Shown here: positions 1 to 64,000 of the stretch, piece by piece | Layout: each line of letters begins with the position of its first letter | How positions within the stretch are numbered: the first letter of the stretch is position 1 | From: Litoreibacter roseus | GTDB taxonomy: Bacteria; Pseudomonadota; Alphaproteobacteria; Rhodobacterales; Rhodobacteraceae | Direction: 5' to 3' | Assembly (NCBI RefSeq): GCF_009811795.1 | Contig: NZ_BLJE01000005.1 | Coordinates: 124,001-188,000 of the forward strand | DNA length: 64,000 nt | The notes under the pieces: model-generated | Seen by the model: the letters and a program-made list of their open reading frames with translations, nothing else | What the model was told of the DNA's origin: nothing | The model's database searches: none | Program-made: the position numbers and the translations under genes

Positions 1-266
1 TATTTTTGTAATGCAGTCGTCTTCAGCGCGTTCTCCCCAAATACCGAGACGGCCGTCCGCCAGGAGCTTAGCTCTTCCTCTGACAGGTTATAAAGATCGC
101 ACGCTTCTTTTTTTGTTAAAAGTCCCGCATCTACGCCTCTTACGACCGCAGCTTTTCGGCTGGCGACCCAGCGACGGGTCGAGGGATCTGGCAAATCAGC
201 GCGGGTCATCGTCGTGCCATCGGGCAATTCTACCAAATGCGGGCCAGCTTGACGCTTAAGATACAT
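1..266 (-). CDS. sciP: SciP-type DUF1153 protein (CtrA inhibitor), 3' end cut by window edge
   Basis: Reading leftwards from the ATG at 264-266 gives 88 codons open to the window edge, beginning MYLKRQAGPHLVELPDGTTM, then TRRWVASRKAAVVRGVDAGL and ending TTALQKY. This matches the DUF1153 family throughout, which is about 90 residues long, so only a few residues should be missing. SciP proteins are small helix-turn-helix proteins that bind CtrA and block its transcriptional activity in the alphaproteobacterial cell cycle; that role is family knowledge. The RRWVASRK segment followed by a helical region (LTKKEACDLYNLSEEELSSW) is the DNA/CtrA-binding part. It diverges from mnmA over a 150-bp spacer. 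The identity is secure; the exact C-terminus is not visible. Confidence 0.9.
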   Translation of the reverse strand, partial: MYLKRQAGPHLVELPDGTTMTRADLPDPSTRRWVASRKAAVVRGVDAGLLTKKEACDLYNLSEEELSSWRTAVSVFGENALKTTALQK

Positions 267-416
267 GCGATCATTCCATCTTTTTCTGTGTTCGCTGAGT
301 GTTTGCACATCCAAGTTTAAAGAGGCATGAAGCTGGTTCTTGTGAGTAGATAAGATTTTCCTATATTTCGCAGGAACTCGCTCAAATCTGAAACTCACCC
401 GCTCGGAGACCCGCCG

Positions 417-1565
417 ATGGCGCTCGATTGGACAACAGGACAACTCAACTCGCTCGGTTTCGCGAAAGCGCCGTCCGAGACGCGCGTGGTCGTGGCCATG
501 TCCGGCGGTGTGGACAGCTCGGTCGTAGCAGCCCAACTGGCGGACGAGGGCTACGACGTCGTGGGCGTCACATTGCAGCTTTATGACCACGGTGCGGCCC
601 TGGCCAAGAAAGGTGCCTGTTGTGCAGGACGCGATATTCATGATGCACGACGCGTGGCCGAGGAGATGGGCTTCCCGCATTACGTGCTGGACTACGAGAA
701 CACCTTCAAAGAAGCCGTGATTGATGAATTTGCGGACAGCTACCTTGCTGGTGCGACGCCCGTGCCGTGTATCCGCTGTAATGAGCGCGTTAAATTCAAG
801 GACCTGCTGGAAACGGCAAAGGATCTGGACGCCGATTGCATGGCGACCGGGCACTACATCCAGCGCAAATCCGGCAAGTTTGGATCTGAGCTTCATTCCG
901 CGGCTGACGCAGCGCGGGACCAGAGCTACTTTCTGTTTTCCACGACGCCTGAACAACTGGACTACCTGCGGTTCCCGTTGGGGCATCTGCAATCAAAGTC
1001 CGAAACACGCGCTTTGGCGCTCAAGTTTGGACTGCCGGTCGCGGATAAACCCGATAGCCAGGACATCTGCTTCGTCCCGAATGGCAACTACGCTGCGGTG
1101 ATCGAGAAGCTGCGGCCGGGCGCGGGGGAGCCCGGTGAAATCGTTGATATGGGTGGCACCGTTTTAGGCCAACATGAGGGTGTGATCCACTACACGATTG
1201 GTCAACGGCGCGGCCTGGGGATCGGCGGATTGTCCACGCCGCTTTACGTTGTGAAACTGGACGTGGACAAGCGGCATGTGATCGTCGGCCCGAAAGAAGC
1301 TTTGGCGACGCGCAAGATCCCCGTGCGCGAAATCAACTGGCTGGGCGATGCCCCGTTCGACAGCCAGTCCGAGTGGCATGTGGGGGTGAAGGTTCGGTCC
1401 ACACGCCCCCCCGCCTCTGCAATTATTCGCCCGCTCTCGGCAACGGAGGCGGAGGTCGAATTGCTGACGCCGGAAGAAGGCGTGTCCCCGGGACAGGCTT
1501 GTGTGTTCTACGACGACGACAGCACGCGGATCTTCGGCGGCGGCTGGATATGGCGCGGATACTAA
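417..1565 (+). CDS. mnmA: tRNA-specific 2-thiouridylase MnmA
   Basis: 382 residues. The enzyme transfers sulfur to U34 of tRNA Lys, Glu and Gln in the cytoplasm, using ATP to adenylate the base. The PP-loop SGGVDSS lies at residues 29-35. The two catalytic cysteines are present: Cys121 in PCIRCN and Cys218 in DSQDICFVP. The central GHYIQR and TIGQRRGLG blocks and the C-terminal beta-barrel are as expected. The N-terminal extension of about 22 residues before the PP-loop is common in Rhodobacterales. The ATG at 417 is the only good start upstream of the PP-loop. The gene converges on the RatA/COQ10-like gene with a 16-bp gap and no clear terminator. Confidence 0.97.
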
Positions 1566-1581
1566 TTCTGCGCCAGACGCC

Positions 1582-2046
1582 TCAGGCGGTTGCGCTCGCC
1601 GGGCCGCCGTACAGCGCCACGGCGCGTTTTTCAAATGCGCGAACGACCCGCTGCATGGCTTCGTTGAACACCAGGCCGATCACGCCTTGCAGCATCCGGC
1701 TTTTGAATTCGAAATCAACGTCGAAGGACACATCGCACCCGCTTGCCGTGTCCTCGAACCGCCATGTGCTGACAAGATATTTGAACGGACCGTCCAGATA
1801 CTCGGTGTCGATCTTCAGCTCATCTGCAAACAGCGTCACCCGGCTGCCAAAGCGTTCCCGGAAAACTTTGAACGCGATCACGAGATCGGCCAGCATCACC
1901 TCGCAATGTTCTTTTTGGTCGCGGGACCGGATGCGCGCCGCGGCACACCATGGCAAGAACTCTGGATATGCGGCGACATCCGCCACAAGATCGTACATCT
2001 GCTGCGCGGTATAGGGCATAGAGCGGGTTTCGGCGTGCTTTGGCAT
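1582..2046 (-). CDS. COQ10/RatA-family START-like lipid-binding protein
   Basis: 154 residues from the ATG at 2044-2046. The N-terminus MPKHAETRSMPYTAQQMYDL and the core VAAYPEFLPWC are diagnostic of the SRPBCC/START-like family that holds mitochondrial COQ10 and E. coli RatA. Alphaproteobacterial members are usually taken as ubiquinone chaperones needed for respiration rather than as toxins; that is inferred from the family. The reading frame stays open upstream to 2220, but that stretch overlaps the hpt start on the other strand and does not look coding, so the shorter start is chosen. The gene is divergent from hpt across about 80 bp and convergent with mnmA. Confidence 0.88.
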   Translation of the reverse strand: MPKHAETRSMPYTAQQMYDLVADVAAYPEFLPWCAAARIRSRDQKEHCEVMLADLVIAFKVFRERFGSRVTLFADELKIDTEYLDGPFKYLVSTWRFEDTASGCDVSFDVDFEFKSRMLQGVIGLVFNEAMQRVVRAFEKRAVALYGGPASATA

Positions 2047-2127
2047 TCGGTCTTTGTCCGGCAGGTGTTGTTTGATTGATCTGGGAAGCGATTTCGTAGG
2101 ATAACACCGAAAAGACAAGGGGGTTTC

Positions 2128-2667
2128 ATGTCTCACCCGCCCTATGTCATCGACAAGATGATCTCGGCCAAGTCCATCGCTGCCCGAATTGAGGTCCTCG
2201 CTCGGGAAATTCACGACCATTTCGAAGGCACGGATAAGCTGGTGATCGTCGGCCTTTTGCGGGGGTCTTTTGTTTTCATTGCTGATCTTGTGCGCGAACT
2301 GGATCTGCCCGTCGAGGTCGATTTTCTTGAGGCCTCCAGCTACGGTGACAGCACGGAAAGTTCGCGGGAGGTCCGTATTCTTAAGGATTTGCGCGGCGAG
2401 ATCGCAGGTCGCGACGTATTGGTCGTCGAAGACATCGTCGACACCGGGTTCACCCTAAGCCACGTGATCAGGCTGTTGGCCGGGCGGGAGCCCGCGCGCA
2501 TTGAAACCGTTGCCTTGCTCGACAAACCAACCCGGCGCGAAGTGGATATCAAGGCGACTTGGACAGGGTTCGAAATTCCCGATGAATTTGTCGTGGGTTA
2601 CGGGATCGACTACGGACAACGCGACCGGAACCTGCCCTACATCGGTAAGGTTCGGTTTACGGAATGA
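2128..2667 (+). CDS. hpt: Hypoxanthine phosphoribosyltransferase
   Basis: 179 residues. The enzyme salvages hypoxanthine (and probably guanine) to the nucleotide with PRPP. The PRPP-binding motif [14 protein letters not shown] is at residues 97-110. The flexible-loop block around [10 protein letters not shown] (70-79) and the C-terminal [19 protein letters not shown] block, which holds the purine-binding aspartate, are both present. Length and architecture are typical of bacterial Hpt. The stop codon overlaps the start of the next small gene (ATGA at 2664-2667), which implies translational coupling. Confidence 0.96.
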
Positions 2668-2834
2668 ACTTTCGCTGGCTTCTGAGGGCAAAGAGATGGG
2701 CGCAAAACCCACCCTCGGAGAAACAAGTGAAGCTCTTTCTGGTGATACTTGCAGCCTGTATCGCCATTGGGCTGATCGAGCACTACATTGGCTGGCCGGA
2801 CTGGGCGAAGACCGAGCGAGCGCGCGTCAGATAG
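2664..2834 (+). CDS. Small single-span membrane protein coupled to hpt
   Basis: 56 residues. The start ATG overlaps the hpt TGA (ATGA). The protein begins [20 protein letters not shown], then has one hydrophobic span ([20 protein letters not shown], about residues 24-43), and a short charged tail [12 protein letters not shown]. The basic N-terminus suggests an N-in orientation. I recall similar 50-60 residue proteins (RW...NPPS..K motif, one span, WPDW) as conserved hypotheticals in Rhodobacterales, but no function is known to me. The coupling to hpt and the coherent protein make it a likely real gene. Confidence 0.8.
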
Positions 2835-2942
2835 CGAAGACGTGATCTTCTGACGTCTGAACCTGACTGGCCGCCGTATACCTTGCACCCTATTCTTATG
2901 CGCTATGAATCCTGCACGAGAACGCATGGCGAAAGGGTTTTG

Positions 2943-3356
2943 ATGCTCAGATTTGCTGCCTCCGTTTATATTCTTTCCCTAACCGCAGCTTTTGCGGATG
3001 TGTCGTCGTTTCAGACGCCGTCACGGAACATTCAGTGTACCGTGGATCAGGAAGTAAACTTTGCCGATCTCGAATGCACCATCATCAACCGGTTCAATCC
3101 TCCCGCCCAACCCCGTCCAAGCAGCTGCGATGCAGATTGGGGTCACACGTTTTTCATGCGCGACAGCGGCCCCGTCACGATGCTGTGTGACGAGGGCAGT
3201 TCAATGACAGCGGGCACGGCAGAGGAAACCGCTGAATACGGCACCACCCGAGAATTCAGCGGCTTTGTTTGCGGATCGTCCCGAAGCGGCTTGGAATGCA
3301 TCAACCGCGATGGCCACGGGTTCTTCCTGTCACGGCGGGACCAGCGGGTATTTTGA
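2943..3356 (+). CDS. Secreted DUF6636-like protein
   Basis: 137 residues from the ATG at 2943. An N-terminal signal peptide is clear (LRFAASVYILSLTAAFA, cleavage near residue 19). The mature part starts SSFQTPSRNIQCTVDQ and has several cysteines (ECTIIN, SSCDADWG, MLCDEG, VCGSS, LECINRDGHGFFLSR). This FQTPSxNIxC start and the terminal NRxGHGFFLSR are how I recognise the DUF6636 family. The product should be periplasmic with disulfides; its function is unknown. An earlier in-frame ATG at 2883 would put 20 residues before the signal peptide and is less likely. Confidence 0.72.
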   Translation: MLRFAASVYILSLTAAFADVSSFQTPSRNIQCTVDQEVNFADLECTIINRFNPPAQPRPSSCDADWGHTFFMRDSGPVTMLCDEGSSMTAGTAEETAEYGTTREFSGFVCGSSRSGLECINRDGHGFFLSRRDQRVF

Positions 3357-3387
3357 GCGGGGGATGTCGGGTGATATTTGCCCCAAA

Positions 3388-3433
3388 TTTCATTATTGAA
3401 AACACACTTACGTTAACTTTCATGGATGAAAAC
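3388..3433. promoter_or_regulatory. Two repeated palindromic operator-like sites before the aldo/keto reductase
   Basis: TTTCATTATTGAAAAC at 3388-3403 is repeated as TTTCATGGATGAAAAC at 3418-3433, exactly 30 bp apart, about three helical turns. Each copy is a dyad, and the second is perfect (TTTCAT-GG-ATGAAA has 6-bp arms and a 2-bp centre). Both lie 45-95 bp upstream of the reductase ATG. Paired same-face palindromes suggest a dimeric repressor or activator binding cooperatively. The regulator is not obvious in the window. Confidence 0.5.
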
Positions 3434-3479
3434 ATATTTTGCTGACAGCCTGAGTGCATAAGCAAGCACAGGTGATCTC

Positions 3480-4469
3480 ATGAAATTTCTTGGAACCGAC
3501 ATAGCGCCCCTTGGTATGGGGTGTTGGCCGATTGGTGGGCCGTTCTATCGAGGCGCGCAGCCGTTAGGTTATGCAAACGCCGAAGATAGCGAATCCATTC
3601 GGACGATCCATGCGGCGCTGGACGCAGGCATTCAGCTTTTCGATACTGCGGCGGTCTATGGCGCGGGTCATGCGGAACGGTTGATGGGCGAAGCACTAGC
3701 CGATCATCCCGACGCCATCATCATTACCAAAATCGGGCTGGCATTCGACGAACAGTCAAAGCAGCTCACGGGCGAGGATCTCGACCCGACCCATGTCAGG
3801 CCTGCGATCGAGCGCTGTCTCAAAAGATTGCGGCGGGACCGCATTGATGTCCTCCTGTTGCATGTGAACGAGTTGACGCTGGACGTGGCGACCCCGCTCT
3901 TTGATGCGATGGAATCCGCGCGGCAGGACGGGCTCATACGCAGCTACGGGTGGAGCACAGACTTTCCCAAAAGTGTTGAGGCCCTCGCGGACCGCCCGGG
4001 TTTCACCGCCGTCGAGCACGCGATGAATGTGTTTCTCGACGTGCCGACCATTCAGGGCGTAATTGAACAGCATGATCTGGCGGCGATCATCCGGTCCCCG
4101 CTCGGGATGGGTGTTCTCACAGGGAAGTTCGACAGCAGCACGAAAATGCAGGCAGACGACATCAGGTCCACCGATCAGGCGTGGAAGACCTTCTTCCAGG
4201 ACGGCAAGATCAACCCGGAATACCTCGCCCGGGTGGATGCGATCCGCGAACTCTTGCAAACCGGTGGGCGCACCGTGCCGCAAGGGGCGCTGTGTTGGCT
4301 TTGGGCGAAGTCAGGCCAAAACGTTCCGGTGCCCGGCGCGCGGACAGTGGCGCAGATCACGGACAACGCGAGCGCGTTGGATCACGGTCCCCTGCCCGCA
4401 TCCATCATGGCCGAGATTGAAACCCTGATTACGCGCAGTCCGGACGAGGACGCAGCACGGGCGAAATAG
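3480..4469 (+). CDS. Aldo/keto reductase
   Basis: 329 residues. NADPH-dependent oxidoreductase with the (alpha/beta)8 AKR fold. The N-terminal block LGMGCWPIGGPF, the FDTAAVYGAGHAERLMGEAL segment with the catalytic Asp/Tyr, the IITKIGL lysine strand and the DVLLLHVNE histidine strand form the usual D-Y-K-H tetrad. The C-terminal PVPGARTVAQITDNASAL is the NADP-phosphate-binding block. Sequence style is like the YghZ/galactose dehydrogenase-type AKRs, but the substrate cannot be told. The gene stands alone, with paired palindromes upstream and an orphan TRAP binding protein downstream on the same strand. The ATG at 3480 is preceded by AGGTGATCTC. Confidence 0.9.
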   Translation: MKFLGTDIAPLGMGCWPIGGPFYRGAQPLGYANAEDSESIRTIHAALDAGIQLFDTAAVYGAGHAERLMGEALADHPDAIIITKIGLAFDEQSKQLTGEDLDPTHVRPAIERCLKRLRRDRIDVLLLHVNELTLDVATPLFDAMESARQDGLIRSYGWSTDFPKSVEALADRPGFTAVEHAMNVFLDVPTIQGVIEQHDLAAIIRSPLGMGVLTGKFDSSTKMQADDIRSTDQAWKTFFQDGKINPEYLARVDAIRELLQTGGRTVPQGALCWLWAKSGQNVPVPGARTVAQITDNASALDHGPLPASIMAEIETLITRSPDEDAARAK

Positions 4470-4489
4470 CCCATGCAGGACGCAACAAT

Positions 4490-4541
4490 GAAAGGGGTCC
4501 GGGCGGATTGTCGTGACAAATTGGCCCGGATCCCGTTTCAT
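4490..4541 (+). terminator. Possible hairpin terminator after aldo/keto reductase
   Basis: GGGGTCCGGGC at 4494-4504 can pair with GCCCGGATCCC further right (one G-U pair), followed by TTTC that extends the stem after a bulge. The loop is long (about 19 nt) and there is no real T-run, so intrinsic termination is doubtful. Confidence 0.35.
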
Positions 4542-4606
4542 CCTCCCGTAACGCACGCAAAGATCCGGGCCAGCCGGACGTGCACCGCGCAAAAAGGGAG
4601 GACCAC

Positions 4607-5638
4607 ATGCGTAGACCAGCGAAGACCCTCATCTCTGCGACCACAGCCATCACCCTCAGCGCCTTGACGGCACCGGCATTTGCCGAGGGCCACACGGTGC
4701 AACTTCGTATCCAGAACCACCAAGCCCCGGAATCCACGTCTGGACGTCTGATTGCTGAATTCGTCGAAAATGTTGAAACCATGTCCAACGGCGAAATCCA
4801 GATCGAAATGTTCTATTCCGCGTCGGTCGTGAAATCGGTGGAGACTTTCGACGCCGCAGCGTCTGGCATTCTGGACTGCGACATGACGAACGGCAGCTAT
4901 CAGACCGGAAAGAACCCTGCGTTCCAGTTCGTGGCAGACACAATGGGCGGATACGACACACCGATCCAGTATCAAGCATGGGTCAATTTCGGAGGCGGAA
5001 AAGAACAGATCAATGAGCTTTACAATGCACTTGGCATGACGTTTGTCGGCGCACATGTGGGCGGTCAGGAGTCCCTGAATTCGACCCACCCGCTGGCTGG
5101 ACCGGACGATCTGAAAGAGTTCAAGTTTCGCTCGCCGCCCGGGATGGAATCCGAGATTTTCGCATCTCTCGGGGCGAAGCCCATCGTGATGGATTTCACC
5201 GAGATCTTCACAGCGCTCGAAACGGGCATTATCGACGGGGCCGACGCCTCAACCCTTGCGGTGAACCGGGGGTTGGGCATCTACGACATCGCCAAACACA
5301 CGACCTATCCCGGCTTCCATTCGATGTCCTCGGATCATCTGGCCTGCCGCACCGATGTATGGGAGGGGATGACCGATCAGCAGCGGGCAATCATTACCGC
5401 GGCCGAAAAGGTGCTGGCGATGGATTTGATCATGCTGACCTTGGTGGAAAACGGGGAAGCCTTGGCGGAACTGCCAGCAGAGGGCGTAACGATCTATGAC
5501 TGGTCCGCCGAGGACAGATCTGCGTTCCGTGCGGCTGCCCAGAACGCATGGACCGAATGGGCCGAGAAGACGCCGGAAACAAAAGCCATGGTCGACAGCC
5601 ACAAAGCGTTCGGTAAGCGCATCGGTCTGACGGAATAA
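4607..5638 (+). CDS. TRAP transporter substrate-binding protein, DctP family
   Basis: 343 residues from the ATG at 4607, behind AAAAGGGAGGACCAC, a strong ribosome binding site. The signal peptide (RRPAKTLISATTAITLSALT, cleaved after AFA) is followed by the DctP/P-solute-binding fold: VQLRIQNHQAPES, the DCDMTNGSYQTGKNPAFQF substrate-site region, and PDDLKEFKFRSPPGMESEIF with the arginine of TRAP binding proteins that holds the substrate carboxylate. LETGIIDGADAS and W..... MTDQQRAIITAA complete the family pattern. It would capture an organic acid in the periplasm. No DctQ/DctM membrane genes are adjacent, so the partner transporter must be encoded elsewhere. Confidence 0.92.
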   Translation: MRRPAKTLISATTAITLSALTAPAFAEGHTVQLRIQNHQAPESTSGRLIAEFVENVETMSNGEIQIEMFYSASVVKSVETFDAAASGILDCDMTNGSYQTGKNPAFQFVADTMGGYDTPIQYQAWVNFGGGKEQINELYNALGMTFVGAHVGGQESLNSTHPLAGPDDLKEFKFRSPPGMESEIFASLGAKPIVMDFTEIFTALETGIIDGADASTLAVNRGLGIYDIAKHTTYPGFHSMSSDHLACRTDVWEGMTDQQRAIITAAEKVLAMDLIMLTLVENGEALAELPAEGVTIYDWSAEDRSAFRAAAQNAWTEWAEKTPETKAMVDSHKAFGKRIGLTE

Positions 5639-5675
5639 GAGGTATCTTCTGACTGACGCTCTGAAGAGAGTAAAA

Positions 5676-5706
5676 TGGACCTGCATCCACATCGAATGCA
5701 GGTCCA
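5676..5706 (-). terminator. Intrinsic terminator between dctP-like gene and outer-membrane gene
   Basis: TGGACCTGCAT (5676-5686) and ATGCAGGTCCA (5696-5706) form a perfect 11-bp stem with a 9-nt loop. Read on the minus strand the stem is followed by TTTTA, so it should end the outer-membrane beta-barrel transcript. It may also stop the plus-strand transcript weakly. Confidence 0.75.
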
Positions 5707-5723
5707 CCTGACCGTAGTCTTAG

Positions 5724-6332
5724 CTAGAAGCGGTAGTTGACGGACAAGCCAAGGGTCGTGGCTTCGGCTTCCAGATCATCCACGTCGAAATCGTCGAACT
5801 CATGGTAAAGCAACTCCGCGCCCGCAGTGATCTGCTCCGTCAGAAACACTTCGTAGCCGGCGCCGACGAAATAGCCATCTGAAGAGCCAACGGACAAGGT
5901 TCCGTCATCTGTGTCCGCACGCGCATACCCGGCGGTGCCGTAGTAAAAATTCCTGCCGCTAGGGATACCGACACGCGCACCGATCCGAAGAACAGAGTCG
6001 ATCGCGGCAACATCATCGAGATCGATATCGGCCCGGTCATACTGAATACCACCACCAACTACGAAGTTGCCGAAATCATAATCATAGTAGGCTCTGAGCC
6101 CGTACAGGAAATCATCCCCGTCCAGATCAGCGGCGCCGTCCGTTTCGACATCGCCGTAGCTCAGCTGTGCACCGACCGAGAAACCGGTCCAGTCATATAT
6201 CGGTGCTGCATCGACGACCGGTGCCGTTACAACCGGCGATGGTACGGGCTCCGCTGGTTCGAAACTGCCAGCCCAAACGGGGGATGTAATCATCATGCAG
6301 GTCGCTGTGGTGAACAAAATTTGACGTTTCAT
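5724..6332 (-). CDS. Outer-membrane beta-barrel protein
   Basis: 202 residues from the ATG at 6330-6332, preceded by AGAAGAAAG at good spacing; a GTG three codons earlier is less likely. Signal peptide: KRQILFTTATCMMITSPVWA. The mature protein has a Pro-rich linker (EPAEPVPSPVV) and then alternating strands typical of eight-stranded Omp barrels: DWTGFSVGAQLSYGDVETDG, GLRAYYDYDFGNFVVGGGIQ, VLRIGARVGIPSGRNFYYGT, and a C-terminus LGLSVNYRF ending in phenylalanine, the outer-membrane insertion signal. It resembles the Omp31/RopB-type porin family of alphaproteobacteria. The barrel is acidic and Asp-rich in its loops. Its role is probably structural or as an adhesin; no specific substrate is indicated. 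Confidence 0.88.
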   Translation of the reverse strand: MKRQILFTTATCMMITSPVWAGSFEPAEPVPSPVVTAPVVDAAPIYDWTGFSVGAQLSYGDVETDGAADLDGDDFLYGLRAYYDYDFGNFVVGGGIQYDRADIDLDDVAAIDSVLRIGARVGIPSGRNFYYGTAGYARADTDDGTLSVGSSDGYFVGAGYEVFLTEQITAGAELLYHEFDDFDVDDLEAEATTLGLSVNYRF

Positions 6333-6600
6333 AGCTTGCACTTTCTTCTGATACTCGATGACTGAAATGTAGGGGCGAACCGGGTCAGTTCTAACCTCAC
6401 AGGTCCGTGTATGGCGGCATCCTGCTTGGCCAAATCACGCCTGTGATGTGCGATAGGCGGTCTTTTGCGTCGGCTGCATTCCGTTAGCAGTTTGCCAGAT
6501 GTCTTAGATTTGTTTCCGAAACGAAAACAATCGATAACGGGGAATACGGGAACCAGACCCCTCCGCGCCGCCCGGGAGGACTTGAGAGAAATCTTGCAAG

Positions 6601-6768
6601 ATGCTGATTGGAAAAGTTAAAGTCGATCAAGCATTGAAGGTCTGGGGTTCTGAGGGAGACTTCATCGCCTACCGCGTGCCGGACGAGCGCCAAGGCAAGA
6701 AATCCGCAATTTCCTGCGAACCCGGCATTAAAAACATCGCCTGCTGCTCGCCAGATCAGACGGTTTGA
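6601..6768 (+). CDS. Doubtful small open reading frame
   Basis: A 55-codon frame starts at ATG 6601 and reads MLIGKVKVDQALKVWGSEGD, continuing with YRVPDERQGKKSAISC and ending ACCSPDQTV. It lies in the roughly 500-bp stretch between the outer-membrane gene and the alpha/beta hydrolase, where no larger gene fits. There is no strong ribosome binding site and I recognise no family. The composition is protein-like, so it is listed as a candidate only. The rest of 6333-6830 shows nothing I can support. Confidence 0.25.
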   Translation: MLIGKVKVDQALKVWGSEGDFIAYRVPDERQGKKSAISCEPGIKNIACCSPDQTV

Positions 6769-6830
6769 GTTGTTTCAACCTCGGCATCATGCTGCCAGTG
6801 CATCATTAACGCCAGCCGGCGGTGCCGGAT

Positions 6831-8156
6831 CTACTCCGTTGCGGGCAAAGTCTCAAACCTCAAACCCTTGGCCGTCCGCTTTGGAAAGCCGGTCCAATGG
6901 GTGTGATCGGGTTTTTCTGAACCGTCCTCTTCTTTCGACCAAGCCCCGTCGTTGGAGCGTGGAACAAGGTCCAGAAAGCGATCCATTTCCGCGTCGTCCT
7001 TCAGATGCCTGCCCAGCCACGCCGTCACAAAATGCTGTGCGATGTTGTTCATTCGGACCGTATCCCACACCGCATCCGTATAGTGCTCGGTCAGATTGAA
7101 CCCAAGATCTTCATCAAACCGGTCCGCCTCCTGCGGCGCGGGCATGGGTGCGGCCGCATTGTGGTTCGCATTGTCGAATGTCAGAAGGGCGCGGTCGGCA
7201 TTCACCGCCTGCTGCCAGAGTGCACGAACACCCGTCTCATACCCGGACACATCATCGACAGAGCCCGCAATAAAGAGCATCGGCGCGGTAATGCCCTTCA
7301 GCGTTTCCGCGTCCCAGAACACCCGGTTCATTCCCCAAGGTGCAAATGCAATGGCCGTCTTGATGCGCGGATCGCGAAGAGCAGCCAACGTGTCGGATCC
7401 GCTCTGGTGCACGGAAAGCGTACCGTGGGGTGCCCCCCAGCTGTAGTCGGTTGCAGTTTGAGTGACGCCACCGCCCATCGCGATAACGGCCCCGTACCCG
7501 CCCATGGAATATCCGATCAACGCCGTGTTCGACGTGTCCACAAGACCGCTGAGAAACGAAATGCTCTCGTTCGATAACCGCTCCATTTCATTCAACGTGA
7601 ACACCTGATCCAGAGGTCGATTGACCAGCGTCGAGCCAAAAGCGGCTTTGGTGCGATAGGTCGAGTCCGTATGATCAATGGACGCAACAACATAGCCTTT
7701 GGAGGCGATGTTTTCGGCCAGATGTGACAGCAGAAAGCGGTTGCCAGGATAGCCATGCGAAATCAGAACCAGCGGAAAGGGTCCCTGCCCCGGCGCTGCA
7801 TCGCGAACGGCCTGCCCCTCGATCTGCACTTGTGTCATCCCATCCCGCAAATAGACACTTAGGGCCGTCTCGCCAGATGCGCCCTCGGCCGCAGGATACC
7901 AGATCTCCACCCGCAGCGGGCGATCATAGCGCGGCAGTTCCGTTGGTCTTGGCCCGTCCGGGTCGATGGCAAGAATGTCGATTTGGTCTGGATTGGTCAG
8001 CGTGATGGATTGAACCCCAACGGGGAACGCGCCGTACGCCGAAAGCTCGGGCGCATTGGGCAGTTGTCGATCTATGCGATTTTCAGACATCGCGCCCGTT
8101 GGAGCAATCAGAAGACTGCAAAGGACAGCGCGCGCCGCCCTGATCAATTGTTGCAT
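6831..8156 (-). CDS. Secreted alpha/beta hydrolase (PAF-acetylhydrolase/dienelactone-hydrolase-like)
   Basis: 441 residues from the ATG at 8154-8156 with GGGGATC upstream. A signal peptide is present (RAARAVLCSLLIAPTGAM). The catalytic nucleophile elbow is GYSMGGYGA, and the oxyanion-hole region is PLVLISHGYPGNRFLLSHL. The late NANHNAAAP segment is a plausible histidine region. The block LRVEIWYPAAEG before the core is typical of secreted PAF-acetylhydrolase-like esterases. It should hydrolyse an ester in the periplasm or outside the cell; the substrate is unknown. It stands alone between intergenic stretches of 290 bp or more. Confidence 0.85.
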   Translation of the reverse strand: MQQLIRAARAVLCSLLIAPTGAMSENRIDRQLPNAPELSAYGAFPVGVQSITLTNPDQIDILAIDPDGPRPTELPRYDRPLRVEIWYPAAEGASGETALSVYLRDGMTQVQIEGQAVRDAAPGQGPFPLVLISHGYPGNRFLLSHLAENIASKGYVVASIDHTDSTYRTKAAFGSTLVNRPLDQVFTLNEMERLSNESISFLSGLVDTSNTALIGYSMGGYGAVIAMGGGVTQTATDYSWGAPHGTLSVHQSGSDTLAALRDPRIKTAIAFAPWGMNRVFWDAETLKGITAPMLFIAGSVDDVSGYETGVRALWQQAVNADRALLTFDNANHNAAAPMPAPQEADRFDEDLGFNLTEHYTDAVWDTVRMNNIAQHFVTAWLGRHLKDDAEMDRFLDLVPRSNDGAWSKEEDGSEKPDHTHWTGFPKRTAKGLRFETLPATE

Positions 8157-8327
8157 TGAAGATCCCCATCTCAAGATATTCCCCTGACCCTAACGTCCAT
8201 GCCCAGACTGCCAAGTAAGTGTATCTATACGTGGCCAGCGCCACGCCCACCAATCAACCGCAGGTGATTGTGTAACGAACGTCAGAGCGTTATGCTTGTG
8301 CTGAATTTGCAGCCCGAGGAGGATCTT

Positions 8328-8366
8328 ATGGCCAATGTCACATTCCCCCGGGCGGATCTGCGCTAG
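8328..8366 (+). CDS. Possible 12-residue leader peptide before rsgA
   Basis: A very strong Shine-Dalgarno run (GAGGAGGA) precedes ATG 8328, which encodes MANVTFPRADLR and stops at 8366, about 80 nt before the rsgA start. The ribosome binding site is better than that of rsgA itself. This could be a leader peptide or a translational standby element. It could also be chance, so confidence is low. Confidence 0.35.
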   Translation: MANVTFPRADLR

Positions 8367-8447
8367 CCCGCTGATCTGGCCCGACACGAGACTTTTGCTG
8401 ACCGCCTGCACGGCGTCGGCCCATTTACGTCTTTAAGGGCACTTCAC

Positions 8448-9485
8448 ATGACAAACACACCACTTACCGACCTCGGGTGGTCGGATACCTTCGCGTCTCA
8501 CGTCACGTCGGAGATCAACGAAACCGTTCAACCCGGGCGGCTCAGCGACGTGCACCGCGACCGTGTTCTGGCAAAAACCGCAGAAGGCGATGCCAGCCTG
8601 ACCCTTCCGGCGGGTATGACCACAGGCGATCTGGCTGTGGGCGATTGGGTTCTGGCAGATCTCGCAACGGGACAGGTCAAAACACTGGTTCCGCGCCGTA
8701 ACGTTGTGCGCAGAAAGGCCGCCGGAAACGACATGCGGGCACAACTTATCGCGGCAAATGTCGATACGCTCATGATTGTCACGTCCTGCAACGCGGACTT
8801 CAATCCCGCCCGGCTTGAACGCTATCTGGCACTGGCGGCAAGCAGCGATGCCCTGCCACTTGTCGTTCTGACCAAAGCTGATCTCGCGGACGATGCCGCC
8901 TCCTACCGCAGAGAGGTGGAGCGTCTGTCACCTCTCGCAACCGCCCTGACAATCGATGCGCGTGACATGTCTGAGCTTGCGACGCTCGCGCCGTGGCTCA
9001 GGCCCGGTGACACGGCTGCGTTGGTGGGATCATCCGGTGTTGGCAAGTCAACGATCCTGAATGGCCTGACCGGCGCGACCGCTTTGACACAAGGCATCCG
9101 GGAGGACGACGCAAAAGGCAGACACACCACAACGTCCCGCAGTTTGCGCCAGACGACCTGTGGCGGTTGGCTCATTGATACGCCGGGGATGCGGTCCTTG
9201 CCGCTCGACAACAGCGCCGACGGGATCGCGCAGGTCTTCGCCGATTTCGATGGTCTCACGGATCAGTGCAAGTTCTCGGACTGCCAGCACCTGACAGAAC
9301 CCGGCTGCGCAATCCAAGCGGCGGTTGCCGCCGGGGACTTGGACGAAAAACGGTTTCACCGCTGGCAGAAGTTGCAGCGGGAAGACCAGTACAACTCTGA
9401 AACAATTGCCGAGGCACGAGCCCGCCACAAAAACTTCGGCAAACGAGTGAAGTCCGCGATGAAAGAAAAACGGGATAAGCCATAG
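8448..9485 (+). CDS. rsgA: Ribosome small-subunit GTPase RsgA
   Basis: 345 residues. RsgA is a circularly permuted GTPase that binds the 30S subunit late in assembly and promotes RbfA release. The order of motifs is permuted as expected: an OB-fold (about 30-85), G4 TKAD at 142-145, P-loop GSSGVGKST at 194-202, G3 DTPG at 244-247, then the zinc knuckle with Cys274, Cys279, His281 and Cys287. The basic C-terminus (KNFGKRVKSAMKEKRDK) probably contacts rRNA. It is a single gene with a 290-bp upstream region that may hold a leader peptide. Confidence 0.96.
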   Translation: MTNTPLTDLGWSDTFASHVTSEINETVQPGRLSDVHRDRVLAKTAEGDASLTLPAGMTTGDLAVGDWVLADLATGQVKTLVPRRNVVRRKAAGNDMRAQLIAANVDTLMIVTSCNADFNPARLERYLALAASSDALPLVVLTKADLADDAASYRREVERLSPLATALTIDARDMSELATLAPWLRPGDTAALVGSSGVGKSTILNGLTGATALTQGIREDDAKGRHTTTSRSLRQTTCGGWLIDTPGMRSLPLDNSADGIAQVFADFDGLTDQCKFSDCQHLTEPGCAIQAAVAAGDLDEKRFHRWQKLQREDQYNSETIAEARARHKNFGKRVKSAMKEKRDKP

Positions 9486-9851
9486 AGGTCTTTATGGGCG
9501 GATTTGGCAGTAACGCAGTCGTGCGCGCGGGCGGGCGGTTTGTCAATTTGAAGTGCTCAACTGGGCCTGCGCGAAGTACGATCAGGCCAAACGTGACAAC
9601 AAGAAGCCATATCGCGACATTCCCACACCAAGAGAAGATGACTCAAAAAACGCGCTCCGTTTACTGGGTCTGCGACGCGTACATGTCCTATGCCGTCATA
9701 AGGAGAGATCTGCGTGCTCGGCAGTGTCGTTTTGATGAGCTGCGTTAGAAAAATGCATGATGCCCCGCCACTCGATAGCCTTCAGATGCTGATCCATTTT
9801 GGGCCGTCTAAACGCCAATACCGCATGGATGCCAGAGTTCATTGATTGACC
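9486..9851. other. Intergenic stretch with no supported gene
   Basis: This 366-bp interval lies between rsgA and the thioesterase. Short frames exist on the plus strand (for example 9494-9748 and 9553-9735), but they lack ribosome binding sites, mix unlikely residues and match no family I know. It may be the remains of a decayed gene. No terminator, tRNA or repeat is visible. Confidence 0.5.
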
Positions 9852-10385
9852 TCAGCCTATCAACTTGGCTTCGCTCTCTTTCCAATGCTGTACGGCACTG
9901 GGTAGGGTTGTCGCCGGTTGGGGGATCCCAAGCGCTTCAAATGACAGATCGTTGGTCACAAGACCTTTACGCGATACGGCCGCGCCCTTGGAATAGCCCG
10001 TAGCGCACAGTGTTCCATCCATCGCAGAGAACTGAAAGAAGAGATAATTCCAGTGGGCGTCAGCCCCGGTCCAGCGGTAGCTCACTTTGTATTTCTGCCC
10101 AAGCTTCAACTGTCGCCGATAGGTGATGATGGCGCCGCCAAGGACCGGCTTCCACCTGTTCCTGATCAATGCTTTCAGGAATCCGGTTCGTGCAAAATAT
10201 TCAACGGTCATGAGGTCTGCGATCGTCAAATAGCGGCCGTTGTTCATGTGCAGGTTGATGTCGATATCGTTTGGAAGCACACGCAACTCACGTTCGAAGC
10301 CGTCGGTGATCGACAGCTTGGGCAGCCACCATGTGCGCAGAACAGTCCAGATTAACCTCAGATACAAATTCATTAGGCGCCCCAT
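9852..10385 (-). CDS. Hotdog-fold acyl-CoA thioesterase-like protein (THEM6-like)
   Basis: 177 residues. The motif LPNDIDINLHMNNGRYLTIAD (about 37-57) is the catalytic-helix region of 4HBT-type hotdog thioesterases, with Asp and Asn-Asn-Gly in the THEM6/YiiD-like arrangement. The rest (GGAIITYRRQLKLGQKY, ATGYSKGAAVSRKG) follows the fold. The N-terminus (LMNLYLRLIWTVLRTWW) is hydrophobic and may anchor it to the membrane. The start could be Met1 or Met5. It diverges from a MarR regulator over 66 bp containing a palindrome, so MarR probably controls both. A role in fatty acyl turnover is inferred. Confidence 0.82.
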   Translation of the reverse strand: MGRLMNLYLRLIWTVLRTWWLPKLSITDGFERELRVLPNDIDINLHMNNGRYLTIADLMTVEYFARTGFLKALIRNRWKPVLGGAIITYRRQLKLGQKYKVSYRWTGADAHWNYLFFQFSAMDGTLCATGYSKGAAVSRKGLVTNDLSFEALGIPQPATTLPSAVQHWKESEAKLIG

Positions 10386-10389
10386 ACTA

Positions 10390-10423
10390 GTTCAACTTTG
10401 AACCATAAAGATCATATTTGAAC
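10390..10423. promoter_or_regulatory. MarR-type operator between thioesterase and marR genes
   Basis: GTTCAA-CT-TTGAAC at 10390-10403 is a perfect dyad, and a further half-site TTTGAACC follows at about 10416-10423. The site sits in the 66-bp divergent spacer, near the thioesterase start. Its size and position fit autoregulation by the adjacent MarR protein. Confidence 0.55.
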
Positions 10424-10451
10424 CAATCAAGGCACGGTTTATACTCTATGT

Positions 10452-10928
10452 ATGAAGCATCCATCCGACCCTATTCCTACCGATGATGTGTCACCCGCGG
10501 TTGCAACAGAGACGTGGCTAGCGGTTGTGCAAACCTACAACGAATGCACCGCGACATTATCAAAACGTCTCGAACCGCTTGGACTGTCGTTGCTCGAACA
10601 CGAAGTTCTGATGAACCTCATGCGGTCTGATGACCTAACGCAGAAGCAGCTTTCGCATCGGTGTTTTTCTGCAAAAAGCGGGATCAGCATGCTCATCTCG
10701 CGCTTTGAAGCCGACGGGCTGATCAGCCGGCGCCGGTCTGCGACAGATCAAAGAGCGTGGCTCCTATCGCTCACGCCAAAGGGACAAATACTTGCACGTC
10801 AGGCCTTTGATATTCAAAGCGAGGTTGTGACGGCCATGGCCAAGGCTTTTTCTGACGAGGAGCTGTCACTCGTCAAATCACGCATGGAGGATGCAACAGC
10901 GCGCCTCAGGACTTTAAGGGACAGCTGA
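10452..10928 (+). CDS. MarR-family transcriptional regulator
   Basis: 158 residues, winged helix-turn-helix dimer. The core GLSLLEHEVLMNLMRSDDLT, QKQLSHRCFSAKSGISMLIS (recognition helix) and EADGLISRRRSATDQRAWLL (wing with the usual D-R-R/A) are textbook MarR. The terminal helices mediate dimerisation. It is divergent from a thioesterase and probably represses it and itself through the palindrome at 10390. The likely ligand is a small aromatic or acyl compound, but nothing shows which. Confidence 0.9.
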   Translation: MKHPSDPIPTDDVSPAVATETWLAVVQTYNECTATLSKRLEPLGLSLLEHEVLMNLMRSDDLTQKQLSHRCFSAKSGISMLISRFEADGLISRRRSATDQRAWLLSLTPKGQILARQAFDIQSEVVTAMAKAFSDEELSLVKSRMEDATARLRTLRDS

Positions 10929-11034
10929 GCCTTCAACAAAAGTGACCGTCAGCTTGGCCGCGGTGCCAACCCGCTTCTGAAGCAGCAAAGGCGACCTACA
11001 GAGCGTACTGAATTTTTCTAAGACAGGGGGGATG

Positions 11035-11124
11035 TGGCGGAGCGGAAGGGATTCGAACCCTCGAGACGGTTCCCCGCCTACACACTTTCCAGGCGTGCGC
11101 CTTCGACCACTCGGCCACCGCTCC
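11035..11124 (-). tRNA. tRNA-Ser(GGA)
   Basis: On the minus strand the acceptor stem GGAGCGG (11124-11118) pairs with CCGCTCC (11045-11039). The discriminator G and an encoded CCA follow (11038-11035). The anticodon loop reads CTGGAAA, giving anticodon GGA. The long variable arm (GGCGGGGAACCGTC region) marks it as a class II serine tRNA. The T arm GGGTTCGAATCCC is standard. Confidence 0.96.
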
Positions 11125-11255
11125 GCCGGCGGGTCTATCAGTAAGTTTTGTCCGGGGGCAAGAGGGCACAGACAGAATGATCGGCCCTTTCGCGAAAGTT
11201 TTTGCGCGACTGTGGCCTGCTCATCAAACCCTTTCAAAACAAACCACCGGTCAGC

Positions 11256-13736
11256 TTACGGTTGGGGCGCGTCATCCCCTTCTGGAGCGTCTGAGCTGTC
11301 ATCGGATGGATCGGACAACTCCAGATCTTCCCGCGGGCCTTTCGGGGTCGGGTCTTCCGGCGGCTCCTGCTGGGGCGCGGCCTGCTGCAGCACTTCTGGA
11401 TTTCGCAGCCAGACATCGCGCTGCGCGAATGGGATCTCGATACCTTCTTCTTCGAACCGTTTCACGATGTTGTGCCGCATCTCGGTTTGGGCCGAAAGCG
11501 TATGGTTGACGTCCCGCAAGATTGCACGGATTTCGAAATCCAGAGAGTCCGCACCGAACCCGATAAAGAATACTGACGGCGGTGGGCGCAGGATCACCAC
11601 CGGGTGATCTTCGGCAACCCCTTGCAAAATCTCTTGTACCTTGCGCGTGTCGGACCCGTAGGCCACACCCACCGGTACAATCAAACGACCGCTAAGGTTG
11701 CCCTTCGTCCAGTTGGTCACGGAGGTCGAAATCAGATCGGCATTGGGCACGATGACGTCGCGGCGATCAAAGGTCTCGATGCGGGTGGCCCGGACTGAAA
11801 TGTCCTTCACGACCCCCATGGTGCCGCCGACCTCGATCCAGTCCCCCTCGCTGACCGGACGCTCGATCAGAAGAATGATGCCCGACACGAAGTTCGAGAC
11901 GATGGTTTGCAGACCAAAACCAATGCCCACGGATAGTGCACCCGCGACAATGGCCAAACTGCTAAGATCAATCCCAGCCGTGGTGATTGCGATCACTGCT
12001 GCGAGGAAGATGCCGACATAGCCCGTCCCCGAAATGATCGCATTGCGCCCGCCCGTGTCGATCCGTGTCTTCGGTAAAACTTGCGTTTTCAGCGCGCCCT
12101 GTAAGAAGCGGGTCAGCATGTAGCCAATGGCGAAGATGATCGCGAAAGTTAGAAAATCTGTTGGCGAAATGCGGGTGCTGCCGATCTGGAACCCTGTTGC
12201 GACGACGGTCCATGCCTCTTGCAATTGCGTGGTGCGCGCGCCCCAAATCAACAGGAAAAACGGCGTAGCCAGTATGGTCAGGGCAAAGCTGAGGATCACA
12301 GGGATCAGCCCGTCCTCAAGCCGGTCATCACCAACAAAGAGCGCGTAGGTGTCACGAGCCAGGCGTTGCAGGACCGCGACAAGGCCGACCAAGGCAACGG
12401 TCTGCAGCGCAGAGAAGACAAGCATGTTACCCGCGTAGCGATAGCCGATCAGGCCCAGAAGCGGACCGATAACCGCCAGAAGGATCGTCCCCCGTGACAG
12501 GAACCGCAGGATTAATCCGACGGGCGCCTCCGCCTTCACCTCGGCCTCCGCGTCATCCTCGACCTCGGCTAGCTTTTCGTTTGCCGATGTCATCAGGCGC
12601 GCCAAGCGGAAGAGCACGTAGCCCCCCAGCAAAAGAATCGGGAAGCCCAGAACCGCGATGGCCGCATCGCTCAGGAACCCCTCTTCCCCGAGCCGTCGAA
12701 TGCCGATCCGCAACGCCAGCAGAATACCTGCGGCGACCGCAAGACGGCGCCCACGGCCCAAGAGCCTGGCACTGAGGTTCAAGATAGGTCGAGGCGGGAA
12801 TGCGGCCGGGAAAACCTGCTGACCAAGCCACCGGCTGACAAAGAGAATAATCACCGTCGCAGAGAGAATGCGCAAAAGCATGTCGCCCACGCGCGATGTC
12901 AGCATGCTTTGATCTGCGGCCTCGATTAGACCACTAAGCCCCAGAATGGGCAGCGCCATCGATACAAGCGAAATGAAAAATACACCAACCCGGTACCCAG
13001 CCCGGCTGGAGGACTCGCGTTTCCGCAGGTAGTTGAGACCTTTGTCGATCCACGCATTCGATCTCAGGATCAAAAGGCCTGCGACAACCAAAAGAACAAC
13101 AATAACCGGAAGATTGTCATGAAGCTGCTTGCGTTTTATCGGCGAATTGAAGTTGTTCACCACTTCCCGACGCACTTGGGTGACGAAGCGCGACACATCC
13201 TTGGCTGTGTCATTCCATGTTGCAGGCATCAGCGGCGATGGACCCAGTTCCAGAACTCGGTTCGTCTGACGTTCGATCAAAAGCGCATCAACTTCGCCGA
13301 TCAGGCCATTGACCTGCGTAAAAGCCTCTTCCGCACGTCGGACGGGCGTCAGCAAAGTATTCAGCTGGCTGTTCAACTCACTGCGCCGTTCAGCAATTTC
13401 GGGCGCTTCCTCTGCCTCGCCTTCAGCGGGCTTCGGACCAAGGGTTTCGATCTGATTTCTCAGGGTGGTGATGCGTTCCGAGTTGATACTCTGCGCCGCC
13501 AGAAACTTCTGCCGCCAGTCGAACAACTCGGAAGACAGGCTGTCCAGTTGCTCAAGTGTGGTGTTTTCATCCGCAAGCAGGTTGTCCGCCCGGCTGGCAA
13601 CGCGGTCCCAGAGATTGTAGTCCGGCTGCCCGGATTGAGTCTGCGAGGTCTGCGCGACAAGGCCGGACGGCACCGTAACAGCAGCAACACAAAATGCGCT
13701 GAAAACGCAGAGCAACAGAACCTTGATGTAGCGCAT
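11256..13736 (-). CDS. Large MscS-family mechanosensitive channel with DUF3772 domain
   Basis: 827 residues from the ATG at 13734-13736, which starts one base after the cysK stop. A signal peptide ([20 protein letters not shown]) precedes a periplasmic coiled-coil DUF3772-type region (to about residue 190). Multiple membrane spans follow, and then a C-terminal MscS module (about 560-790). The pore-helix region reads [20 protein letters not shown], followed by the beta domain [19 protein letters not shown]. The tail is Pro/Glu/Asp-rich. The channel should release solutes on hypo-osmotic shock. An ATG 13 codons upstream overlaps cysK and is less likely. It is the last gene of the minus-strand run, tightly linked to cysK. 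Confidence 0.93.
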
Positions 13737-13737
13737 A

Positions 13738-14769
13738 TCAGTCCTCGAACACCGTCGGCAAAAGCGGTGTTTCATCCTCGAGCCATGCAGGGCATGGCAG
13801 GTTTTTCTCTTTTAGGAACTCAGGGTTATAGAGCTTGGACTGGTAACGCGTGCCGTAGTCACACAGGATTGTCACGATGGTATGCCCCGGGCCCAGATCC
13901 TTGGCCAAGCGGATGGCACCGGCGATGTTAACGCCTGAGGATGCGCCCATGCACAGCCCTTCGTCACGTAACAGGTCAAACACGATCGGCAGCGCCTCTT
14001 CGTCCGGGACCTGATAGGCGAAATCAGGGGTGAAGCCTTCGAGATTTTTCGTAATCCGCACCTGACCGATCCCTTCCGCGATAGAGCCGCCATCCGTCGT
14101 TAGCTCACCCGTCGTATAGAAATCGTAAAGCGCGGCCCCCATGGGATCTGCCAATCCGATCTTGACCCCTTTTGGCTGCAGGACCGTCGCTACGCCCGCC
14201 AATGTGCCGCCGGATCCCACCGCGCAGATAAAGCCGTCCACCTTACCGCCCGTCTGACCCCAAATCTCTGGTCCAGTCGTCTCGATATGAGCCTTGCGGT
14301 TCGCCACGTTGTCGAACTGGTTGGCCCAGATTGCGCCGTTCTCTGCGGTCTCGTTCAATTTCTTCGCCAAACGCTCGGAGTAGCGAACGAAATTGTTCGG
14401 ATTTCGGTAAGGGGCAGCCGGAACCTTCACCAAAGTCGCACCAGCGAGCTTCAGCATGTCCATCTTTTCCTGGCTCTGGGTCTCTGGGATGACGATGACG
14501 GTCTTGAACCCCATCGATGCGCCAACCAGCGACAGACCTATGCCGGTATTTCCCGCAGTGCCTTCGACAATCGTACCACCGGGCTTCAGCGCGCCGCTGG
14601 CAATGGCGTCCTGAATGATGGTCAGCGCCGGACGATCCTTGACCGATTGACCTGGGTTCATGAACTCGCATTTCCCCAAGATTTCGCAGCCGGTCAGCTC
14701 GCTGGCCTTGTTCAGCCGGATCAAGGGGGTGTTCCCGATCAGGTCTGCCAGATTTGATTTGACGGTCAT
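13738..14769 (-). CDS. cysK: Cysteine synthase A
   Basis: 343 residues, PLP-dependent O-acetylserine sulfhydrylase. The PLP lysine is Lys44 in NPGQSVKDRPA, the substrate loop TAGNTG is at 71-76, and a GSGGTLAGV phosphate-binding loop lies in the middle. The protein is about 30 residues longer than E. coli CysK, with a C-terminal extension ending LPTVFED; Rhodobacterales homologues share this, as I recall. It sits directly downstream of trgA/trgB, as at the tellurite-resistance locus of Rhodobacter sphaeroides (from memory). Cysteine supply and tellurite tolerance are linked there. A cysE gene is 44 kb away in this window. Confidence 0.94.
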   Translation of the reverse strand: MTVKSNLADLIGNTPLIRLNKASELTGCEILGKCEFMNPGQSVKDRPALTIIQDAIASGALKPGGTIVEGTAGNTGIGLSLVGASMGFKTVIVIPETQSQEKMDMLKLAGATLVKVPAAPYRNPNNFVRYSERLAKKLNETAENGAIWANQFDNVANRKAHIETTGPEIWGQTGGKVDGFICAVGSGGTLAGVATVLQPKGVKIGLADPMGAALYDFYTTGELTTDGGSIAEGIGQVRITKNLEGFTPDFAYQVPDEEALPIVFDLLRDEGLCMGASSGVNIAGAIRLAKDLGPGHTIVTILCDYGTRYQSKLYNPEFLKEKNLPCPAWLEDETPLLPTVFED

Positions 14770-14838
14770 GCGGCGCCCTCCCCGGCAGTGATCGATTGTG
14801 TTGATCGTCTCTGTTGATAGGACGTCATCTTCGGGAAC

Positions 14839-15966
14839 TCAACCAGCAGTGCCTGCACGTAAACGTGCCCTGTTCTGCGCCAGCCAGAGAGCCGAGATCA
14901 CCAGTGGTGCATTCGAGATCTCACCGCTGGTCAGAGCCCCCATGAACTGATCGTAGCTGACCACCATTGCGCGGATGTCTTCCGCCTCGGTTTCCAGTCC
15001 GCCAAAGCCCGCCGCGTCATTAGGTAAATCCGCAATGCCAAGATAGGAAACGATGTACTCCGTCGCCGCCCCCGGCGAGACGTAGTAGCTGGACATGTGA
15101 TGAAGCGCGCCAAGTTCGATCCCAGCTTCTTCCTGCGCCTCACGGCGCGCGGCAGCCTCCGGCGTTTCATATGGATCGATCCGACCCGCGATAGCCTCCA
15201 ACAGCCACGGAACGGGATCGTTGCGCGATACAAGAGACGCCCGAAACTGTTCGATCAAAAGCACCCGGTCCCGCACCGGATCATAGGGCAACACAGTCAC
15301 GGCGTCGGCCGCAATGAACACAGCGCGTTCCACCAGATCGCTCTGACCGCCATCAAAGTGACGGTACTTTACGTCCAACTCGTCCAGAGCAAAGAATTCG
15401 GAATAGATCCTGCGCTGGTCAACAATCTCAACGTCATCTCTGGCAAGGCCGGACCTCAGGTCAATCGGCGATGGTTTGGAGACGGCGTTGACCCGCGCCT
15501 GCGCCCGCGTTTCGATCACGGTCATCCGACTTGCGACCTCGTTTGCATTTAACGCGCCATAATAGCTCATGATCTCGACTGCGGCCTCGCGGCGCACGGG
15601 ACCAAAGCGATCCTGCCAGTCGACGAGGTTCCATATCTCTCCGGGATGCCATGCGTCTGACGTGGCCCGATAAACCCGTGCATCATACTTGCGGCCATCT
15701 GAGATGACCGTGCAGTTTTGCAGATCGAATGCGAAAGGGCCTTCGTAAAAGCTGATCCGGTCCAACTGCGCGTCTGATACGCCGCGCAAAAACATACCGT
15801 CGGCTTGCGCGCCCTCGCGCGGGACGATCATCGGGAAATGTTGCCCCGCGACCCAATAAGTTTGGTGATCCGGTAGATGCGCTGGCTCATAGGATGGGCT
15901 GGCCCCCAGAACTGTCTTCAACAGAGTAGCATCGCAGAGCGTGCCATAGAGAAACAGGTTCGTCAT
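14839..15966 (-). CDS. trgB: TrgB-like fusion of AIG2/gamma-glutamylcyclotransferase domain and NUDIX hydrolase
   Basis: 375 residues. Residues 1-130 form an AIG2/GGCT-like domain (start MTNLFLYGTLCD, with EGPFAFD holding the acidic residue of that family). Residues 210-365 form a NUDIX hydrolase of the ADP-ribose pyrophosphatase type. The NUDIX box is at 261-283 and keeps every key residue (G-x5-E-x7-REAQEEAG). The fusion and its position between trgA and cysK match TrgB of R. sphaeroides, where trgAB raises tellurite resistance (from memory). Likely activity: hydrolysis of ADP-ribose or a related nucleotide; the role of the first domain is unknown. The 41-bp gap to trgA suggests one transcript. 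Confidence 0.86.
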   Translation of the reverse strand: MTNLFLYGTLCDATLLKTVLGASPSYEPAHLPDHQTYWVAGQHFPMIVPREGAQADGMFLRGVSDAQLDRISFYEGPFAFDLQNCTVISDGRKYDARVYRATSDAWHPGEIWNLVDWQDRFGPVRREAAVEIMSYYGALNANEVASRMTVIETRAQARVNAVSKPSPIDLRSGLARDDVEIVDQRRIYSEFFALDELDVKYRHFDGGQSDLVERAVFIAADAVTVLPYDPVRDRVLLIEQFRASLVSRNDPVPWLLEAIAGRIDPYETPEAAARREAQEEAGIELGALHHMSSYYVSPGAATEYIVSYLGIADLPNDAAGFGGLETEAEDIRAMVVSYDQFMGALTSGEISNAPLVISALWLAQNRARLRAGTAG

Positions 15967-16007
15967 AAAAGCACTTTCGGCGAAAATCCGGGATCTGACC
16001 TAAAGCA

Positions 16008-16448
16008 TCAGCTCCACCGGCGGTTGGTCCATTCAGCGGCAATACCACCGATCACGGCCCCTGCAATAAGATATGTGAGCGGACCCGATGCCGCCAGCAA
16101 AAGTGCGTATTCCACGAATATGCCGAACATGCCAACGATCGCTTCCATCGGTCCATCGTATCGCAGGCCAACGGACCGCTTGATCATCTCACTGATCGAG
16201 AAGGTCAACAGAACGTAGAAGAGGCAGACCACAACCGTATAGATGCCCGAATTGATGGCCACCGCGTAATTCTTGCCCACAAGATTGCCCATCACGCGCC
16301 ATCCGCACACGACGGGAATGAGAACCGAAACAGGGAACAGCCAGTTCACCGGCATGCCCTCTGGCAATAGGGGAATGACGGACTGCGCGGTCAAATATCC
16401 TGTCACGCCGAAAATTAGCGCGGCGATGATCTTGGCGGCTGTGGGCAT
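16008..16448 (-). CDS. trgA: TrgA-family inner-membrane protein
   Basis: 146 residues with four predicted spans: AAKIIAALIFGVTGYLTAQS, WLFPVSVLIPVVCGW, INSGIYTVVVCLFYVLLTFS and a C-terminal hydrophobic pair (MFGIFVEYALLLAASG / YLIAGAVIGGIAAEW). There are no known catalytic motifs. The family call rests on the MPTAAK start, size, topology and the position next to trgB and cysK. In R. sphaeroides TrgA is needed with TrgB for high-level tellurite resistance; that is recalled knowledge. It is 12 bp downstream of cfa. Confidence 0.8.
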   Translation of the reverse strand: MPTAAKIIAALIFGVTGYLTAQSVIPLLPEGMPVNWLFPVSVLIPVVCGWRVMGNLVGKNYAVAINSGIYTVVVCLFYVLLTFSISEMIKRSVGLRYDGPMEAIVGMFGIFVEYALLLAASGPLTYLIAGAVIGGIAAEWTNRRWS

Positions 16449-16460
16449 TGAAAGGTGTCT

Positions 16461-17672
16461 CTATTCCGGTCGTGTCATCGTGATCTGTGTCACGTCGCAG
16501 TTTCCACTCCAGAAAGTAGCCGCGCAAGAGGTCAGATAAAAATTCCACATCCGACGGAACCTGGCATCAAATCCAAGCTCTGCAACCTCATCCCATCGGG
16601 CGTTGAACGTCTCATGCCAGCGGCGCAATGTCTGGCTGTAGCTCTCGCCGAATTCGATGGAATGCTTAAGGTTCAACCCAGAGCGCGCGATCTCGTCCCG
16701 CAGGACTTTCGGGCTGGGCAGCATGCCCCCCGGAAAGATATATTTCTGAATGAAATCAACGCCTCGCTTGTAGACAGCCCACCGTCTGTGCTCAACGGTT
16801 ATGATCTGCAGCGTTGCGTTCTTGCCAGGCTTCAAGCGGTCACGCACAGCGTTGAAATAAACCGGCCAGTATTTCTCGCCGACGGCCTCAAACATCTCGA
16901 TTGAGGCGATGCCGTCATATGTGCCTTTTTCGTCGCGGTAGTCCTGCATCTTGATCTCGACCTGCCCCTCAAGCCCGGCTTTGCGGATGCGATCCACTGC
17001 GTAATCGTGCTGTTCCTGACTGATTGTGAGCCCGGTCACTTTCAGACCCCGCTCTTTCGCGGCGTATTCGGCAAAGCCACCCCAGCCACACCCGATCTCC
17101 AGGACGTGATCCCCCGGCTGCGCCCCCATTTCGTCGATCATGCTGGCGTATTTCTGGGTCTGGGCCTTCTCCATGCTCTCTTGCCCGGTCTTAAAAAAGG
17201 CAGAGCTGTAGGTCATCGTGTCGTCGAGCCAGATGTCATAAAATTCGTTACCGAGATCGTAATGATAGCTGATATTCTTCTTGGCTTGCTTGCGGGAATT
17301 GGCCTGCATCCAAAATCGTAGTTTCTCGTAGGCCCGGACAAGCCCCATACCGGGATAGCCATCATAGACGTCCTCATTGTCCGCGTGCACCAGATCCATG
17401 AGCGCCTGCAGGTCCGGCGTCGACCACCAGTCATCCAGATAGGCGTCGCAGAAGCCCAGATCGCCCTCGCGGATGAGCCGCGCGAAAAGATCGTTGTTGT
17501 GAACGGTAAATTCAGCAATTGGCCCGGGCTTTGCACCCTCTGCGCGAAAGACGCGACCGTCCTCCAGCTTGATATCGAGCCGTCCATAGGTCAGCTTCTG
17601 TGCCGTCTGAAAGGCCTGAGAAAAATAGCGCGGCAGAGCCTTCTGTCCGACGGTGGTATTAAGAGCTTCCAT
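16461..17672 (-). CDS. cfa: Cyclopropane-fatty-acyl-phospholipid synthase
   Basis: 403 residues. The enzyme methylenates unsaturated acyl chains of membrane phospholipids using S-adenosylmethionine. The SAM-binding loop VLEIGCGWGG is at 190-199. The preceding SYHYDLGNEFYDIWLDDTMT block and the later SIEMFEAVGEKYWPVYF and QIITVEHRR blocks hold the catalytic Glu and bicarbonate-site residues. Length fits the family. It follows phr by 100 bp that contain two inverted repeats, so it probably has its own promoter. I recall that phrA and cfaA are neighbours and RpoE (singlet oxygen) targets in R. sphaeroides. Confidence 0.95.
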   Translation of the reverse strand: MEALNTTVGQKALPRYFSQAFQTAQKLTYGRLDIKLEDGRVFRAEGAKPGPIAEFTVHNNDLFARLIREGDLGFCDAYLDDWWSTPDLQALMDLVHADNEDVYDGYPGMGLVRAYEKLRFWMQANSRKQAKKNISYHYDLGNEFYDIWLDDTMTYSSAFFKTGQESMEKAQTQKYASMIDEMGAQPGDHVLEIGCGWGGFAEYAAKERGLKVTGLTISQEQHDYAVDRIRKAGLEGQVEIKMQDYRDEKGTYDGIASIEMFEAVGEKYWPVYFNAVRDRLKPGKNATLQIITVEHRRWAVYKRGVDFIQKYIFPGGMLPSPKVLRDEIARSGLNLKHSIEFGESYSQTLRRWHETFNARWDEVAELGFDARFRRMWNFYLTSCAATFWSGNCDVTQITMTRPE

Positions 17673-17682
17673 GGATCATCCA

Positions 17683-17753
17683 TTACACAAGTTGTAAACT
17701 AAATTAGACAGATAGGCGGCGGTGGCTCAAGAGAAATTAACCTGTGTTAATTT
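17683..17753. promoter_or_regulatory. Two inverted repeats in the cfa promoter region
   Basis: AAATTAAC-CTGT-GTTAATTT (17734-17753) is a perfect 8-bp dyad. TTACA-CAAGT-TGTAA (17683-17697) is a second, nearer the cfa start. Both are in the 100-bp AT-rich gap between phr and cfa. They look like regulator sites rather than a terminator, since no GC-rich stem or T-run is present. Confidence 0.4.
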
Positions 17754-17772
17754 TCGAAAACCTGACCCCACG

Positions 17773-19188
17773 TCAGCGATTTTTATACGCGGCAAGAGCC
17801 CGTTCCCGTCCTTCGTCCAAGGCGACAATGGGTTCTGGATAGCTGTCGTCGATGGACATGTTCCAGCTCTGGGGAATGGCTTCGAAGTAGTCTTCGGCCT
17901 CTTCTCCGTGATCCTCGAAAAGCTCCCCAAGAAACCGCGCACGATAAACCCGGTTGCTGTCGAATTTCTCGGCCTGCGTTGCGGGGTTGAAGACACGAAA
18001 AAACGGCGTGGCATCGGGGCCTGATCCTGCGGACCATTGCCACCCCATTGCGTTCGACGCCGGATCCCAGTCAATCAGGCAGTCCTCGAACCATTTCATC
18101 CCAACCTTCCAGTGGGTCATCAGATGCTTGGTCAGATAAGAGGCCACGATCATCCGTCCACGGTTATGCATCGTTCCAGTGACGTACATTTCGCGCATCG
18201 CAGCATCCACCAGTTGAACGCCCGTACGCCCCTGCTTCCACGCCTTGATTTCCGCGGCTCGCTCGTCATCTTTCCACGGGAAACCGTCCCATTCCTCCCG
18301 CCAGTTGGCGGATGTGATCCGCGGCGTGTGATAGGCCAGATGATACGCGAATTCACGCCAAACAAGTTCTTTCAGAAAAGTCTCGGCCCCCGCTTTCCCA
18401 TCGGCCAGCGCGCGCCGCCCCGCGTGCCAGCAGCGGCGGGTAGAGATTTCCCCGTAGGTGAGATTTTCGGATAAGTTCGAGGTCCCCTTCTCGGCGATCC
18501 GGTCCCGCGCTTCGGCATAGTCCGCGATCCTGTGCCCCATGAAAGTGCCTAGCCGCTGGGACGCAGCATCCTCCCCGACCGCGACATGCTTTGCAACAAT
18601 GTCGGCGCCGCGCACCATGCCTGCGCGCATGTTCCATTTCGACAAGTCCTCGCTGTCCGGCCAAGCATCGGGCGCTTTCAGCGCAGAGACCGCAGGCAGA
18701 TCCGATGGCACGTCCCTGTCGCGCACTGATTTCCACATGGGTGTGTAGACCTTGTAGAAATCGCCCTGCTTGGTCTCGACGGTCCACGGTTCGAACAGCA
18801 GATGTCCCAGATGGCTCTGTGCATCGATCCCGTCTTCGCTGAGACCGGATTTCACCTTTTTGTCCCGCGCGATCCCATCGGGATCATAGGCGCGGGTCCA
18901 CCAGACCGACCCTGCCCCGGTCTCCTTAATCAGAGCGCGCAAAACCTCCAGCGCCGTGCCTTTGCGCAAGATCAGCCGTGATCCGATGCCTTCGAGCGTT
19001 TCGGCAAAATGCGCGACCCCCAACCCCAGACGCCACTTCGGAGCCGCGCCGTGACCAGCGACAACCTCATCATGGACAAACACAGGGATCACGGGACGCC
19101 CGGTCTTGCCGGCTTCGGTCAATCCCTCGTGATCACCCAGCCGCAAATCGCGGCGGAACCAGTACAGGATCGGTGTATCGTCAGCCAT
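17773..19188 (-). CDS. phrB: Deoxyribodipyrimidine photolyase
   Basis: 471 residues, DNA repair flavoprotein that splits cyclobutane pyrimidine dimers with blue light. The N-terminal antenna domain starts ILYWFRRDLRLGDHEGL. The C-terminal FAD domain has LTYGEISTRRCWHAGR, ELVWREFAYHLAYH, the signature TGTMHNRGRMIVASYLTKHL and WQWSAGSGPDA. All are class I CPD photolyase landmarks, including the tryptophans of the electron-transfer chain. It lies between acuI (73-bp gap) and cfa. Grouping of photolyase with Cfa points to a light or singlet-oxygen damage response. Confidence 0.95.
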   Translation of the reverse strand: MADDTPILYWFRRDLRLGDHEGLTEAGKTGRPVIPVFVHDEVVAGHGAAPKWRLGLGVAHFAETLEGIGSRLILRKGTALEVLRALIKETGAGSVWWTRAYDPDGIARDKKVKSGLSEDGIDAQSHLGHLLFEPWTVETKQGDFYKVYTPMWKSVRDRDVPSDLPAVSALKAPDAWPDSEDLSKWNMRAGMVRGADIVAKHVAVGEDAASQRLGTFMGHRIADYAEARDRIAEKGTSNLSENLTYGEISTRRCWHAGRRALADGKAGAETFLKELVWREFAYHLAYHTPRITSANWREEWDGFPWKDDERAAEIKAWKQGRTGVQLVDAAMREMYVTGTMHNRGRMIVASYLTKHLMTHWKVGMKWFEDCLIDWDPASNAMGWQWSAGSGPDATPFFRVFNPATQAEKFDSNRVYRARFLGELFEDHGEEAEDYFEAIPQSWNMSIDDSYPEPIVALDEGRERALAAYKNR

Positions 19189-19261
19189 GGCGCCCTCTCG
19201 TCAAAACCTGTTCTCAGCACAAGGCTGACCTAGCGCGACTGCCTGACAATCAAGCTGGACG

Positions 19262-20251
19262 CTAAGCGTTGACGTCGACCACCAAGCGGCCTTTGACCTG
19301 ACCTTTCAGGATTTTGGCCCCAAGATCGGGCAGATCCGAAAGCGTCGCGGGCTGAATCATCTCGTCCAATTTGTCCATCGGCAGGTCACTGGCAATCCGT
19401 TCCCAAGCACGCAGCCGACCCTCATAGGGCTTCATCACGCTGTCGATGCCAAGAAGGTTCACGCCGCGCAAAAGAAACGGAATAACCGTCGCAGGCAAAG
19501 CCGCCCCACCGGCCAGACCAACAGCGGCCACGGACGTGCCGTACTTCATCTGCCCCAAAACGCGCGCAAGCATCTCACCGCCAACCGCGTCGACACAGCC
19601 CGCCCAGGTTTCGGCCTCAAGCGGGCGCTTCACAGTCTCGTTGATCTCGTCGCGCGCCACAATCTGAGTGGCACCCAGAGATTTCAGGTAATCTGCGGTT
19701 TCTGGCCGCCCGGTGACGCCTGCAACCTCGTAGCCGAGTTTCGCCAAAATCGCTGTGGCAACCGAGCCAACCCCACCAGCGGCCCCAGTTACCAGCACCG
19801 GGCCATGACCTGGTGTCATCCCGTGATCTTCAAGCGCCATGACAGCCAGCATCGCGGTGAACCCGGCGGTGCCGACCGCCATCGCGTGACGCGTGTCCAA
19901 ACCTTTGGGCAGGGGAACCAGCCAGTCCGCCCGTACCTTGGCCTTCTGCGCGTACCCGCCCCAGTGCGCTTCGCCCACGCGCCATCCGGTCAGTACGACC
20001 TTGTCGCCCGGCGCGTAGCGGTCGTCGTCGGATGTCTCTACGGTCCCCGCAAAGTCGATGCCCGGCACATGAGGGTAGTTGCGGACCAAACCACCACCCG
20101 GCCCAATGCACAGTCCGTCCTTGTAATTCACGGTGGAGTATTCGACGGCTACGGTCACATTCCCGTCCGGCAGCCGATCCTCAGAAATCTCCTGAACAGA
20201 GGCACTTGTCTTGCCGTCCTCATCCTTTTCGACGATCAAAGCATTGAACAT
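19262..20251 (-). CDS. acuI: Acryloyl-CoA reductase AcuI (NADPH)
   Basis: 329 residues, medium-chain dehydrogenase/reductase without zinc ligands. The start FNALIVEKDEDGKTSA and STVNYKDGLCIGPGG match the AcuI/YhdH family. The NADPH-binding loop is LVTGAAGGVGSVA (about 154-166), followed by VAGVTGRPE, which favours the 2'-phosphate. AcuI reduces toxic acryloyl-CoA to propionyl-CoA after DMSP catabolism or, in the demethylation route, handles acrylate-type intermediates. It lies 12 bp downstream of dmdA on the same strand, an arrangement I recall from Ruegeria pomeroyi and relatives. The dmdA neighbour makes the specific call much safer. Confidence 0.93.
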   Translation of the reverse strand: MFNALIVEKDEDGKTSASVQEISEDRLPDGNVTVAVEYSTVNYKDGLCIGPGGGLVRNYPHVPGIDFAGTVETSDDDRYAPGDKVVLTGWRVGEAHWGGYAQKAKVRADWLVPLPKGLDTRHAMAVGTAGFTAMLAVMALEDHGMTPGHGPVLVTGAAGGVGSVATAILAKLGYEVAGVTGRPETADYLKSLGATQIVARDEINETVKRPLEAETWAGCVDAVGGEMLARVLGQMKYGTSVAAVGLAGGAALPATVIPFLLRGVNLLGIDSVMKPYEGRLRAWERIASDLPMDKLDEMIQPATLSDLPDLGAKILKGQVKGRLVVDVNA

Positions 20252-20263
20252 GGTCTCTCTCCT

Positions 20264-21364
20264 CTAGATCCAGAAATTTTCCTCGACCCGAGCAGGGCGC
20301 GGGCCGTCTGTGGTCTCAACTCTCAGTTCCGTGCCAGGGTCCCAATGAGTGATCCGCACCATGCCGATGGCGACATTGGTGTTGAAGTCAGGGCTCTTGG
20401 CAGCGGAGGTCACTTTTCCGATCCGTTTGCCCTTGGCCGTGATAGGCCACGCGCGATCACAGGGCGGGATATCGCCCTCAATCGACAGCGGCCGAATTTG
20501 TTGCACGGGTCCTTCCTTTGCAACCCGCAGCAAAGCATCCCGACCCACGCAGCCAATAGCCGTCTGGGTCGAGCAGAACCTTCCCAGCCCGCATTCATGG
20601 GGCGTGTTCTCTCGGGTCATATCGTTGCCGTAGCTCAGCAACCCGCCTTCGACGCGCTCGATCCCGTTGGGGCATCCGGCCCGGACATCCAGATCGCGCC
20701 CCGCCTCAAACAGCGCGTTCCAGAGCGGCATTCCGATCTCGCTGCCCTCCACATAGATCTCGAAACCGCCCTGCTTGGAGTAACCGGACCGGGCAACGAC
20801 CAGCGCCTGCCCTTGAAAATCAAAATATCCGTAGCGGAAAAATCGGATGTCGCGCACGCCGTCGCCAAACACCCGTGCCATCAGATCCTCGGCTTTGGGG
20901 CCCTGAACGGCCAAGGGCGATACGTCAGGTTCTTCCGCGAGGACATCAAGACGAAGACCGTACGCCAACCCTTTGACCCACAACAAAAGATCGCTGTCAG
21001 CAATAGACACCCAGTAGCGATCATCGCTTAGCATAAGGGCGACCGGGTCGTTCAACATGCCGCCAGTTTCATCGACCATGGGCACATAATAACACATGCC
21101 GGGCAGCATCCCGCGCAAGTCCCTCGGGGTCAGCATTTGCATCAAGCGGCCTGCATCGGGACCACGCAGTTCGACCTGCCGCTCGACCGAGACATCCCAA
21201 ACCTGCACGGCGTTTTTCAGATGGTGGTAGTCTTCGTCCACCGAGCGAAATACCGTCGGCAATAGCATGTGGTTATAACAAGTGTAGGCCTTAACCCCGG
21301 CGGCTTCGACACCGTCGGAAAACGGGGTTCTGCGCAACCGGCGAGAGGGAGAGATCAACGCCAT
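20264..21364 (-). CDS. dmdA: Dimethylsulfoniopropionate demethylase DmdA
   Basis: 366 residues, a glycine-cleavage T-protein homologue that moves one methyl of DMSP to tetrahydrofolate, yielding methylmercaptopropionate. The N-terminus ISPSRRLRRTPFSDGVEAAG and YTCYNHMLLPTVF, the folate-site region GGMLNDPVALML, and the block YSKQGGFEIYVEGSE match DmdA as I recall it from marine roseobacters, as does the C-terminal VEENFWI. Its start immediately follows the DinB stop with no gap, and acuI follows after 12 bp. That packing implies a polycistronic unit with the DUF2182/DUF1326/DinB genes. It is a strong marker of a marine lifestyle. Confidence 0.94.
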   Translation of the reverse strand: MALISPSRRLRRTPFSDGVEAAGVKAYTCYNHMLLPTVFRSVDEDYHHLKNAVQVWDVSVERQVELRGPDAGRLMQMLTPRDLRGMLPGMCYYVPMVDETGGMLNDPVALMLSDDRYWVSIADSDLLLWVKGLAYGLRLDVLAEEPDVSPLAVQGPKAEDLMARVFGDGVRDIRFFRYGYFDFQGQALVVARSGYSKQGGFEIYVEGSEIGMPLWNALFEAGRDLDVRAGCPNGIERVEGGLLSYGNDMTRENTPHECGLGRFCSTQTAIGCVGRDALLRVAKEGPVQQIRPLSIEGDIPPCDRAWPITAKGKRIGKVTSAAKSPDFNTNVAIGMVRITHWDPGTELRVETTDGPRPARVEENFWI

Positions 21365-21868
21365 TCAAAACGCCTCCGGCATAAACGCCAAGTCACTGAT
21401 CATCGTTTTGTGTCCCGCTGCGGTCAGCATTGCATGAATTTGTCCGCGATGGTGGGTCTGATGGTTGAAGAAATGCATGATGCACATTGCCTTGGACTGC
21501 GTGACATTCCGCCCAGAAAGACCTGAGTACCACGTCAGCGGCCCAACCAGATCGACATGGGTCAGTCGCCCGGCCCAACGGGTGATATGACCATCGGTGC
21601 GCCGGCGATCATCTAGAAAAGGCTGCAACTCCGAATGCAGATCGAGGCCACCCGGTGTCCCCCCGGGTGGCGGTCCGCCGCTGAGCCGTGACAACCACAT
21701 CTTGTCGCCCCAAAGCAAATGGTTTGCTGTGGACCAGATCGATCCAAAAAATGCCTTACGATCCTTGCGCAACTCCGTTTGGTTCAGCGCCAGCATCGCC
21801 TGTTCAAGCCCTTCATTCTGCCACGCATTGTAACGTGACATAACCTTGCAGAACTCGACTGTGATCAT
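21365..21868 (-). CDS. DinB-like metal-dependent helical-bundle protein
   Basis: 167 residues from the ATG at 21866-21868, chosen because it starts two bases after the upstream stop and gives the family start (VEFCKVMSRYNAWQNEGL). The DinB/YfiT metal triad is complete: His50 (STANHLLWGD), His136 and His140 (HFFNHQTHHRGQ). These proteins bind Zn or Ni; some are thiol-dependent S-transferases and others are of unknown function. Here the gene is sandwiched with no spacing between a DUF1326 gene and dmdA, so a role in handling a small thiol or methylated-sulfur product is worth considering, but this is inference. Confidence 0.88.
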   Translation of the reverse strand: MITVEFCKVMSRYNAWQNEGLEQAMLALNQTELRKDRKAFFGSIWSTANHLLWGDKMWLSRLSGGPPPGGTPGGLDLHSELQPFLDDRRRTDGHITRWAGRLTHVDLVGPLTWYSGLSGRNVTQSKAMCIMHFFNHQTHHRGQIHAMLTAAGHKTMISDLAFMPEAF

Positions 21869-21869
21869 C

Positions 21870-22568
21870 TCAGGGACCAGACCACGCGATCGGGCAGATC
21901 TCTGCGGATTTCCCGCCAAAATCCCAGACGCGCCCATAATCGCGTACGCGGCTTTTCGTACCAACGGCAGCAATGATATCGGGGCCCATCCAGTATTTGG
22001 AGTTCGAGACCATGACTGGGTGATCGGGGCTCTTTCCATCGATCATTTCGATCTCGCCCTGAATTTTTCGTCCGATCACGATGGACCGTTTCTTGCCATC
22101 CCGGACGATCTCGACCGGGGCACGTTCAGCCCCGATGATTTCGCTGACGAGCATGGTGAAAAGACCCGTCGTACCACCCGCTGCACCTGAGAAGATTTTC
22201 AGGATGCCGTTATAGGCTTTCTGGGTCGCGCGCTCATCTACGTAAGCGCCAACCTTCCAGTTGCCCTCGCCCATGCGACCGGGGATGTCCACCAGCAGAC
22301 CGACATTCAGCCCGGCGAGGCTTTCGCCCTCGAAATGCCCGTCGTCAATCGCAACGGCCATCCACGCGTGGCAGTGACCCTCCGTCGGTGGGTGCGCCCC
22401 AAGCGAGACGACGCAGGGACAAAACACGGTGCAGGAGCAATTCAGAAAAAGCTCCCCGTTAATCGCCCAATCGGTCGGCTCTTTCCGCCTGCGCGACGGG
22501 TTCATCCGACTGTCGATCTTCTGCATGACCTGCAGTCTGTCCGAGGGTTTTCTGTCCGCTTTTGCCAT
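21870..22568 (-). CDS. DUF1326 protein
   Basis: 232 residues. The N-terminal motif WAINGELFLNCSCTVFCPCV with Cys44, Cys46, Cys50 and Cys52 is the hallmark of DUF1326, followed by GHCHAWMAVAIDDGHFEG and a beta-rich domain. No signal peptide is visible. The cysteine cluster suggests metal binding, but no biochemistry is known to me. DUF1326 genes usually accompany a DUF2182 membrane protein, as here (12-bp gap upstream). The first 20 residues (MAKADRKPSD) are charged and may be a weak start; an alternative Met is at residue 15. Confidence 0.85.
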   Translation of the reverse strand: MAKADRKPSDRLQVMQKIDSRMNPSRRRKEPTDWAINGELFLNCSCTVFCPCVVSLGAHPPTEGHCHAWMAVAIDDGHFEGESLAGLNVGLLVDIPGRMGEGNWKVGAYVDERATQKAYNGILKIFSGAAGGTTGLFTMLVSEIIGAERAPVEIVRDGKKRSIVIGRKIQGEIEMIDGKSPDHPVMVSNSKYWMGPDIIAAVGTKSRVRDYGRVWDFGGKSAEICPIAWSGP

Positions 22569-22580
22569 TGTGAGCTCCTC

Positions 22581-23312
22581 TCAGGTCAGACCGTATCCGG
22601 CGGTTGCGCATCCCGCAATTATCAAGATCACGCCCAACGGGCGGGTTATATGACGGCCGACTTGCGGCAGTTTTTCCAAGATCATCACAAACGTTGCGAG
22701 GCCCATCCAAAGCAGGCTCATGACACCACCGACGAAGCCGAGAGCCATAAAGCCCCAACAGCAACCGACGCAGAATGAGCCGAGGCCAAGCCCCATGCGC
22801 AGCCCGCCCGCAAAACCGGTTTTCCAACGGCCCAGAAAATAGGTCATAGGCGACAGGCAAACGCCGTGGCACGCGTCCTTGATCCTAGTAAATTGATAGA
22901 TCCCAACCGCAAACAACAATGCCGCGGCGATGAACGGCGAGGCAGAAGTACCAAGCGACGTAATCGCGCCGCTTGTCAAAAGTGCGACCTGCACCGCCGA
23001 GATCAATACCGCGAAGCCTACCCATGTAATGAAGTATCCAAGTAACACACCGAGCCACCCTGCCCGTGTCCCGTTGGCGCTGCGCATCAGGTCTTCGTAG
23101 GACAAAAGCGTCGGGACGAGCGTTGGCAGCATCATCGCAGCCATCATGATCGCCCACATGGGAAAAAGCGCCCCGAAGCTCGTCATCGGCATCATATTCA
23201 TGCTCATAGGCCGCCCGATGAGATCGACGCCCGACATTTGCGCCATGGAAAACATGACCCACCACGCGGCGAGTATGGCACCGAAAAAGCCAAGCCACCC
23301 TATGGACCTCAT
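22581..23312 (-). CDS. DUF2182 polytopic membrane protein (predicted metal-binding)
   Basis: 243 residues from the ATG at 23310-23312, preceded by GAGCGGAGC. About six spans are visible, including LGFFGAILAAWWVMFSMAQM, LFPMWAIMMAAMMLPTLVP (the DUF2182 signature W-MMxAMMLP), LGVLLGYFITWVGFAVLISA and FVGGVMSLLWMGLATFVMIL. A CHG motif (DACHGVCLSP) and CVGCCWG suggest metal or thiol chemistry near the membrane. It is the first gene of the dmdA unit and faces the FadR-type gene across a double operator. A TTG start at 23357 in the same frame is possible but would lie next to the operator. Confidence 0.85.
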   Translation of the reverse strand: MRSIGWLGFFGAILAAWWVMFSMAQMSGVDLIGRPMSMNMMPMTSFGALFPMWAIMMAAMMLPTLVPTLLSYEDLMRSANGTRAGWLGVLLGYFITWVGFAVLISAVQVALLTSGAITSLGTSASPFIAAALLFAVGIYQFTRIKDACHGVCLSPMTYFLGRWKTGFAGGLRMGLGLGSFCVGCCWGFMALGFVGGVMSLLWMGLATFVMILEKLPQVGRHITRPLGVILIIAGCATAGYGLT

Positions 23313-23356
23313 TGCTCCGCTCAACCTGGACAGCCTCCGGTTTGTCTTGCATTTCA

Positions 23357-23383
23357 ATTGTCAGACATTAATTGTCTGACATA
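23357..23383. promoter_or_regulatory. FadR-type double operator between DUF2182-dmdA unit and fadR-like gene
   Basis: TGTCAGACA (23359-23367) and TGTCTGACA (23373-23381) are perfect inverted repeats separated by TTAAT. Each arm carries a GTC-n-GAC core, the type of site bound by FadR-subfamily GntR regulators. The two cores are 14 bp apart. The site ends one base before the ATG of the divergent regulator gene, so binding would block its transcription start or translation start, and it lies 47 bp upstream of the DUF2182 start. Confidence 0.75.
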
Positions 23384-24111
23384 TGAAAATCGATCCGTCC
23401 AGCCCAAAGGATTTGTCCGCTCAGATCGCTCAAGCCATTCGCGATGCCATCGTCGCGGGCAAACTTATCGTAGACGCGCGTCTGCCGTCTGAAACGGAAT
23501 TGTCAGACCAATTCAACGTGTCCCGGTCGACAGTGCGCGAAGCGCTGAAACGACTTGCGGCGCAAAGCCTGATCCGCACGCAGCGGGGTGCCACCGGAGG
23601 GGCCTTCGTCAATCGTCTGACATTTGAAGATGCGCAAGCAATGCATGTCACGACCTCGACCCTTCTTTTGTCGATGAATGATGTCAGCTTCACCCAGGCC
23701 TGTGAGGCGCGCTACGCGCTGGAACGGGCCTGCGCCGTTATGGCATGTACCCGGCGCGAGAGCTCTCATCTGGAAAAAATGAAAGCAGAGCTGGGGCATC
23801 AGGCCCAAGATGAGCTGAGTGACGAGGCCTTCTGCGCTTCCGATGTCGCCTTTCACCGCGCCTTGGTCGACAGCGCGAGCAACCCGGTTCTGAGTTACCA
23901 ACTTGCAGGCGCGGTAGAGGCGATGCAGCCGCTGATGAATATGATCACCTTTACGGCCCGCTCTCGCGTCAAAATCCTGATGCTTCATGGAAACATCGTC
24001 GATGCGCTAGAGCAACGCGATCCGTCCGCGGTGAAAGATAGCCTTGATCTGCTTGAAAGTTACACACAAGCGCTCGCAGAGGATCTGATCGTCGCTCGAC
24101 CAAGCGGCTGA
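23383..24111 (+). CDS. FadR-subfamily GntR transcriptional regulator
   Basis: 242 residues. The N-terminal winged helix spans about 8-72 (LPSETELSDQFNVSRSTVRE, then LKRLAAQSLIRTQRGATGG). The C-terminal FCD ligand-binding domain is all-helical (EARYALERACAVMA, DVAFHRALVDSASNPVL, LMLHGNIVDALEQRD) and carries Asp and His residues that bind a metal in this family. It probably senses a carboxylic acid. It diverges from the DUF2182-to-acuI unit with a perfect double operator between, so it likely represses that unit and itself. No Shine-Dalgarno sequence is visible before ATG 23383, which suggests a leaderless message. Confidence 0.92.
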   Translation: MKIDPSSPKDLSAQIAQAIRDAIVAGKLIVDARLPSETELSDQFNVSRSTVREALKRLAAQSLIRTQRGATGGAFVNRLTFEDAQAMHVTTSTLLLSMNDVSFTQACEARYALERACAVMACTRRESSHLEKMKAELGHQAQDELSDEAFCASDVAFHRALVDSASNPVLSYQLAGAVEAMQPLMNMITFTARSRVKILMLHGNIVDALEQRDPSAVKDSLDLLESYTQALAEDLIVARPSG

Positions 24112-24191
24112 CGGGCTTTCTGCTTGTGACTGCGCGGGCCGCATTTTAGCGTATTCATCAAATTCAACACCCTTCTGAGAGGAGCTTCTGA

Positions 24192-25241
24192 ATGTCTCAT
24201 CTTCCCCGCCTTCTGGGTTGCGCCGCCAGCGCGCTTATCGCGACAGCGGCCAGCGCTGCCGACCCGGAGCTTTTGGTTTTCGATTGGTCCGGGTTCGAGG
24301 AAGAAGGGTTTTTTCAAGCCTACATTGATGCCCATGGCGCGCCGCCGACCTTTGCGTTCTTTGGGGAAGAGGAAGAAGCATTTCAGAAGCTGCGCTCAGG
24401 CTTTAAGGCCGACGTATCTCACCCTTGTTCGCAATCCGTGGACAAATGGTACCAAGCGGGCCTGATCGAGCCGTGGGACGTCTCGAAAATTCCGGCCTAT
24501 GAAACTGTCGCCGACATCTACAAGAACGACCCTACGTTTGTGCGCGATGGTGAGGTCTACTTCATTCCCGTCGATCTGGGTATGACAGGGCTTGCCTACA
24601 ATGCAGACGAGGTCACAGAAAACGAGGTCGCGTCCCTGTCCGTTTTCCTCGATCCGAAATATGCTGGCCGTATCTCGCTGCCAGACAATGTGGACGACGC
24701 ATTTGCACTGGCCTTTCTGGCGACCGGTGTCAGCGACTGGACGCAGGCAACGGAAGAGCAATTGGCGGCCGCAAGCGATTGGTTGCGTCAGGCTCATGAC
24801 AACACACGGGCCTATTGGGCCGATGGCGCGGAACTAGCGCAACTGATGGCGACGGGCGAAGTACTAATCGCCTGGGCATGGAACGAAACCCCCGTCCAGA
24901 TGGTCGGCGACGGTTACAATATCGAGTTCCAACGCGAGGCGGCCGAAGGCTCGTCAGCCTGGTTCTGCGGATACGTAAACCTCGTGGATGGACCGGGATC
25001 GGAAGACAAGGCTCACGATTTTATCAACGCGTGGCTCAGTGACAGCAGCGCGCAATACATCGTGACGGAATGGGGCTATGGCCATTCCAACACCGAGGCG
25101 ATGAGCGGGTTTGGCGAAGAGGAACTGACGGAGGTCGGCTTGAACGAGATCGAGGCCCCGCTGCTGGCGCAGTTACCCATGGACAACGCCCTGCGGGAAC
25201 AAATGATCCAACAGTTCGAACGGATCAAAGCGGGCTTCTAA
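24192..25241 (+). CDS. Periplasmic solute-binding protein, spermidine/putrescine (PotD)-like
   Basis: 349 residues with a signal peptide (LLGCAASALIATAASAA, cleaved near residue 23). The mature start ELLVFDWSGFEEEGFFQAYI resembles PotD/PotF-type binding proteins, as do FIPVDLGMTGLAYNADEV and VLIAWAWNETPVQM. The ligand is probably a polyamine or another cationic amine, but this is uncertain. It follows the FadR-type gene by 80 bp on the same strand. No permease or ATPase genes are adjacent, so it is an orphan binding protein. An intrinsic terminator follows. Confidence 0.87.
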   Translation: MSHLPRLLGCAASALIATAASAADPELLVFDWSGFEEEGFFQAYIDAHGAPPTFAFFGEEEEAFQKLRSGFKADVSHPCSQSVDKWYQAGLIEPWDVSKIPAYETVADIYKNDPTFVRDGEVYFIPVDLGMTGLAYNADEVTENEVASLSVFLDPKYAGRISLPDNVDDAFALAFLATGVSDWTQATEEQLAAASDWLRQAHDNTRAYWADGAELAQLMATGEVLIAWAWNETPVQMVGDGYNIEFQREAAEGSSAWFCGYVNLVDGPGSEDKAHDFINAWLSDSSAQYIVTEWGYGHSNTEAMSGFGEEELTEVGLNEIEAPLLAQLPMDNALREQMIQQFERIKAGF

Positions 25242-25264
25242 GGTCTTTCATTTTGGATGGGATC

Positions 25265-25295
25265 AGGCGCGTCGCTGAATGCGGCGCGCCTTTTT
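25265..25295 (+). terminator. Intrinsic terminator after PotD-like gene
   Basis: AGGCGCGTCGC pairs with GCGGCGCGCCT (one T-G pair, loop TGAAT), followed by TTTTT. This is a classical GC-rich stem with a T-run, 24 bp after the stop. Confidence 0.9.
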
Positions 25296-25399
25296 CGTAC
25301 TGTGGCCTCAAACGCCTCAATATATCTGTCAAGACTTGTCTGTGGATAAAATTGAAACAGGCTTGGGTCATCGCAACTTGAGATCGACAGGACTTCGCC

Positions 25400-27061
25400 T
25401 TGCTGTATTCACGCACCCAAACCGACCTTCACCCCGCAGCCATCGCCTATGCACAGGACGTCACGGCGGGTCAGATGTCACGACGAGAATTTCTCAGCCG
25501 CGCCACGTCGCTGGGCCTTACGGCGACGGCGGCTTACGCGCTGATCGGCGCCGTGCCGCCTGCACGCGCAGAAGGTCATGCACAGGATGGCGGAACACTG
25601 CGGATCGAAAGCACTGTGAAGGCCCTGAAAGACCCGCGGACATATGACTGGCCGCAGATGTCGAACTTTACCCGCGGATGGCTGGAATATCTGGTCGAAT
25701 ACAATGCAGATGGCAGCTTCCGCGGAATCCTTCTGGACAGCTGGGACGTCAACCCGGACGCGACCGAATATACGTTGAAGATCCGCGAGGGCGTGACATG
25801 GAACAACGGTGATCCGTTCACAGCCCAAGACGTCGCCTTCAACATCGAACGGTGGTGCGACCGCAGCGTCGAGGGCAATTCGATGGCCAGCCGCATGGGG
25901 TCTCTGATCGACGAAGACACAGGCGTAGCACGCGAAGGCGCAATTGAAGTGGCCGACGACCAGACCGTTATTCTGCGCCCCGGCACCGCCGACATCACAC
26001 TGATCGCGGGATTTTCCGATTATCCCGCCGCTATCGTTCATTCGTCTTTTGACGGTGACCCGCTGTCCAATCCGATTGGGACCGGTCCCTTTCTGCCCGA
26101 CGGCTTCGAGGTCGGTGTCCGGTGCGCATTGGTGCGCAACACCGATCATGACTGGTGGGGCAAGGGCGTCATTGGCGAGGCCGCTTTGGAGCGGATCGAA
26201 TACGTGGATTACGGCACGGATCAAGCGGCTATCGTGGCTGCCGTCGACGCCGACGAGGTCGATATGATCTACGAAAGCCTCGGCGAGTTCATCGAGATCT
26301 TCGATGCCATTGGCTGGGTCAAATCCGAAGCCGTGACCGCCAATACGATGGTCACCCGCCCCAATCAGGTGGCCGAGGTCGATGGCATACAGCCCTACGC
26401 GGATGTCCGGGTGCGCAAGGCGCTTGCAATGGCTGTGAACAATGCGGTCTGCCTTGAACTCGGTTACGCCAATCAGGGCGTCGTTGCGGAAAACCATCAC
26501 GTCTGTCCGATCCATCCGGAATATGCCGAGATCTCCGACCCAACCTACGATCCGGCAGCCGCCATGGCTTTGCTGGAGGAGGTAGGCCTCGCCGATTTCG
26601 AGCATGATCTGGTCTCTATCGATGACACATGGCGGCGCGATACCTCTGACGCTATCGCCGCGCAGCTGCGGGATGCGGGCATCAAGATCAAACGGACGAT
26701 CATTCCCGGCTCAACCTTCTGGAACGACTGGACCAAATATCCATTCTCGACCACTGACTGGGCCCAGCGTCCGCTGGGGGTGCAGGTCTTGGCGCTGGCC
26801 TACCGGTCTGGCGAACCATGGAATGAAAGCGGATTCTCAAATCCCGAGTTCGACAGCCTTCTGAACGAGGCGCTGTCCATCGCGGATGCGGACAGTCGGC
26901 GCGAGACGATGGCAAAGATCCAGCAGATCATGCAGGACGAAGGCGTGGTGATCCAACCCTACTGGCGCTCCACCTACCGCCATTACAAGGAACAAGTAAT
27001 CGGCGCCGATATGCACCCAACCTTTGAGATCCACGTCTACAAACTTGCACTTGCTGCGTGA
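25400..27061 (+). CDS. ABC transporter family 5 (DppA/OppA-like) substrate-binding protein with Tat signal
   Basis: 553 residues. The twin-arginine signal [20 protein letters not shown] (about 28-47) comes after a 27-residue N-region. The family 5 fold is recognisable from [40 protein letters not shown] and [15 protein letters not shown]. Such proteins bind peptides, nickel, opines or other medium-sized ligands. Export in folded form by Tat hints at a cofactor or tight fold. No transporter membrane genes are adjacent. The only good start is at 25400, whose strand and spacing give it a promoter in the 110 bp after the terminator. Confidence 0.9.
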
Positions 27062-27103
27062 GCACAGGTTATTGAAACCGAAAGGGGTTTCCCTTATATC
27101 TAG

Positions 27104-27425
27104 AATGTCCTTCGGGACTATGGACATAAACGCGCTCGTAATAAGCGGATCGGACCCGGGGGCGGTACCCGGCGACTCCACCAAAACCCGTTCATTTGGC
27201 GGACAGAGGGGTCGAAACAGGATCGACGAACGTCTAAAGGGGTTAGCTTTGTCTCGGTGAGTTACCACCGTTATCGGTACACTTAAGCTAGTTGCAAATG
27301 ACAACAAAGCTCCAGTAGCCCTCGCAGCGTAAGCTGTGCGGAACACTGAAAATTAAGTCCTTGCGCCTAGCAGCGTAAGGCGGGGTTCGCAGGCACCTGG
27401 CAACAGAAGCCTGCATCTTCCCTCC
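27104..27425 (+). ncRNA. ssrA: Circularly permuted two-piece tmRNA
   Basis: The gene is permuted. The acceptor piece comes first, ending with the T-arm-like CCCGGGGGCGGTACCCGG and CGACTCC-A-CCA (CCA at 27181-27183). A short intervening spacer (27184-27207) follows, then the coding piece, starting GGGGTCG (27208-27214), which pairs with CGACTCC (27173-27179; one G-U). The resume codon GCA is at 27294, and the tag reads ANDNKAPVALAA with a TAA at 27330-27332, matching the alphaproteobacterial tag. tmRNA rescues stalled ribosomes and marks products for ClpXP. Outer ends are approximate. The adaptor gene sspB lies 2.3 kb downstream. Confidence 0.94.
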
Positions 27426-27550
27426 TGCAGCGATACCCTTGACCACCCTGACCCGGCACGGCATGTTTGGCCTATGGGGCTTGCGAGCACCCCGTGAGGC
27501 AAAGGCCAGAGTTTCGCATCCCAGCTTAACGCCATATCCGGGGTGCACAT

Positions 27551-28348
27551 ATGCCAGCGTTCAACGAAATATCACCCGACAATCTCACGCGCAGGGTCGG
27601 CCTGCCCGACGCGCCAGTCTTGATAGATGTGCGCATCGAGGAAGACGTGGCCGCGATTGCGGCCCGCGTGCCGACCGCCCTGCCCTGCGCATTTCAGTCC
27701 GTCGCCGATCTTGTACCCACGCTTGGGACGCGCCCGGCGGTCGTAATCTGCCACAAGGGCCTCAAGCTCAGCCACGGCGCGGCTGCGGTCTTGCGCAGTC
27801 ATGGCGTCGCGGCCGAAGTGCTGGACGGCGGCATGGTTGGATGGTCAGAGGCCGGGTTACCAATGGTACCCATGGGTGCCTACCCCGGACCGCTTTGGGT
27901 GACACGCCACAGGCCCAAGATCGACCGCATCGCATGCCCGTGGCTGATCCGCAGATTTGTTGATCCGACAGCCCGGTTCCTGTTTGTGCCCCCGGCCCAA
28001 GTGCAGGATGTCGCGACCCGTTTTGGGGCAACTCCCTTCGACATGCCAGACGGCGATTGGAGCCACAAAGGCACATTCTGCACCTTTGACAAGATGGTCG
28101 AAACCTTCGGGTTGACCACCCCAGCCTTGACCCGACTGGCCACCGTGGTGCGTGCGGCGGATACAGGTCGTCACGATTTGGCCCCCGAAGCTGCAGGTCT
28201 TCTTGCCGTCTCAGTCGGACTGTCACGGAAATTTCGCAATGATCTGGAACAGCTAGATGCCGGAATGATGCTCTACGACGCGCTCTATCGCTGGGCGCGG
28301 GATGGTCAGGGCGAAGATCACGAGTGGCCTGAAGGACATCTTTCATGA
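27551..28348 (+). CDS. chrB: Rhodanese-ChrB fusion chromate resistance protein
   Basis: 265 residues. Residues 1-105 form a rhodanese-like domain with the cysteine loop CHKGLKLSHG (Cys67). Residues from about 110 form the ChrB C-terminal domain, with RPKIDRIACPWLIRRFVDPT, FVPPAQVQ and FCTFDKMVETFGL. ChrB proteins sense chromate or support its reduction; fusion to rhodanese is common in this family. The gene overlaps chrA by four bases (ATGA at 28345-28348), so the two are translated together. It starts 125 bp after the tmRNA. Confidence 0.88.
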   Translation: MPAFNEISPDNLTRRVGLPDAPVLIDVRIEEDVAAIAARVPTALPCAFQSVADLVPTLGTRPAVVICHKGLKLSHGAAAVLRSHGVAAEVLDGGMVGWSEAGLPMVPMGAYPGPLWVTRHRPKIDRIACPWLIRRFVDPTARFLFVPPAQVQDVATRFGATPFDMPDGDWSHKGTFCTFDKMVETFGLTTPALTRLATVVRAADTGRHDLAPEAAGLLAVSVGLSRKFRNDLEQLDAGMMLYDALYRWARDGQGEDHEWPEGHLS

Positions 28349-29616
28349 GCGTTTCCCAGTCCGAACTTTTCCGCGTGTTCGGCCGCGTTGGTGTTTTGTC
28401 CTTCGGCGGCCCCGCAGCACAAATCGCGCTGATGCACAAGGAACTGGTCGAGGATCGCCCGTGGCTGACCGAGGACCAGTTTCTGCGCGCGCTGTCGTTT
28501 TGTATGCTTCTGCCCGGTCCGGAGGCGATGCAATTGGCAACTTATGCGGGCTGGCGGCTGAACGGGGTGAGCGGTGGACTGATCGCGGGACTTCTTTTCG
28601 TTTTGCCTGGCGCTGCGGTCATCCTCGCGCTGGCGCTGACTTATGCCTATATCGGCGACCTGCCGATCGTTCAGGTTCTTTTTCTGGGCGTGAAAGCCAC
28701 GGTCGTCATCGTCGTCCTTCAAGCGCTGGCAAAGGTTGCCGGCAAGGCGCTGCTGACGCCGCTGCATTGGGTGATCGCGGCACTCAGCTTCATGGCAATT
28801 TATCTGTTCGATACGCCCTTTCCGCTGGTGATCCTTGCTGCAGCCCTGATCGGCGGGCTGTTTCTGGCGCCCGCCCCCTCAAAGGAAGTTCCGTCGGAGC
28901 CCGTGAAGACCGTGAGCACCCTGCGCACAATCGCTATATGGGGCGCGCTGTGGCTGATGCCGCTTCTGGCGATTTTGATTGTTGCACCAGGTTTTCTAAG
29001 CGATCTGGCGCTGTTCTTTTCCACCCTCGCCGTCGTGACGTTCGGCGGCGCCTATGCCGTTCTGACCTACATGACCCAAGCGGTTGTAGGCGAATTTGGA
29101 TGGATTACGACGGCGCAGATGATGGACGCCTTGGGTTTGGCAGAGACCACGCCGGGCCCTCTCATCCTTGTCACGCAGTTCGTCGGAATGCTGGCGGGCT
29201 TTCGCGAGGGCGGTTTGGGCCTCTCACTCATCGCGGGTGTGGTGACGCTGTGGATGACCTTCGCGCCCTGCTTTTTATGGATTTTCGCCGGGGCGCCTTA
29301 CATCGACGGGCTCGCGAACAAACCCCGTCTGTCGGGCGCGCTCAGCGCAATTACAGCAGCGGTTGTGGGCGTGATCGCCAATCTCAGCTTATGGTTTGCC
29401 TCCGCCTTGTGGTTCTCGGCAGAGGCGGTGTTTTCTTGGCAGATTGGTGAGATCCTTGATCTGGCCATCACCTTGCCAGATCTGACGACGTTACAATGGC
29501 AGCCAGTTCTGATCACCGCGTTAGCTGCTGCATTATTGATCTGGCGGAAGCTCGACTTGCTCATTGTGCTGCCACTTATGGCGCTTGCGGCGGTGGGGCT
29601 GTCGTTGATGGTCTGA
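28345..29616 (+). CDS. chrA: Chromate transporter ChrA
   Basis: 423 residues, about 10-12 membrane spans. It has the two-domain (long-chain) CHR architecture. The first half carries FGRVGVLSFGGPAAQIALMH and LPGPEAMQLATYAGWRL; the second half repeats the pattern with VVTFGGAYAVLTYMTQAVV and ETTPGPLILVTQFVGMLAGF. These FGGP/PGP motifs are the CHR signature. It exports chromate using the membrane potential or proton gradient, giving resistance. It is coupled to the rhodanese-ChrB gene. The pair sits between tmRNA and its adaptor gene sspB, which may indicate an inserted cassette. Confidence 0.95.
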   Translation: MSVSQSELFRVFGRVGVLSFGGPAAQIALMHKELVEDRPWLTEDQFLRALSFCMLLPGPEAMQLATYAGWRLNGVSGGLIAGLLFVLPGAAVILALALTYAYIGDLPIVQVLFLGVKATVVIVVLQALAKVAGKALLTPLHWVIAALSFMAIYLFDTPFPLVILAAALIGGLFLAPAPSKEVPSEPVKTVSTLRTIAIWGALWLMPLLAILIVAPGFLSDLALFFSTLAVVTFGGAYAVLTYMTQAVVGEFGWITTAQMMDALGLAETTPGPLILVTQFVGMLAGFREGGLGLSLIAGVVTLWMTFAPCFLWIFAGAPYIDGLANKPRLSGALSAITAAVVGVIANLSLWFASALWFSAEAVFSWQIGEILDLAITLPDLTTLQWQPVLITALAAALLIWRKLDLLIVLPLMALAAVGLSLMV

Positions 29617-29672
29617 CCCCCTTTCCATCGGATCAGAATTCCTTATGTTGAACGGGACAGAGGGGCTGATCC

Positions 29673-30188
29673 ATGAGTGATAGTATCGACTATGGCAACA
29701 AGATGCACCGCGCGATGCGGGGTCTGATTGCCGAGGTTCTCACAGAAGTGGGGGAACGGGGCCTGCCGGGCGAGCATCATTTCTTTGTCACCTTCGACAC
29801 GCAAAACCCTGATGTCGAAATGGCAGACTGGCTCTTTGACCGCTATCCGGAGGAGATGACTATCGTCATTCAGCACTGGTTTGACGGACTTGTGGTGGGC
29901 GAAGATGGATTTCAGATCACACTGAATTTTGGCGACTCGCCCGAACCCCTGTCGATCCCGTTCAGTGCCATTCGAACCTTCGTCGATCCGTCGGTCGAGT
30001 TCGGCCTGCGCTTTGAGACACAAGACGATCAGGACGAGGGTGATCCTGAGATTGTGGAGATCGCAGAGCTTGATCTGGACACGCTCGAAGCCGAAGTGCC
30101 CGATGTGAAATCCGAACCTGAAAAAGACGATGAGCCACCGCAAAAAGAAGCGGAAGTCGTGAGTCTCGATAGTTTTCGCAAACCCTGA
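29673..30188 (+). CDS. sspB: SspB-alpha, ClpXP adaptor for ssrA-tagged proteins
   Basis: 171 residues. The N-terminal domain (1-120) follows the alphaproteobacterial SspB pattern: YGNKMHRAMRGLIAEVLTEV, HHFFVTFDTQNPDVEMADWL, EMTIVIQHWFDGLVVGEDGF and IPFSAIRTFVDPSVEFGLRF. An acidic, Pro-rich linker follows. The C-terminal tail VVSLDSFRKP is the ClpX-tethering peptide. It brings tmRNA-tagged proteins to ClpXP for degradation. Its gene is 2.3 kb from the tmRNA gene, with the chr pair between. fumC follows on the same strand. Confidence 0.93.
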   Translation: MSDSIDYGNKMHRAMRGLIAEVLTEVGERGLPGEHHFFVTFDTQNPDVEMADWLFDRYPEEMTIVIQHWFDGLVVGEDGFQITLNFGDSPEPLSIPFSAIRTFVDPSVEFGLRFETQDDQDEGDPEIVEIAELDLDTLEAEVPDVKSEPEKDDEPPQKEAEVVSLDSFRKP

Positions 30189-30194
30189 CCCAAC

Positions 30195-30208
30195 TGTTAG
30201 CGCAACCT
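30195..30208. promoter_or_regulatory. LacI-type half-degenerate operator upstream of fumC
   Basis: TGTTAGCGCAACCT. The left arm TGTTA and central CG match the sites before gap1 and gap2, while the right arm (AACC) is degenerate. The same variant (TGTTAGCGCAACCA) precedes fda. It lies 65 bp upstream of the fumC ATG. Confidence 0.5.
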
Positions 30209-30272
30209 TCGATTGTCATCTTTGGGCGGCCCCGCTAAATCGGGGCGACCCTAGGACAAAAGGACTGCGACC

Positions 30273-31664
30273 ATGACCAACACCCGGACCGAGACCGACA
30301 GCTTTGGCCCTTTAGAGGTTCCTTCGGACAAATATTGGGGCGCGCAGACCCAACGCTCCATCCTGAACTTTCCGATTGGTTGGGAACGCCAGCCGGTGGC
30401 CATCGTGCGGGCGCTTGGGGTGATCAAGAAGGCCTGCGCACAGGCCAATGCGGCGAGCGGCAAGCTAGATGCGAAGCTGGGCGACGCGATTACCGAGGCC
30501 GCGCAGGAAGTCATTGACGGTAAGCTGGATGACAACTTCCCGTTGGTCGTCTGGCAGACCGGTTCCGGTACGCAATCCAACATGAACGCAAACGAGGTGA
30601 TCGCGAACCGTGCGATTGAAATCCTGGGCGGCGAGATCGGATCCAAGGAACCGGTTCACCCGAACGATCACTGCAACATGGGCCAGTCTTCCAACGATAC
30701 GTTCCCAACGGCCATGCATATCGCGACGGCAATGACGGCACGCGACGTGCTGCTGCCCGGGCTGAAGAAGCTCCATGCCGCGCTTGAGGCGAAGGTGGCA
30801 GAGTTTGACGGGATTATCAAAATCGGCAGAACCCACACGATGGATGCGACCCCGCTGACACTGGCGCAGGAGTTTTCAGGCTATTCCCACCAGGTCGCGA
30901 TGGGGATCAAACGCATCGAGGCTGCCTTGGGCCACATCTACGAGCTGGCACAGGGCGGTACCGCCGTCGGGACCGGCCTCAACACCTCGAAAGACTGGGC
31001 TCAGACCGTGGCGGCCAATATGGCAGAGATCACCGGTCTGCCCTTCGTGACAGCCCCCAACAAGTTCGAAGCGCTGGCCGCCCATGACGCGATGGTCGAG
31101 ATGTCGGGCGCGGTGAAAACAGTCGCGGCATCGCTTTTCAAAATCGCAAATGACATCCGCCTTCTGGGCTCAGGTCCCCGCTGCGGGTTGGGGGAATTGA
31201 TGCTGCCAGAAAACGAACCCGGCTCGTCGATCATGCCGGGCAAGGTCAATCCAACGCAGTGCGAAGCCATGACGCAGGTTTGTGCCCATGTGTTCGGCAA
31301 TGACGCGGCCATCGGGTTCGCGGGCTCTCAGGGTCATTTTGAGTTGAACGTCTACAAGCCGATGATGGCGTACAACCTTTTGCAATCCATGCAGCTTCTG
31401 GGCGACGCCAGCGTGGCGTTCACCGACAACTGCGTTTCAGGCATTGAAGCGAACGCAGAGCGGATCGAAAAACTGATGCGCGAAAGCCTGATGCTGGTGA
31501 CTGCACTGGCGCCCGAGATCGGGTATGACAACGCCACGACAGTCGCGAAGACCGCTCACAAGAACGGGACAACCTTGCGTGAAGAGGCGATCAACTTGGG
31601 CTTTGTCGATGAGGCGACGTTTGACCGTGTGGTGCGCCCCGAGCAGATGACCGGCCCGAAGTGA
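30273..31664 (+). CDS. fumC: Class II fumarate hydratase
   Basis: 463 residues; fumarate to malate in the TCA cycle. The superfamily signature [11 protein letters not shown] is present, with the catalytic serine in the SSI loop. [19 protein letters not shown] and [20 protein letters not shown] form the other active-site arms. [17 protein letters not shown] is the third. Length is typical. It begins a three-gene unit with a DUF4169-like gene (GTG start overlapping the fumC stop) and a ribbon-helix-helix gene. A LacI-type site upstream suggests coordination with glycolytic genes. Confidence 0.97.
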
Positions 31665-31834
31665 AGCCGGTCAACCTGAACAAGGCCCGCAAGGCAAAGG
31701 CACGCGCCCAAAAAAAGGCGCGGGCCGAAGAGAATGCGGTAAAGTTCGGGCAGTCGAAAGCGGAGAAATCCAAGACCTCCGCTGAGCGGATCAGCCTTCG
31801 ACAAAAGCTCGACCAACATAAGCTGGATACATGA
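31661..31834 (+). CDS. Small basic DUF4169-like protein
   Basis: 57 residues from a GTG at 31661 that overlaps the fumC stop. It begins [20 protein letters not shown], is Lys/Arg/Ala-rich and helical, and ends [11 protein letters not shown]. The NLNxARKAxAR start is what I know of the DUF4169 family. Its stop overlaps the ATG of the next gene by four bases. Coupling on both sides makes it a real gene. The function is unknown; its charge suggests nucleic-acid or protein binding. Confidence 0.85.
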
Positions 31835-32055
31835 CCCGACCCAAAAAGCGGTCGCTGACCCTCAAAGGCCACCGCACGAGCGTGTCGCTGGAAGACAGCT
31901 TCTGGCGGGCTTTCCGAATGATTGCAGCACAGGACAAACGCGCGATTAACGACCTTGCGGCCGAGATCGATGCAACACGGGATGCGGACACAGGTCTTGC
32001 GTCCGCGATCCGGGTTTTCGTCCTAAAATGGTATCAGGATCAGGCGGCGGATTGA
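31831..32055 (+). CDS. Ribbon-helix-helix domain protein
   Basis: 74 residues. KKRSLTLKGHRTSVSLEDSF, then WRAFRMIAAQDKRAINDLAA, is a ribbon-helix-helix (Arc/MetJ-like) fold, with the strand HRTSVSLE expected to contact DNA. It may regulate the fumC unit or another target. It is the last gene of the unit (ATGA overlap with the DUF4169-like gene). No partner toxin is present, so it is unlikely to be an antitoxin. Its end overlaps a small convergent candidate gene by 16 bp. Confidence 0.85.
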   Translation: MTRPKKRSLTLKGHRTSVSLEDSFWRAFRMIAAQDKRAINDLAAEIDATRDADTGLASAIRVFVLKWYQDQAAD

Positions 32056-32297
32056 TCGCTCGCCCGCAAGTAAAGCGGTGCTTGACGCGATCTGTGTACG
32101 GCACGGGCACCCGCCTTCGATGTGCTCGTTTTGATGAACAGACCAAGATCTGCTTCGAATTGTGCACGAAGTTCCTGACGCTCCAGTTCGGATGGCGAAA
32201 GGTCTGCTTGGGTCCGACGACGTTTCACTTTGAAAAAAGGCAAATAGGCACGCATCTTCGGCGCAGTAATTCGTGCTTTCAGCAATTGTGATGGCAT
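32040..32297 (-). CDS. Small hypothetical basic protein
   Basis: 85 residues from the ATG at 32295-32297, preceded by GGGGGAACGTG, a good ribosome binding site. It reads MPSQLLKARITAPKMRAYLP, continues FFKVKRRRTQADLSPSELER and ends LRASDQSAA. Codon choice looks like the neighbours. No family is recognised. The C-terminus overlaps the ribbon-helix-helix gene by 16 bp on the opposite strand. Upstream (32298-32525) is AT-rich, promoter-like sequence with no other gene. Confidence 0.5.
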   Translation of the reverse strand: MPSQLLKARITAPKMRAYLPFFKVKRRRTQADLSPSELERQELRAQFEADLGLFIKTSTSKAGARAVHRSRQAPLYLRASDQSAA

Positions 32298-32525
32298 CAC
32301 GTTCCCCCAAGAAATGAATTGCAGAAAAGAACTTAGACAAATGAACCACATCATTTACGGGGAACAACACTGAATTTTTGTCACAGATTCAGCCGTGTCT
32401 GTAATATTAACGCATAACTTTCTGTTTTTTTTGGAACTTTTTCGTGACGTTAATCATTTCTTAAGATTGCGACGTGGCGTCAGAAATCGAAGAGTGAAGC
32501 ATTTTGGTAACCTTTCGCCCGATTA

Positions 32526-33881
32526 CTAGGCGGATTTTGGCTGAAGACGCAGCCAGATTCCCTTTTCAGCGCGGACTGTGAGATGCGCGACCGGGACCGG
32601 TTCCCGATTTTTGACAACCTCGAATCTAAACGCCCCGACCAACATCGACAGCAGAAGCGGTCCTTCGATCATCGCAAAGCCAGCACCGGGGCAAACCCTT
32701 GGCCCCGTTGAAAAAGGGATAAGTACTTTGCGCTGACAGGCCTTACCGTTCTCCGTGTTCCACCGGCCTGGATCGAAGGCATCGGGGGTATCCCAAAACC
32801 GGGTATGTCGGTGCAAGTGCCAGGGCGAAATCACCATCAACGAGGACGGTGCAATCTTTTTTTTGCGAAATTCTTCCGAACGGGTTGTTTCCCTGACCAT
32901 CATCGGCACAGGCGGATACAATCGCAGCGCCTCGCGAAAGACATCGCGGGACACTTTCAGCCGCGATACGGAGCCGAAATCATCCGTCACATCGCTGGCT
33001 TCTGCCGAAACCTTCGCTTGCCAGTCAGGCGAGCGCGCCAAAAGATAAAGTGACCACGCCAAAGCCGACGCGCTGGTCTCGTGACCCGCCAAAAAGAAGA
33101 TCGCGACCTGATCTACCATTTCTTCCGTCGAGAAGGTCTCCCCCGTTTCCGGATCGGGGGTCAGCATGATCTTGGTTGCCAGATCATCGGGGGCTGTACC
33201 GGCCTTGATCTCGGCCATGCGCCGCGTCGTGAGTTCCTTGATGAGCGTGCGGATAGATGCGGCGGATTTTCGGGTCTGGCGTCTGTGCAGCGGCGACAGC
33301 CGCCCAAAACGCGGAAGAAAAGCGGCGAGATTCAAAAGCGGTTGCTGCCGCTGATAGGTTTGGAATTCGCGAAACACCTGCGCCGCGATCTCGTCCTCGA
33401 TGGGCAAAGAAAAGAGCGTGCGGAATATCACATCCGCGGCCAGAAAGCTCGTCACCTCTTCAATTTCGACAGGCCCAGACAAGTCCATAGCGTTGAGCCG
33501 CGCGCATGCCGCCTCGCCGGCTGCTTTCATGGCCGGATATGTGTCGCGCAAACGCCCCCCTTCGAAGGCCGGGTCGATGATGCGCCGCTGACGCGCCCAA
33601 GCAGCCCCGTTGGTCAGAAAGACGCTGTTTCCCAACAACGGTGCCAACCCGCTGCCAATCCGGTCAGATTTTGGAAAATCTTTCGGCCTGACGTTTAGGA
33701 TCTCGCGGATCAGCTCGGGCTGGTTGACCAGATAGCTTCGAAAAAACGGTGTTCTGAACTCTGCAAGCCACGCCTTATAAAGCCGCGCGGGTTGGGCGGA
33801 CAGAATGTCTTTGCGAAACAGGCGCAGATACTTCCAGAAAGAGACGTTGTCCGCCCGGCTTTCTGGCTTTGGGGGGATCAT
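32526..33881 (-). CDS. Cytochrome P450
   Basis: 451 residues. Heme thiolate loop FSTGPRVCPGAGFAM with Cys397; I-helix oxygen-activation motif AGHETS at 265-270; K-helix EALR at 317-320; and DPGRW (PERF-like) near 370. No membrane anchor is present, so it is a soluble bacterial P450. The style (KDFPKSD, FLTNGAAWARQRRIIDPAF) is of the CYP102/CYP4-like clan. Substrate unknown, perhaps a fatty acid or terpenoid. No ferredoxin or reductase gene is adjacent, so electron donors come from elsewhere. Its start overlaps the stop of the membrane alpha/beta hydrolase gene, implying coupled translation and related substrates. Confidence 0.95.
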   Translation of the reverse strand: MIPPKPESRADNVSFWKYLRLFRKDILSAQPARLYKAWLAEFRTPFFRSYLVNQPELIREILNVRPKDFPKSDRIGSGLAPLLGNSVFLTNGAAWARQRRIIDPAFEGGRLRDTYPAMKAAGEAACARLNAMDLSGPVEIEEVTSFLAADVIFRTLFSLPIEDEIAAQVFREFQTYQRQQPLLNLAAFLPRFGRLSPLHRRQTRKSAASIRTLIKELTTRRMAEIKAGTAPDDLATKIMLTPDPETGETFSTEEMVDQVAIFFLAGHETSASALAWSLYLLARSPDWQAKVSAEASDVTDDFGSVSRLKVSRDVFREALRLYPPVPMMVRETTRSEEFRKKKIAPSSLMVISPWHLHRHTRFWDTPDAFDPGRWNTENGKACQRKVLIPFSTGPRVCPGAGFAMIEGPLLLSMLVGAFRFEVVKNREPVPVAHLTVRAEKGIWLRLQPKSA

Positions 33882-35119
33882 GCGGCGGTCGACCTATAGC
33901 GGGACGCCGCCACATCGATGCGCGACCGCGACGGTGCGCGATCCTGGTACCGCTCGGCCAATGTCATCGGACCGGCTGTGATTTGAAAATAGTCGTAGTC
34001 CTTCGGTCGGTCGAAGGCGCAGAGGTACTGGAAATGGAGCCGGAAGAACCGCCACCGCAACTCTTTCCACTTTTCCGGTGTCAGGCTTTGCGTAAAGGCG
34101 GCCGACAGCACCAACGGCCAGCGCTTGTCCTCTGGGGCGACACCGGTCACGGCCACCGGATCACATAACGCGAATGAGCATCCATCGCCTGGGGCCGAGA
34201 CGTCGACCCACGTCAAACCGGGATGCGCCGAAAGATACTTTAGATCAGCGCGCAAAACATTTGCCTTCGGCAGGAATGAGACCATCGGGATGACCTGTCC
34301 CAAGGACAGAAACGCCAACGCGGGTTTGTGCTCCGTCCCTTCCCGCAAGAGATCGGCCAGAACGCTGACGGCCAGATGCGCGCCGGACGAATGACCGACC
34401 ACAAGCACTTCATCCAAAGGCTCAGCCAGAGCGCGCACGATCTTCTCACGAAACTCCCCCATGCGGACCTCAAGCAGTCCTGGCGTCTCACCGCTATGCT
34501 GCGCGGAGTAGGCGTAGTCATGCATCAGGTAATGGGCGAAAAACCAGCCGTCCTTCTCTTTGAACCAACGCAAGATCACCACTGCGACAACTATGAAAAC
34601 CGGCCATGTCAGGAACCCGATCAGCCACTCGATACTATCGGGCAGGATCCATGCGATACCGGAATGGATGAGCGAACTTATGAGGTCACCGGCGATCAGC
34701 GCCAGCATCAGCTGCAACAACAACATTCCAATGGGATAAAGCGCCGCGATGATCGGACCTTTGCGCAATCGCATCAGCCGTTGCAACGCGCCGGAGGTGA
34801 TGTAGATCCAGCTGGTCTTGACCAACTGCCAATAGGTGCGCGGGATGTCTTGGGCCATGCTGTGCTGAACCAGATCGGACCAGACTAATACGTCAACGGA
34901 CGTATCCACCATGTGTCCGTCTATCAGAGATCGAACATCCCAACCCCGAGCATCACCGGATCCTTTTCCTTTTATATCAATTCTGTACCCGCTGATCTTC
35001 GCCTGCTCCTTGCTTTCGGTGCGATAGAGTTCCCGGTAGCGGCGGGCTGGAAAAGGATCATAGCCGGGGATGTAAAACACCCGGCGTTTTTTCACTGGCG
35101 CGGAGGTCTGGCTGGTCAT
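33878..35119 (-). CDS. Membrane-associated alpha/beta-hydrolase-like protein
   Basis: 413 residues. The N-terminus KKRRVFYIPGYDPFPARRYR is a hydrolase-like first strand. Two hydrophobic segments lie in the middle (about 123-147, GPIIAALYPIGMLLLQLMLA; about 164-184, EWLIGFLTWPVFIVVAVVIL). The nucleophile elbow GHSSGAH is at 242-248. The remainder is soluble, with VSAPGDGCSFALCD and DYDYFQITAGPMTLAERYQD. It is probably a serine esterase or lipase docked to the inner membrane. No signal peptide is seen. It is translationally coupled to the P450, which suggests they modify the same hydrophobic compound. I do not recognise a named family. Confidence 0.72.
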   Translation of the reverse strand: MTSQTSAPVKKRRVFYIPGYDPFPARRYRELYRTESKEQAKISGYRIDIKGKGSGDARGWDVRSLIDGHMVDTSVDVLVWSDLVQHSMAQDIPRTYWQLVKTSWIYITSGALQRLMRLRKGPIIAALYPIGMLLLQLMLALIAGDLISSLIHSGIAWILPDSIEWLIGFLTWPVFIVVAVVILRWFKEKDGWFFAHYLMHDYAYSAQHSGETPGLLEVRMGEFREKIVRALAEPLDEVLVVGHSSGAHLAVSVLADLLREGTEHKPALAFLSLGQVIPMVSFLPKANVLRADLKYLSAHPGLTWVDVSAPGDGCSFALCDPVAVTGVAPEDKRWPLVLSAAFTQSLTPEKWKELRWRFFRLHFQYLCAFDRPKDYDYFQITAGPMTLAERYQDRAPSRSRIDVAASRYRSTAA

Positions 35120-35202
35120 GGATGGACGCTAGTCAATTCAAGTGAAGAAGGTAAGAACGTCGCGCAGTAGACTTCGTGCGCCGTGTCCCCTAGATCACGG
35201 CC

Positions 35203-35433
35203 ATGGACACTTGGAACGCAGAATTGGATGCCATTGGGTTGCTCTGCCCTCTACCCGTCTTGAAGGCGCGCAAACAGTTGCAGGCACTTGAGACCGGCGA
35301 GATTTTGCGGATGGACGCGGACGATCCGGCAGCGCTGATTGATGTTCCCCACTTCTGTACCGAGGCCGGGCACGCGCTGGTCGCTCAGGAAGACCATGGC
35401 GCGCACCAGACCTATTGGATTAAAAAGGGCTAG
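35203..35433 (+). CDS. tusA: TusA-family sulfur carrier
   Basis: 76 residues, with the family motif CPLPVLK at 15-21, where Cys15 carries the persulfide. The rest (LETGEILRMDADDPAALIDV, HFCTEAGHALV) follows the fold. TusA relays sulfur for tRNA thiolation and molybdenum-cofactor chemistry. mnmA, which would accept the sulfur, is far upstream in this window. It is a single gene that converges on the indolepyruvate oxidoreductase gene, with one base between them. Confidence 0.92.
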   Translation: MDTWNAELDAIGLLCPLPVLKARKQLQALETGEILRMDADDPAALIDVPHFCTEAGHALVAQEDHGAHQTYWIKKG

Positions 35434-35434
35434 C

Positions 35435-38400
35435 CTATTCTGCGGCCGCCTTCAGTGGCGGCTGGCTCAGCGCCGCCAAAAGTTCTTCCCGACGTTTGGC
35501 AGCATTCTGTTCGTTTGCCTCTTTCACCGGACCAAAACCACGGATCTGTAAAGGTAGTTCCGCCAACGCAATCGCGACCTCAGGATCCGCATCGCTTGGC
35601 AACGCTTTGAGATCACGCTCATATTGCTTGATCAACGCTCGCTCCATTTTCCGTTCCTTCGTGTAACCGAATGGATCGAGGGGCGTCCCACGCAGCCGCT
35701 TGAGTTTGCTGAGGATCTTGAATCCCCGGCCGATCCACGGACCAAATTCGCGCTTGGCGGGCCGCCCGTTCGGGCCGGTCTTGCTGATCATCGGTGGGGC
35801 CAGATGGTAGGTGAGTTTCAGATCGCCACCAAAGGCTTCTCTCGCCTTGGCTTCTGTATCCAGATGTAGGCGAGCCACCTCGTACTCGTCTTTATAGGCC
35901 AGCAACTTATGATAGCCCCGCGCCACCGCTTCTTTCATTTTTGGGTCGTCAAAGCGGTCAATGAATTTCCGGTACCGCTTGGCCAGCCGCTTGGATTGGT
36001 AGGCGGTCAGATGGTCGGCACGAAAATCGATCTTTTCATCCAGTGTCTTGGGCAGTTCGACCACATTTGACGACAGATGGCGCGCGGCGTCTTCGGGGTG
36101 CAGTAGCGCCCAGCGACCTAGCTCAAACGCCCGCAGGTTTTTCTCAGGCGCTGCACCGTTCAATTCCACGGCCCGCGCAATCGACTCGTAGGTCAGAGGG
36201 ATCATTCCGTTTTGCCACGCGGCCCCGAAGATCATCATATTGGAGAAGATGCTGTCGCCCATCAGCGCCTTGGCCAAGTCGGACGCATCAAAGAACGCCA
36301 CGTCGTCTTGCAGCTTCGCCTCAAGCGACATCTGCAGGCGGTCGGACGGCAAGGAAAATTCGGTGTTTCGGGTAAAGTCCCCGGTTATGATCTCGTGAGA
36401 GTTTACAACAGCTTTCGTCTGCCCGCCTTTCATCAGACCCAATGTCTTTGCCCCAGAGGTCACGACGAGGTCGCCGCCAATCACGGCATGGGCCTCACCG
36501 GTTGCCACGCGGATCGCGGATATATCGTTAGGGTTGTTGGCCAGCCGGCAGTGAATGTGAACCGCACCGCCTTTTTGGGCCAGCCCGGCCATCTCCATCA
36601 TGCCGGCGCCCTTGCCGTCCAGATGGGCCGCCATGGCGAGAACCGCGCCGATGGTAACTACGCCGGTACCGCCGACGCCGGTGATCACCACGTTATGGGT
36701 GCCCGAAATAGACGGCAAAGCAGGATTGGGCAGATCGGGTAGATCCACTTCGGACGTTGCCTGCTTGCGAATTTCGGCGCCTTCGATGGTGACGAAAGAC
36801 GGGCAAAACCCGTTCACGCAGGAGAAGTCCTTGTTGCACGAAGATTGGTCGATCGCCCGCTTGCGGCCCAGTTCCGTCTCAACCGGCACGATGGACACGC
36901 AGTTGGATTGGACACCGCAATCACCGCAGCCCTCGCAAACGTCCGTGTTGATGAAAACCCGTTTGTCGGGGTCCGGGAACAAGCCACGTTTTCGACGGCG
37001 GCGCTTCTCAGCGGCACAGGTTTGCACATAAACAATCGCAGACACGCCTTTGGTTTTGCTAAGTTTCTCTTGTACGATAGGCAGTTCGGCCCGCTCATGA
37101 ATATCGAGATCCCTAGGAAACGCCTTGAGGTCGACGTCCTCCTTCTCGTCATAGACAAGTGAGACATTCTGGACGCCCATTGCCTGCAATTCGGCTACGA
37201 TACGAGGCGCATCGAGGTCGCCTTCATTGGTCTGGCCACCGGTCATGGCGACCGCATCGTTGTAAAGAATTTTGTAGGTGATGTTTGTGCCAGCTGCCAA
37301 AGCAGCCCGGATCGCTTGAACGCCCGAATGGTTGTACGTGCCATCGCCGAGGTTCTGGAACACGTGGTCACGGGTTGAAAACGGCGCTTCGCCGATCCAG
37401 TTCGCGCCCTCGCCGCCCATCTGGGTGAATCCCACCGTCTCCCGGTCCATCCACTGCACCATGTAGTGGCACCCTATGCCCGCATAGGCGCGCGATCCCT
37501 CGGGCACTTTGGTGGAACTGTTGTGGGGGCAGCCCGAACAGAAATACGGCAGCCGCGCCGCGATGTCTTGAGCATTGTCCGCCCGCTTAGCCTCGGCCAA
37601 CATGGCGAGCCCGGCTTCGATCCGGTCGGTTCTGCGGCCTTCTTCGATCAGGATGTTGCCGAGCTTTTCGGCGATATCAATCGGGTCGAGCGCATATCGC
37701 GTCGGGAACAACTCCATCCGCCGGCCATGTTCCCATGTGTCGCCCTTGTGCCAACCATAGACGCGGCGGCCCTTCCGGTCATCGAAGATCGCTTCCTTGA
37801 CCTGCACCTCTATCAGCTTGCGCTTTTCCTCCACGACGACGATCAGATCCAACCCGTCTGCCCAGTCGTGAAAACTGTCCATATCCAGCGGCCATGTCTG
37901 CCCGACCTTGTAGGTGGTAAGACCCAAGCGCTCGGCCTCTTCGGCATCTATACCAAGAAGGGACAGGGCGTGCACCAGATCCAGCCAGTTCTTCCCGGCC
38001 GCCACAAACCCGATCCTTGCGCCGGGCTTCCCCCAAACCCGTTTGTCGATTTTATTAGCCTTTGCAAAGGCTTCTGCCGCGAACCGCTTATAATCGATCA
38101 TACGTGCTTCTTGTGCGACGGGCGTGTCCACAAGCCGGATATTCAAGCCGCCCTCGGGCATATCAAATTCCGGCAGAACAAATTGCATCCTATCTGCCCG
38201 GCCATCGACAACGGCCGTCGCTTCGACCGTGTCTTTCATCGTCTTCAGACCGACCCACACACCCGCGAACCGGCTGAGCGCCCAGCCGTAAATCCCGTAA
38301 TCCAGAATTTCCTGCACACCCGCTGGCGAGACGATGGGCATATAGGCATCGACCATTGCCCAGTCTGATTGGTGAAGCGTGGTGGAGCTTTCGCCCGTGT

Positions 38401-38842
38401 GGTCATCACCCATCGCCATGAGCACACCCCCGTGCGCCGAGGTTCCAGCCATATTGCCGTGGCGCATCACATCGCCTGAGCGATCCACGCCCGGCCCTTT
38501 GCCGTACCAAAGGCCGAAGACGCCATCATAGCGCCCCTCGCCCCGCAACTCGGCCTGCTGCGCACCCCAGATGGCCGTTGCCGCCAGATCTTCGTTCAGC
38601 CCCGGTTGAAATGTGATCTGGGACTGTCCGAGCAGTTTCTGAGCGCGCCCCATCTGCAAGTCGACTGCCCCCAACGGCGATCCGCGGTAACCGGTGACCA
38701 ATCCCGCCGTGTTTAAACCGGCCGCCGCGTCGCGTGCGCGCTGCATCAAAACCAATCGAACCAAGGCCTGTGTCCCGTTCAAAAGGACCGGCGATTTCTC
38801 CAGATCGAACCTGTCGTGAAGCGTGATATCTTGATTGGTCAT
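35435..38842 (-). CDS. Indolepyruvate ferredoxin oxidoreductase-type fused enzyme
   Basis: 1135 residues from the ATG at 38840-38842, preceded by CTGGAGGTACGC, a perfect ribosome binding site. An upstream in-frame start at 38938 is rejected because it would run through the LysR box. It is a fused IorA/IorB-type 2-oxoacid:ferredoxin oxidoreductase. The N-terminal half binds thiamine diphosphate (GLVTGYRGSPLGAVDLQ). A 4Fe-4S module lies around residues 637-690 (CEGCGDC, SNCVSIVP, SSCNKDFSCVNGFCPSF). A gamma-type domain follows (VITGVGGTGVVTIGAVLAMA). It would decarboxylate aryl- or branched-chain 2-oxoacids to acyl-CoA. A divergent LysR gene probably controls it. Confidence 0.93.
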   Translation of the reverse strand: MTNQDITLHDRFDLEKSPVLLNGTQALVRLVLMQRARDAAAGLNTAGLVTGYRGSPLGAVDLQMGRAQKLLGQSQITFQPGLNEDLAATAIWGAQQAELRGEGRYDGVFGLWYGKGPGVDRSGDVMRHGNMAGTSAHGGVLMAMGDDHTGESSTTLHQSDWAMVDAYMPIVSPAGVQEILDYGIYGWALSRFAGVWVGLKTMKDTVEATAVVDGRADRMQFVLPEFDMPEGGLNIRLVDTPVAQEARMIDYKRFAAEAFAKANKIDKRVWGKPGARIGFVAAGKNWLDLVHALSLLGIDAEEAERLGLTTYKVGQTWPLDMDSFHDWADGLDLIVVVEEKRKLIEVQVKEAIFDDRKGRRVYGWHKGDTWEHGRRMELFPTRYALDPIDIAEKLGNILIEEGRRTDRIEAGLAMLAEAKRADNAQDIAARLPYFCSGCPHNSSTKVPEGSRAYAGIGCHYMVQWMDRETVGFTQMGGEGANWIGEAPFSTRDHVFQNLGDGTYNHSGVQAIRAALAAGTNITYKILYNDAVAMTGGQTNEGDLDAPRIVAELQAMGVQNVSLVYDEKEDVDLKAFPRDLDIHERAELPIVQEKLSKTKGVSAIVYVQTCAAEKRRRRKRGLFPDPDKRVFINTDVCEGCGDCGVQSNCVSIVPVETELGRKRAIDQSSCNKDFSCVNGFCPSFVTIEGAEIRKQATSEVDLPDLPNPALPSISGTHNVVITGVGGTGVVTIGAVLAMAAHLDGKGAGMMEMAGLAQKGGAVHIHCRLANNPNDISAIRVATGEAHAVIGGDLVVTSGAKTLGLMKGGQTKAVVNSHEIITGDFTRNTEFSLPSDRLQMSLEAKLQDDVAFFDASDLAKALMGDSIFSNMMIFGAAWQNGMIPLTYESIARAVELNGAAPEKNLRAFELGRWALLHPEDAARHLSSNVVELPKTLDEKIDFRADHLTAYQSKRLAKRYRKFIDRFDDPKMKEAVARGYHKLLAYKDEYEVARLHLDTEAKAREAFGGDLKLTYHLAPPMISKTGPNGRPAKREFGPWIGRGFKILSKLKRLRGTPLDPFGYTKERKMERALIKQYERDLKALPSDADPEVAIALAELPLQIRGFGPVKEANEQNAAKRREELLAALSQPPLKAAAE

Positions 38843-38880
38843 GCGTACCTCCAGTTGCCGATAACCTAGCACAGAATTTG

Positions 38881-38897
38881 GGTCAGGCAAACTGACC
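38881..38897. promoter_or_regulatory. LysR-type box between the oxidoreductase and lysR genes
   Basis: GGTCAG-GCAAA-CTGACC is a perfect dyad and contains a T-N11-A pattern (TCAGGCAAACTGA, 38883-38895). It sits in the 156-bp divergent spacer, 39 bp upstream of the oxidoreductase start, where a LysR regulator would act. Confidence 0.55.
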
Positions 38898-38998
38898 TTA
38901 ACGCGAGAATTCGCCTGAAAAGTTTGCAGTTGCAGCAATTGACGACTAAGTACGACAACGCAGGTGGGGCCACTCTAAATTGAAATGTTCGGATCACG

Positions 38999-39904
38999 AT
39001 GGACTGGGACAAGCTTAGAATATTTCACGCAGTCGCGGATGCCGGCAGTCTGACCCATGCAGGCGAGGTCCTGCACCTTTCACAGTCTGCTGTATCGCGG
39101 CAAGTGCGCGCGCTGGAGGAGTCGCTCAATTCCACCCTCTTCCACCGCCATGCACGCGGACTGATTCTCACCGAGCAAGGCGAACTGCTTTTTGACGCAA
39201 CACGGTCCATAACCAAGCGTCTCGATGCAGCCGCGGCCCGGATTCGCGACAGCGAAGAAGAAGTCTTCGGTGAGCTGCGTGTCACTACGACAATCGGCTT
39301 CGGGTCGCTGTGGCTGGCGCCCAGATTGAGTAACCTTTATGCAACATATCCCGACCTCAACATCGACCTGATGCTGGAAGAGCGGGTGCTCGATTTGCCC
39401 ATGCGGGAGGCCGATGTCGCCATTCGGATGAAAGAACCCAGCCAGGCTGATCTTGTGCGCAAAAGGCTCATGAGTGTTCAGATGCGGCTCTATGCAAGTC
39501 GCGCCTACCTCGAAAAAAAGCCCGCGCCCGAGACAATGGAAGACCTGCGCGATCACCGTCTCATTTGTCAGAACACAACGTCCGAGCAGGTCAGTGCCGG
39601 TGCCATGCTGGTGCGGGAACTTCTAAGCTATGAACTTCCTAACCTATTGACAGTAAACAACTATTTCGGATGCCTTCAGGCGGTTCATCACGGGTTAGGC
39701 ATCGGCATCCTTCCGGACTACGTAGCGATCGATGAGCCGGGCCTTGTTCGCGTTCTACCGGAGGTTGAATCCAATGACGTGCCCGTCTTCCTCGCCTACC
39801 CCGAAGAACTGCGTCAATCGAAGCGCATCGCGGCCTTCCGCGATTTCGTGGTGACAGAGATCAACGCCCAGCGGAAAAAAGCCCAAATGCGAGAGAATGC
39901 ATAG
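38999..39904 (+). CDS. LysR-family transcriptional regulator
   Basis: 301 residues. The N-terminal helix-turn-helix (WDKLRIFHAVADAGSLTHAG, LSQSAVSRQVRALEESLN) is classical LysR. The effector domain has GELRVTTTIGFGSLWLAPRL and LRDHRLICQNTTSEQVSAG. It diverges from the indolepyruvate oxidoreductase gene, whose promoter has a LysR box, so it probably regulates that gene in response to an aromatic or branched-chain amino-acid metabolite. The protein ends with a basic tail (AQRKKAQMRENA). A terminator follows 135 bp downstream. Confidence 0.92.
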   Translation: MDWDKLRIFHAVADAGSLTHAGEVLHLSQSAVSRQVRALEESLNSTLFHRHARGLILTEQGELLFDATRSITKRLDAAAARIRDSEEEVFGELRVTTTIGFGSLWLAPRLSNLYATYPDLNIDLMLEERVLDLPMREADVAIRMKEPSQADLVRKRLMSVQMRLYASRAYLEKKPAPETMEDLRDHRLICQNTTSEQVSAGAMLVRELLSYELPNLLTVNNYFGCLQAVHHGLGIGILPDYVAIDEPGLVRVLPEVESNDVPVFLAYPEELRQSKRIAAFRDFVVTEINAQRKKAQMRENA

Positions 39905-39949
39905 CGGCGAAATGCCATGCATAGGACGCATAGCGGCTATTACTGCGAC

Positions 39950-40068
39950 GCCTCGATTTTTTCTTGAAGGTGACACATAGCATCCCTATCTCAACAGTCA
40001 GATGACGGCATGCCGTTGTCTACCTCCCTGTTGGACTTTGGCCGAGCTTAGTGCTCGGCCTTTTTTTT
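39950..40068 (+). ncRNA. Candidate small RNA ending in the 40040-40068 terminator
   Basis: Between the lysR stop and the histidine kinase there is about 140 bp that the upstream gene does not need, ending in a textbook terminator. The segment holds a palindrome (GACGGCATGCCGTTGTC) and the unpaired-looking stretch CTACCTCCCTG, complementary to Shine-Dalgarno sequences. This layout (CU-rich loop plus strong terminator) is typical of trans-acting sRNAs. No promoter is clear and the 5' end is a guess. The simpler view is a long 3' UTR of lysR. Confidence 0.3.
40040..40068 (+). terminator. Strong intrinsic terminator after lysR
   Basis: GGCCGAGC (40040-40047), loop TTAGT, GCTCGGCC (40053-40060), then eight T residues. 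Perfect 8-bp GC-rich stem, plus strand. Confidence 0.93.
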
Positions 40069-40136
40069 CGCATTTGAGCTGAGCCGAAATAAAGGTATGA
40101 CGCGACCGACACGTAAAGTGGTTTGAAGGGTTGCAA

Positions 40137-41546
40137 TTGCCGATACCCAGTCAGTCAAATGTTCAGGCAGATGATATCCGTACGCTCGGTGCTATCTTCA
40201 GCTTCAAAACACCAGAGTTTACCGCAAGGCTGGTAATTCTAACGGTGTCGGCCATCCTGATGACATTCTTCATGGGCTATCCAATATTTGTATATTGGCT
40301 GCTCGCCTACACGCTTGCTCTGGCACTGACTGCCTATCTCGTCCATCGCCTGACAGTCGATCAGACCCGGAGGGTTTACCGTGCGGTGATCACATCAGAG
40401 CTTGTCTCGACCAGCATCTTCATCGCGTTGCCAATCTATCTCTGGTCCCAGCCCGGCGTCTTTCTCAACTTCGCCGGGACTGCCCTGATACTGGGTGCGC
40501 TTCTGAATTCGTTTACGCAGCGCTCCACCATTCGCGAACTTGCGATCATCGATGGTGTGACCAACTCAATCATCATCATATATCTCGGCGCGCTTTTTCT
40601 GGGCCCTCCCGAGATCGGTCACGTTCGCTGGGTCGGTCCAATCATCGCCGCCGGTACGCTCGCCTATTACGTCACAGTTTTGCGGGACGTGTTCGGTCTG
40701 CGCCGCACGACGCTTGAAGTGAATCGACGCAGCCTCGAGGCACAAAAGATGGAAGCCGTGGGCAGGCTCACCGGCGGCGTGGCACACGATTTCAACAACA
40801 TCCTCACGGTCGTCATGGGAAATCTCGATCTGTACCGCGAGATCAAGGATCAAAAGGAACGCGATGAACTTGTGGAAAGCTCTTTGGCTGCCGCGGGCAG
40901 AGCGTCCAAGCTCGTCTCTCACCTTTTGGCGTTCTCCCGGAAGTCCGTGCTGTTGTCCAAGGCCTTCGACATTCACGTGTTTCTGGACGAGTTCATGGAT
41001 CTGGCACGTGGCATCTTGCCGGACGTGATAGAGGCGGACGTCTTCATCTCGCCCGACACACCCGCCGTTAAGCTGGACCGAAACCAGCTTGAGAACGCCC
41101 TTCTGAATCTGGTGATCAATGCACGAGATGCGATGCCAGCCGGGGGCAAACTAACCATTTCTGTAAGACCTCTGAGCAAGGACGACTTCAAAGTCTTTGA
41201 CCTGCCGAAAGGTCGGTATGTGACAATCGAGATCGCCGACACCGGTCGCGGCATTCCAAGTGATATCCTGTCTCGGGTGTTCGATCCATTCTTCACCACA
41301 AAACCCATCGGCGAGGGCTCCGGTCTGGGACTGTCGATGGCTCACGGTTTTGTGGAACAGTCCGGCGGTCAGATCAGAATTGAAAGCGCCGTCGATCGCG
41401 GCACGAAGATCACCTTGATCCTGCCCGCGTTGGCGGATGATGAGATGATCCACCCGACCGCGGGCGACGTAGAAATGCACACGCCCACCCTTTCGGTTAG
41501 CGCGGCACACGCCGCCCCCCTTCCCCATCGTGCGGACCTGTCCTAA
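40137..41546 (+). CDS. Membrane-bound orphan sensor histidine kinase
   Basis: 469 residues if translation starts at the TTG at 40137, six bases after GAAGGG; a TTG at 40131 is the alternative, and no ATG is available upstream of the first span. Residues 1-195 hold about six membrane spans. The kinase follows: phosphoacceptor motif GGVAHDFNN (His near 217), N-box NLVINARDAMP, G1 DTGRGIP, F-box FFTTKP and G2 GSGLGLSM. It is of the HWE/NtrB-like HisKA type used with separate receivers. No response regulator is adjacent, so its partner is elsewhere. No sensory domain beyond the membrane bundle is present. Confidence 0.88.
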   Translation: MPIPSQSNVQADDIRTLGAIFSFKTPEFTARLVILTVSAILMTFFMGYPIFVYWLLAYTLALALTAYLVHRLTVDQTRRVYRAVITSELVSTSIFIALPIYLWSQPGVFLNFAGTALILGALLNSFTQRSTIRELAIIDGVTNSIIIIYLGALFLGPPEIGHVRWVGPIIAAGTLAYYVTVLRDVFGLRRTTLEVNRRSLEAQKMEAVGRLTGGVAHDFNNILTVVMGNLDLYREIKDQKERDELVESSLAAAGRASKLVSHLLAFSRKSVLLSKAFDIHVFLDEFMDLARGILPDVIEADVFISPDTPAVKLDRNQLENALLNLVINARDAMPAGGKLTISVRPLSKDDFKVFDLPKGRYVTIEIADTGRGIPSDILSRVFDPFFTTKPIGEGSGLGLSMAHGFVEQSGGQIRIESAVDRGTKITLILPALADDEMIHPTAGDVEMHTPTLSVSAAHAAPLPHRADLS

Positions 41547-41598
41547 AAGGTCTGCGAACTGACGCGCACCAGCGCTCTGCCCGGGGGACACAGACCAT

Positions 41599-43758
41599 AT
41601 GACCGAACCAGAACTGACCGATGGCCTCATCGCGGCACACGGGCTGAGCCCCGACGAGTATCAGCGCATTTTGGACATCATCGGCAGGTCCCCCACGTTC
41701 ACCGAGCTGGGCATTTTCTCGGCCATGTGGAACGAGCACTGCTCTTACAAATCGTCCAAGAAATGGCTTCGAATCCTGCCAACAGACGGCCCTCAGGTTA
41801 TCTGCGGCCCGGGGGAAAACGCGGGCGTTGTCGACATTGGGGATGGGCAGGCCGTAGTCTTTAAGATGGAAAGCCACAACCACCCTTCGTATATCGAACC
41901 CTATCAAGGGGCGGCCACCGGTGTCGGGGGCATTTTGCGGGACGTGTTTACCATGGGCGCCCGGCCTATCGCTGCGATGAACGCGCTGAGTTTCGGCAGC
42001 CCGGATCATCCGAAAACCAAAAGCCTTGTCTCAGGTGTTGTGGCCGGGGTTGGCGGGTACGGGAACTGCTTTGGGGTTCCCACCGTTGGCGGCGAGGTCC
42101 GGTTTCACCCCGCCTACAATGGGAACTGTCTGGTAAACGCTTTTGCCGCAGGTTTGGCAGATGCGGACAAGATCTTCTATTCGGCAGCATCGGGCGTCGG
42201 AATGCCCGTCGTCTACTTAGGTGCAAAGACCGGGCGCGATGGCGTCGGTGGTGCCACCATGGCCTCCGCCGAGTTCGACGACACGATCGAGGACAAGCGC
42301 CCAACCGTGCAGGTCGGTGATCCCTTCACGGAAAAGCGTCTGATGGAGGCGTGCCAGGAACTGATGCGCACGGGCGCCGTCATCTCGATTCAGGACATGG
42401 GTGCTGCAGGTCTGACCTGCTCCGCCGTAGAGATGGGGGACAAGGGCAATCTGGGCGTGAAGCTCAATTTGGACGACGTGCCGGTGCGCGAAGAAAACAT
42501 GACTGCCTATGAGATGATGCTGAGCGAAAGCCAGGAACGGATGCTTATGGTGCTCGATCCCGCCAAGGAAGATGCCGCGAAGGCGGTGTTCGAAAAGTGG
42601 GATCTGGACTTTGCCATCGTCGGAGAAACGATTGCAGAGGACCGTTTCCTGATTGAACACAACGGCAAGGTCATGGCAGACCTTCCGTTGAAGGCCCTGT
42701 CTGGCAATGCACCGGAATACGACCGACCATGGGTTGAGACGCCCGCCGCCGAGCCACTTGAGGACCTGCCGCAGGTTGACGGGATCGATGCACTGAAAGC
42801 CCTGCTCTCCAGCCCCAACTACGCGCGCAAGCAGTGGGTCTGGGAGCAATATGACAGTCAGGTCATGGCCGACACGCTCGTAGCGCCGGGCTCCGGCGCA
42901 GGCATCGTGCGGGTGCATGGCACGACGAAAGCTCTGGCTTTCACATCGGACGTCACGCCGCGCTACGTGAAAGCCAACCCGGTTGAGGGCGGCAAACAGG
43001 CCGTGGCAGAAGCCTACCGCAACCTGACCGCCGTGGGCGCCAAGCCGTTGGCCACGACCGACAATCTGAACTTTGGCAACCCAGAAAAGCCTGAGATCAT
43101 GGGGCAGTTCGTGGGGGCGATCAAGGGGATCGGGGCTGCGGTTGCGGCCCTCGACATGCCAATCGTGTCGGGCAACGTCTCGCTTTACAACGAAACAGAT
43201 GGGACCGGCATTCTACCGACTCCCACCATCGGGGCTGTCGGGTTGATTGACGATATCGACCATATCATCAGCGGCACGGTGCGCGACGGTCATTTGGCTA
43301 TTCTGGTTGGGGATACGACCGGCCATCTGGGGCAGTCTGCGCTTTTGGCCGAGGTGTTCAACCGTGAGGACGGCGACGCCCCGGCCGTCGATCTGGATAC
43401 CGAGAAACGAAATGGCGATTTCATCCGGGCGGAGCGCGACTGGATCGACGTTTGTACGGATATCAGCGACGGCGGCCTAGCGATGGCGGCCTTTGAGATG
43501 GCCTATGCGGGCGGTGTTGGCGTCTGCCTTGATGACGATACGACGGCTTTTGCGTTTGGAGAGGATCAGGGTCGCTACCTGATCGGCTGTTCTTTCGATA
43601 AGGCGGAAGCACTTATGATCGCAGCTGGAAACGCAGGCGTGACCCTCAGCACCGTTGGCAAATTCACCGGCGATACCGTTCGCATCGGACGGTCCGAGGC
43701 CCCCTTGGCTGACCTGTCGCATCTCTTTGAGACCAGTTTTGAGGCAGCTTTGGCCTAG
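41599..43758 (+). CDS. purL: Phosphoribosylformylglycinamidine synthase, large subunit
   Basis: 719 residues, the small PurL form that works with separate PurQ and PurS. It uses ATP and glutamine-derived ammonia to make FGAM in purine synthesis. [19 protein letters not shown] near the N-terminus, [20 protein letters not shown] (ATP/Mg site), [20 protein letters not shown], and [20 protein letters not shown] are the standard blocks. Length is typical. It heads a likely purL-bolA-grxD unit on the plus strand, an order I recall as common in Rhodobacterales. Confidence 0.97.
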
Positions 43759-43821
43759 ACGGGTTGTCTCAGGGCACCCCGAACCTTACCTTTTTGACAA
43801 ATACACCAAGGAAGTCCGTAC

Positions 43822-44064
43822 ATGGCGATGCAAGCCCGAGAAATCGAAGATCTGATCCGAGAAACTTTTCCGGATGCGAAGATCACCATCACTGATCTGG
43901 CGGGCGATGGAAATCATTACGCGGCAGAGGTCATCGACGAAAGTTTCCGGGGACAAAACCGTGTCCAGCAACAACGGGCGGTGTATGCCGCTTTGAAAGG
44001 CAAAATGGACGGGGCCCATGGCGAATTACACGCACTGGCCTTGACCACCAAAGCGCCGGAGTGA
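43822..44064 (+). CDS. bolA: BolA-family protein
   Basis: 80 residues. The class II KH-like fold is seen in EIEDLIRETFPDAKITITDL and GDGNHYAAEVIDESFRGQNR, followed by QQRAVYAALKGKMDG and the invariant histidine in ELHALAL. BolA proteins form complexes with monothiol glutaredoxins carrying a 2Fe-2S cluster. grxD follows within 112 bp, which supports this pairing. The start at 43822 is favoured over the nearby second Met at 43828. Confidence 0.93.
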   Translation: MAMQAREIEDLIRETFPDAKITITDLAGDGNHYAAEVIDESFRGQNRVQQQRAVYAALKGKMDGAHGELHALALTTKAPE

Positions 44065-44183
44065 TGGACGCGCTTTTCGGACTTTTTTATCTCTCGGCAG
44101 AAGCCGTCAATGGCTGGATCGACGGCGGTCGGCCAAATCCAAAGAAAAACACTTCGCGACAGAAGGACCATAAAAATGACTGA
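44064..44183 (+). CDS. Possible small protein between bolA and grxD
   Basis: A 39-codon frame whose ATG overlaps the bolA stop (TGATG) and whose stop lies within the first codons of grxD. It reads [20 protein letters not shown] and ends RQKDHKND. The overlaps on both sides could reflect a coupling peptide that keeps ribosomes moving from bolA to grxD. It could also be chance. Confidence 0.3.
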
Positions 44184-44538
44184 CGCAAACACACAGATCA
44201 AAGAAACCGTTACGGCCAACGACGTCGTGTTGTTCATGAAAGGCACGAAAGAGATGCCCCAATGCGGCTTCTCGTCAAAGGTCGCAGGCGTGCTGAACTA
44301 CATGGGCGTCGGATATCAGGACGTGAACGTTCTGGCCGATGACGGCATCCGTCAAGGGATCAAGGACTACTCTGACTGGCCGACGATCCCGCAGCTTTAT
44401 GTGAAGGGCGAATTTGTCGGAGGGTGTGACATCATCACCGAAATGACCTTGTCGGGCGAGTTAGACACGCTCTTTGACGACAAAGGTGTGAGTTACAACA
44501 AGGAAGCCGCCGACAAAATTCGCGAAGCTAACGCCTAA
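44176..44538 (+). CDS. grxD: Monothiol glutaredoxin, Grx4 family
   Basis: 120 residues with the CGFS active site at Cys30 ([10 protein letters not shown]), the [18 protein letters not shown] glutathione-binding block and WPTIPQ. CGFS glutaredoxins bind a 2Fe-2S cluster, usually with BolA, and act in iron-sulfur delivery and iron sensing. The start ATG 44176 has AAGGACCATAAAA upstream. It is downstream of bolA, in line with a BolA-Grx complex. An intrinsic terminator follows 57 bp after the stop. Confidence 0.96.
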
Positions 44539-44594
44539 CGCATCGCTCGGCAATTTAGGTATGAAACGGTCGCTTTATGCGGCAGACAAAATGC

Positions 44595-44623
44595 AAAGCT
44601 CCGGCCACCAAGCCGGAGCTTTT
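44595..44623. terminator. Bidirectional terminator between grxD and tkt
   Basis: AAAGCTCCGGC (44595-44605) pairs with GCCGGAGCTTT (44612-44622), loop CACCAA, T-run on the plus side. The reverse orientation also ends in T, so it can serve both grxD and tkt, which converge here. Confidence 0.88.
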
Positions 44624-44642
44624 CCGTTAAAAAACAGTGTAC

Positions 44643-46661
44643 TCAGGAGAGCAACTTACGAACCTTATGAGCCACTGCCTCTGCCGTGATGCCGAAGTGA
44701 TCGTAAAGCACATTTGCCGGAGCCGACGCGCCGAAACTGTCCATTCCAACAAAATCTGCTTTCCCCGGCTTGCCCCGTTCACCTAACAACCATTGATCCC
44801 AGCCGAACCGGACACCTGCTTCGACGGCGACCCTTACAGGTCCCGGTGGCAGCACTTTGCGCCGATAACTTTCGTCCTGCTGGGCAAACAATTCCCAGCA
44901 TGGCATGGACACGACGCGCGTGCCGATGCCGTCTTCTTCAAGCAATGCTTTCGCGTCCATCGCGATGTGCACCTCAGAGCCCGTCGCCATCAGAACCGCC
45001 TGCCGCTTCGCGACGGCTTCGGACAGAACATAGGCACCGCGCGCAACCTCGTTGCGCATGGTGTGCTCGGTCCGAACCGTGGGCAGACCTTGACGGGACA
45101 GTGCCAGAACGGACGGCGCGTCTTTCGCCCCCAATGCAACCTCCCACGCCTCTGCCGTTTCGACAGCGTCTGCCGGACGGATGACATTCATGTTGGGCGT
45201 CGCCCGTAACATGGCGAGATGCTCGACCGGCTGGTGAGTGGGACCGTCTTCCCCCAAACCGATGGAGTCGTGGGTCATCACATACGTCACCGGAACACCC
45301 ATCAGTGCCGACAGGCGCATCGCACCACGGGCATAATCGGTGAAACACATGAACGTGCCGCCATAAGCTTTTACGCCCCCATGCAGCGCCAGACCATTCA
45401 TCGCGGCGGCCATGCCATGTTCGCGGATGCCGTAATACATGTAACGGCCCTTGCGGTTGTCGGGCGAGAACACACCCAAATCCGACGTCAGCGTATTGTT
45501 GGACCCGGTGAGGTCAGCGGACCCCCCGAACGTCTCGCCCATGATTGGGTTGATCACCTCAAGCGCCATCTCGGAGGCCTTGCGTGTGGCAACCTTCGGG
45601 CTCGTCTCGGTCATCTGCTTTTTCAGTGCCTTAACCGTGGCGGACAGTTTCTTCGGCACCTCGCCTGCCATGATGCGCTCAAATTCGCGCTGGCGCCCGG
45701 CGGAAGCGGCTGCGAACCGCTCTTCCCACTCGGTGCGCTCCGTGGCACCGCGTGCGCCGATCTCTTCCCATGCCGATTTCACGTCTGCAGGAATTTCGAA
45801 CGGGCCGTAGGACCAGCCGTAGGCCGCCTTCGTATCCCGGATAAGCTCTTCGCTGGTCAGCGCGCCGTGACCCTTTGATGTGTCCTGCGCAGACGAGCCA
45901 AGGGCGATGTGCGTTTTACAGGCTATCATGGACGGGCGGCGGGTTTTCTTTGCCTTCTCGATGGCTAGATCAATTGCCTCGGGATCGTGCCCGTCGATTT
46001 CCTGCACATGCCAACCCGACGCCTTGAAGCGCTGCACCTGATCGGTTTTGTCAGCCAGATCCACCGTGCCGTCGATCGTGATGTTATTGTTGTCCCAGAA
46101 AACAACCAGCCGTCCCAGTTCGTGCTTACCAGCCAGCCCGATTGCCTCTTGGCTGACGCCTTCCATCAAGCAACCATCACCGGCGATCACATAGGTATAG
46201 TGATCGACCAGCTTCTTGCCGAACTTCGCGCGTTGCAGTTCCTCGGCGATTGCAAAACCCACCGAGTTGGCGATCCCCTGACCTAGCGGACCCGTCGTCG
46301 TCTCGATGCCGGAGGCGTGACCATATTCCGGATGACCTGCGGTTTTGGCGCCCAGCTGGCGGAAGTTCTTGATCTCTTCCAGCGTCATGTCTGCGTAGCC
46401 CGTCAGGTGCAACAGCGCATAGAGCAGCATGGAACCATGGCCCGCAGACAGGATAAACCGGTCCCGATCCGGCCAGTTCGGCGCGCTGGCGTCAAATTTC
46501 AGGTGCTTCTCGTAGAGTACGGTCGCCACGTCCGCCATTCCCATCGGCATGCCCGAGTGGCCGGAATTGGCAGCGGCAACCGCATCCAAGGTCAGCGTGC
46601 GGATTGCACATGCTTTCTTCCAATGGTCAGGATGCGCCCCGCGCAAGCTGGCTATATCCAC
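44643..46661 (-). CDS. tkt: Transketolase
   Basis: 672 residues with a GTG start at 46659-46661, behind GGGGGATAATTAC. It transfers two-carbon units in the pentose phosphate and, where present, Calvin pathways, with thiamine diphosphate. Blocks: [38 protein letters not shown] (ThDP/Mg GDG...), the middle domain [11 protein letters not shown], and the C-terminal [20 protein letters not shown]. An ATG at 46736 in frame adds 25 residues unlike the family, so the GTG is preferred. It diverges from the zauP-like/zapA pair across 214 bp. Confidence 0.96.
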
Positions 46662-46875
46662 GTAATTATCCCCCGAAATTTGGCTAAATGTCCGTTGGAC
46701 AGCGGTGATATCAGGCCAGAAGCGAAGTTCAAGCAAATGTGGCTCTTAAAAACAAAGCGATGAGTCGCGCGGGCGGCGTCAGATGTGTATGTCCTTTTGC
46801 GCCCCTGCACCTTACGGCCTATCTTTCGGTAACGGCGAGCGATTCGACCGATAAAAACACTCTGTGGGGAGCAGC

Positions 46876-47340
46876 ATGGCCGATCTTTCTCAACTTGAGC
46901 AGCGCATAACGCAGGCGCTGGATAAAATTGCCGCGGGCGTCGAAGCGGGTTTGAACAAGCCGGCACCGGATCCGGCCTCGGTCAGCCTCTCTGATCTCAC
47001 GGAAGAACTTGAGATTGAGCGCGCCACAAACGAACGTCTCGTGGCAGGGCGTGAGAAAACCACTGCGCAGATCGAACGGCTTGATATCCGCGTCGAACGT
47101 CTGACCAAACGGCTTGAGGCCGCAGACACCGAGAACAAGCGACTGGAAGCCGTGATCGAAGCCCTCAGCGAGAACAATTCGGCCTTGCGCGAGGCCAATG
47201 CGGCCCATCAGCCCGCCGATGTTGTTGTGGACGCAAGTCTGAGCGCGCAACTGGCGGACCTAAAAGCCAGCCGTAAAGCCGATCTGGACGAACTTGATGA
47301 TATTCTGGCCGAACTGGCCCCGCTCGTGAAGGAGGCTTGA
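46876..47340 (+). CDS. ZauP-like coiled-coil protein upstream of zapA
   Basis: 154 residues from the ATG at 46876. Almost entirely coiled coil from about residue 40 to 115 (ELEIERATNERLVAGREKTT, QIERLDIRVERLTKRLEAAD). In Caulobacter the coiled-coil protein encoded just upstream of zapA is ZauP, which with ZapA focuses the FtsZ ring; I infer the same role from position, size and coiled-coil content, not from sequence identity. It ends two bases before the zapA ATG, so the pair is co-translated. Confidence 0.75.
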   Translation: MADLSQLEQRITQALDKIAAGVEAGLNKPAPDPASVSLSDLTEELEIERATNERLVAGREKTTAQIERLDIRVERLTKRLEAADTENKRLEAVIEALSENNSALREANAAHQPADVVVDASLSAQLADLKASRKADLDELDDILAELAPLVKEA

Positions 47341-47342
47341 AG

Positions 47343-47726
47343 ATGCCCGAAGTTGACATCGAAATTGGTGGACGGACATTTCAGGTCGCGTGTCAGGCCG
47401 GTGAAGAACACTTTCTGCAAACCGCCGCAAAGCTTTTGGACAACGAAGCGTCAGTTCTGGCGCAACAAATCGGGCGGATGCCCGAGCCGCGCATGTTGCT
47501 GATGGCCGGTTTGATGCTGGCGGACAAAACAGCCGGCCTCGAGGACGAGTTGCGCACGGCCGAAGAGCGGATCGAGGAACTCGGCAAAGAGGTTGCGACC
47601 CTGAAAGCAACACCAGCCGAAAAGGTACAGGTTGCCGTCATTCCGCAATCCGTGACTGACAGCCTGGCGGAAATCGCTGCCCGTGCGGAAGCCCTTGCCG
47701 ACCGGATTACCCCGCCTGCCGCTTAG
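47343..47726 (+). CDS. zapA: Cell division protein ZapA
   Basis: 127 residues. Starts MPEVDIEIGGRTFQVACQAG and EEHFLQTAAKLLDNEA, the ZapA N-terminal globular domain, followed by a helical region MLLMAGLMLADKTAGLEDEL and a coiled coil. ZapA bundles FtsZ filaments at midcell. It is longer than many ZapA proteins because of a C-terminal Ala/Pro tail. The ribosome binding site GGAGG overlaps the end of the zauP-like gene. gap1 follows after 189 bp that hold two LacI-type sites. Confidence 0.9.
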   Translation: MPEVDIEIGGRTFQVACQAGEEHFLQTAAKLLDNEASVLAQQIGRMPEPRMLLMAGLMLADKTAGLEDELRTAEERIEELGKEVATLKATPAEKVQVAVIPQSVTDSLAEIAARAEALADRITPPAA

Positions 47727-47784
47727 ATCGGGTGCGACTCAGTCGCGCCGGGTTTCCGTGGCCTTCGAGATGTGAGCGGAAACA

Positions 47785-47838
47785 GTTACCGCTAACGGTG
47801 AATATTGCGGCGGGCGATCTCGACTGTTAACGCTAACA
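47785..47838. promoter_or_regulatory. Two LacI-type operators upstream of gap1
   Basis: GTTACCGCTAAC at 47785-47796 and TGTTAACGCTAACA at 47825-47838. Both have the pattern GTTA-nCGn-TAAC; the second has full TGTTA/TAACA arms. They lie 80-130 bp upstream of gap1, 40 bp apart. The pattern resembles that I recall for CceR, a LacI-family central-carbon regulator in Rhodobacter. Confidence 0.7.
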
Positions 47839-47915
47839 CATTGCAAAATAAGTCAAATCCGGCTTCTCCGACGTTGTATACATCTGTATAAGGCAGGTGA
47901 CATAGCAGGAGAGCG

Positions 47916-48917
47916 ATGATGACCACCACTGTTGCGATAAACGGATTTGGACGTATCGGACGTTGCACCTTGGCCCACATTGCCGAGAGCGGGCGCAACG
48001 ACGTTCAAGTGGTGGCGATCAATGCGACGGGGCCGATTGAAACGAACGCGCATCTTCTGCGCTATGACAGTGTTCATGGCCGGTTTAGCGGCAACGTCAA
48101 TGTCAGTGGCGACACCATGGATCTGGGCCGAGGCCCGATGAAAGTATTCTCGACCTACGATCCGGAAGAACTGGACTGGCAAGGCGTGGATGTTGTGTTG
48201 GAATGTACCGGCAAGTTCAACTCCAAGGAACAATCGAGCGTTCACCTCAGCCGCGGAGCCGAGCGAGTTCTGGTGTCTGCGCCTGCAAAGAATGTCGATA
48301 AGACAATTGTCTATGGTGTGAACCACCGCGAGTTGGAGGCTGCGAATACCGTCGTGTCCAACGGGTCTTGCACAACGAACTGCCTGGCCCCGCTGGCGAA
48401 GGTCCTGAATGACGCGATCGGGATTGAGCGCGGGATCATGACGACGATCCACAGTTACACGGGCGACCAGCCGACACTCGACCGCCGCCACAAAGATCTC
48501 TATCGCGCGCGGGCTGCCGCGATGGCGATGATCCCGACTTCGACCGGCGCCGCAAAGGCCTTGGGCGAAGTGTTGCCCGAGCTCAGCGGTAAGCTGGATG
48601 GCACGGCGATCCGGGTACCGACGCCGAATGTATCTGCGGTCGATCTGACTTTTGAAGCCGCGAAAGACGTAACGGTGGATGACGTGAATGCTGTCGTCCA
48701 AGAAGCCGCTCAGGGTCATATGGGGGCTGTGCTGGCCTACGACCCTGAGCCCAAAGTCTCGATCGATTTCAACCATACAAACCACTCCTCGATTTTTGCG
48801 CCTGACCAGACTAAGGTCGTTGGCGGGCGCACCGTGCGGGTGTTGGCCTGGTATGACAATGAATGGGGCTTTTCCTGCCGCATGGCCGATGTGGCCGCTG
48901 CAATGGGACGCCTCTAA
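47916..48917 (+). CDS. gap1: Glyceraldehyde-3-phosphate dehydrogenase, first copy
   Basis: 333 residues. Catalytic loop SNGSCTTNC and [11 protein letters not shown] match GAPDH. The nucleotide-binding domain has NGFGRIGR, but the end of the second strand reads INATGP (Ala37), where the second copy has INDLGP (Asp36). That Asp normally selects NAD over NADP; its loss is also seen in NADP-using GapB of Bacillus, as I recall. The copy may therefore run in the gluconeogenic direction or use NADP(H); this is inference. It is about two-thirds identical to the second copy by eye. Translation could start at Met1 or Met2. Confidence 0.95.
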   Translation: MMTTTVAINGFGRIGRCTLAHIAESGRNDVQVVAINATGPIETNAHLLRYDSVHGRFSGNVNVSGDTMDLGRGPMKVFSTYDPEELDWQGVDVVLECTGKFNSKEQSSVHLSRGAERVLVSAPAKNVDKTIVYGVNHRELEAANTVVSNGSCTTNCLAPLAKVLNDAIGIERGIMTTIHSYTGDQPTLDRRHKDLYRARAAAMAMIPTSTGAAKALGEVLPELSGKLDGTAIRVPTPNVSAVDLTFEAAKDVTVDDVNAVVQEAAQGHMGAVLAYDPEPKVSIDFNHTNHSSIFAPDQTKVVGGRTVRVLAWYDNEWGFSCRMADVAAAMGRL

Positions 48918-48939
48918 AAGACCGAGGCGCCCTGCCCCC

Positions 48940-49083
48940 ATGACCAATCGTCTTGCCCTTGTTCTCGGGGCAATTATCGTCGCTGTAATTGCGGCCGATC
49001 TGCTGATCTTCAATTGGAACTTGCACCTCTTTCTGGGGGCAAAACTCGTTGATCTGATCGAGTACCTCGCCTTCTGGCGATAA
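48940..49083 (+). CDS. Small single-span membrane protein between the gap genes
   Basis: 47 residues from the ATG at 48940: MTNRLALVLGAIIVAVIAAD and then LLIFNWNLHLFLGAKLVDLI, ending EYLAFWR. One clear span (about 4-26) and an amphipathic tail. It begins 22 bp after gap1 on the same strand, so it is probably co-transcribed. I recall glyceraldehyde-3-phosphate dehydrogenase genes in Rhodobacterales having such a small open frame next to them, but no function is known to me. Confidence 0.7.
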   Translation: MTNRLALVLGAIIVAVIAADLLIFNWNLHLFLGAKLVDLIEYLAFWR

Positions 49084-49208
49084 TCAGAGACGGCCTGCGG
49101 AAGCTTCCCTCTTTACGTCACCGGCGTGCTCCGGTCGGGCCGTACAGGGTTGCCGCCGAGCGGAACACAACTGCATCGCCTCTGTTGACCTTTAGTCGCA
49201 AATCGATT

Positions 49209-49222
49209 TGTTAGCGGTAACA
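49209..49222. promoter_or_regulatory. LacI-type operator upstream of gap2
   Basis: TGTTAGCGGTAACA, a match to TGTTA-nCGn-TAACA with perfect 5-bp arms, 37 bp upstream of the gap2 ATG. This is the cleanest site of the set. Confidence 0.75.
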
Positions 49223-49258
49223 GTCTTCCGCTGCGTCAAAACCTAAAGGAGCGCCACG

Positions 49259-50260
49259 ATGTCTACCAAAGTTGCAATCAATGGATTTGGCCGGATTGGC
49301 CGAAATATTCTGAGAGCGATCATTGAGACTGAGCGCACCGATATTGAAGTCATCGCAATCAACGATCTTGGACCCGTCGAGACGAACGCACATCTCTTGC
49401 AATATGACAGCGTGCATGGACGCTTCCCGCAAGAGGTCACTGTCAGCGGCGACAGCATCGATGTTGGGCGCGGCCCCATCGCAGTCACCGCGATCCGCAA
49501 TCCGGCCGATTTACCGTGGTCGGACGTGGACGTTGTTCTGGAATGCACCGGGATTTTCACATCCAAGGACGCCTGTCAGGCCCACCTGGAAAACGGATCT
49601 TCTCGCGTCTTGATCTCCGCCCCCGGCAAAGACGCGGACAAAACCATTGTTTTCGGCGTGAACGACAAGACACTTACCAAAGACGATATCGTGGTGTCGA
49701 ACGCATCCTGCACGACGAACTGCCTGACACCTGTGGCCAAAGTTCTGAACGATCAGCTCGGGATCACGAAAGGTTTCATGACCACAATTCACAGCTATAC
49801 CGGCGACCAGCCAACTCTGGATACGATGCACAAGGATCTCTATCGCGCCCGCGCAGCAGCGCTCAGCATGATCCCGACCTCAACCGGTGCAGCCAAGGCC
49901 GTGGGGCTTGTGATGCCCGAACTTGATGGCAAGCTGGATGGTGTCGCCATCCGCGTGCCCACACCAAACGTCTCTTGCGTTGATCTGACCATCGAAGCAG
50001 GTCGAGATACGAGCGTTGAGGAAATCAACGAGATGATGAAATCGGCAGCGGACGGCGCGTTGAAAGGTGTGCTGGGCTACACAGACAAGAAACTGGTTTC
50101 GACCGATTTCAATCACGACGCCCATTCGTCGATCTTCGCCTCAGATCAGACCAAGGTTCTGGGCGGCAATATGGTTCGCATTCTGTCCTGGTATGACAAT
50201 GAATGGGGCTTTTCCAACCGGATGGCGGACACCGCTGTTGCCATGGGCAAGCTGATCTGA
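49259..50260 (+). CDS. gap2: Glyceraldehyde-3-phosphate dehydrogenase, second copy (NAD-type)
   Basis: 333 residues. [14 protein letters not shown] with Asp36 (NAD-type), catalytic [20 protein letters not shown] and the C-terminal [16 protein letters not shown] are all normal. This is probably the main glycolytic enzyme; pgk follows after 47 bp and forms a gap2-pgk unit. A perfect LacI-type site lies close upstream. The presence of the Asp here and its absence in gap1 suggests a division of work between the two copies. Confidence 0.96.
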
Positions 50261-50307
50261 TCCTTAAGCAGCCATGACACGGTACGCCTGAAAAGACGGA
50301 GATCGCG

Positions 50308-51486
50308 ATGGCTTGGAAAACGCTGGATGACATGGACCTTGCGGGCAAGCGGGTTCTGACACGGGTCGATATCAACGTCCCGATGGAAGATGGTGTTGTG
50401 ACCGACACAACGCGCATTGATCGGATCGTGCCGACCGTGAAAGATATCCTGGCGGCAGGCGGTATTCCGGTTCTTCTGGCTCATTACGGACGACCCAAAG
50501 GTCAGGTGGTGCCCGAGATGTCCTTGGGTCCGTTGGTCCCGGCCCTTGAGACAGCGTTTGATCAAAGTGTGACCTTCATCGACGGCAATTACGGCGCAGC
50601 TGTCGGGGACCTCAAGGAAGGCGATATCGCGCTTCTGGAAAACCTGCGGTTCAATCCGGGCGAAGAAAAGAATGATGAAGGCTTCGCGGACCGCCTCGCC
50701 CGTCTTGGGGATATCTACGTCAATGACGCGTTCTCTGCCGCGCACCGGGCCCATTCGTCGACTGAGGCTTTGGCCCGCAAGCTGCCCGCTTGTGCGGGAC
50801 GTTTGATGCAGGCAGAACTGAGTGCGCTCGAGGGGGCGTTGTCCTCACCAAAACGGCCTGTGGTCGCCGTCGTCGGCGGCGCCAAAGTGTCTACAAAATT
50901 GGATCTTCTGGAAAATCTTATTGAGAAAGTCGATCATCTGGTGATCGGCGGCGGCATGGCTAATACCTTCCTGGCCGCTCAGGGCAAAGCCGTCGGCACG
51001 TCACTTGCCGAGCATGATATGGCCGACACTGCTCGGCGGATCATGGATAAAGCCGAAGGTATTTCTTGTGTGATCCATCTGCCAAGCGATGTGGTCGTGG
51101 CGACAGAGTTCAAGGCACACGCCGAGAACAAAATCGTGTCTGCGGACGCGTGTCCGGACGACATGATGATCCTCGACGCTGGACCGGAGACGATCAAAGC
51201 GATTGCTGGTGTTTTTGAGGCGAGCGAGACATTGATCTGGAATGGGCCCCTTGGCGCGTTCGAAATCAAGCCGTTTGACACAGCAACGAACGCCGCTGCG
51301 GCCCATGCTGCAATGCTGACGAAATCTGGTAAACTGATCAGCGTTGCGGGTGGGGGCGATACGGTTGCGGCCCTGAATGGCGCAGATGCTGCGGAGGACT
51401 TCACCTACATCTCGACCGCCGGTGGGGCCTTCCTTGAGTGGATGGAAGGCAAAACACTGCCCGGTGTTGCAGCCTTGGACAGCTGA
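50308..51486 (+). CDS. pgk: Phosphoglycerate kinase
   Basis: 392 residues. [19 protein letters not shown] (substrate-binding), [30 protein letters not shown] and the nucleotide-site [17 protein letters not shown] and [11 protein letters not shown] are standard. It makes ATP from 1,3-bisphosphoglycerate. Length is typical of bacterial Pgk. It follows gap2 and precedes a short-chain dehydrogenase by 51 bp, all plus strand. The start ATG 50308 has GACGGAGATCGCG upstream. Confidence 0.96.
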
Positions 51487-51537
51487 CGGAACCGACGCCA
51501 CACCATATCTGTTTGATGCCATATAAGGAGATTGCCC

Positions 51538-52317
51538 ATGACCCAGACCTTCACCCTGATCACCGGCGCGTCCGAGGGCATCGGTAAAGAACTTGCGAAA
51601 TGCGCGGCCAAGGACGGTCGCAACGTTATTCTGTCGGCGAGATCCGAGGACAAGCTGAACGCGCTGGCGGACGAGTTGAAAGGCACTTACGAGATCGAGG
51701 CCGTGGTGATCCCTGCGGACCTTAGCAAACCGGAGGAAGCCGATGCGCTGTGGACAAAGGCAACGGACGGCCGGGTGATCGACCGTCTGGTCAACAACGC
51801 GGGTCTCGGCAGCAACGGTCCCTTCGCCGAAAATGACTGGGATCGCGAACTGGCGATGATCAATGTCAACATGGTGTCGTTGACCCTTTTGATGAAACGC
51901 GCAGTCCAAGACATGGTCGAACGGGACGACGGCAAGATCCTGAATGTCGCATCAACCGCCGCCTTCATCCCCGGTCCGAAGATGGCAATCTATCATGCAA
52001 CAAAGGCATACGTGCTTTACCTCAGTGAAGCCGTGGCCGAAGAACTGGAAGATACCGACGTTTCTGTTACAGCGCTTTGCCCCGGCGCGACGCGGACGGA
52101 TTTCTTTGACGGGGCGGATATGAAGAATGTCCGCCTGGTCAATATGAACATGATGGCGCCCGCCAAGGATGTGGCCGAAGCTGGGTGGGCCGCGATGCGC
52201 GCCCGACGTCGGATCGAGGTGCCCGGCGGCATGAACAAATTCTTCGCCTTCCTGCCACGGATCATGCCAAGATTTGGTGTGACAAAGCTGGTCAAGCAGT
52301 TCTACGCGCGGAATTAG
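51538..52317 (+). CDS. Short-chain dehydrogenase/reductase
   Basis: 259 residues from the ATG at 51538, preceded by AAGGAGATTGCCC. Rossmann motif TGASEGIG at 9-16, VNNAG in the fourth strand, and the catalytic triad with YHATK in the later part (Ser in VASTAAF, Tyr and Lys in YHATK). After the core it has a basic C-terminal extension (RFGVTKLVKQFYARN), which may lie on the membrane. It resembles SDRs of the DltE/YqjQ type acting on lipids or sugars; the substrate is not determined. It follows pgk and may be co-transcribed with it. Confidence 0.88.
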   Translation: MTQTFTLITGASEGIGKELAKCAAKDGRNVILSARSEDKLNALADELKGTYEIEAVVIPADLSKPEEADALWTKATDGRVIDRLVNNAGLGSNGPFAENDWDRELAMINVNMVSLTLLMKRAVQDMVERDDGKILNVASTAAFIPGPKMAIYHATKAYVLYLSEAVAEELEDTDVSVTALCPGATRTDFFDGADMKNVRLVNMNMMAPAKDVAEAGWAAMRARRRIEVPGGMNKFFAFLPRIMPRFGVTKLVKQFYARN

Positions 52318-52353
52318 CAGGCCTTACTACGTGCAGTCCGCCCAATAACCGAC

Positions 52354-52367
52354 TGTTAGCGCAACCA
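52354..52367. promoter_or_regulatory. LacI-type operator, degenerate right arm, upstream of fda
   Basis: TGTTAGCGCAACCA. The same variant as before fumC: perfect TGTTA-GCG left arm and AACC in place of TAAC on the right. It is about 85 bp upstream of the fda ATG. Confidence 0.5.
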
Positions 52368-52450
52368 AAGTTGCATCGCCCAAACGGCTCGCCTAGACAT
52401 TCGATGCGGGGGCGCTTCATCCTGTTCAATTCATTGCAGTAGAGCCAGAT

Positions 52451-53344
52451 ATGTCCAAACAAAACCAAGCAGACCAGATGCGTAAGGGTGCGGGCTTCAT
52501 CGCCGCACTGGATCAGAGCGGGGGATCAACGCCGAAGGCGCTGCGGCTCTATGGGATCGAGGAAGATGCCTATGACGGCGACGCCCAGATGTATGACCTG
52601 ATCCACGACATGCGGTCGCGCATTGCGAAGGCCGAGGCTTTTACAGGCGACAAGGTAATCGGCGCGATCCTGTTTGAAAAAACCATGGACCGGGAGATCG
52701 GCGGGAAACCCGCAGGTGAGTACCTTTGGACTGAAAAGCATGTCGTGCCGTTTTTGAAAGTCGATAAAGGCCTCGAAGAGGAATCCCGCGGCGTCCGCTT
52801 GATGAAACCTATCGACGGGTTGGATGCGACGCTGGAGCGCGCCGTAAAGGCGGGCATGTTCGGCACGAAAATGCGCTCTGTCATCGATGCGGCTTCCCGC
52901 AGTGGCATTGCAGCGAACGTTGCGCAGCAATTCGAAATCGGGAAAACGATCTTATCCCACGGGCTGGTGCCAATCATTGAGCCGGAAGTGACGATCTCGA
53001 TCTCCGACAAGGCCGAGGCTGAAGACCTGCTGCTGGAGGCAATCAAGGTGGAACTCGACGCCCTGCCCGATGATCAAGAGGTCATGCTGAAGCTCACGTT
53101 GCCCGAGACACCAAACCACTATAAACCGCTTGTCGATCACCCCCGCGTCATGCGCGTGGTTGCGCTGTCGGGTGGCTATTCCAGAGACGAGGCGAATGCG
53201 CGGCTGGCCAAGAACGCTGGCGTGATCGCCAGTTTCTCTCGCGCGCTGACAGAAGGCCTGTCTGCGCAACAAGGCGACGAGGCCTTCGAAAAGACCATCG
53301 GAAGCACCATTGACAGCATCTACAAAGCCTCGGTTGCGGGATAA
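52451..53344 (+). CDS. fda: Fructose-bisphosphate aldolase class I
   Basis: 297 residues, of the bacterial class I (Schiff-base) type. KGAGFIAALDQSGGSTPKAL holds the phosphate-binding region, ILFEKTMDREIGGKPAGEYL follows, and VMLKLTLPETPNH carries the lysine expected to form the Schiff base. It cleaves or makes fructose-1,6-bisphosphate without a metal. The upstream half-site links it to gap1, gap2 and fumC. A terminator follows 37 bp after the stop. Confidence 0.93.
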   Translation: MSKQNQADQMRKGAGFIAALDQSGGSTPKALRLYGIEEDAYDGDAQMYDLIHDMRSRIAKAEAFTGDKVIGAILFEKTMDREIGGKPAGEYLWTEKHVVPFLKVDKGLEEESRGVRLMKPIDGLDATLERAVKAGMFGTKMRSVIDAASRSGIAANVAQQFEIGKTILSHGLVPIIEPEVTISISDKAEAEDLLLEAIKVELDALPDDQEVMLKLTLPETPNHYKPLVDHPRVMRVVALSGGYSRDEANARLAKNAGVIASFSRALTEGLSAQQGDEAFEKTIGSTIDSIYKASVAG

Positions 53345-53381
53345 TCGGACGATGCCCCGAAAGTCTTAACACAATCGGCGA

Positions 53382-53416
53382 AAAACGGCAGCTTTGTTCA
53401 GAAAACCTGCCGTTTT
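53382..53416 (+). terminator. Intrinsic terminator after fda
   Basis: AAAACGGCAG (53382-53391) pairs perfectly with CTGCCGTTTT (53407-53416); the T-run belongs to the stem end. The loop is about 15 nt. Symmetric flanks (AAAA/TTTT) allow termination both ways. Confidence 0.8.
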
Positions 53417-53503
53417 AACTAAAAAACGATTCACATCGCGAATCACTTGTGACAGTGTCTTTTTCAAGCCGCCCGGGATGAGGCGGCAGTGAGGCACCTG
53501 CAG

Positions 53504-53806
53504 ATGACACGCACGGCGAATGCACCCGGACTGACGACGCTTTTGATATGCTCCCTTCTTTTTGTGTTGGGCGCATATTTCACGTTTGCGGCGGTGCAAG
53601 GCGATTTCGGAATTTTCCGGCGTGTTCAGGTGGAAGCTGAAATCGACACCCTTCGCGCTGAGCGAGACGCTTTGGCCATTGAGTTGAAGGTCATGCGCAA
53701 CAAGACACGTCGGTTGTCGGATGACTATCTTGACCTCGACTTGCTTGAAACGCAGGCGCGGTCTGTCTTGGGCCTGATCCGCGCGGACGAAATTCTCATT
53801 CACTGA
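53504..53806 (+). CDS. ftsB: FtsB/DivIC-like septum formation initiator protein
   Basis: 100 residues from the ATG at 53504. One membrane span (LTTLLICSLLFVLGAYFTF, about 10-28), then a periplasmic coiled coil (RRVQVEAEIDTLRAERDALA, MRNKTRRLSDDYLDLDLLET) and a short globular end (QARSVLGLIRADEILIH). FtsB works with FtsL and FtsQ in the divisome. FtsB-like genes next to pdhA are common in alphaproteobacteria, as I recall. The pdhA start is 130 bp downstream, with a palindromic operator between. Confidence 0.9.
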   Translation: MTRTANAPGLTTLLICSLLFVLGAYFTFAAVQGDFGIFRRVQVEAEIDTLRAERDALAIELKVMRNKTRRLSDDYLDLDLLETQARSVLGLIRADEILIH

Positions 53807-53888
53807 GAAACCAATTCTCATCTTCTGCGTTGTCGCCCCCAAGGGGCATTCAAAATTTACGTGAAATCCGCGAAATGCTCTGCTAGAG

Positions 53889-53910
53889 AATAGTTTAACG
53901 TTAAACTATT
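53889..53910. promoter_or_regulatory. Perfect 22-bp palindrome upstream of pdhA
   Basis: The 22 bases at 53889-53910 read the same on both strands, with central core TTTAACGTTAAA (53894-53905) around a CG dinucleotide. It ends 26 bp before the pdhA ATG. The central CG fits a LacI-family operator, but the arms differ from the TGTTA sites before gap and fda, so the regulator may be different. Confidence 0.72.
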
Positions 53911-53936
53911 TCTTCAAACGGGGGGAGTGTCGCCAA

Positions 53937-54947
53937 ATGGCAGCCAGAAAAACCACGAAGAAGCCGAACGTCTCGAAAGAGGAATTGCTCCAATATTACC
54001 GTGACATGCTGTTGATCCGCCGGTTCGAGGAAAAGGCCGGACAGCTTTACGGCATGGGTCTGATTGGCGGCTTCTGTCACCTCTACATTGGGCAAGAGGC
54101 CGTTGTTGTGGGTCTGGAAGCCGCCGCTGAAGAAGGCGACAAACGCATAACGTCGTACCGTGATCACGGGCACATGCTGGCATGTGGAATGGACCCCAAG
54201 GGTGTCATGGCAGAGCTGACCGGCCGCGAAGGTGGATACTCTAAAGGCAAAGGCGGCTCCATGCACATGTTCTCGAAAGAGAAACACTTCTATGGTGGGC
54301 ATGGAATTGTGGCCGCTCAAGTACCTCTGGGTGCCGGACTGGCATTCGCTGATAAATACAAAGAAAACGGCCGCGTGACCTTCACTTATTTCGGCGACGG
54401 GGCCGCGAACCAAGGTCAGGTTTACGAAACCTACAACATGGCAGAACTCTGGGACCTGCCCGTAGTGTTCGTCATCGAAAACAACCAGTATGCCATGGGG
54501 ACCAGCGTACAGCGGTCAACGAAATCGCCATCCTTGTGGGAGCGCGGTGCGGCCTACGGGATTGAAGGGGAAGAAGTCGACGGCATGGATGTGCTGGCAG
54601 TGAAAGCCGCAGGCGAAAAAGCCGTCGCGTACTGCCGGGCGGGGAAAGGTCCCTACATCCTTGAAATCAAGACATATCGGTATCGCGGGCACTCCATGTC
54701 CGATCCGGCGAAGTACCGAACCCGGGAAGAAGTCCAGAAAATGCGGGAAGAGCGTGACGCGATTGAGCACGTGCGCGAAATGCTCCTAACGGGCAAGCAC
54801 GCCACGGAAGACGACCTGAAAGAGATCGACAAAGAGATCAAGGGCATCGTGAACGACGCCGCAGAATTCTCAAAGGAAAGTCCGGAGCCGTCACTCGACG
54901 AACTTTACACCGATATCTACGCAGACGTCGTCCCGCAGGAGGCTTAA
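53937..54947 (+). CDS. pdhA: Pyruvate dehydrogenase E1 component, alpha subunit
   Basis: 336 residues. Thiamine diphosphate motif GDGAANQGQVYETYNMA (about 153-169), the phosphorylation-site-like loop YRGHSMSDPAKYRTREE and the N-terminal LYRDMLLIRRFEEKAGQLY-type block are present. With PdhB it decarboxylates pyruvate and reductively acetylates the lipoyl groups. The N-terminus is basic (AARKTTKKPNVSKEE), which may contact E2. It heads the pdhABC unit; pdhB starts three bases after its stop. Confidence 0.97.
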   Translation: MAARKTTKKPNVSKEELLQYYRDMLLIRRFEEKAGQLYGMGLIGGFCHLYIGQEAVVVGLEAAAEEGDKRITSYRDHGHMLACGMDPKGVMAELTGREGGYSKGKGGSMHMFSKEKHFYGGHGIVAAQVPLGAGLAFADKYKENGRVTFTYFGDGAANQGQVYETYNMAELWDLPVVFVIENNQYAMGTSVQRSTKSPSLWERGAAYGIEGEEVDGMDVLAVKAAGEKAVAYCRAGKGPYILEIKTYRYRGHSMSDPAKYRTREEVQKMREERDAIEHVREMLLTGKHATEDDLKEIDKEIKGIVNDAAEFSKESPEPSLDELYTDIYADVVPQEA

Positions 54948-54950
54948 GAC

Positions 54951-56330
54951 ATGGCAACAGAAATTCTCATGCCCGCCCTCTCGCCTACGATGGAAGAAGG
55001 CACGCTCGCAAAATGGTTGGTGAAGGAGGGGGATGACGTCTCTTCTGGTGACATCATCGCCGAGATTGAAACCGACAAAGCCACGATGGAGTTTGAAGCC
55101 GTCGATGAAGGCAAGATCGGGAAAATACTGGTCGATGAAGGTTCGGAAGGGGTCAAGGTGAACACTCCGATTGCCGTTCTGGTCGAAGACGGCGAAAGCG
55201 TCGGTGACATCGACAGCGCATCAGCAGCTGCCCCGGCGGACAAAGAACAAAGCTCTGAGACTGCACCGGCTGACGGGAAAGAGCATCCGACCCCCGCCGC
55301 ACCAAAATCCCAGAGGGCAATTGAGCCTGAGGTTCCTGAAGGAACCGAGATGAAATCGACCACCGTCCGGGAAGCATTGCGCGACGCGATGGCCGAAGAA
55401 ATGCGGCGCAGCGAAGACGTTTTTCTGATGGGGGAAGAGGTCGCCGAATATCAGGGCGCCTACAAAATCAGCCAAGGTCTGCTGGACGAATTCGGCGCAA
55501 AGCGTGTTATCGATACGCCGATCACTGAACACGGTTTCGCAGGCATTGGCGTCGGCGCTGCGTTTGGCGGCTTGCGCCCTATCGTGGAATTCATGACGTT
55601 TAACTTCGCCATGCAAGCCATTGATCAAATTATTAACTCTGCCGCCAAGACACTGTATATGTCCGGCGGGCAAATGGGGTGCCCGATCGTCTTTCGCGGT
55701 CCGAATGGTGCCGCCGCCCGTGTGGGCGCTCAACATAGTCAAGACTACGCGGCCTGGTATTCAAGCGTACCGGGCCTGAAAGTTGCGCAGCCCTATTCGG
55801 CCGCCGACGCGAAGGGACTATTGAAATCTGCAATCCGAGATCCGAACCCTGTCATCTTTCTTGAAAACGAAATTCTCTATGGGCAGTCTTTCGATGTTCC
55901 CGTTATGGACGATTTCACCGTTCCGTTTGGGAAGGCAAAGATCTGGCGCGAAGGTTCTGACGTGACCATCGTGAGTTTCGGAATAGGTATGACCTACGCC
56001 CTTGAAGCCGCCGACAAGTTGGCTGGAGAGGGGATCGAAGCAGAGGTAATTGACCTACGGACCCTTCGTCCGCTCGATACTGAAACACTGATCGAGAGTG
56101 TCAAAAAAACGAACCGCTGCGTTACCGTGGAAGAGGGTTTCCCGGTCTGCTCGATGGGCAGTTACCTGAGCTCAGTCATTATGCAGGAAGCGTTCGACTA
56201 TCTGGATGCTCCGGTAATCAACTGCACGGGCAAGGATGTTCCAATGCCCTACGCGGCGAACCTTGAAAAGCTGGCGCTGACCACGACCAAAGAGGTCATG
56301 GACGCTGTCAAGCAAGTGACTTACCGGTAA
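54951..56330 (+). CDS. pdhB: Pyruvate dehydrogenase E1 component, beta subunit, with N-terminal lipoyl domain
   Basis: 459 residues. Residues 1-85 are a lipoyl domain with the lipoylated lysine at Lys43 (ETDKATMEF). A Pro/Ala-rich linker (about 86-128) follows, then the E1 beta domain ([76 protein letters not shown]). A lipoyl domain on E1 beta is a special feature of some alphaproteobacteria. It is almost identical to the lipoyl domain of pdhC. Confidence 0.97.
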
Positions 56331-56342
56331 GGAGATCGGGAT

Positions 56343-57662
56343 ATGCCCACAGAAGTTCTGATGCCCGCCCTGTCTCCCACAATGGAGGAAGGAACCCTCG
56401 CGAAATGGTTGGTCAAGGAAGGTGATACCGTCAATTCCGGTGATCTGCTCGCCGAAATTGAAACAGACAAAGCAACCATGGAATTCGAAGCCGTGGACGA
56501 AGGGACGGTCGGCAAAATCCTCGTGTCCGAGGGCAGCGAGGGTGTAAAGGTCAATACGCCTATCGCGGTTCTCCTGGAAGACGGAGAAAGCGCGGATGAT
56601 ATCGGGGAAGCCTCGACGGCATCGGAACCCGCATCATCAAATGCAGCGCCGGCGGACGCGTCAGAAAAGACAGAACCTGCGACCGGATACGGACGTGGTG
56701 AGGACAGTCCATCGAACGAAGCAACACAAGGAGACAAAGGTGACCGCATCTTCGCGTCGCCTCTCGCCAGACGTATTGCAAAGGACAAAGGACTCGATCT
56801 GTCTGCAATAAAGGGCAGTGGACCCAAGGGCCGTATCATCAAGTCAGATGTGGAGAATGCAAAGCCTCAGGAAAAAACGGAAAGCCCTACCCCATCTGGC
56901 GAAACCGCAAAACCCGCATCCGCATCGACGGGTCCTTCGACAGAGGCGGTTCTGAAAACATACGAGAATCGTGAGACGGAAGAAGTTGCGCTGGACGGCA
57001 TGCGGAAAACCATTGCTGCTCGCCTATCGGAGGCAAAACAGACCGTTCCGCACTTTTACTTGCGCCGAGACATTCATCTCGATGCGCTCTTGAAGTTCCG
57101 CAGCCAGTTGAACAAGACGCTGGAACCTCGCGAGATCAAGCTGAGCGTCAATGACTTCATCATCAAAGCCTGTGCCCTGGCCTTACAGCAAGTTCCCGAC
57201 GCGAACGCGGTCTGGGCCGGCGATCGGATGTTGAAGTTAAAACCATCTGACGTTGCTGTCGCTGTGGCGATCGAAGGCGGTCTGTTTACCCCGGTTTTAA
57301 AAGACGCTGAAATGAAGTCATTGTCCGCTCTCTCAACCGAAATGAAAGATCTGGCCGCACGTGCGCGCGAACGTAAACTGGCACCCCATGAATACCAGGG
57401 AGGCAGCTTCGCAATCTCGAACCTCGGAATGTTCGGGATTGATAATTTTGATGCGATTATTAATCCGCCCCATGCCGCCATCCTTGCGGTCGGCGCAGGA
57501 ACGAAGAAACCTGTAGTGGGTGAAGATGGAGAATTGGCGGTTGCAACTGTCATGTCCACAACACTCAGCGTGGATCATCGCGTAATTGATGGGGCGCTCG
57601 GGGCAAATCTTTTGCAGGCCATCAAGGATAACTTGGAAAATCCGATGGGCATGCTCGCTTAA
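56343..57662 (+). CDS. pdhC: Pyruvate dehydrogenase E2, dihydrolipoamide acetyltransferase
   Basis: 439 residues. Lipoyl domain at 1-85 with Lys43, linker, a peripheral-subunit-binding domain around 138-175 (FASPLARRIAKDKGLDLSAI, GSGPKGRIIKSDV), a second linker and the catalytic domain from about 205 to the end. The catalytic histidine is in TTLSVDHRVIDG. It forms the core of the complex and passes acetyl to CoA. The start ATG 56343 has GGAGATCGGGAT upstream. No lipoamide dehydrogenase (E3) gene follows; it must be elsewhere. Confidence 0.97.
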   Translation: MPTEVLMPALSPTMEEGTLAKWLVKEGDTVNSGDLLAEIETDKATMEFEAVDEGTVGKILVSEGSEGVKVNTPIAVLLEDGESADDIGEASTASEPASSNAAPADASEKTEPATGYGRGEDSPSNEATQGDKGDRIFASPLARRIAKDKGLDLSAIKGSGPKGRIIKSDVENAKPQEKTESPTPSGETAKPASASTGPSTEAVLKTYENRETEEVALDGMRKTIAARLSEAKQTVPHFYLRRDIHLDALLKFRSQLNKTLEPREIKLSVNDFIIKACALALQQVPDANAVWAGDRMLKLKPSDVAVAVAIEGGLFTPVLKDAEMKSLSALSTEMKDLAARARERKLAPHEYQGGSFAISNLGMFGIDNFDAIINPPHAAILAVGAGTKKPVVGEDGELAVATVMSTTLSVDHRVIDGALGANLLQAIKDNLENPMGMLA

Positions 57663-57667
57663 AAAGT

Positions 57668-57697
57668 CTCAAGGCCCAAGCGGCCTTGAGTTCTTAC
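57668..57697. terminator. Terminator between pdhC and cysE
   Basis: CTCAAGGCC (57668-57676), loop CAAGC, GGCCTTGAG (57682-57690), then TTCTT on the plus strand. It separates pdhC from the convergent cysE; the reverse orientation is flanked by T-rich sequence (from AAAAAG upstream), so it is probably bidirectional. Confidence 0.82.
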
Positions 57698-57701
57698 TTA
57701 G

Positions 57702-58511
57702 CTAAAGCTCTCCGCGCAAAAGCTGATCCATCATTATTGACGGCTGGGAACAACCAGCCTCTCCAACGATTCTAGCGGGAACGCCCGCGACCGTTTTCAT
57801 TGGCGGCACCGGCTCAAGCACGACCGACCCTGCTGCGATGCGGGAACAGTGACCGATGCGAATATTTCCCAGCACTTTTGCTCCGGCACCGATCAGCACA
57901 CCATTGTCGATTTTCGGATGACGATCGTCATCTTCTTTGCCGGTCCCGCCAAGCGTTACCGAATGCAGCATGGAAACGTTGTCACCAACGACAGCAGTCT
58001 CACCGATCACGATAGAATGCGCATGATCGATCATGATTCCGCGACCGACAACAGCCGCCGGATGGATGTCCACCCCAAACGCCTCGCTCACCCGCATTTG
58101 AATGAAGTAAGAGAGGTCCTTGCGGCCCTGCTCCCAAAGCCAATGGCCAACGCGATAAGCTTGGATCGCTTGGAAACCCTTGAAATAGAGAAGCGGTTGG
58201 ATGAAGCGATGGCACGCGGCATCGCGCTCAAAGACAGCAACAATATCCGCACGAGCGGCCGCTCCAAGCTCCGGTTCTTTCGCATAGGCATCATCCGCGA
58301 TCTCACGGATAATCTGCTCTGACATTTCACCTGATGCGAGCTTCTGCGACATACGATAGGCCAAGGCCCGCTCTAAATTCTTGTGGTGTAGAACGGAGCT
58401 GTGGATCAAACCGCCAAGAAGAGGTTCTTCTTCAATGGCTGTCTTAGCCTCACTTATGATGCGTTGCCAGACTGGATCAAACTCTGCCAAATGAGTTTTC
58501 GTTTGCGCCAT
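57702..58511 (-). CDS. cysE: Serine O-acetyltransferase
   Basis: 269 residues. The N-terminal helical domain (FDPVWQRIISEAKTAIEEEP, LGGLIHSSVLHHKNLERALA) and the left-handed beta-helix with hexapeptide repeats (GVDIHPAAVVGRGIMIDHAH, GDNVSMLHSVTLGGTGKEDD, GAKVLGNIRIGHCSRIAAGS) are standard. The tail (about 243-269) is longer than that of E. coli and could carry the CysK-binding end. It makes O-acetylserine, the substrate of cysK at 13.7 kb. The ATG is preceded by GGATACTTTC. It directly follows the GTA tail gene on the same strand; cysE next to GTA clusters is recalled from other Rhodobacterales. Confidence 0.95.
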   Translation of the reverse strand: MAQTKTHLAEFDPVWQRIISEAKTAIEEEPLLGGLIHSSVLHHKNLERALAYRMSQKLASGEMSEQIIREIADDAYAKEPELGAAARADIVAVFERDAACHRFIQPLLYFKGFQAIQAYRVGHWLWEQGRKDLSYFIQMRVSEAFGVDIHPAAVVGRGIMIDHAHSIVIGETAVVGDNVSMLHSVTLGGTGKEDDDRHPKIDNGVLIGAGAKVLGNIRIGHCSRIAAGSVVLEPVPPMKTVAGVPARIVGEAGCSQPSIMMDQLLRGEL

Positions 58512-58657
58512 GAAAGTATCCTTTCTGCCGACAGTGTAACGTCTTTAGACGATACATAATCGCCAAATCAGAAACTGAAAGCATTAAAATACTTGCCCCG
58601 GACAATCGCGAAGACGTGAACGGCGCCCAAAACTTCATCCGAGAGTCCCAAAGGCGG

Positions 58658-59374
58658 CTACAGTGGATCTGGAAGATCAAACTGGATTGTGTGAGCGCAG
58701 AGCCGGACGACACCAGATCCCAGCGCGCCGGTTGCCGCCGTAATCCGCAATGGCGTATCCTCGTAGTAAGCGACCGGCTGACCGGTTACCCCCTTTAAAA
58801 ATGCCCCGGTATCAACACCATATCCTGAACCATACCGTGTCTCAGCGCCGTCCACACCAAGGGACCAATCCGTCGCATCGCCATCGAAGCCCGACAACAC
58901 TCGTCCGGTGACAGCAAGGACTGAACATCCCGCCGGAATGAGCGGTGTCGTCTCAGAAACCGCGGGAGCAGCAGAAAATACGTGATCAATCTCTATCACT
59001 TCCGTCCGCGTCGCCGCCCCGCCGCGCGACAGTGAAAGAATGTTTGATCGCCATGATGTGCCATCGAAGGTGACCTTTACGGCTTCGTCCTGAATAAAGA
59101 CGCTCCATCCGATCTGCGGGGATAGGAACTCCCAGCCACCATTCAGAAAAACGGCCAGCAGGCTGGTTTGCCCCAACCAATCTTCGGCCGCGCCATCAGC
59201 CACAAGGTATGTATCGCCATCCTGCGCCGCGCTTGGTGGATTGGTAATCGATCGACTGATCGCACTCAGATGAAGCGCCGCATCAATACGTGCGAGCGCT
59301 TCGTTCATGGTTACGTGTTTTTGGGCCTGCGCCGCGGCGATGAGCGGTAGCTTCAAATGCGTTGTGTTAGTCAT
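58658..59374 (-). CDS. GTA-associated DUF2793 protein
   Basis: 238 residues. The start TNTTHLKLPLIAAAQAQKHV and TMNEALARIDAALHLSAISR, together with SAAQDGDTYLVADGAAEDWL, is the DUF2793 signature. The C-terminal half is beta-rich and may bind sugar. In this family some proteins are phage-like tail or head-spike fibers; in GTA clusters such proteins are thought to act in receptor binding (from memory, inference). The gene overlaps the end of gp15 by eight bases and is the last of the cluster. cysE follows 147 bp downstream. Confidence 0.8.
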   Translation of the reverse strand: MTNTTHLKLPLIAAAQAQKHVTMNEALARIDAALHLSAISRSITNPPSAAQDGDTYLVADGAAEDWLGQTSLLAVFLNGGWEFLSPQIGWSVFIQDEAVKVTFDGTSWRSNILSLSRGGAATRTEVIEIDHVFSAAPAVSETTPLIPAGCSVLAVTGRVLSGFDGDATDWSLGVDGAETRYGSGYGVDTGAFLKGVTGQPVAYYEDTPLRITAATGALGSGVVRLCAHTIQFDLPDPL

Positions 59375-62300
59375 TAATCTCTATCCTTGCGAAAACGCCG
59401 GGGCCAAAGCTTTGCGAAAGCTGAGCCACCTCAATTGAAAAATTTGATCCTGCCTGATCCGCAAAACGTTCAGCTGCGGAATAGGTCCATGCTGGGCTAT
59501 TCAAAATCTCTTCGCGCAAGACGGTGCCGCTCTTGATCACGCGCAGCAGATAAGCCTCTGTATCCTCGGCAAGAGGCACCTCCACAGAAAGCCAACTGTC
59601 CCCATCATATCTGGTCCGTCTTATCCAGCTAACGTCCAAATCGTCTGATACGCGACGCGCTTTCAGATGTACCGGTGCATAGGGTCGCAAACCGATACCA
59701 GAGAACTCTTCCACGAAGTACCGAAACGACGGATCGTCGTAGGGTTTCGTCCCCGGTCCGACACGAAAGTGTCGCTCCAATCCTCGCGCGGACCTGTCCA
59801 TAACGATTTGCTGTGGTGCGCCGTCGAGCAGAATAAATCTGCTTCCTGTCGGCCAGCTTTCTTCGGCAAGATGTTCTGTACCAGCCTGACCGCGTAGGAG
59901 ATTACGGAGCACATAGGTCTGAGGCGCCACCAGCTCCACGTCAGAGAACTGCAAGACTTCCCAGTTAGACGTCGACCCATCCCCAAGCAATGCAACGTTC
60001 GCACCATTCAGAACAGCGCCCTTAGTCTCGGAGCGAAGAGCCCCGCGCGAGATCTGGACTGTAACGCTCCGCCGATCCCAAAGGTAAGATTTTGCCGCGC
60101 CAAGATCAGTTTGTGTGATACCCAAGACGGACGGGTTCTGAACACTCGTATTAAGTTGGTAGTCCGTATCTTGCGCACTGCTGTAAACAGCTGCCGCACC
60201 GTTCCATGGATCACTTGTGACCGCGATGTAAGGAGCATGTGGGACTTCATCGCCTTTAAGAAGCGGCAGGTCCATGAATTGCGTGGTGACAGGTATGACA
60301 GATGCAAACGGCTTAAGGACCGGCGGCTCTTCGACGCCAAGACCCGGAATATATACATGCGGCTCGACCCGTACGGCTTCGACATACCTCCCGCCCCGAT
60401 CCTCGACCCTGTCTACACGATAGAGTGCTTTAGTTCCGTTTTTCTCTTGGATGTATGCAAGATCGCCTGCGTGAACCTCTCCTCGAGAAGGCGGAAGAGC
60501 GAACCGCACCCCGTCCCGCGCGACGCGGGCCTCGGACAACCAGCGCTCAGTTATTGCTTTCGCCTCCGCATCCGTGAGAGCGATAGCAATATCGTTTTGG
60601 GTAGCGTCCGCCGTTGCGGAGTCGGGAAATTCGGACTTTGCAACTCGCGCTGCAAACTCACCTTCGGCTTCGGTATACCCCAGGCGAACTTCACCTGCGA
60701 CCTCTGCCGCAGGCGCTCTCGTCTGCTCGAATACGGGATCACCGCTGTCATCCAAAACAAGTTGGTCCGAAGAGACGTCGAAGTCCTTGGCCAGCTGACG
60801 ATTGCGGAAGATGATTTTTCCGCCACGCTCGACTGCATCAAAACCATGCGACAACATGAGCGACTGGATTGATGCTCGACCTGTTTCAACATCGCCCAAT
60901 GCGAAACCACGCACCACGCCATGCAGATCACGAACATCATAGTCTACGAGACCGGCGGCCTCACAGATTTCGGCCACCACAAATGCCAAGGGCTGGACAG
61001 CCGTTCGCCCGGTCAACCAATGCCCCTTGAGATGGTTTTCTCCATCGCTCCAGACGTTCAGCTTGGCCGGAAATTCAGGCCAAGGCCGTGCATCCCATGC
61101 CCAGACAAATGCCTTCGACATGTCGACCATCTCTGCGCCATAGACATCTGAGACCGGATTATTTTCAAGCTGATTAAAGTGGTAGGTGTATGCCCGGATG
61201 TACTGCCCTTGAATATAATCGTCACGCGCACCCGTTGAAAAATACGGCAATGCGCTTTCACTCGATTTGGGGTCCAGAAACTTGTTCGGTTGATTGGTAC
61301 CCTTATCGATCGCCGCACAACCGAGTTCCGTAAACCAGATCGGTTTGGACTGCGGAATCCATGGGGATGGCGTAGCCTGGCGCACGCCATCAATGCGATC
61401 GTGGTGCGGTTGCGACCACCAACTTTTCAAATCCTTGTAGCGATAGACCCAAGGCTCTCCGTGTGCGCCGTCTTCAATCGGAACGCGGATCTGTTCCTTG
61501 CGCGATGCCTCGTCGGGATAGAACCAGTCATAGCCCTCACCACCTGCGATGTTTCCGCTGAGGTAATCCAGGTCGTAGAGCGTGCCCGCATCCGCATCGA
61601 GATGATCGGGGTCATCGCGCCAGTCAGAGATCGGCATGTAGTTATCGATGCCGACATAGTCGATCGCATCATCAGCCCAAAGGCTATCAAGATGAAAACG
61701 GACATCGCCAGATCCGTCATCCGGCCGGTAGCCGAAGTACTCAGACCAGTCCGCAGCGTAACCGATTTTCGTTCCAGACCCTAGAATATCCTTCACTTCG
61801 CGGGCTAGAAGCCGCAGCGCGTTCACAGCAGGAAATTCCCCCGTCGCATCCCGTATCTGAGTAAACGCGCGCATTTCCGACCCAACGCAGAACGCCTTTA
61901 CTCCACCCGCTGCCTTGCACAGATGCGCATAGTGCAGGATGAATCTTCGGTAGCTCCACTCATTTGGACCGCTATAGCGAACAGTAGATCCAACGATCTT
62001 AAAGTGACGCGGTTCGGCGGTCCCCATGAAAGCGGCCACTTCTTCCGCCGCAGCTTCGGTCTTGTCCTCTGATGCGCTCGTGATACGCCCTCGCCAAGGC
62101 AGTGGCGGTTGAGTTGGGGCGCCGTTCCAGGGGTTGGTCAGCGTGTTACCTTCGAGGATCTCCATCAGAATGAAGGGGTAAAACATCACATCCTGACCAG
62201 CGACCTTCAGCGCCTGAATGGCTTGTACGACGGAAGCATCGGTTGGTGTTCCACCATATACCGGACGACCGTCGACCCGTTTGACGACCTCAGCCTGATT

Positions 62301-63299
62301 GCGGCGGATGCCGGCCACCTCCCAAGTCATGGATGCCGAGCCTATGTAGGCGCTCCCAAGTGTCTTTGAATCTCTAGGTCCGTTTTCGACCTTCGGAAGT
62401 ACGCGACAACTGCCAGCACGCAGATCATCACCGAACCAGCTGACAACCAGAGAAGTCGCTTTGCAGTTAGGCAACTCACCATTCAGAGCCTCGAGAGATG
62501 AAGCAAAATCAGTTTTTCCTGAAGCGGAGTTGACGTTCATAACTACGTCGTTGCCGTATTTATTGGTCTTATAAACTGGCTTTGTGGCCAGCGCGTATTC
62601 TCCGGTCCCGGGCATCAATGCAACGCCCCTTACCGCGTCCGACATCGCTGGTGCTTGCGAGACATTGTCGGCGACCGCCGGTCGTACAACTTCGAAAGCG
62701 AACTGCGGCACACGGTTTCCAAAAGGGCCAAGTTCGAGATCCTCGAACACGACATAAGAAAGTCCCCGATAGGCGGGAACATTGCTAGAGCCTTCAATTG
62801 CGCTGATCACAGGATCAGGCAACTGATCCTGCTTTCCCTTGTAAACCCGCATATTCAGGCCGCGCTGCGACACAAGTGAGCCGTCCGCCCAGATCCGGCC
62901 AACCCGCGTGATCTCCCCGTCTGCAACAGCAACAGCCAAATTGATCTTGTACTTGTATTCTTTGGTCGAAGGTCCTTTCGGAGCCCCCTTTCCGCCGCTT
63001 GACTCCGTAACGATGACTTCCTCGGTATACTGCGACGACCAGATCACGTTGCCAGCGGTCCGCATACGACCGTAGACGCGGGGGACACCACCGCCCTCAC
63101 TCGCCCCCATCAGCCGCAGTCGGTCAGTCCGTCCGACCTCAACCGTTTCCGATCCGGCTCCCATCAATCGTGCATCAATAACACGTCCGATCGTTGCACC
63201 AACTGCGCGCCCGATGACGGCGGATGAAATACCAAGCAGGCCGCCACCAAGCGCACCGCCAGCGGCGCCGCCAGCTGCAGAAAGTAAAATCGTGGCCAT
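59367..63299 (-). CDS. GTA host-specificity protein gp15 (TIM-barrel tail protein)
   Basis: 1310 residues, like R. capsulatus GTA ORFg15 (about 1300). The N-terminus is Gly/Ala-rich and hydrophobic (LLSAAGGAAGGALGGGLLGI), then comes a tail-hub region (VPRVYGRMRTAGNVIWSSQY). A TIM-barrel glycoside-hydrolase-like domain occupies about residues 430-760 (IGYAADWSEYFGYRPDDGSG, HLDSLWADDAIDYVGIDNYM). A C-terminal baseplate/fibronectin-like domain follows. It makes the tip of the tail and recognises or opens the recipient envelope. It starts one base inside the gp14 stop (TGATG) and is co-translated with it. Confidence 0.93.
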   Translation of the reverse strand: MATILLSAAGGAAGGALGGGLLGISSAVIGRAVGATIGRVIDARLMGAGSETVEVGRTDRLRLMGASEGGGVPRVYGRMRTAGNVIWSSQYTEEVIVTESSGGKGAPKGPSTKEYKYKINLAVAVADGEITRVGRIWADGSLVSQRGLNMRVYKGKQDQLPDPVISAIEGSSNVPAYRGLSYVVFEDLELGPFGNRVPQFAFEVVRPAVADNVSQAPAMSDAVRGVALMPGTGEYALATKPVYKTNKYGNDVVMNVNSASGKTDFASSLEALNGELPNCKATSLVVSWFGDDLRAGSCRVLPKVENGPRDSKTLGSAYIGSASMTWEVAGIRRNQAEVVKRVDGRPVYGGTPTDASVVQAIQALKVAGQDVMFYPFILMEILEGNTLTNPWNGAPTQPPLPWRGRITSASEDKTEAAAEEVAAFMGTAEPRHFKIVGSTVRYSGPNEWSYRRFILHYAHLCKAAGGVKAFCVGSEMRAFTQIRDATGEFPAVNALRLLAREVKDILGSGTKIGYAADWSEYFGYRPDDGSGDVRFHLDSLWADDAIDYVGIDNYMPISDWRDDPDHLDADAGTLYDLDYLSGNIAGGEGYDWFYPDEASRKEQIRVPIEDGAHGEPWVYRYKDLKSWWSQPHHDRIDGVRQATPSPWIPQSKPIWFTELGCAAIDKGTNQPNKFLDPKSSESALPYFSTGARDDYIQGQYIRAYTYHFNQLENNPVSDVYGAEMVDMSKAFVWAWDARPWPEFPAKLNVWSDGENHLKGHWLTGRTAVQPLAFVVAEICEAAGLVDYDVRDLHGVVRGFALGDVETGRASIQSLMLSHGFDAVERGGKIIFRNRQLAKDFDVSSDQLVLDDSGDPVFEQTRAPAAEVAGEVRLGYTEAEGEFAARVAKSEFPDSATADATQNDIAIALTDAEAKAITERWLSEARVARDGVRFALPPSRGEVHAGDLAYIQEKNGTKALYRVDRVEDRGGRYVEAVRVEPHVYIPGLGVEEPPVLKPFASVIPVTTQFMDLPLLKGDEVPHAPYIAVTSDPWNGAAAVYSSAQDTDYQLNTSVQNPSVLGITQTDLGAAKSYLWDRRSVTVQISRGALRSETKGAVLNGANVALLGDGSTSNWEVLQFSDVELVAPQTYVLRNLLRGQAGTEHLAEESWPTGSRFILLDGAPQQIVMDRSARGLERHFRVGPGTKPYDDPSFRYFVEEFSGIGLRPYAPVHLKARRVSDDLDVSWIRRTRYDGDSWLSVEVPLAEDTEAYLLRVIKSGTVLREEILNSPAWTYSAAERFADQAGSNFSIEVAQLSQSFGPGVFARIEIND

Positions 63300-63760
63300 C
63301 AGTTTTGGCTCCCCGTGACATCAGATATCTCTGGAAAGGCGAAGCAGGCGACGAGCCTGTGCGCCCAAGGCTCAGAGAAGGGCGACTCGACAACCCCGTA
63401 TTTTGAATAGGAATGGATGAATGTACCCGGCGAGACCGAGCTCAGTATACCAACGTGCTTGGCAACGGACCCCTCTCTCATCCGAAAGAGCAATACGTCA
63501 CCCGCTGCGATATCACCCATCGGTTTGGAGATCATGTGACGCTCGGCACCGTCCCAAAGTGTTTCTTCACCCTGCGGTTCGGACCAATCTGGCGTGTAAG
63601 TAGGTATATCTTGTGGTTCCCGGCCATAAAGCGCCCGCCAAACACCCCTAAGCAATCCCAGGCAATCCGCACCGGCCTGGCAGCAGGAGGCCTGATGACG
63701 GTATGGTGTACCAAGCCAAAGGCGGGCCTCTGCGAGCGCATCGTCAACCAGCGCGCTCAT
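63299..63760 (-). CDS. GTA NlpC/P60 cell-wall peptidase (gp14)
   Basis: 153 residues. Catalytic Cys33 in GADCLGLLRG and His102 in AKHVGILSS are in the NlpC/P60 arrangement. The start LVDDALAEARLWLGTPYRHQ is the family N-terminus. In GTA particles it probably cleaves recipient peptidoglycan at the tail tip. It overlaps gp13 (ATGA, 63757-63760) and gp15 (TGATG), forming a tight coupled block. Confidence 0.93.
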   Translation of the reverse strand: MSALVDDALAEARLWLGTPYRHQASCCQAGADCLGLLRGVWRALYGREPQDIPTYTPDWSEPQGEETLWDGAERHMISKPMGDIAAGDVLLFRMREGSVAKHVGILSSVSPGTFIHSYSKYGVVESPFSEPWAHRLVACFAFPEISDVTGSQN

Positions 63761-64000
63761 TTAAAAAGGCTCCCGCCACGGTTGCGACCGTCGTCTTGTG
63801 GATATGCCATCAGCCAATCTTCACCGGGTATATGAGGAAATCCGCGGAAATTGATGACGTTGGCAAACTTCGTACGACAAGTGGCCAGACGTTTGTCACA
63901 GCCAACTTGAAGCCTGATTAGATCCCCTGATTGGATGGGTTCCTTGATCTCTTCCCAGAGCTCGATAATCCGTTGCCCGTCATCACCGTCGCGGTCATTT
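63757..64000 (-). CDS. GTA gp13 (DUF2163 tail protein), C-terminal part only
   Basis: The last 80 codons are visible; the rest lies beyond the window. The protein reads GDLIRLQVGCDKRLATCRTK, then FANVINFRGFPHIPGEDWLM and ends in FK. The CDKRxxTCRxKFxNxxNFRGFPxIPGxDWL pattern is diagnostic of the DUF2163 C-terminus, a phage-like baseplate protein with two cysteines that may bind iron or a cluster. Its stop overlaps the gp14 start (ATGA). The upstream GTA genes are expected just beyond 64000. Confidence 0.88.
   Translation of the reverse strand, partial: NDRDGDDGQRIIELWEEIKEPIQSGDLIRLQVGCDKRLATCRTKFANVINFRGFPHIPGEDWLMAYPQDDGRNRGGSLFK

Follow-up and report, generated by a model that had tools for sequence, protein, structure and literature searches.

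DMSP demethylation is a main organic sulfur route in surface seawater, and its operon is treated as dmdA-acuI in the literature consulted. This Roseobacter operon was described by Todd et al. (2012, PMC3338564) in Ruegeria pomeroyi DSS-3 (SPO1913-SPO1914), where acuI directly follows dmdA, and where DMSP and acrylate raise the expression of both genes about 10- to 14-fold. For the same species, 222 bp upstream of dmdA have been used as promoter (PMC7181598). The excerpts of two papers on Phaeobacter dmdA and methyl-group use (PMC12366255, PMC11306105) contain neither the word "DUF" nor the word "operon". Two further systems are relevant because of copper: PpoB2 (COG5486), the tyrosinase copper chaperone of Marinomonas mediterranea, which takes part in copper transfer to tyrosinase (PMC2855505), and the mtoX-SCO1-mauG cluster, in which copper handling is situated beside methylated-sulfur metabolism (PMC5739008).

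The locus analysed here is part of a 64-kb stretch of DNA (the window) and consists of the following features:

19262-20251, minus strand: acuI, acrylyl-CoA reductase (NADPH); equivalog NF051456 barely passed (440.6 bits, cut-off 440), broader TIGR02823 passed (459, cut-off 297)
20264-21364, minus strand: dmdA, DMSP demethylase; equivalog NF009133 passed over the full length (residues 1-366; 672 bits, cut-off 410)
21365-21868, minus strand: DinB-family metal protein (putative), 167 aa; Pfam PF05163, 71 bits, cut-off 23
21870-22568, minus strand: DUF1326 soluble protein with the motif CxCxxxCPC...C; Pfam PF07040, 177 bits, cut-off 25
22581-23357, minus strand: DUF2182/PpoB2-family multi-helix membrane protein; Pfam PF09948, 202 bits, cut-off 28.7
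23359-23381, no strand: double operator TGTCAGACA-N5-TGTCTGACA between the divergent genes, the sole such pair in the genome
23383-24111, plus strand: divergent GntR/FCD transcriptional regulator; Pfam GntR and FCD above cut-off

All six genes were confirmed at the positions and in the families given by a preliminary description of this DNA, and its gaps of 12, 1, 0 and 12 bp within the five-gene run on the minus strand (19262-23357) were correct. As in R. pomeroyi, acuI follows dmdA directly, on the same strand after 12 bp, giving the dmdA-acuI operon arrangement. The locus differs in that DUF2182, DUF1326 and DinB (the module) are located between the regulator with its operator and dmdA; the choice of the 222-bp promoter would be consistent with a strain that has no module ahead of dmdA. 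DUF2182 is listed with a TTG start, but conservation among the orthologues sets in only at the ATG at 23312, which is therefore the likelier start. A promoter scan returned no site anywhere on the operon strand, and since it was blank even at the operator region it is uninformative on internal promoters.

The double operator postulated earlier is real, with TGTCAGACA at 23359-23367 and TGTCTGACA at 23373-23381, the downstream half ending one base ahead of the regulator ATG. Finding two of these 9-mers in 64 kb is unremarkable alone, since 29 of 100 shuffles contain as many. The TGTCnGACA pair between divergent genes, however, occurs a single time in the 4.47 Mb genome: the pattern TGTCNGACA-N3-8-TGTCNGACA gave one match genome-wide and the reversed control pattern none. 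As a search for other targets of the regulator in this genome, the pair pattern thus revealed no second double operator. Among the fetched dmdA loci with a diverging regulator, 68 of 84 carry the 9-mer at the regulator start (61 of the 74 with DUF2182 next in line and 7 of the 10 without); for three control palindromes the counts are 0, 2 and 0 among the 74 loci and zero among the 10. These counts cover 320 bp at the regulator start and the G-numbered loci alone, because the 80 named loci share some genomes with them. Regulator presence does not cluster on the DmdA tree (28 changes; shuffles 26-35). The regulator had been called FadR-type; the FCD subfamily holds, but the NCBIfam FadR models reached only 35.4 bits (cut-off 189) and 32.6 bits (cut-off 249).

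Linkage of the module to dmdA was assessed in 394 genomes of the family (393 genera), a match over 410 bits defining a dmdA carrier and genomes with none over 410 bits counting as "without dmdA". The best 150 listed matches served as dmdA loci, with 21 further genomes over the cut-off left out. At least 121 of these 150 loci have DUF2182 upstream of dmdA at a distance of no more than 2.4 kb: 87 have it on the same strand by coordinates, while among the remaining 63, all of which were fetched, 34 contain DUF2182 and DUF1326 with the DUF2182 end 0.6-2.4 kb before dmdA. DUF1326 accompanies DUF2182 in each of 57 fetched loci from the group of 87 (a count excluding 30 loci omitted from fetching at random) and in 91 of all 91 fetched dmdA loci having DUF2182 upstream. 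At the genome level 144 genomes possess dmdA and DUF2182, 25 dmdA only, 70 DUF2182 only and 155 neither (odds ratio 12.8, kinship ignored). Gene order and strand are kept in most fetched dmdA loci. Thus the neighbourhood count bore out the assignment of the module to the dmdA operon, and the three genes are clearly not strangers to dmdA in other genomes. The module is nevertheless dispensable: 29 of the 120 fetched dmdA loci do not have it in full, some of them truncated by contig ends. L082 is cut off 323 bp before dmdA, and truncation affects other loci as well. On the DmdA tree its presence requires at least 19 changes; 100 shuffles gave 21-29.

A close counterpart is found on plasmid pMaD9 of Marinovum algicola DG 898 (CP010864), with the same order of regulator, DUF2182, DUF1326, dmdA and an alcohol-dehydrogenase-type gene in the place of acuI. 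It differs in that an acyl-CoA ligase gene replaces DinB and that SBP56 follows. In this record the two DUF genes are labelled as involved in DMSP breakdown, so the system cannot be called wholly undescribed.

Of the three module genes, DinB varies most in its presence (55 of 120 fetched dmdA loci). At least 44 of 58 named loci have 1100-1106 bp between the stop codons of DinB and dmdA, and therefore the dmdA start is close to the DinB stop. The protein resembles the DinB family in its Pfam match and its conserved His set; H50, H136, H139 and H140, presumably metal ligands, are each present in 112 of 113 alignment rows, which were drawn from two overlapping sets of loci. Its closest solved relative by sequence was at E 0.078. 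The DinB superfamily includes thiol S-transferases.

All three module genes had been considered to be without known role. This is not correct for DUF2182, which Pfam names PpoB2, a copper chaperone. The metal motifs pointed out earlier are supported in part, in that sets of conserved Cys, Met and His are real. In DUF2182, C167, C196, C199, C200, M71, M76 and M213 are invariant in 38 of 38 aligned members, and the protein contains a Met-rich first loop, MxxxMxxxMM in a membrane helix and the motifs KxxCHGVC and FCVGCCW. Its topology and a copper route were read from one model together with the positive-inside rule; the model shows helices at a modest pTM of 0.68, matched no solved structure at E <= 0.001, and would place the Met-rich loop on the periplasmic side. 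In DUF1326 the only fully invariant residues among 41 aligned members are two Gly and five Cys (C44, C46, C50, C52 and C66), the latter invariant also in members without DMSP context, whereas a sixth, C225, is present in 13. No signal peptide was seen by eye. The DUF1326 model (pTM 0.77) gave a weak Foldseek match to an enzyme fold, that of acetoacetate decarboxylase, rather than to any known copper protein, and no solved relative was found by sequence better than E 0.5. DUF1326 is still a family of unknown function in Pfam. The open-licence literature searched, where absence is weak evidence, contained no paper matching DUF2182 or DUF1326 by family name and no metal-binding, transcript or phenotype data on DUF1326. 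One studied member of DUF2182 was found. Like PpoB2, the protein described here belongs to PF09948, is a membrane protein and has presumed metal ligands; unlike the PpoB2 locus, the operon contains no tyrosinase, DUF2182 is paired with DUF1326 and DMSP genes, and copper transfer is putative.

Sequence evidence establishes the layout and its conservation, together with the shared operator and the invariant Cys, Met and His residues. We propose, with a probability of roughly 0.4, that all five genes are transcribed as a single unit under the GntR/FCD double operator in which DUF2182 and DUF1326 constitute a soft-metal device with DinB as auxiliary. The adjacent regulator would control the unit via its single, genome-unique double operator and, by analogy, would let go of it when DMSP or acrylate is present, so that the operon would be co-transcribed and induced. 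DmdA and AcuI would handle carbon and sulfur. The two-protein device would most likely serve copper(I), which could pass from the Met-rich outer loop of DUF2182 via the MxxxMxxxMM helix and the membrane cysteines to DUF1326, the cytoplasmic protein with five cysteines, or in the opposite direction; DinB, often absent, would be an auxiliary metal protein. The module could thereby balance copper/thiolate chemistry while thiols (methanethiol) arise together with acryloyl-CoA, an electrophile that reacts with thiols. Copper as the metal is suggested by the Pfam name PpoB2, copper chaperone, and by the invariant Cys and Met; the direction of transfer and the physiological reason are our interpretation. 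To our knowledge DmdA and AcuI are not copper enzymes, which counts against the copper reading.

Of 40 further loci fetched away from dmdA, 37 have DUF1326 and DUF2182 side by side, and therefore the two work as a pair. A link of the module to methanethiol had been suggested, and the module could supply copper to MtoX (SBP56), the Cu-dependent methanethiol oxidase required once demethylation releases methanethiol. MtoX has its own Cu-chaperone neighbours (PMC5739008). The chaperone of the mtoX-SCO1-mauG cluster is of another family, and SBP56 is not part of the operon here, an SBP56 gene being located elsewhere in this genome (G000:C2:866106). SBP56 follows the Marinovum operon, is no more than 8 kb from dmdA in at least 4 of the 150 listed loci (G043, G066, G240, G345; by eye) and is associated with DUF2182 over the 394 genomes (odds ratio 5.5). 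The association also holds in genomes without dmdA, where DUF2182 is present in 19 of 35 with SBP56 and 51 of 190 without (odds ratio 3.2, p 0.0024); among dmdA carriers the figures are 89 of 101 and 55 of 68 (odds ratio 1.75, p 0.27), and on the DmdA tree 3.0 of 11 pairs change together and 3.0 oppositely. A second count without 13 weak SBP56 matches of 136, dropped by hand, had the same outcome. Co-occurrence with MtoX was thus rejected as the whole explanation, and we regard copper supply to this enzyme as improbable. A role in methanethiol chemistry only is likewise not supported by genomes without dmdA over the cut-off. Among 37 listed DUF2182 places there, 20 loci were chosen manually; the module is kept in 9, and SBP56 is present in 4 of these 9 genomes. 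Their neighbourhood speaks for the rival idea that DUF1326, its membrane partner and DinB protect or repair thiols hit by acrylate or acryloyl-CoA, the module going with AcuI and not with demethylation. Sulfhydryls are attacked by acrylyl-CoA (PMC4029986), and acuI is situated downstream on the same strand in 7 of the 9 loci (about 1 kb away in L324); in L330 it is on the opposite strand, and L331 is cut off. Four of the 80 named loci (L245, L246, L248, L252) likewise have acuI after the module in a stretch devoid of dmdA, and acuI is near in 84 of 91 dmdA loci with the module against 15 of 29 without. The PF16867 DMSP lyase is present in 7 of the 9 module genomes and in 73 of 216 other genomes without dmdA (odds ratio 6.9, p 0.011; 24 weak matches of 189 dropped by hand). 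However, the 20 loci are few and hand-picked, and 3 of the 9 genomes (G384, G389, G129) contain sub-cut-off DmdA-like matches (E 1.8e-112, 2.0e-109 and 5.6e-110). Over the whole set no general tie of DUF2182 to the lyase is significant (odds ratio 1.49, p 0.065; 0.92 within dmdA carriers, 1.21 within the rest), and the tie of module and acuI on the DmdA tree is not significant either (2.1 pairs with and 1.0 against, of 11). The five cysteines, invariant even without DMSP context, fit a metal site better than sacrificial thiols. We consider electrophile defence unlikely, though worth keeping in mind.

Alternatively, a gene pair unrelated to the operon could have come to lie behind the operator and then been passed on together with the operon. 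About one fifth of the dmdA loci are without the module, and elsewhere the pair has no recurrent partner: in a flanking survey of 31 loci (126 ORFs of 157 candidates) the commonest Pfam family, TetR_N, was present in 4 of the 126, and no fixed neighbour outside DMSP operons was found among the best 25 of 100 families listed. The kept order and strand and the uniform DinB-dmdA spacing argue against such hitch-hiking, as does the persistence of the module with acuI, often with the regulator too, where the operon has no dmdA; we give it little credence. That DUF1326 is an enzyme of acetoacetate decarboxylase fold acting on a DMSP or acrylate intermediate, its cysteines holding a structural metal, appears very improbable to us. 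All nine Foldseek matches at E <= 0.001 are acetoacetate decarboxylase-like (3bgt: E 8e-6, probability 1.00, TM 0.44, rmsd 11), yet TM is 0.34-0.44 with rmsd over 10, sequence support is absent in Pfam and PDB, and no lysine reaches 85% conservation in the 41 aligned members.

Returning to the soft-metal device under the double operator, both DUF proteins in the DMSP operon of many marine roseobacter-type bacteria look like copper-handling proteins. It is possible, if tentative, that a dedicated device for copper(I) import and hand-off or for thiolate buffering, with DUF2182 as membrane channel and the five-cysteine DUF1326 as acceptor, normally belongs to the DMSP/acrylate regulon in most DMSP-demethylating Rhodobacteraceae, overlooked because the model strain may have lost it. 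If most carriers co-express such a conserved metal/thiol module, DMSP use would have an unrecognised trace-metal or detoxification need, and copper handling would be tied to one of the sea's largest organic sulfur fluxes. DUF1326 and DUF2182 would gain a concrete physiological context, a candidate inducer and a one-operator switch, and an overlooked part of ocean sulfur cycling would become open to simple gene removals.

Five genes of the window form a continuous run on the minus strand, separated by 12, 1, 0 and 12 bp, and a regulator gene diverges from them:

22581-23357, minus strand, DUF2182 membrane protein of the PpoB2 family (TTG start listed)
21870-22568, minus strand, DUF1326 cysteine-rich soluble protein
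21365-21868, minus strand, DinB
20264-21364, minus strand, dmdA (equivalog model passed easily)
19262-20251, minus strand, acuI (equivalog model passed by 0.6 bits)
23383-24111, plus strand, GntR/FCD regulator, divergent from the five-gene run

The window coordinates and the profile scores agree with the preliminary description in gene order, families, gaps and divergent regulator. The window belongs to a 4.47 Mb genome, and the nearest DUF1326 relatives among the named genomes are from Litoreibacter (91% identity).

The preliminary description had proposed a count of dmdA neighbourhoods. DmdA and DUF2182 were sought in 394 genomes of the family, drawn from 393 genera; 169 had a DmdA match over the cut-off of 410 bits (NF009133) and 214 matched DUF2182. 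Among the 150 listed dmdA loci, which include the window's own, the listed coordinates place DUF2182 upstream on the same strand in 87. Most gaps to dmdA measure 0.7-0.85 kb, with one intervening gene, or 1.0-1.5 kb, with two; in four cases the gap is 2.3 kb. All 63 loci without a listed DUF2182 neighbour and 57 of the 87 with one were fetched (120 of 150) and searched with profiles built from the window's proteins. DUF2182 and DUF1326, in the following called the module, occurred together in 57/57 loci with a listed neighbour and in 34/63 without, where DUF2182 stands 0.6-2.4 kb before dmdA. Consequently, DUF2182 lies upstream of dmdA in at least 121 (87 plus 34) of the 150 listed loci; DUF1326 was also observed in 91 of these, the remaining 30 being outside the fetched set.

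The commonest gene order is the diverging gntR gene followed by DUF2182, DUF1326, DinB, dmdA and acuI, or the same without DinB. Among the 120 fetched stretches DinB is present in 55, the regulator in 84 and acuI in 99, and acuI is found near dmdA in 84 of the 91 loci with the module versus 15 of the 29 without. In the 80 named loci nearest in DUF1326, which include Ruegeria, Sulfitobacter, Roseovarius, Yoonia, Tateyamaria and Marivita, DUF2182 always precedes DUF1326; the module is followed by dmdA and acuI in 71, by acuI without dmdA in four and by neither in one (L190), and four loci end just past the module. Ruegeria denitrificans (L257) is among the carriers of the full operon. A second dmdA gene above the cut-off exists in two genomes: the module is absent at both loci of G086 (L110, L118) and present at one of the two of G370 (L073, L124). 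As for the surroundings in the window, genes for a photolyase (17773-19188) and a cyclopropane-fatty-acid synthase (16461-17672) lie downstream of acuI and recur in 21 and 10 of the 120 dmdA stretches, respectively. Past the regulator a gene for a PotD-like substrate-binding protein (24192-25241; in 23/120 stretches) possibly has a role in osmolyte uptake, and a rhodanese-type protein (27551-28348) is similar to the chromate-resistance protein ChrE, though its 34.6 bits fall short of the cut-off of 120.

For the 120 fetched loci, minimum changes on a tree of DmdA were compared with 100 shuffles. Module presence required at least 19 changes (shuffles 21-29, mean 26), DinB 23 (31-45), acuI 12 (16-21) and the regulator 28 (26-35). 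The module is therefore common, yet often lost or gained.

A perfect double operator had been described in front of the regulator. The divergent intergenic region indeed holds a close pair, TGTCAGACA and TGTCTGACA, whose starts are 14 bp apart. A pattern search of the whole genome gave this pair at a single place and no match for the reversed control pattern; a second pattern, tolerant of as many as two mismatches, recovered that place and no other. With the TTG listed for it, DUF2182 would begin at the operator, so its start is more likely the ATG at 23312. At 23359-23383 the operator sites stop one base short of the regulator ATG, without space for a ribosome-binding site, and several example loci have a comparable spacing; judged from this arrangement, the regulator mRNA is possibly leaderless and autoregulated. 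A consensus promoter scan gave no match on the operon's strand, even at the operator region itself, and so carries no weight on internal promoters.

The regulator lies on the diverging strand in 84 of the 120 fetched loci. Within 320 bp at its start the TGTCnGACA-type 9-mer was found in 61 of 74 loci in which DUF2182 comes next and in 7 of the other ten. The gene recognised next in these ten is dmdA eight times (five with the 9-mer), DinB once and DUF1326 once; in L069 and L104 the regulator is more than 1 kb from dmdA. Three control palindromes occurred in 0, 2 and 0 of the 74 regions and in none of the ten. Altogether, 83 of the 113 9-mers in 1.23 Mb of these loci fall in the 26.9 kb at regulator starts. 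Thus, the same operator accompanies the operon regardless of the module.

Conserved residues were found in all three proteins preceding DmdA. Five cysteines of DUF1326 (C44, C46, C50, C52, C66) are present in 41/41 aligned proteins of this and other families, a sixth (C225) in 13/41. In DUF2182, C167, C196, C199, C200, M71, M76 and M213 are present in 38/38 aligned proteins and C163 (37/38), M75 (37/38) and M67 (36/38) are near-invariant; M67, M71, M75 and M76 are spaced within a membrane helix in a manner reminiscent of the MxxxM motif of Ctr-type copper transporters. DinB has H50, H136, H139 and H140 in 112 of 113 rows. The DUF2182 model (pTM 0.68) shows helices of membrane length and had no match among solved structures at E <= 0.001, and that of DUF1326 (pTM 0.77; low confidence at residues 53-63, in the Cys-rich part) weakly resembles acetoacetate decarboxylase (TM 0.44). 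We favour a role of the DUF2182-DUF1326 pair in handling a soft metal, copper(I) or another, both at the membrane and within the cytoplasm.

If so, the copper could serve the Cu-dependent methanethiol oxidase (SBP56), a tie to methanethiol already suggested in the preliminary description, and here the result is mixed. Among dmdA genomes DUF2182 is not associated with SBP56 (89/101 with versus 55/68 without; odds ratio 1.75, p 0.27), and independent pairs on the DmdA tree stand at 3.0 for and 3.0 against. An association does appear among genomes without dmdA (19/35 versus 51/190; odds ratio 3.2, p 0.0024), and there the DUF2182 genes are often of another kind (11 of 20 sampled).

These 20 DUF2182 loci, hand-picked from family genomes without dmdA over the cut-off, also bear on an alternative in which the module and DinB protect or repair thiols against acrylate or acryloyl-CoA. 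Nine hold the pair in the DMSP-type order. In seven of them acuI follows downstream in the same orientation; L330 is arranged differently, its acuI being on the opposite strand, and L331 is cut off. In three of the nine genomes a DmdA-like match falls short of the cut-off (E about 1e-110), and the DMSP lyase PF16867 occurs in 7/9 versus 73/216 other genomes without dmdA. Such module operons without dmdA add some weight to electrophile defence, but the cases are few and non-random.

Away from dmdA, DUF1326 and DUF2182 are adjacent in 37 of 40 fetched loci, with DUF1326 leading in 26 and DUF2182 in 11, which comprise the nine DMSP-type loci, L296 and L311. The latter two lie outside the family and have high DUF1326 scores (325 and 373 bits); no dmdA, acuI or regulator was recognised nearby. 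A second kind of pair within the family (L312-L320, L322, L325) has the reversed gene order and lacks DMSP genes. DUF1326 was found in 22 genomes outside the family and 9 within, of 299 searched in the phylum, and the flanking ORFs examined gave no recurrent neighbour of the pair away from DMSP genes.

The link between dmdA and acuI, taken as known beforehand, is well established. In the excerpts seen, regulation is described for dmdA-acuI (PMC3338564, PMC4029986) or for dmdA alone (PMC7181598), and a Ruegeria pomeroyi reporter used 222 bp in front of dmdA (PMC7181598), a length compatible with a strain that lacks the module, like the loci here in which dmdA and acuI directly follow the diverging gntR. 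The designation as an undescribed system holds in part: no mention of DUF2182 or DUF1326 was found in the open-licence literature searched, but in the record of the Marinovum algicola plasmid pMaD9 they are annotated as 'Transmembrane protein involved in DMSP breakdown' and 'protein involved in DMSP breakdown', so that the link to DMSP had already been seen by somebody. On this plasmid (L335:3393-10597) regulator, module, acyl-CoA ligase, dmdA, a dehydrogenase in the place of acuI and SBP56 stand in one row; a large part of the demethylation route may thus reside on a single plasmid.

DMSP and acrylate induce dmdA-acuI in R. pomeroyi (PMC3338564), and by analogy the module may be induced likewise. 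The reason for switching it on together with DmdA and AcuI would be that DMSP breakdown yields thiols and thiol-reactive acryloyl-CoA. In view of the existing pMaD9 labels, we regard the system as a known operon to which an accessory module has been added, which by comparison of the loci is conserved and probably co-regulated with dmdA-acuI.
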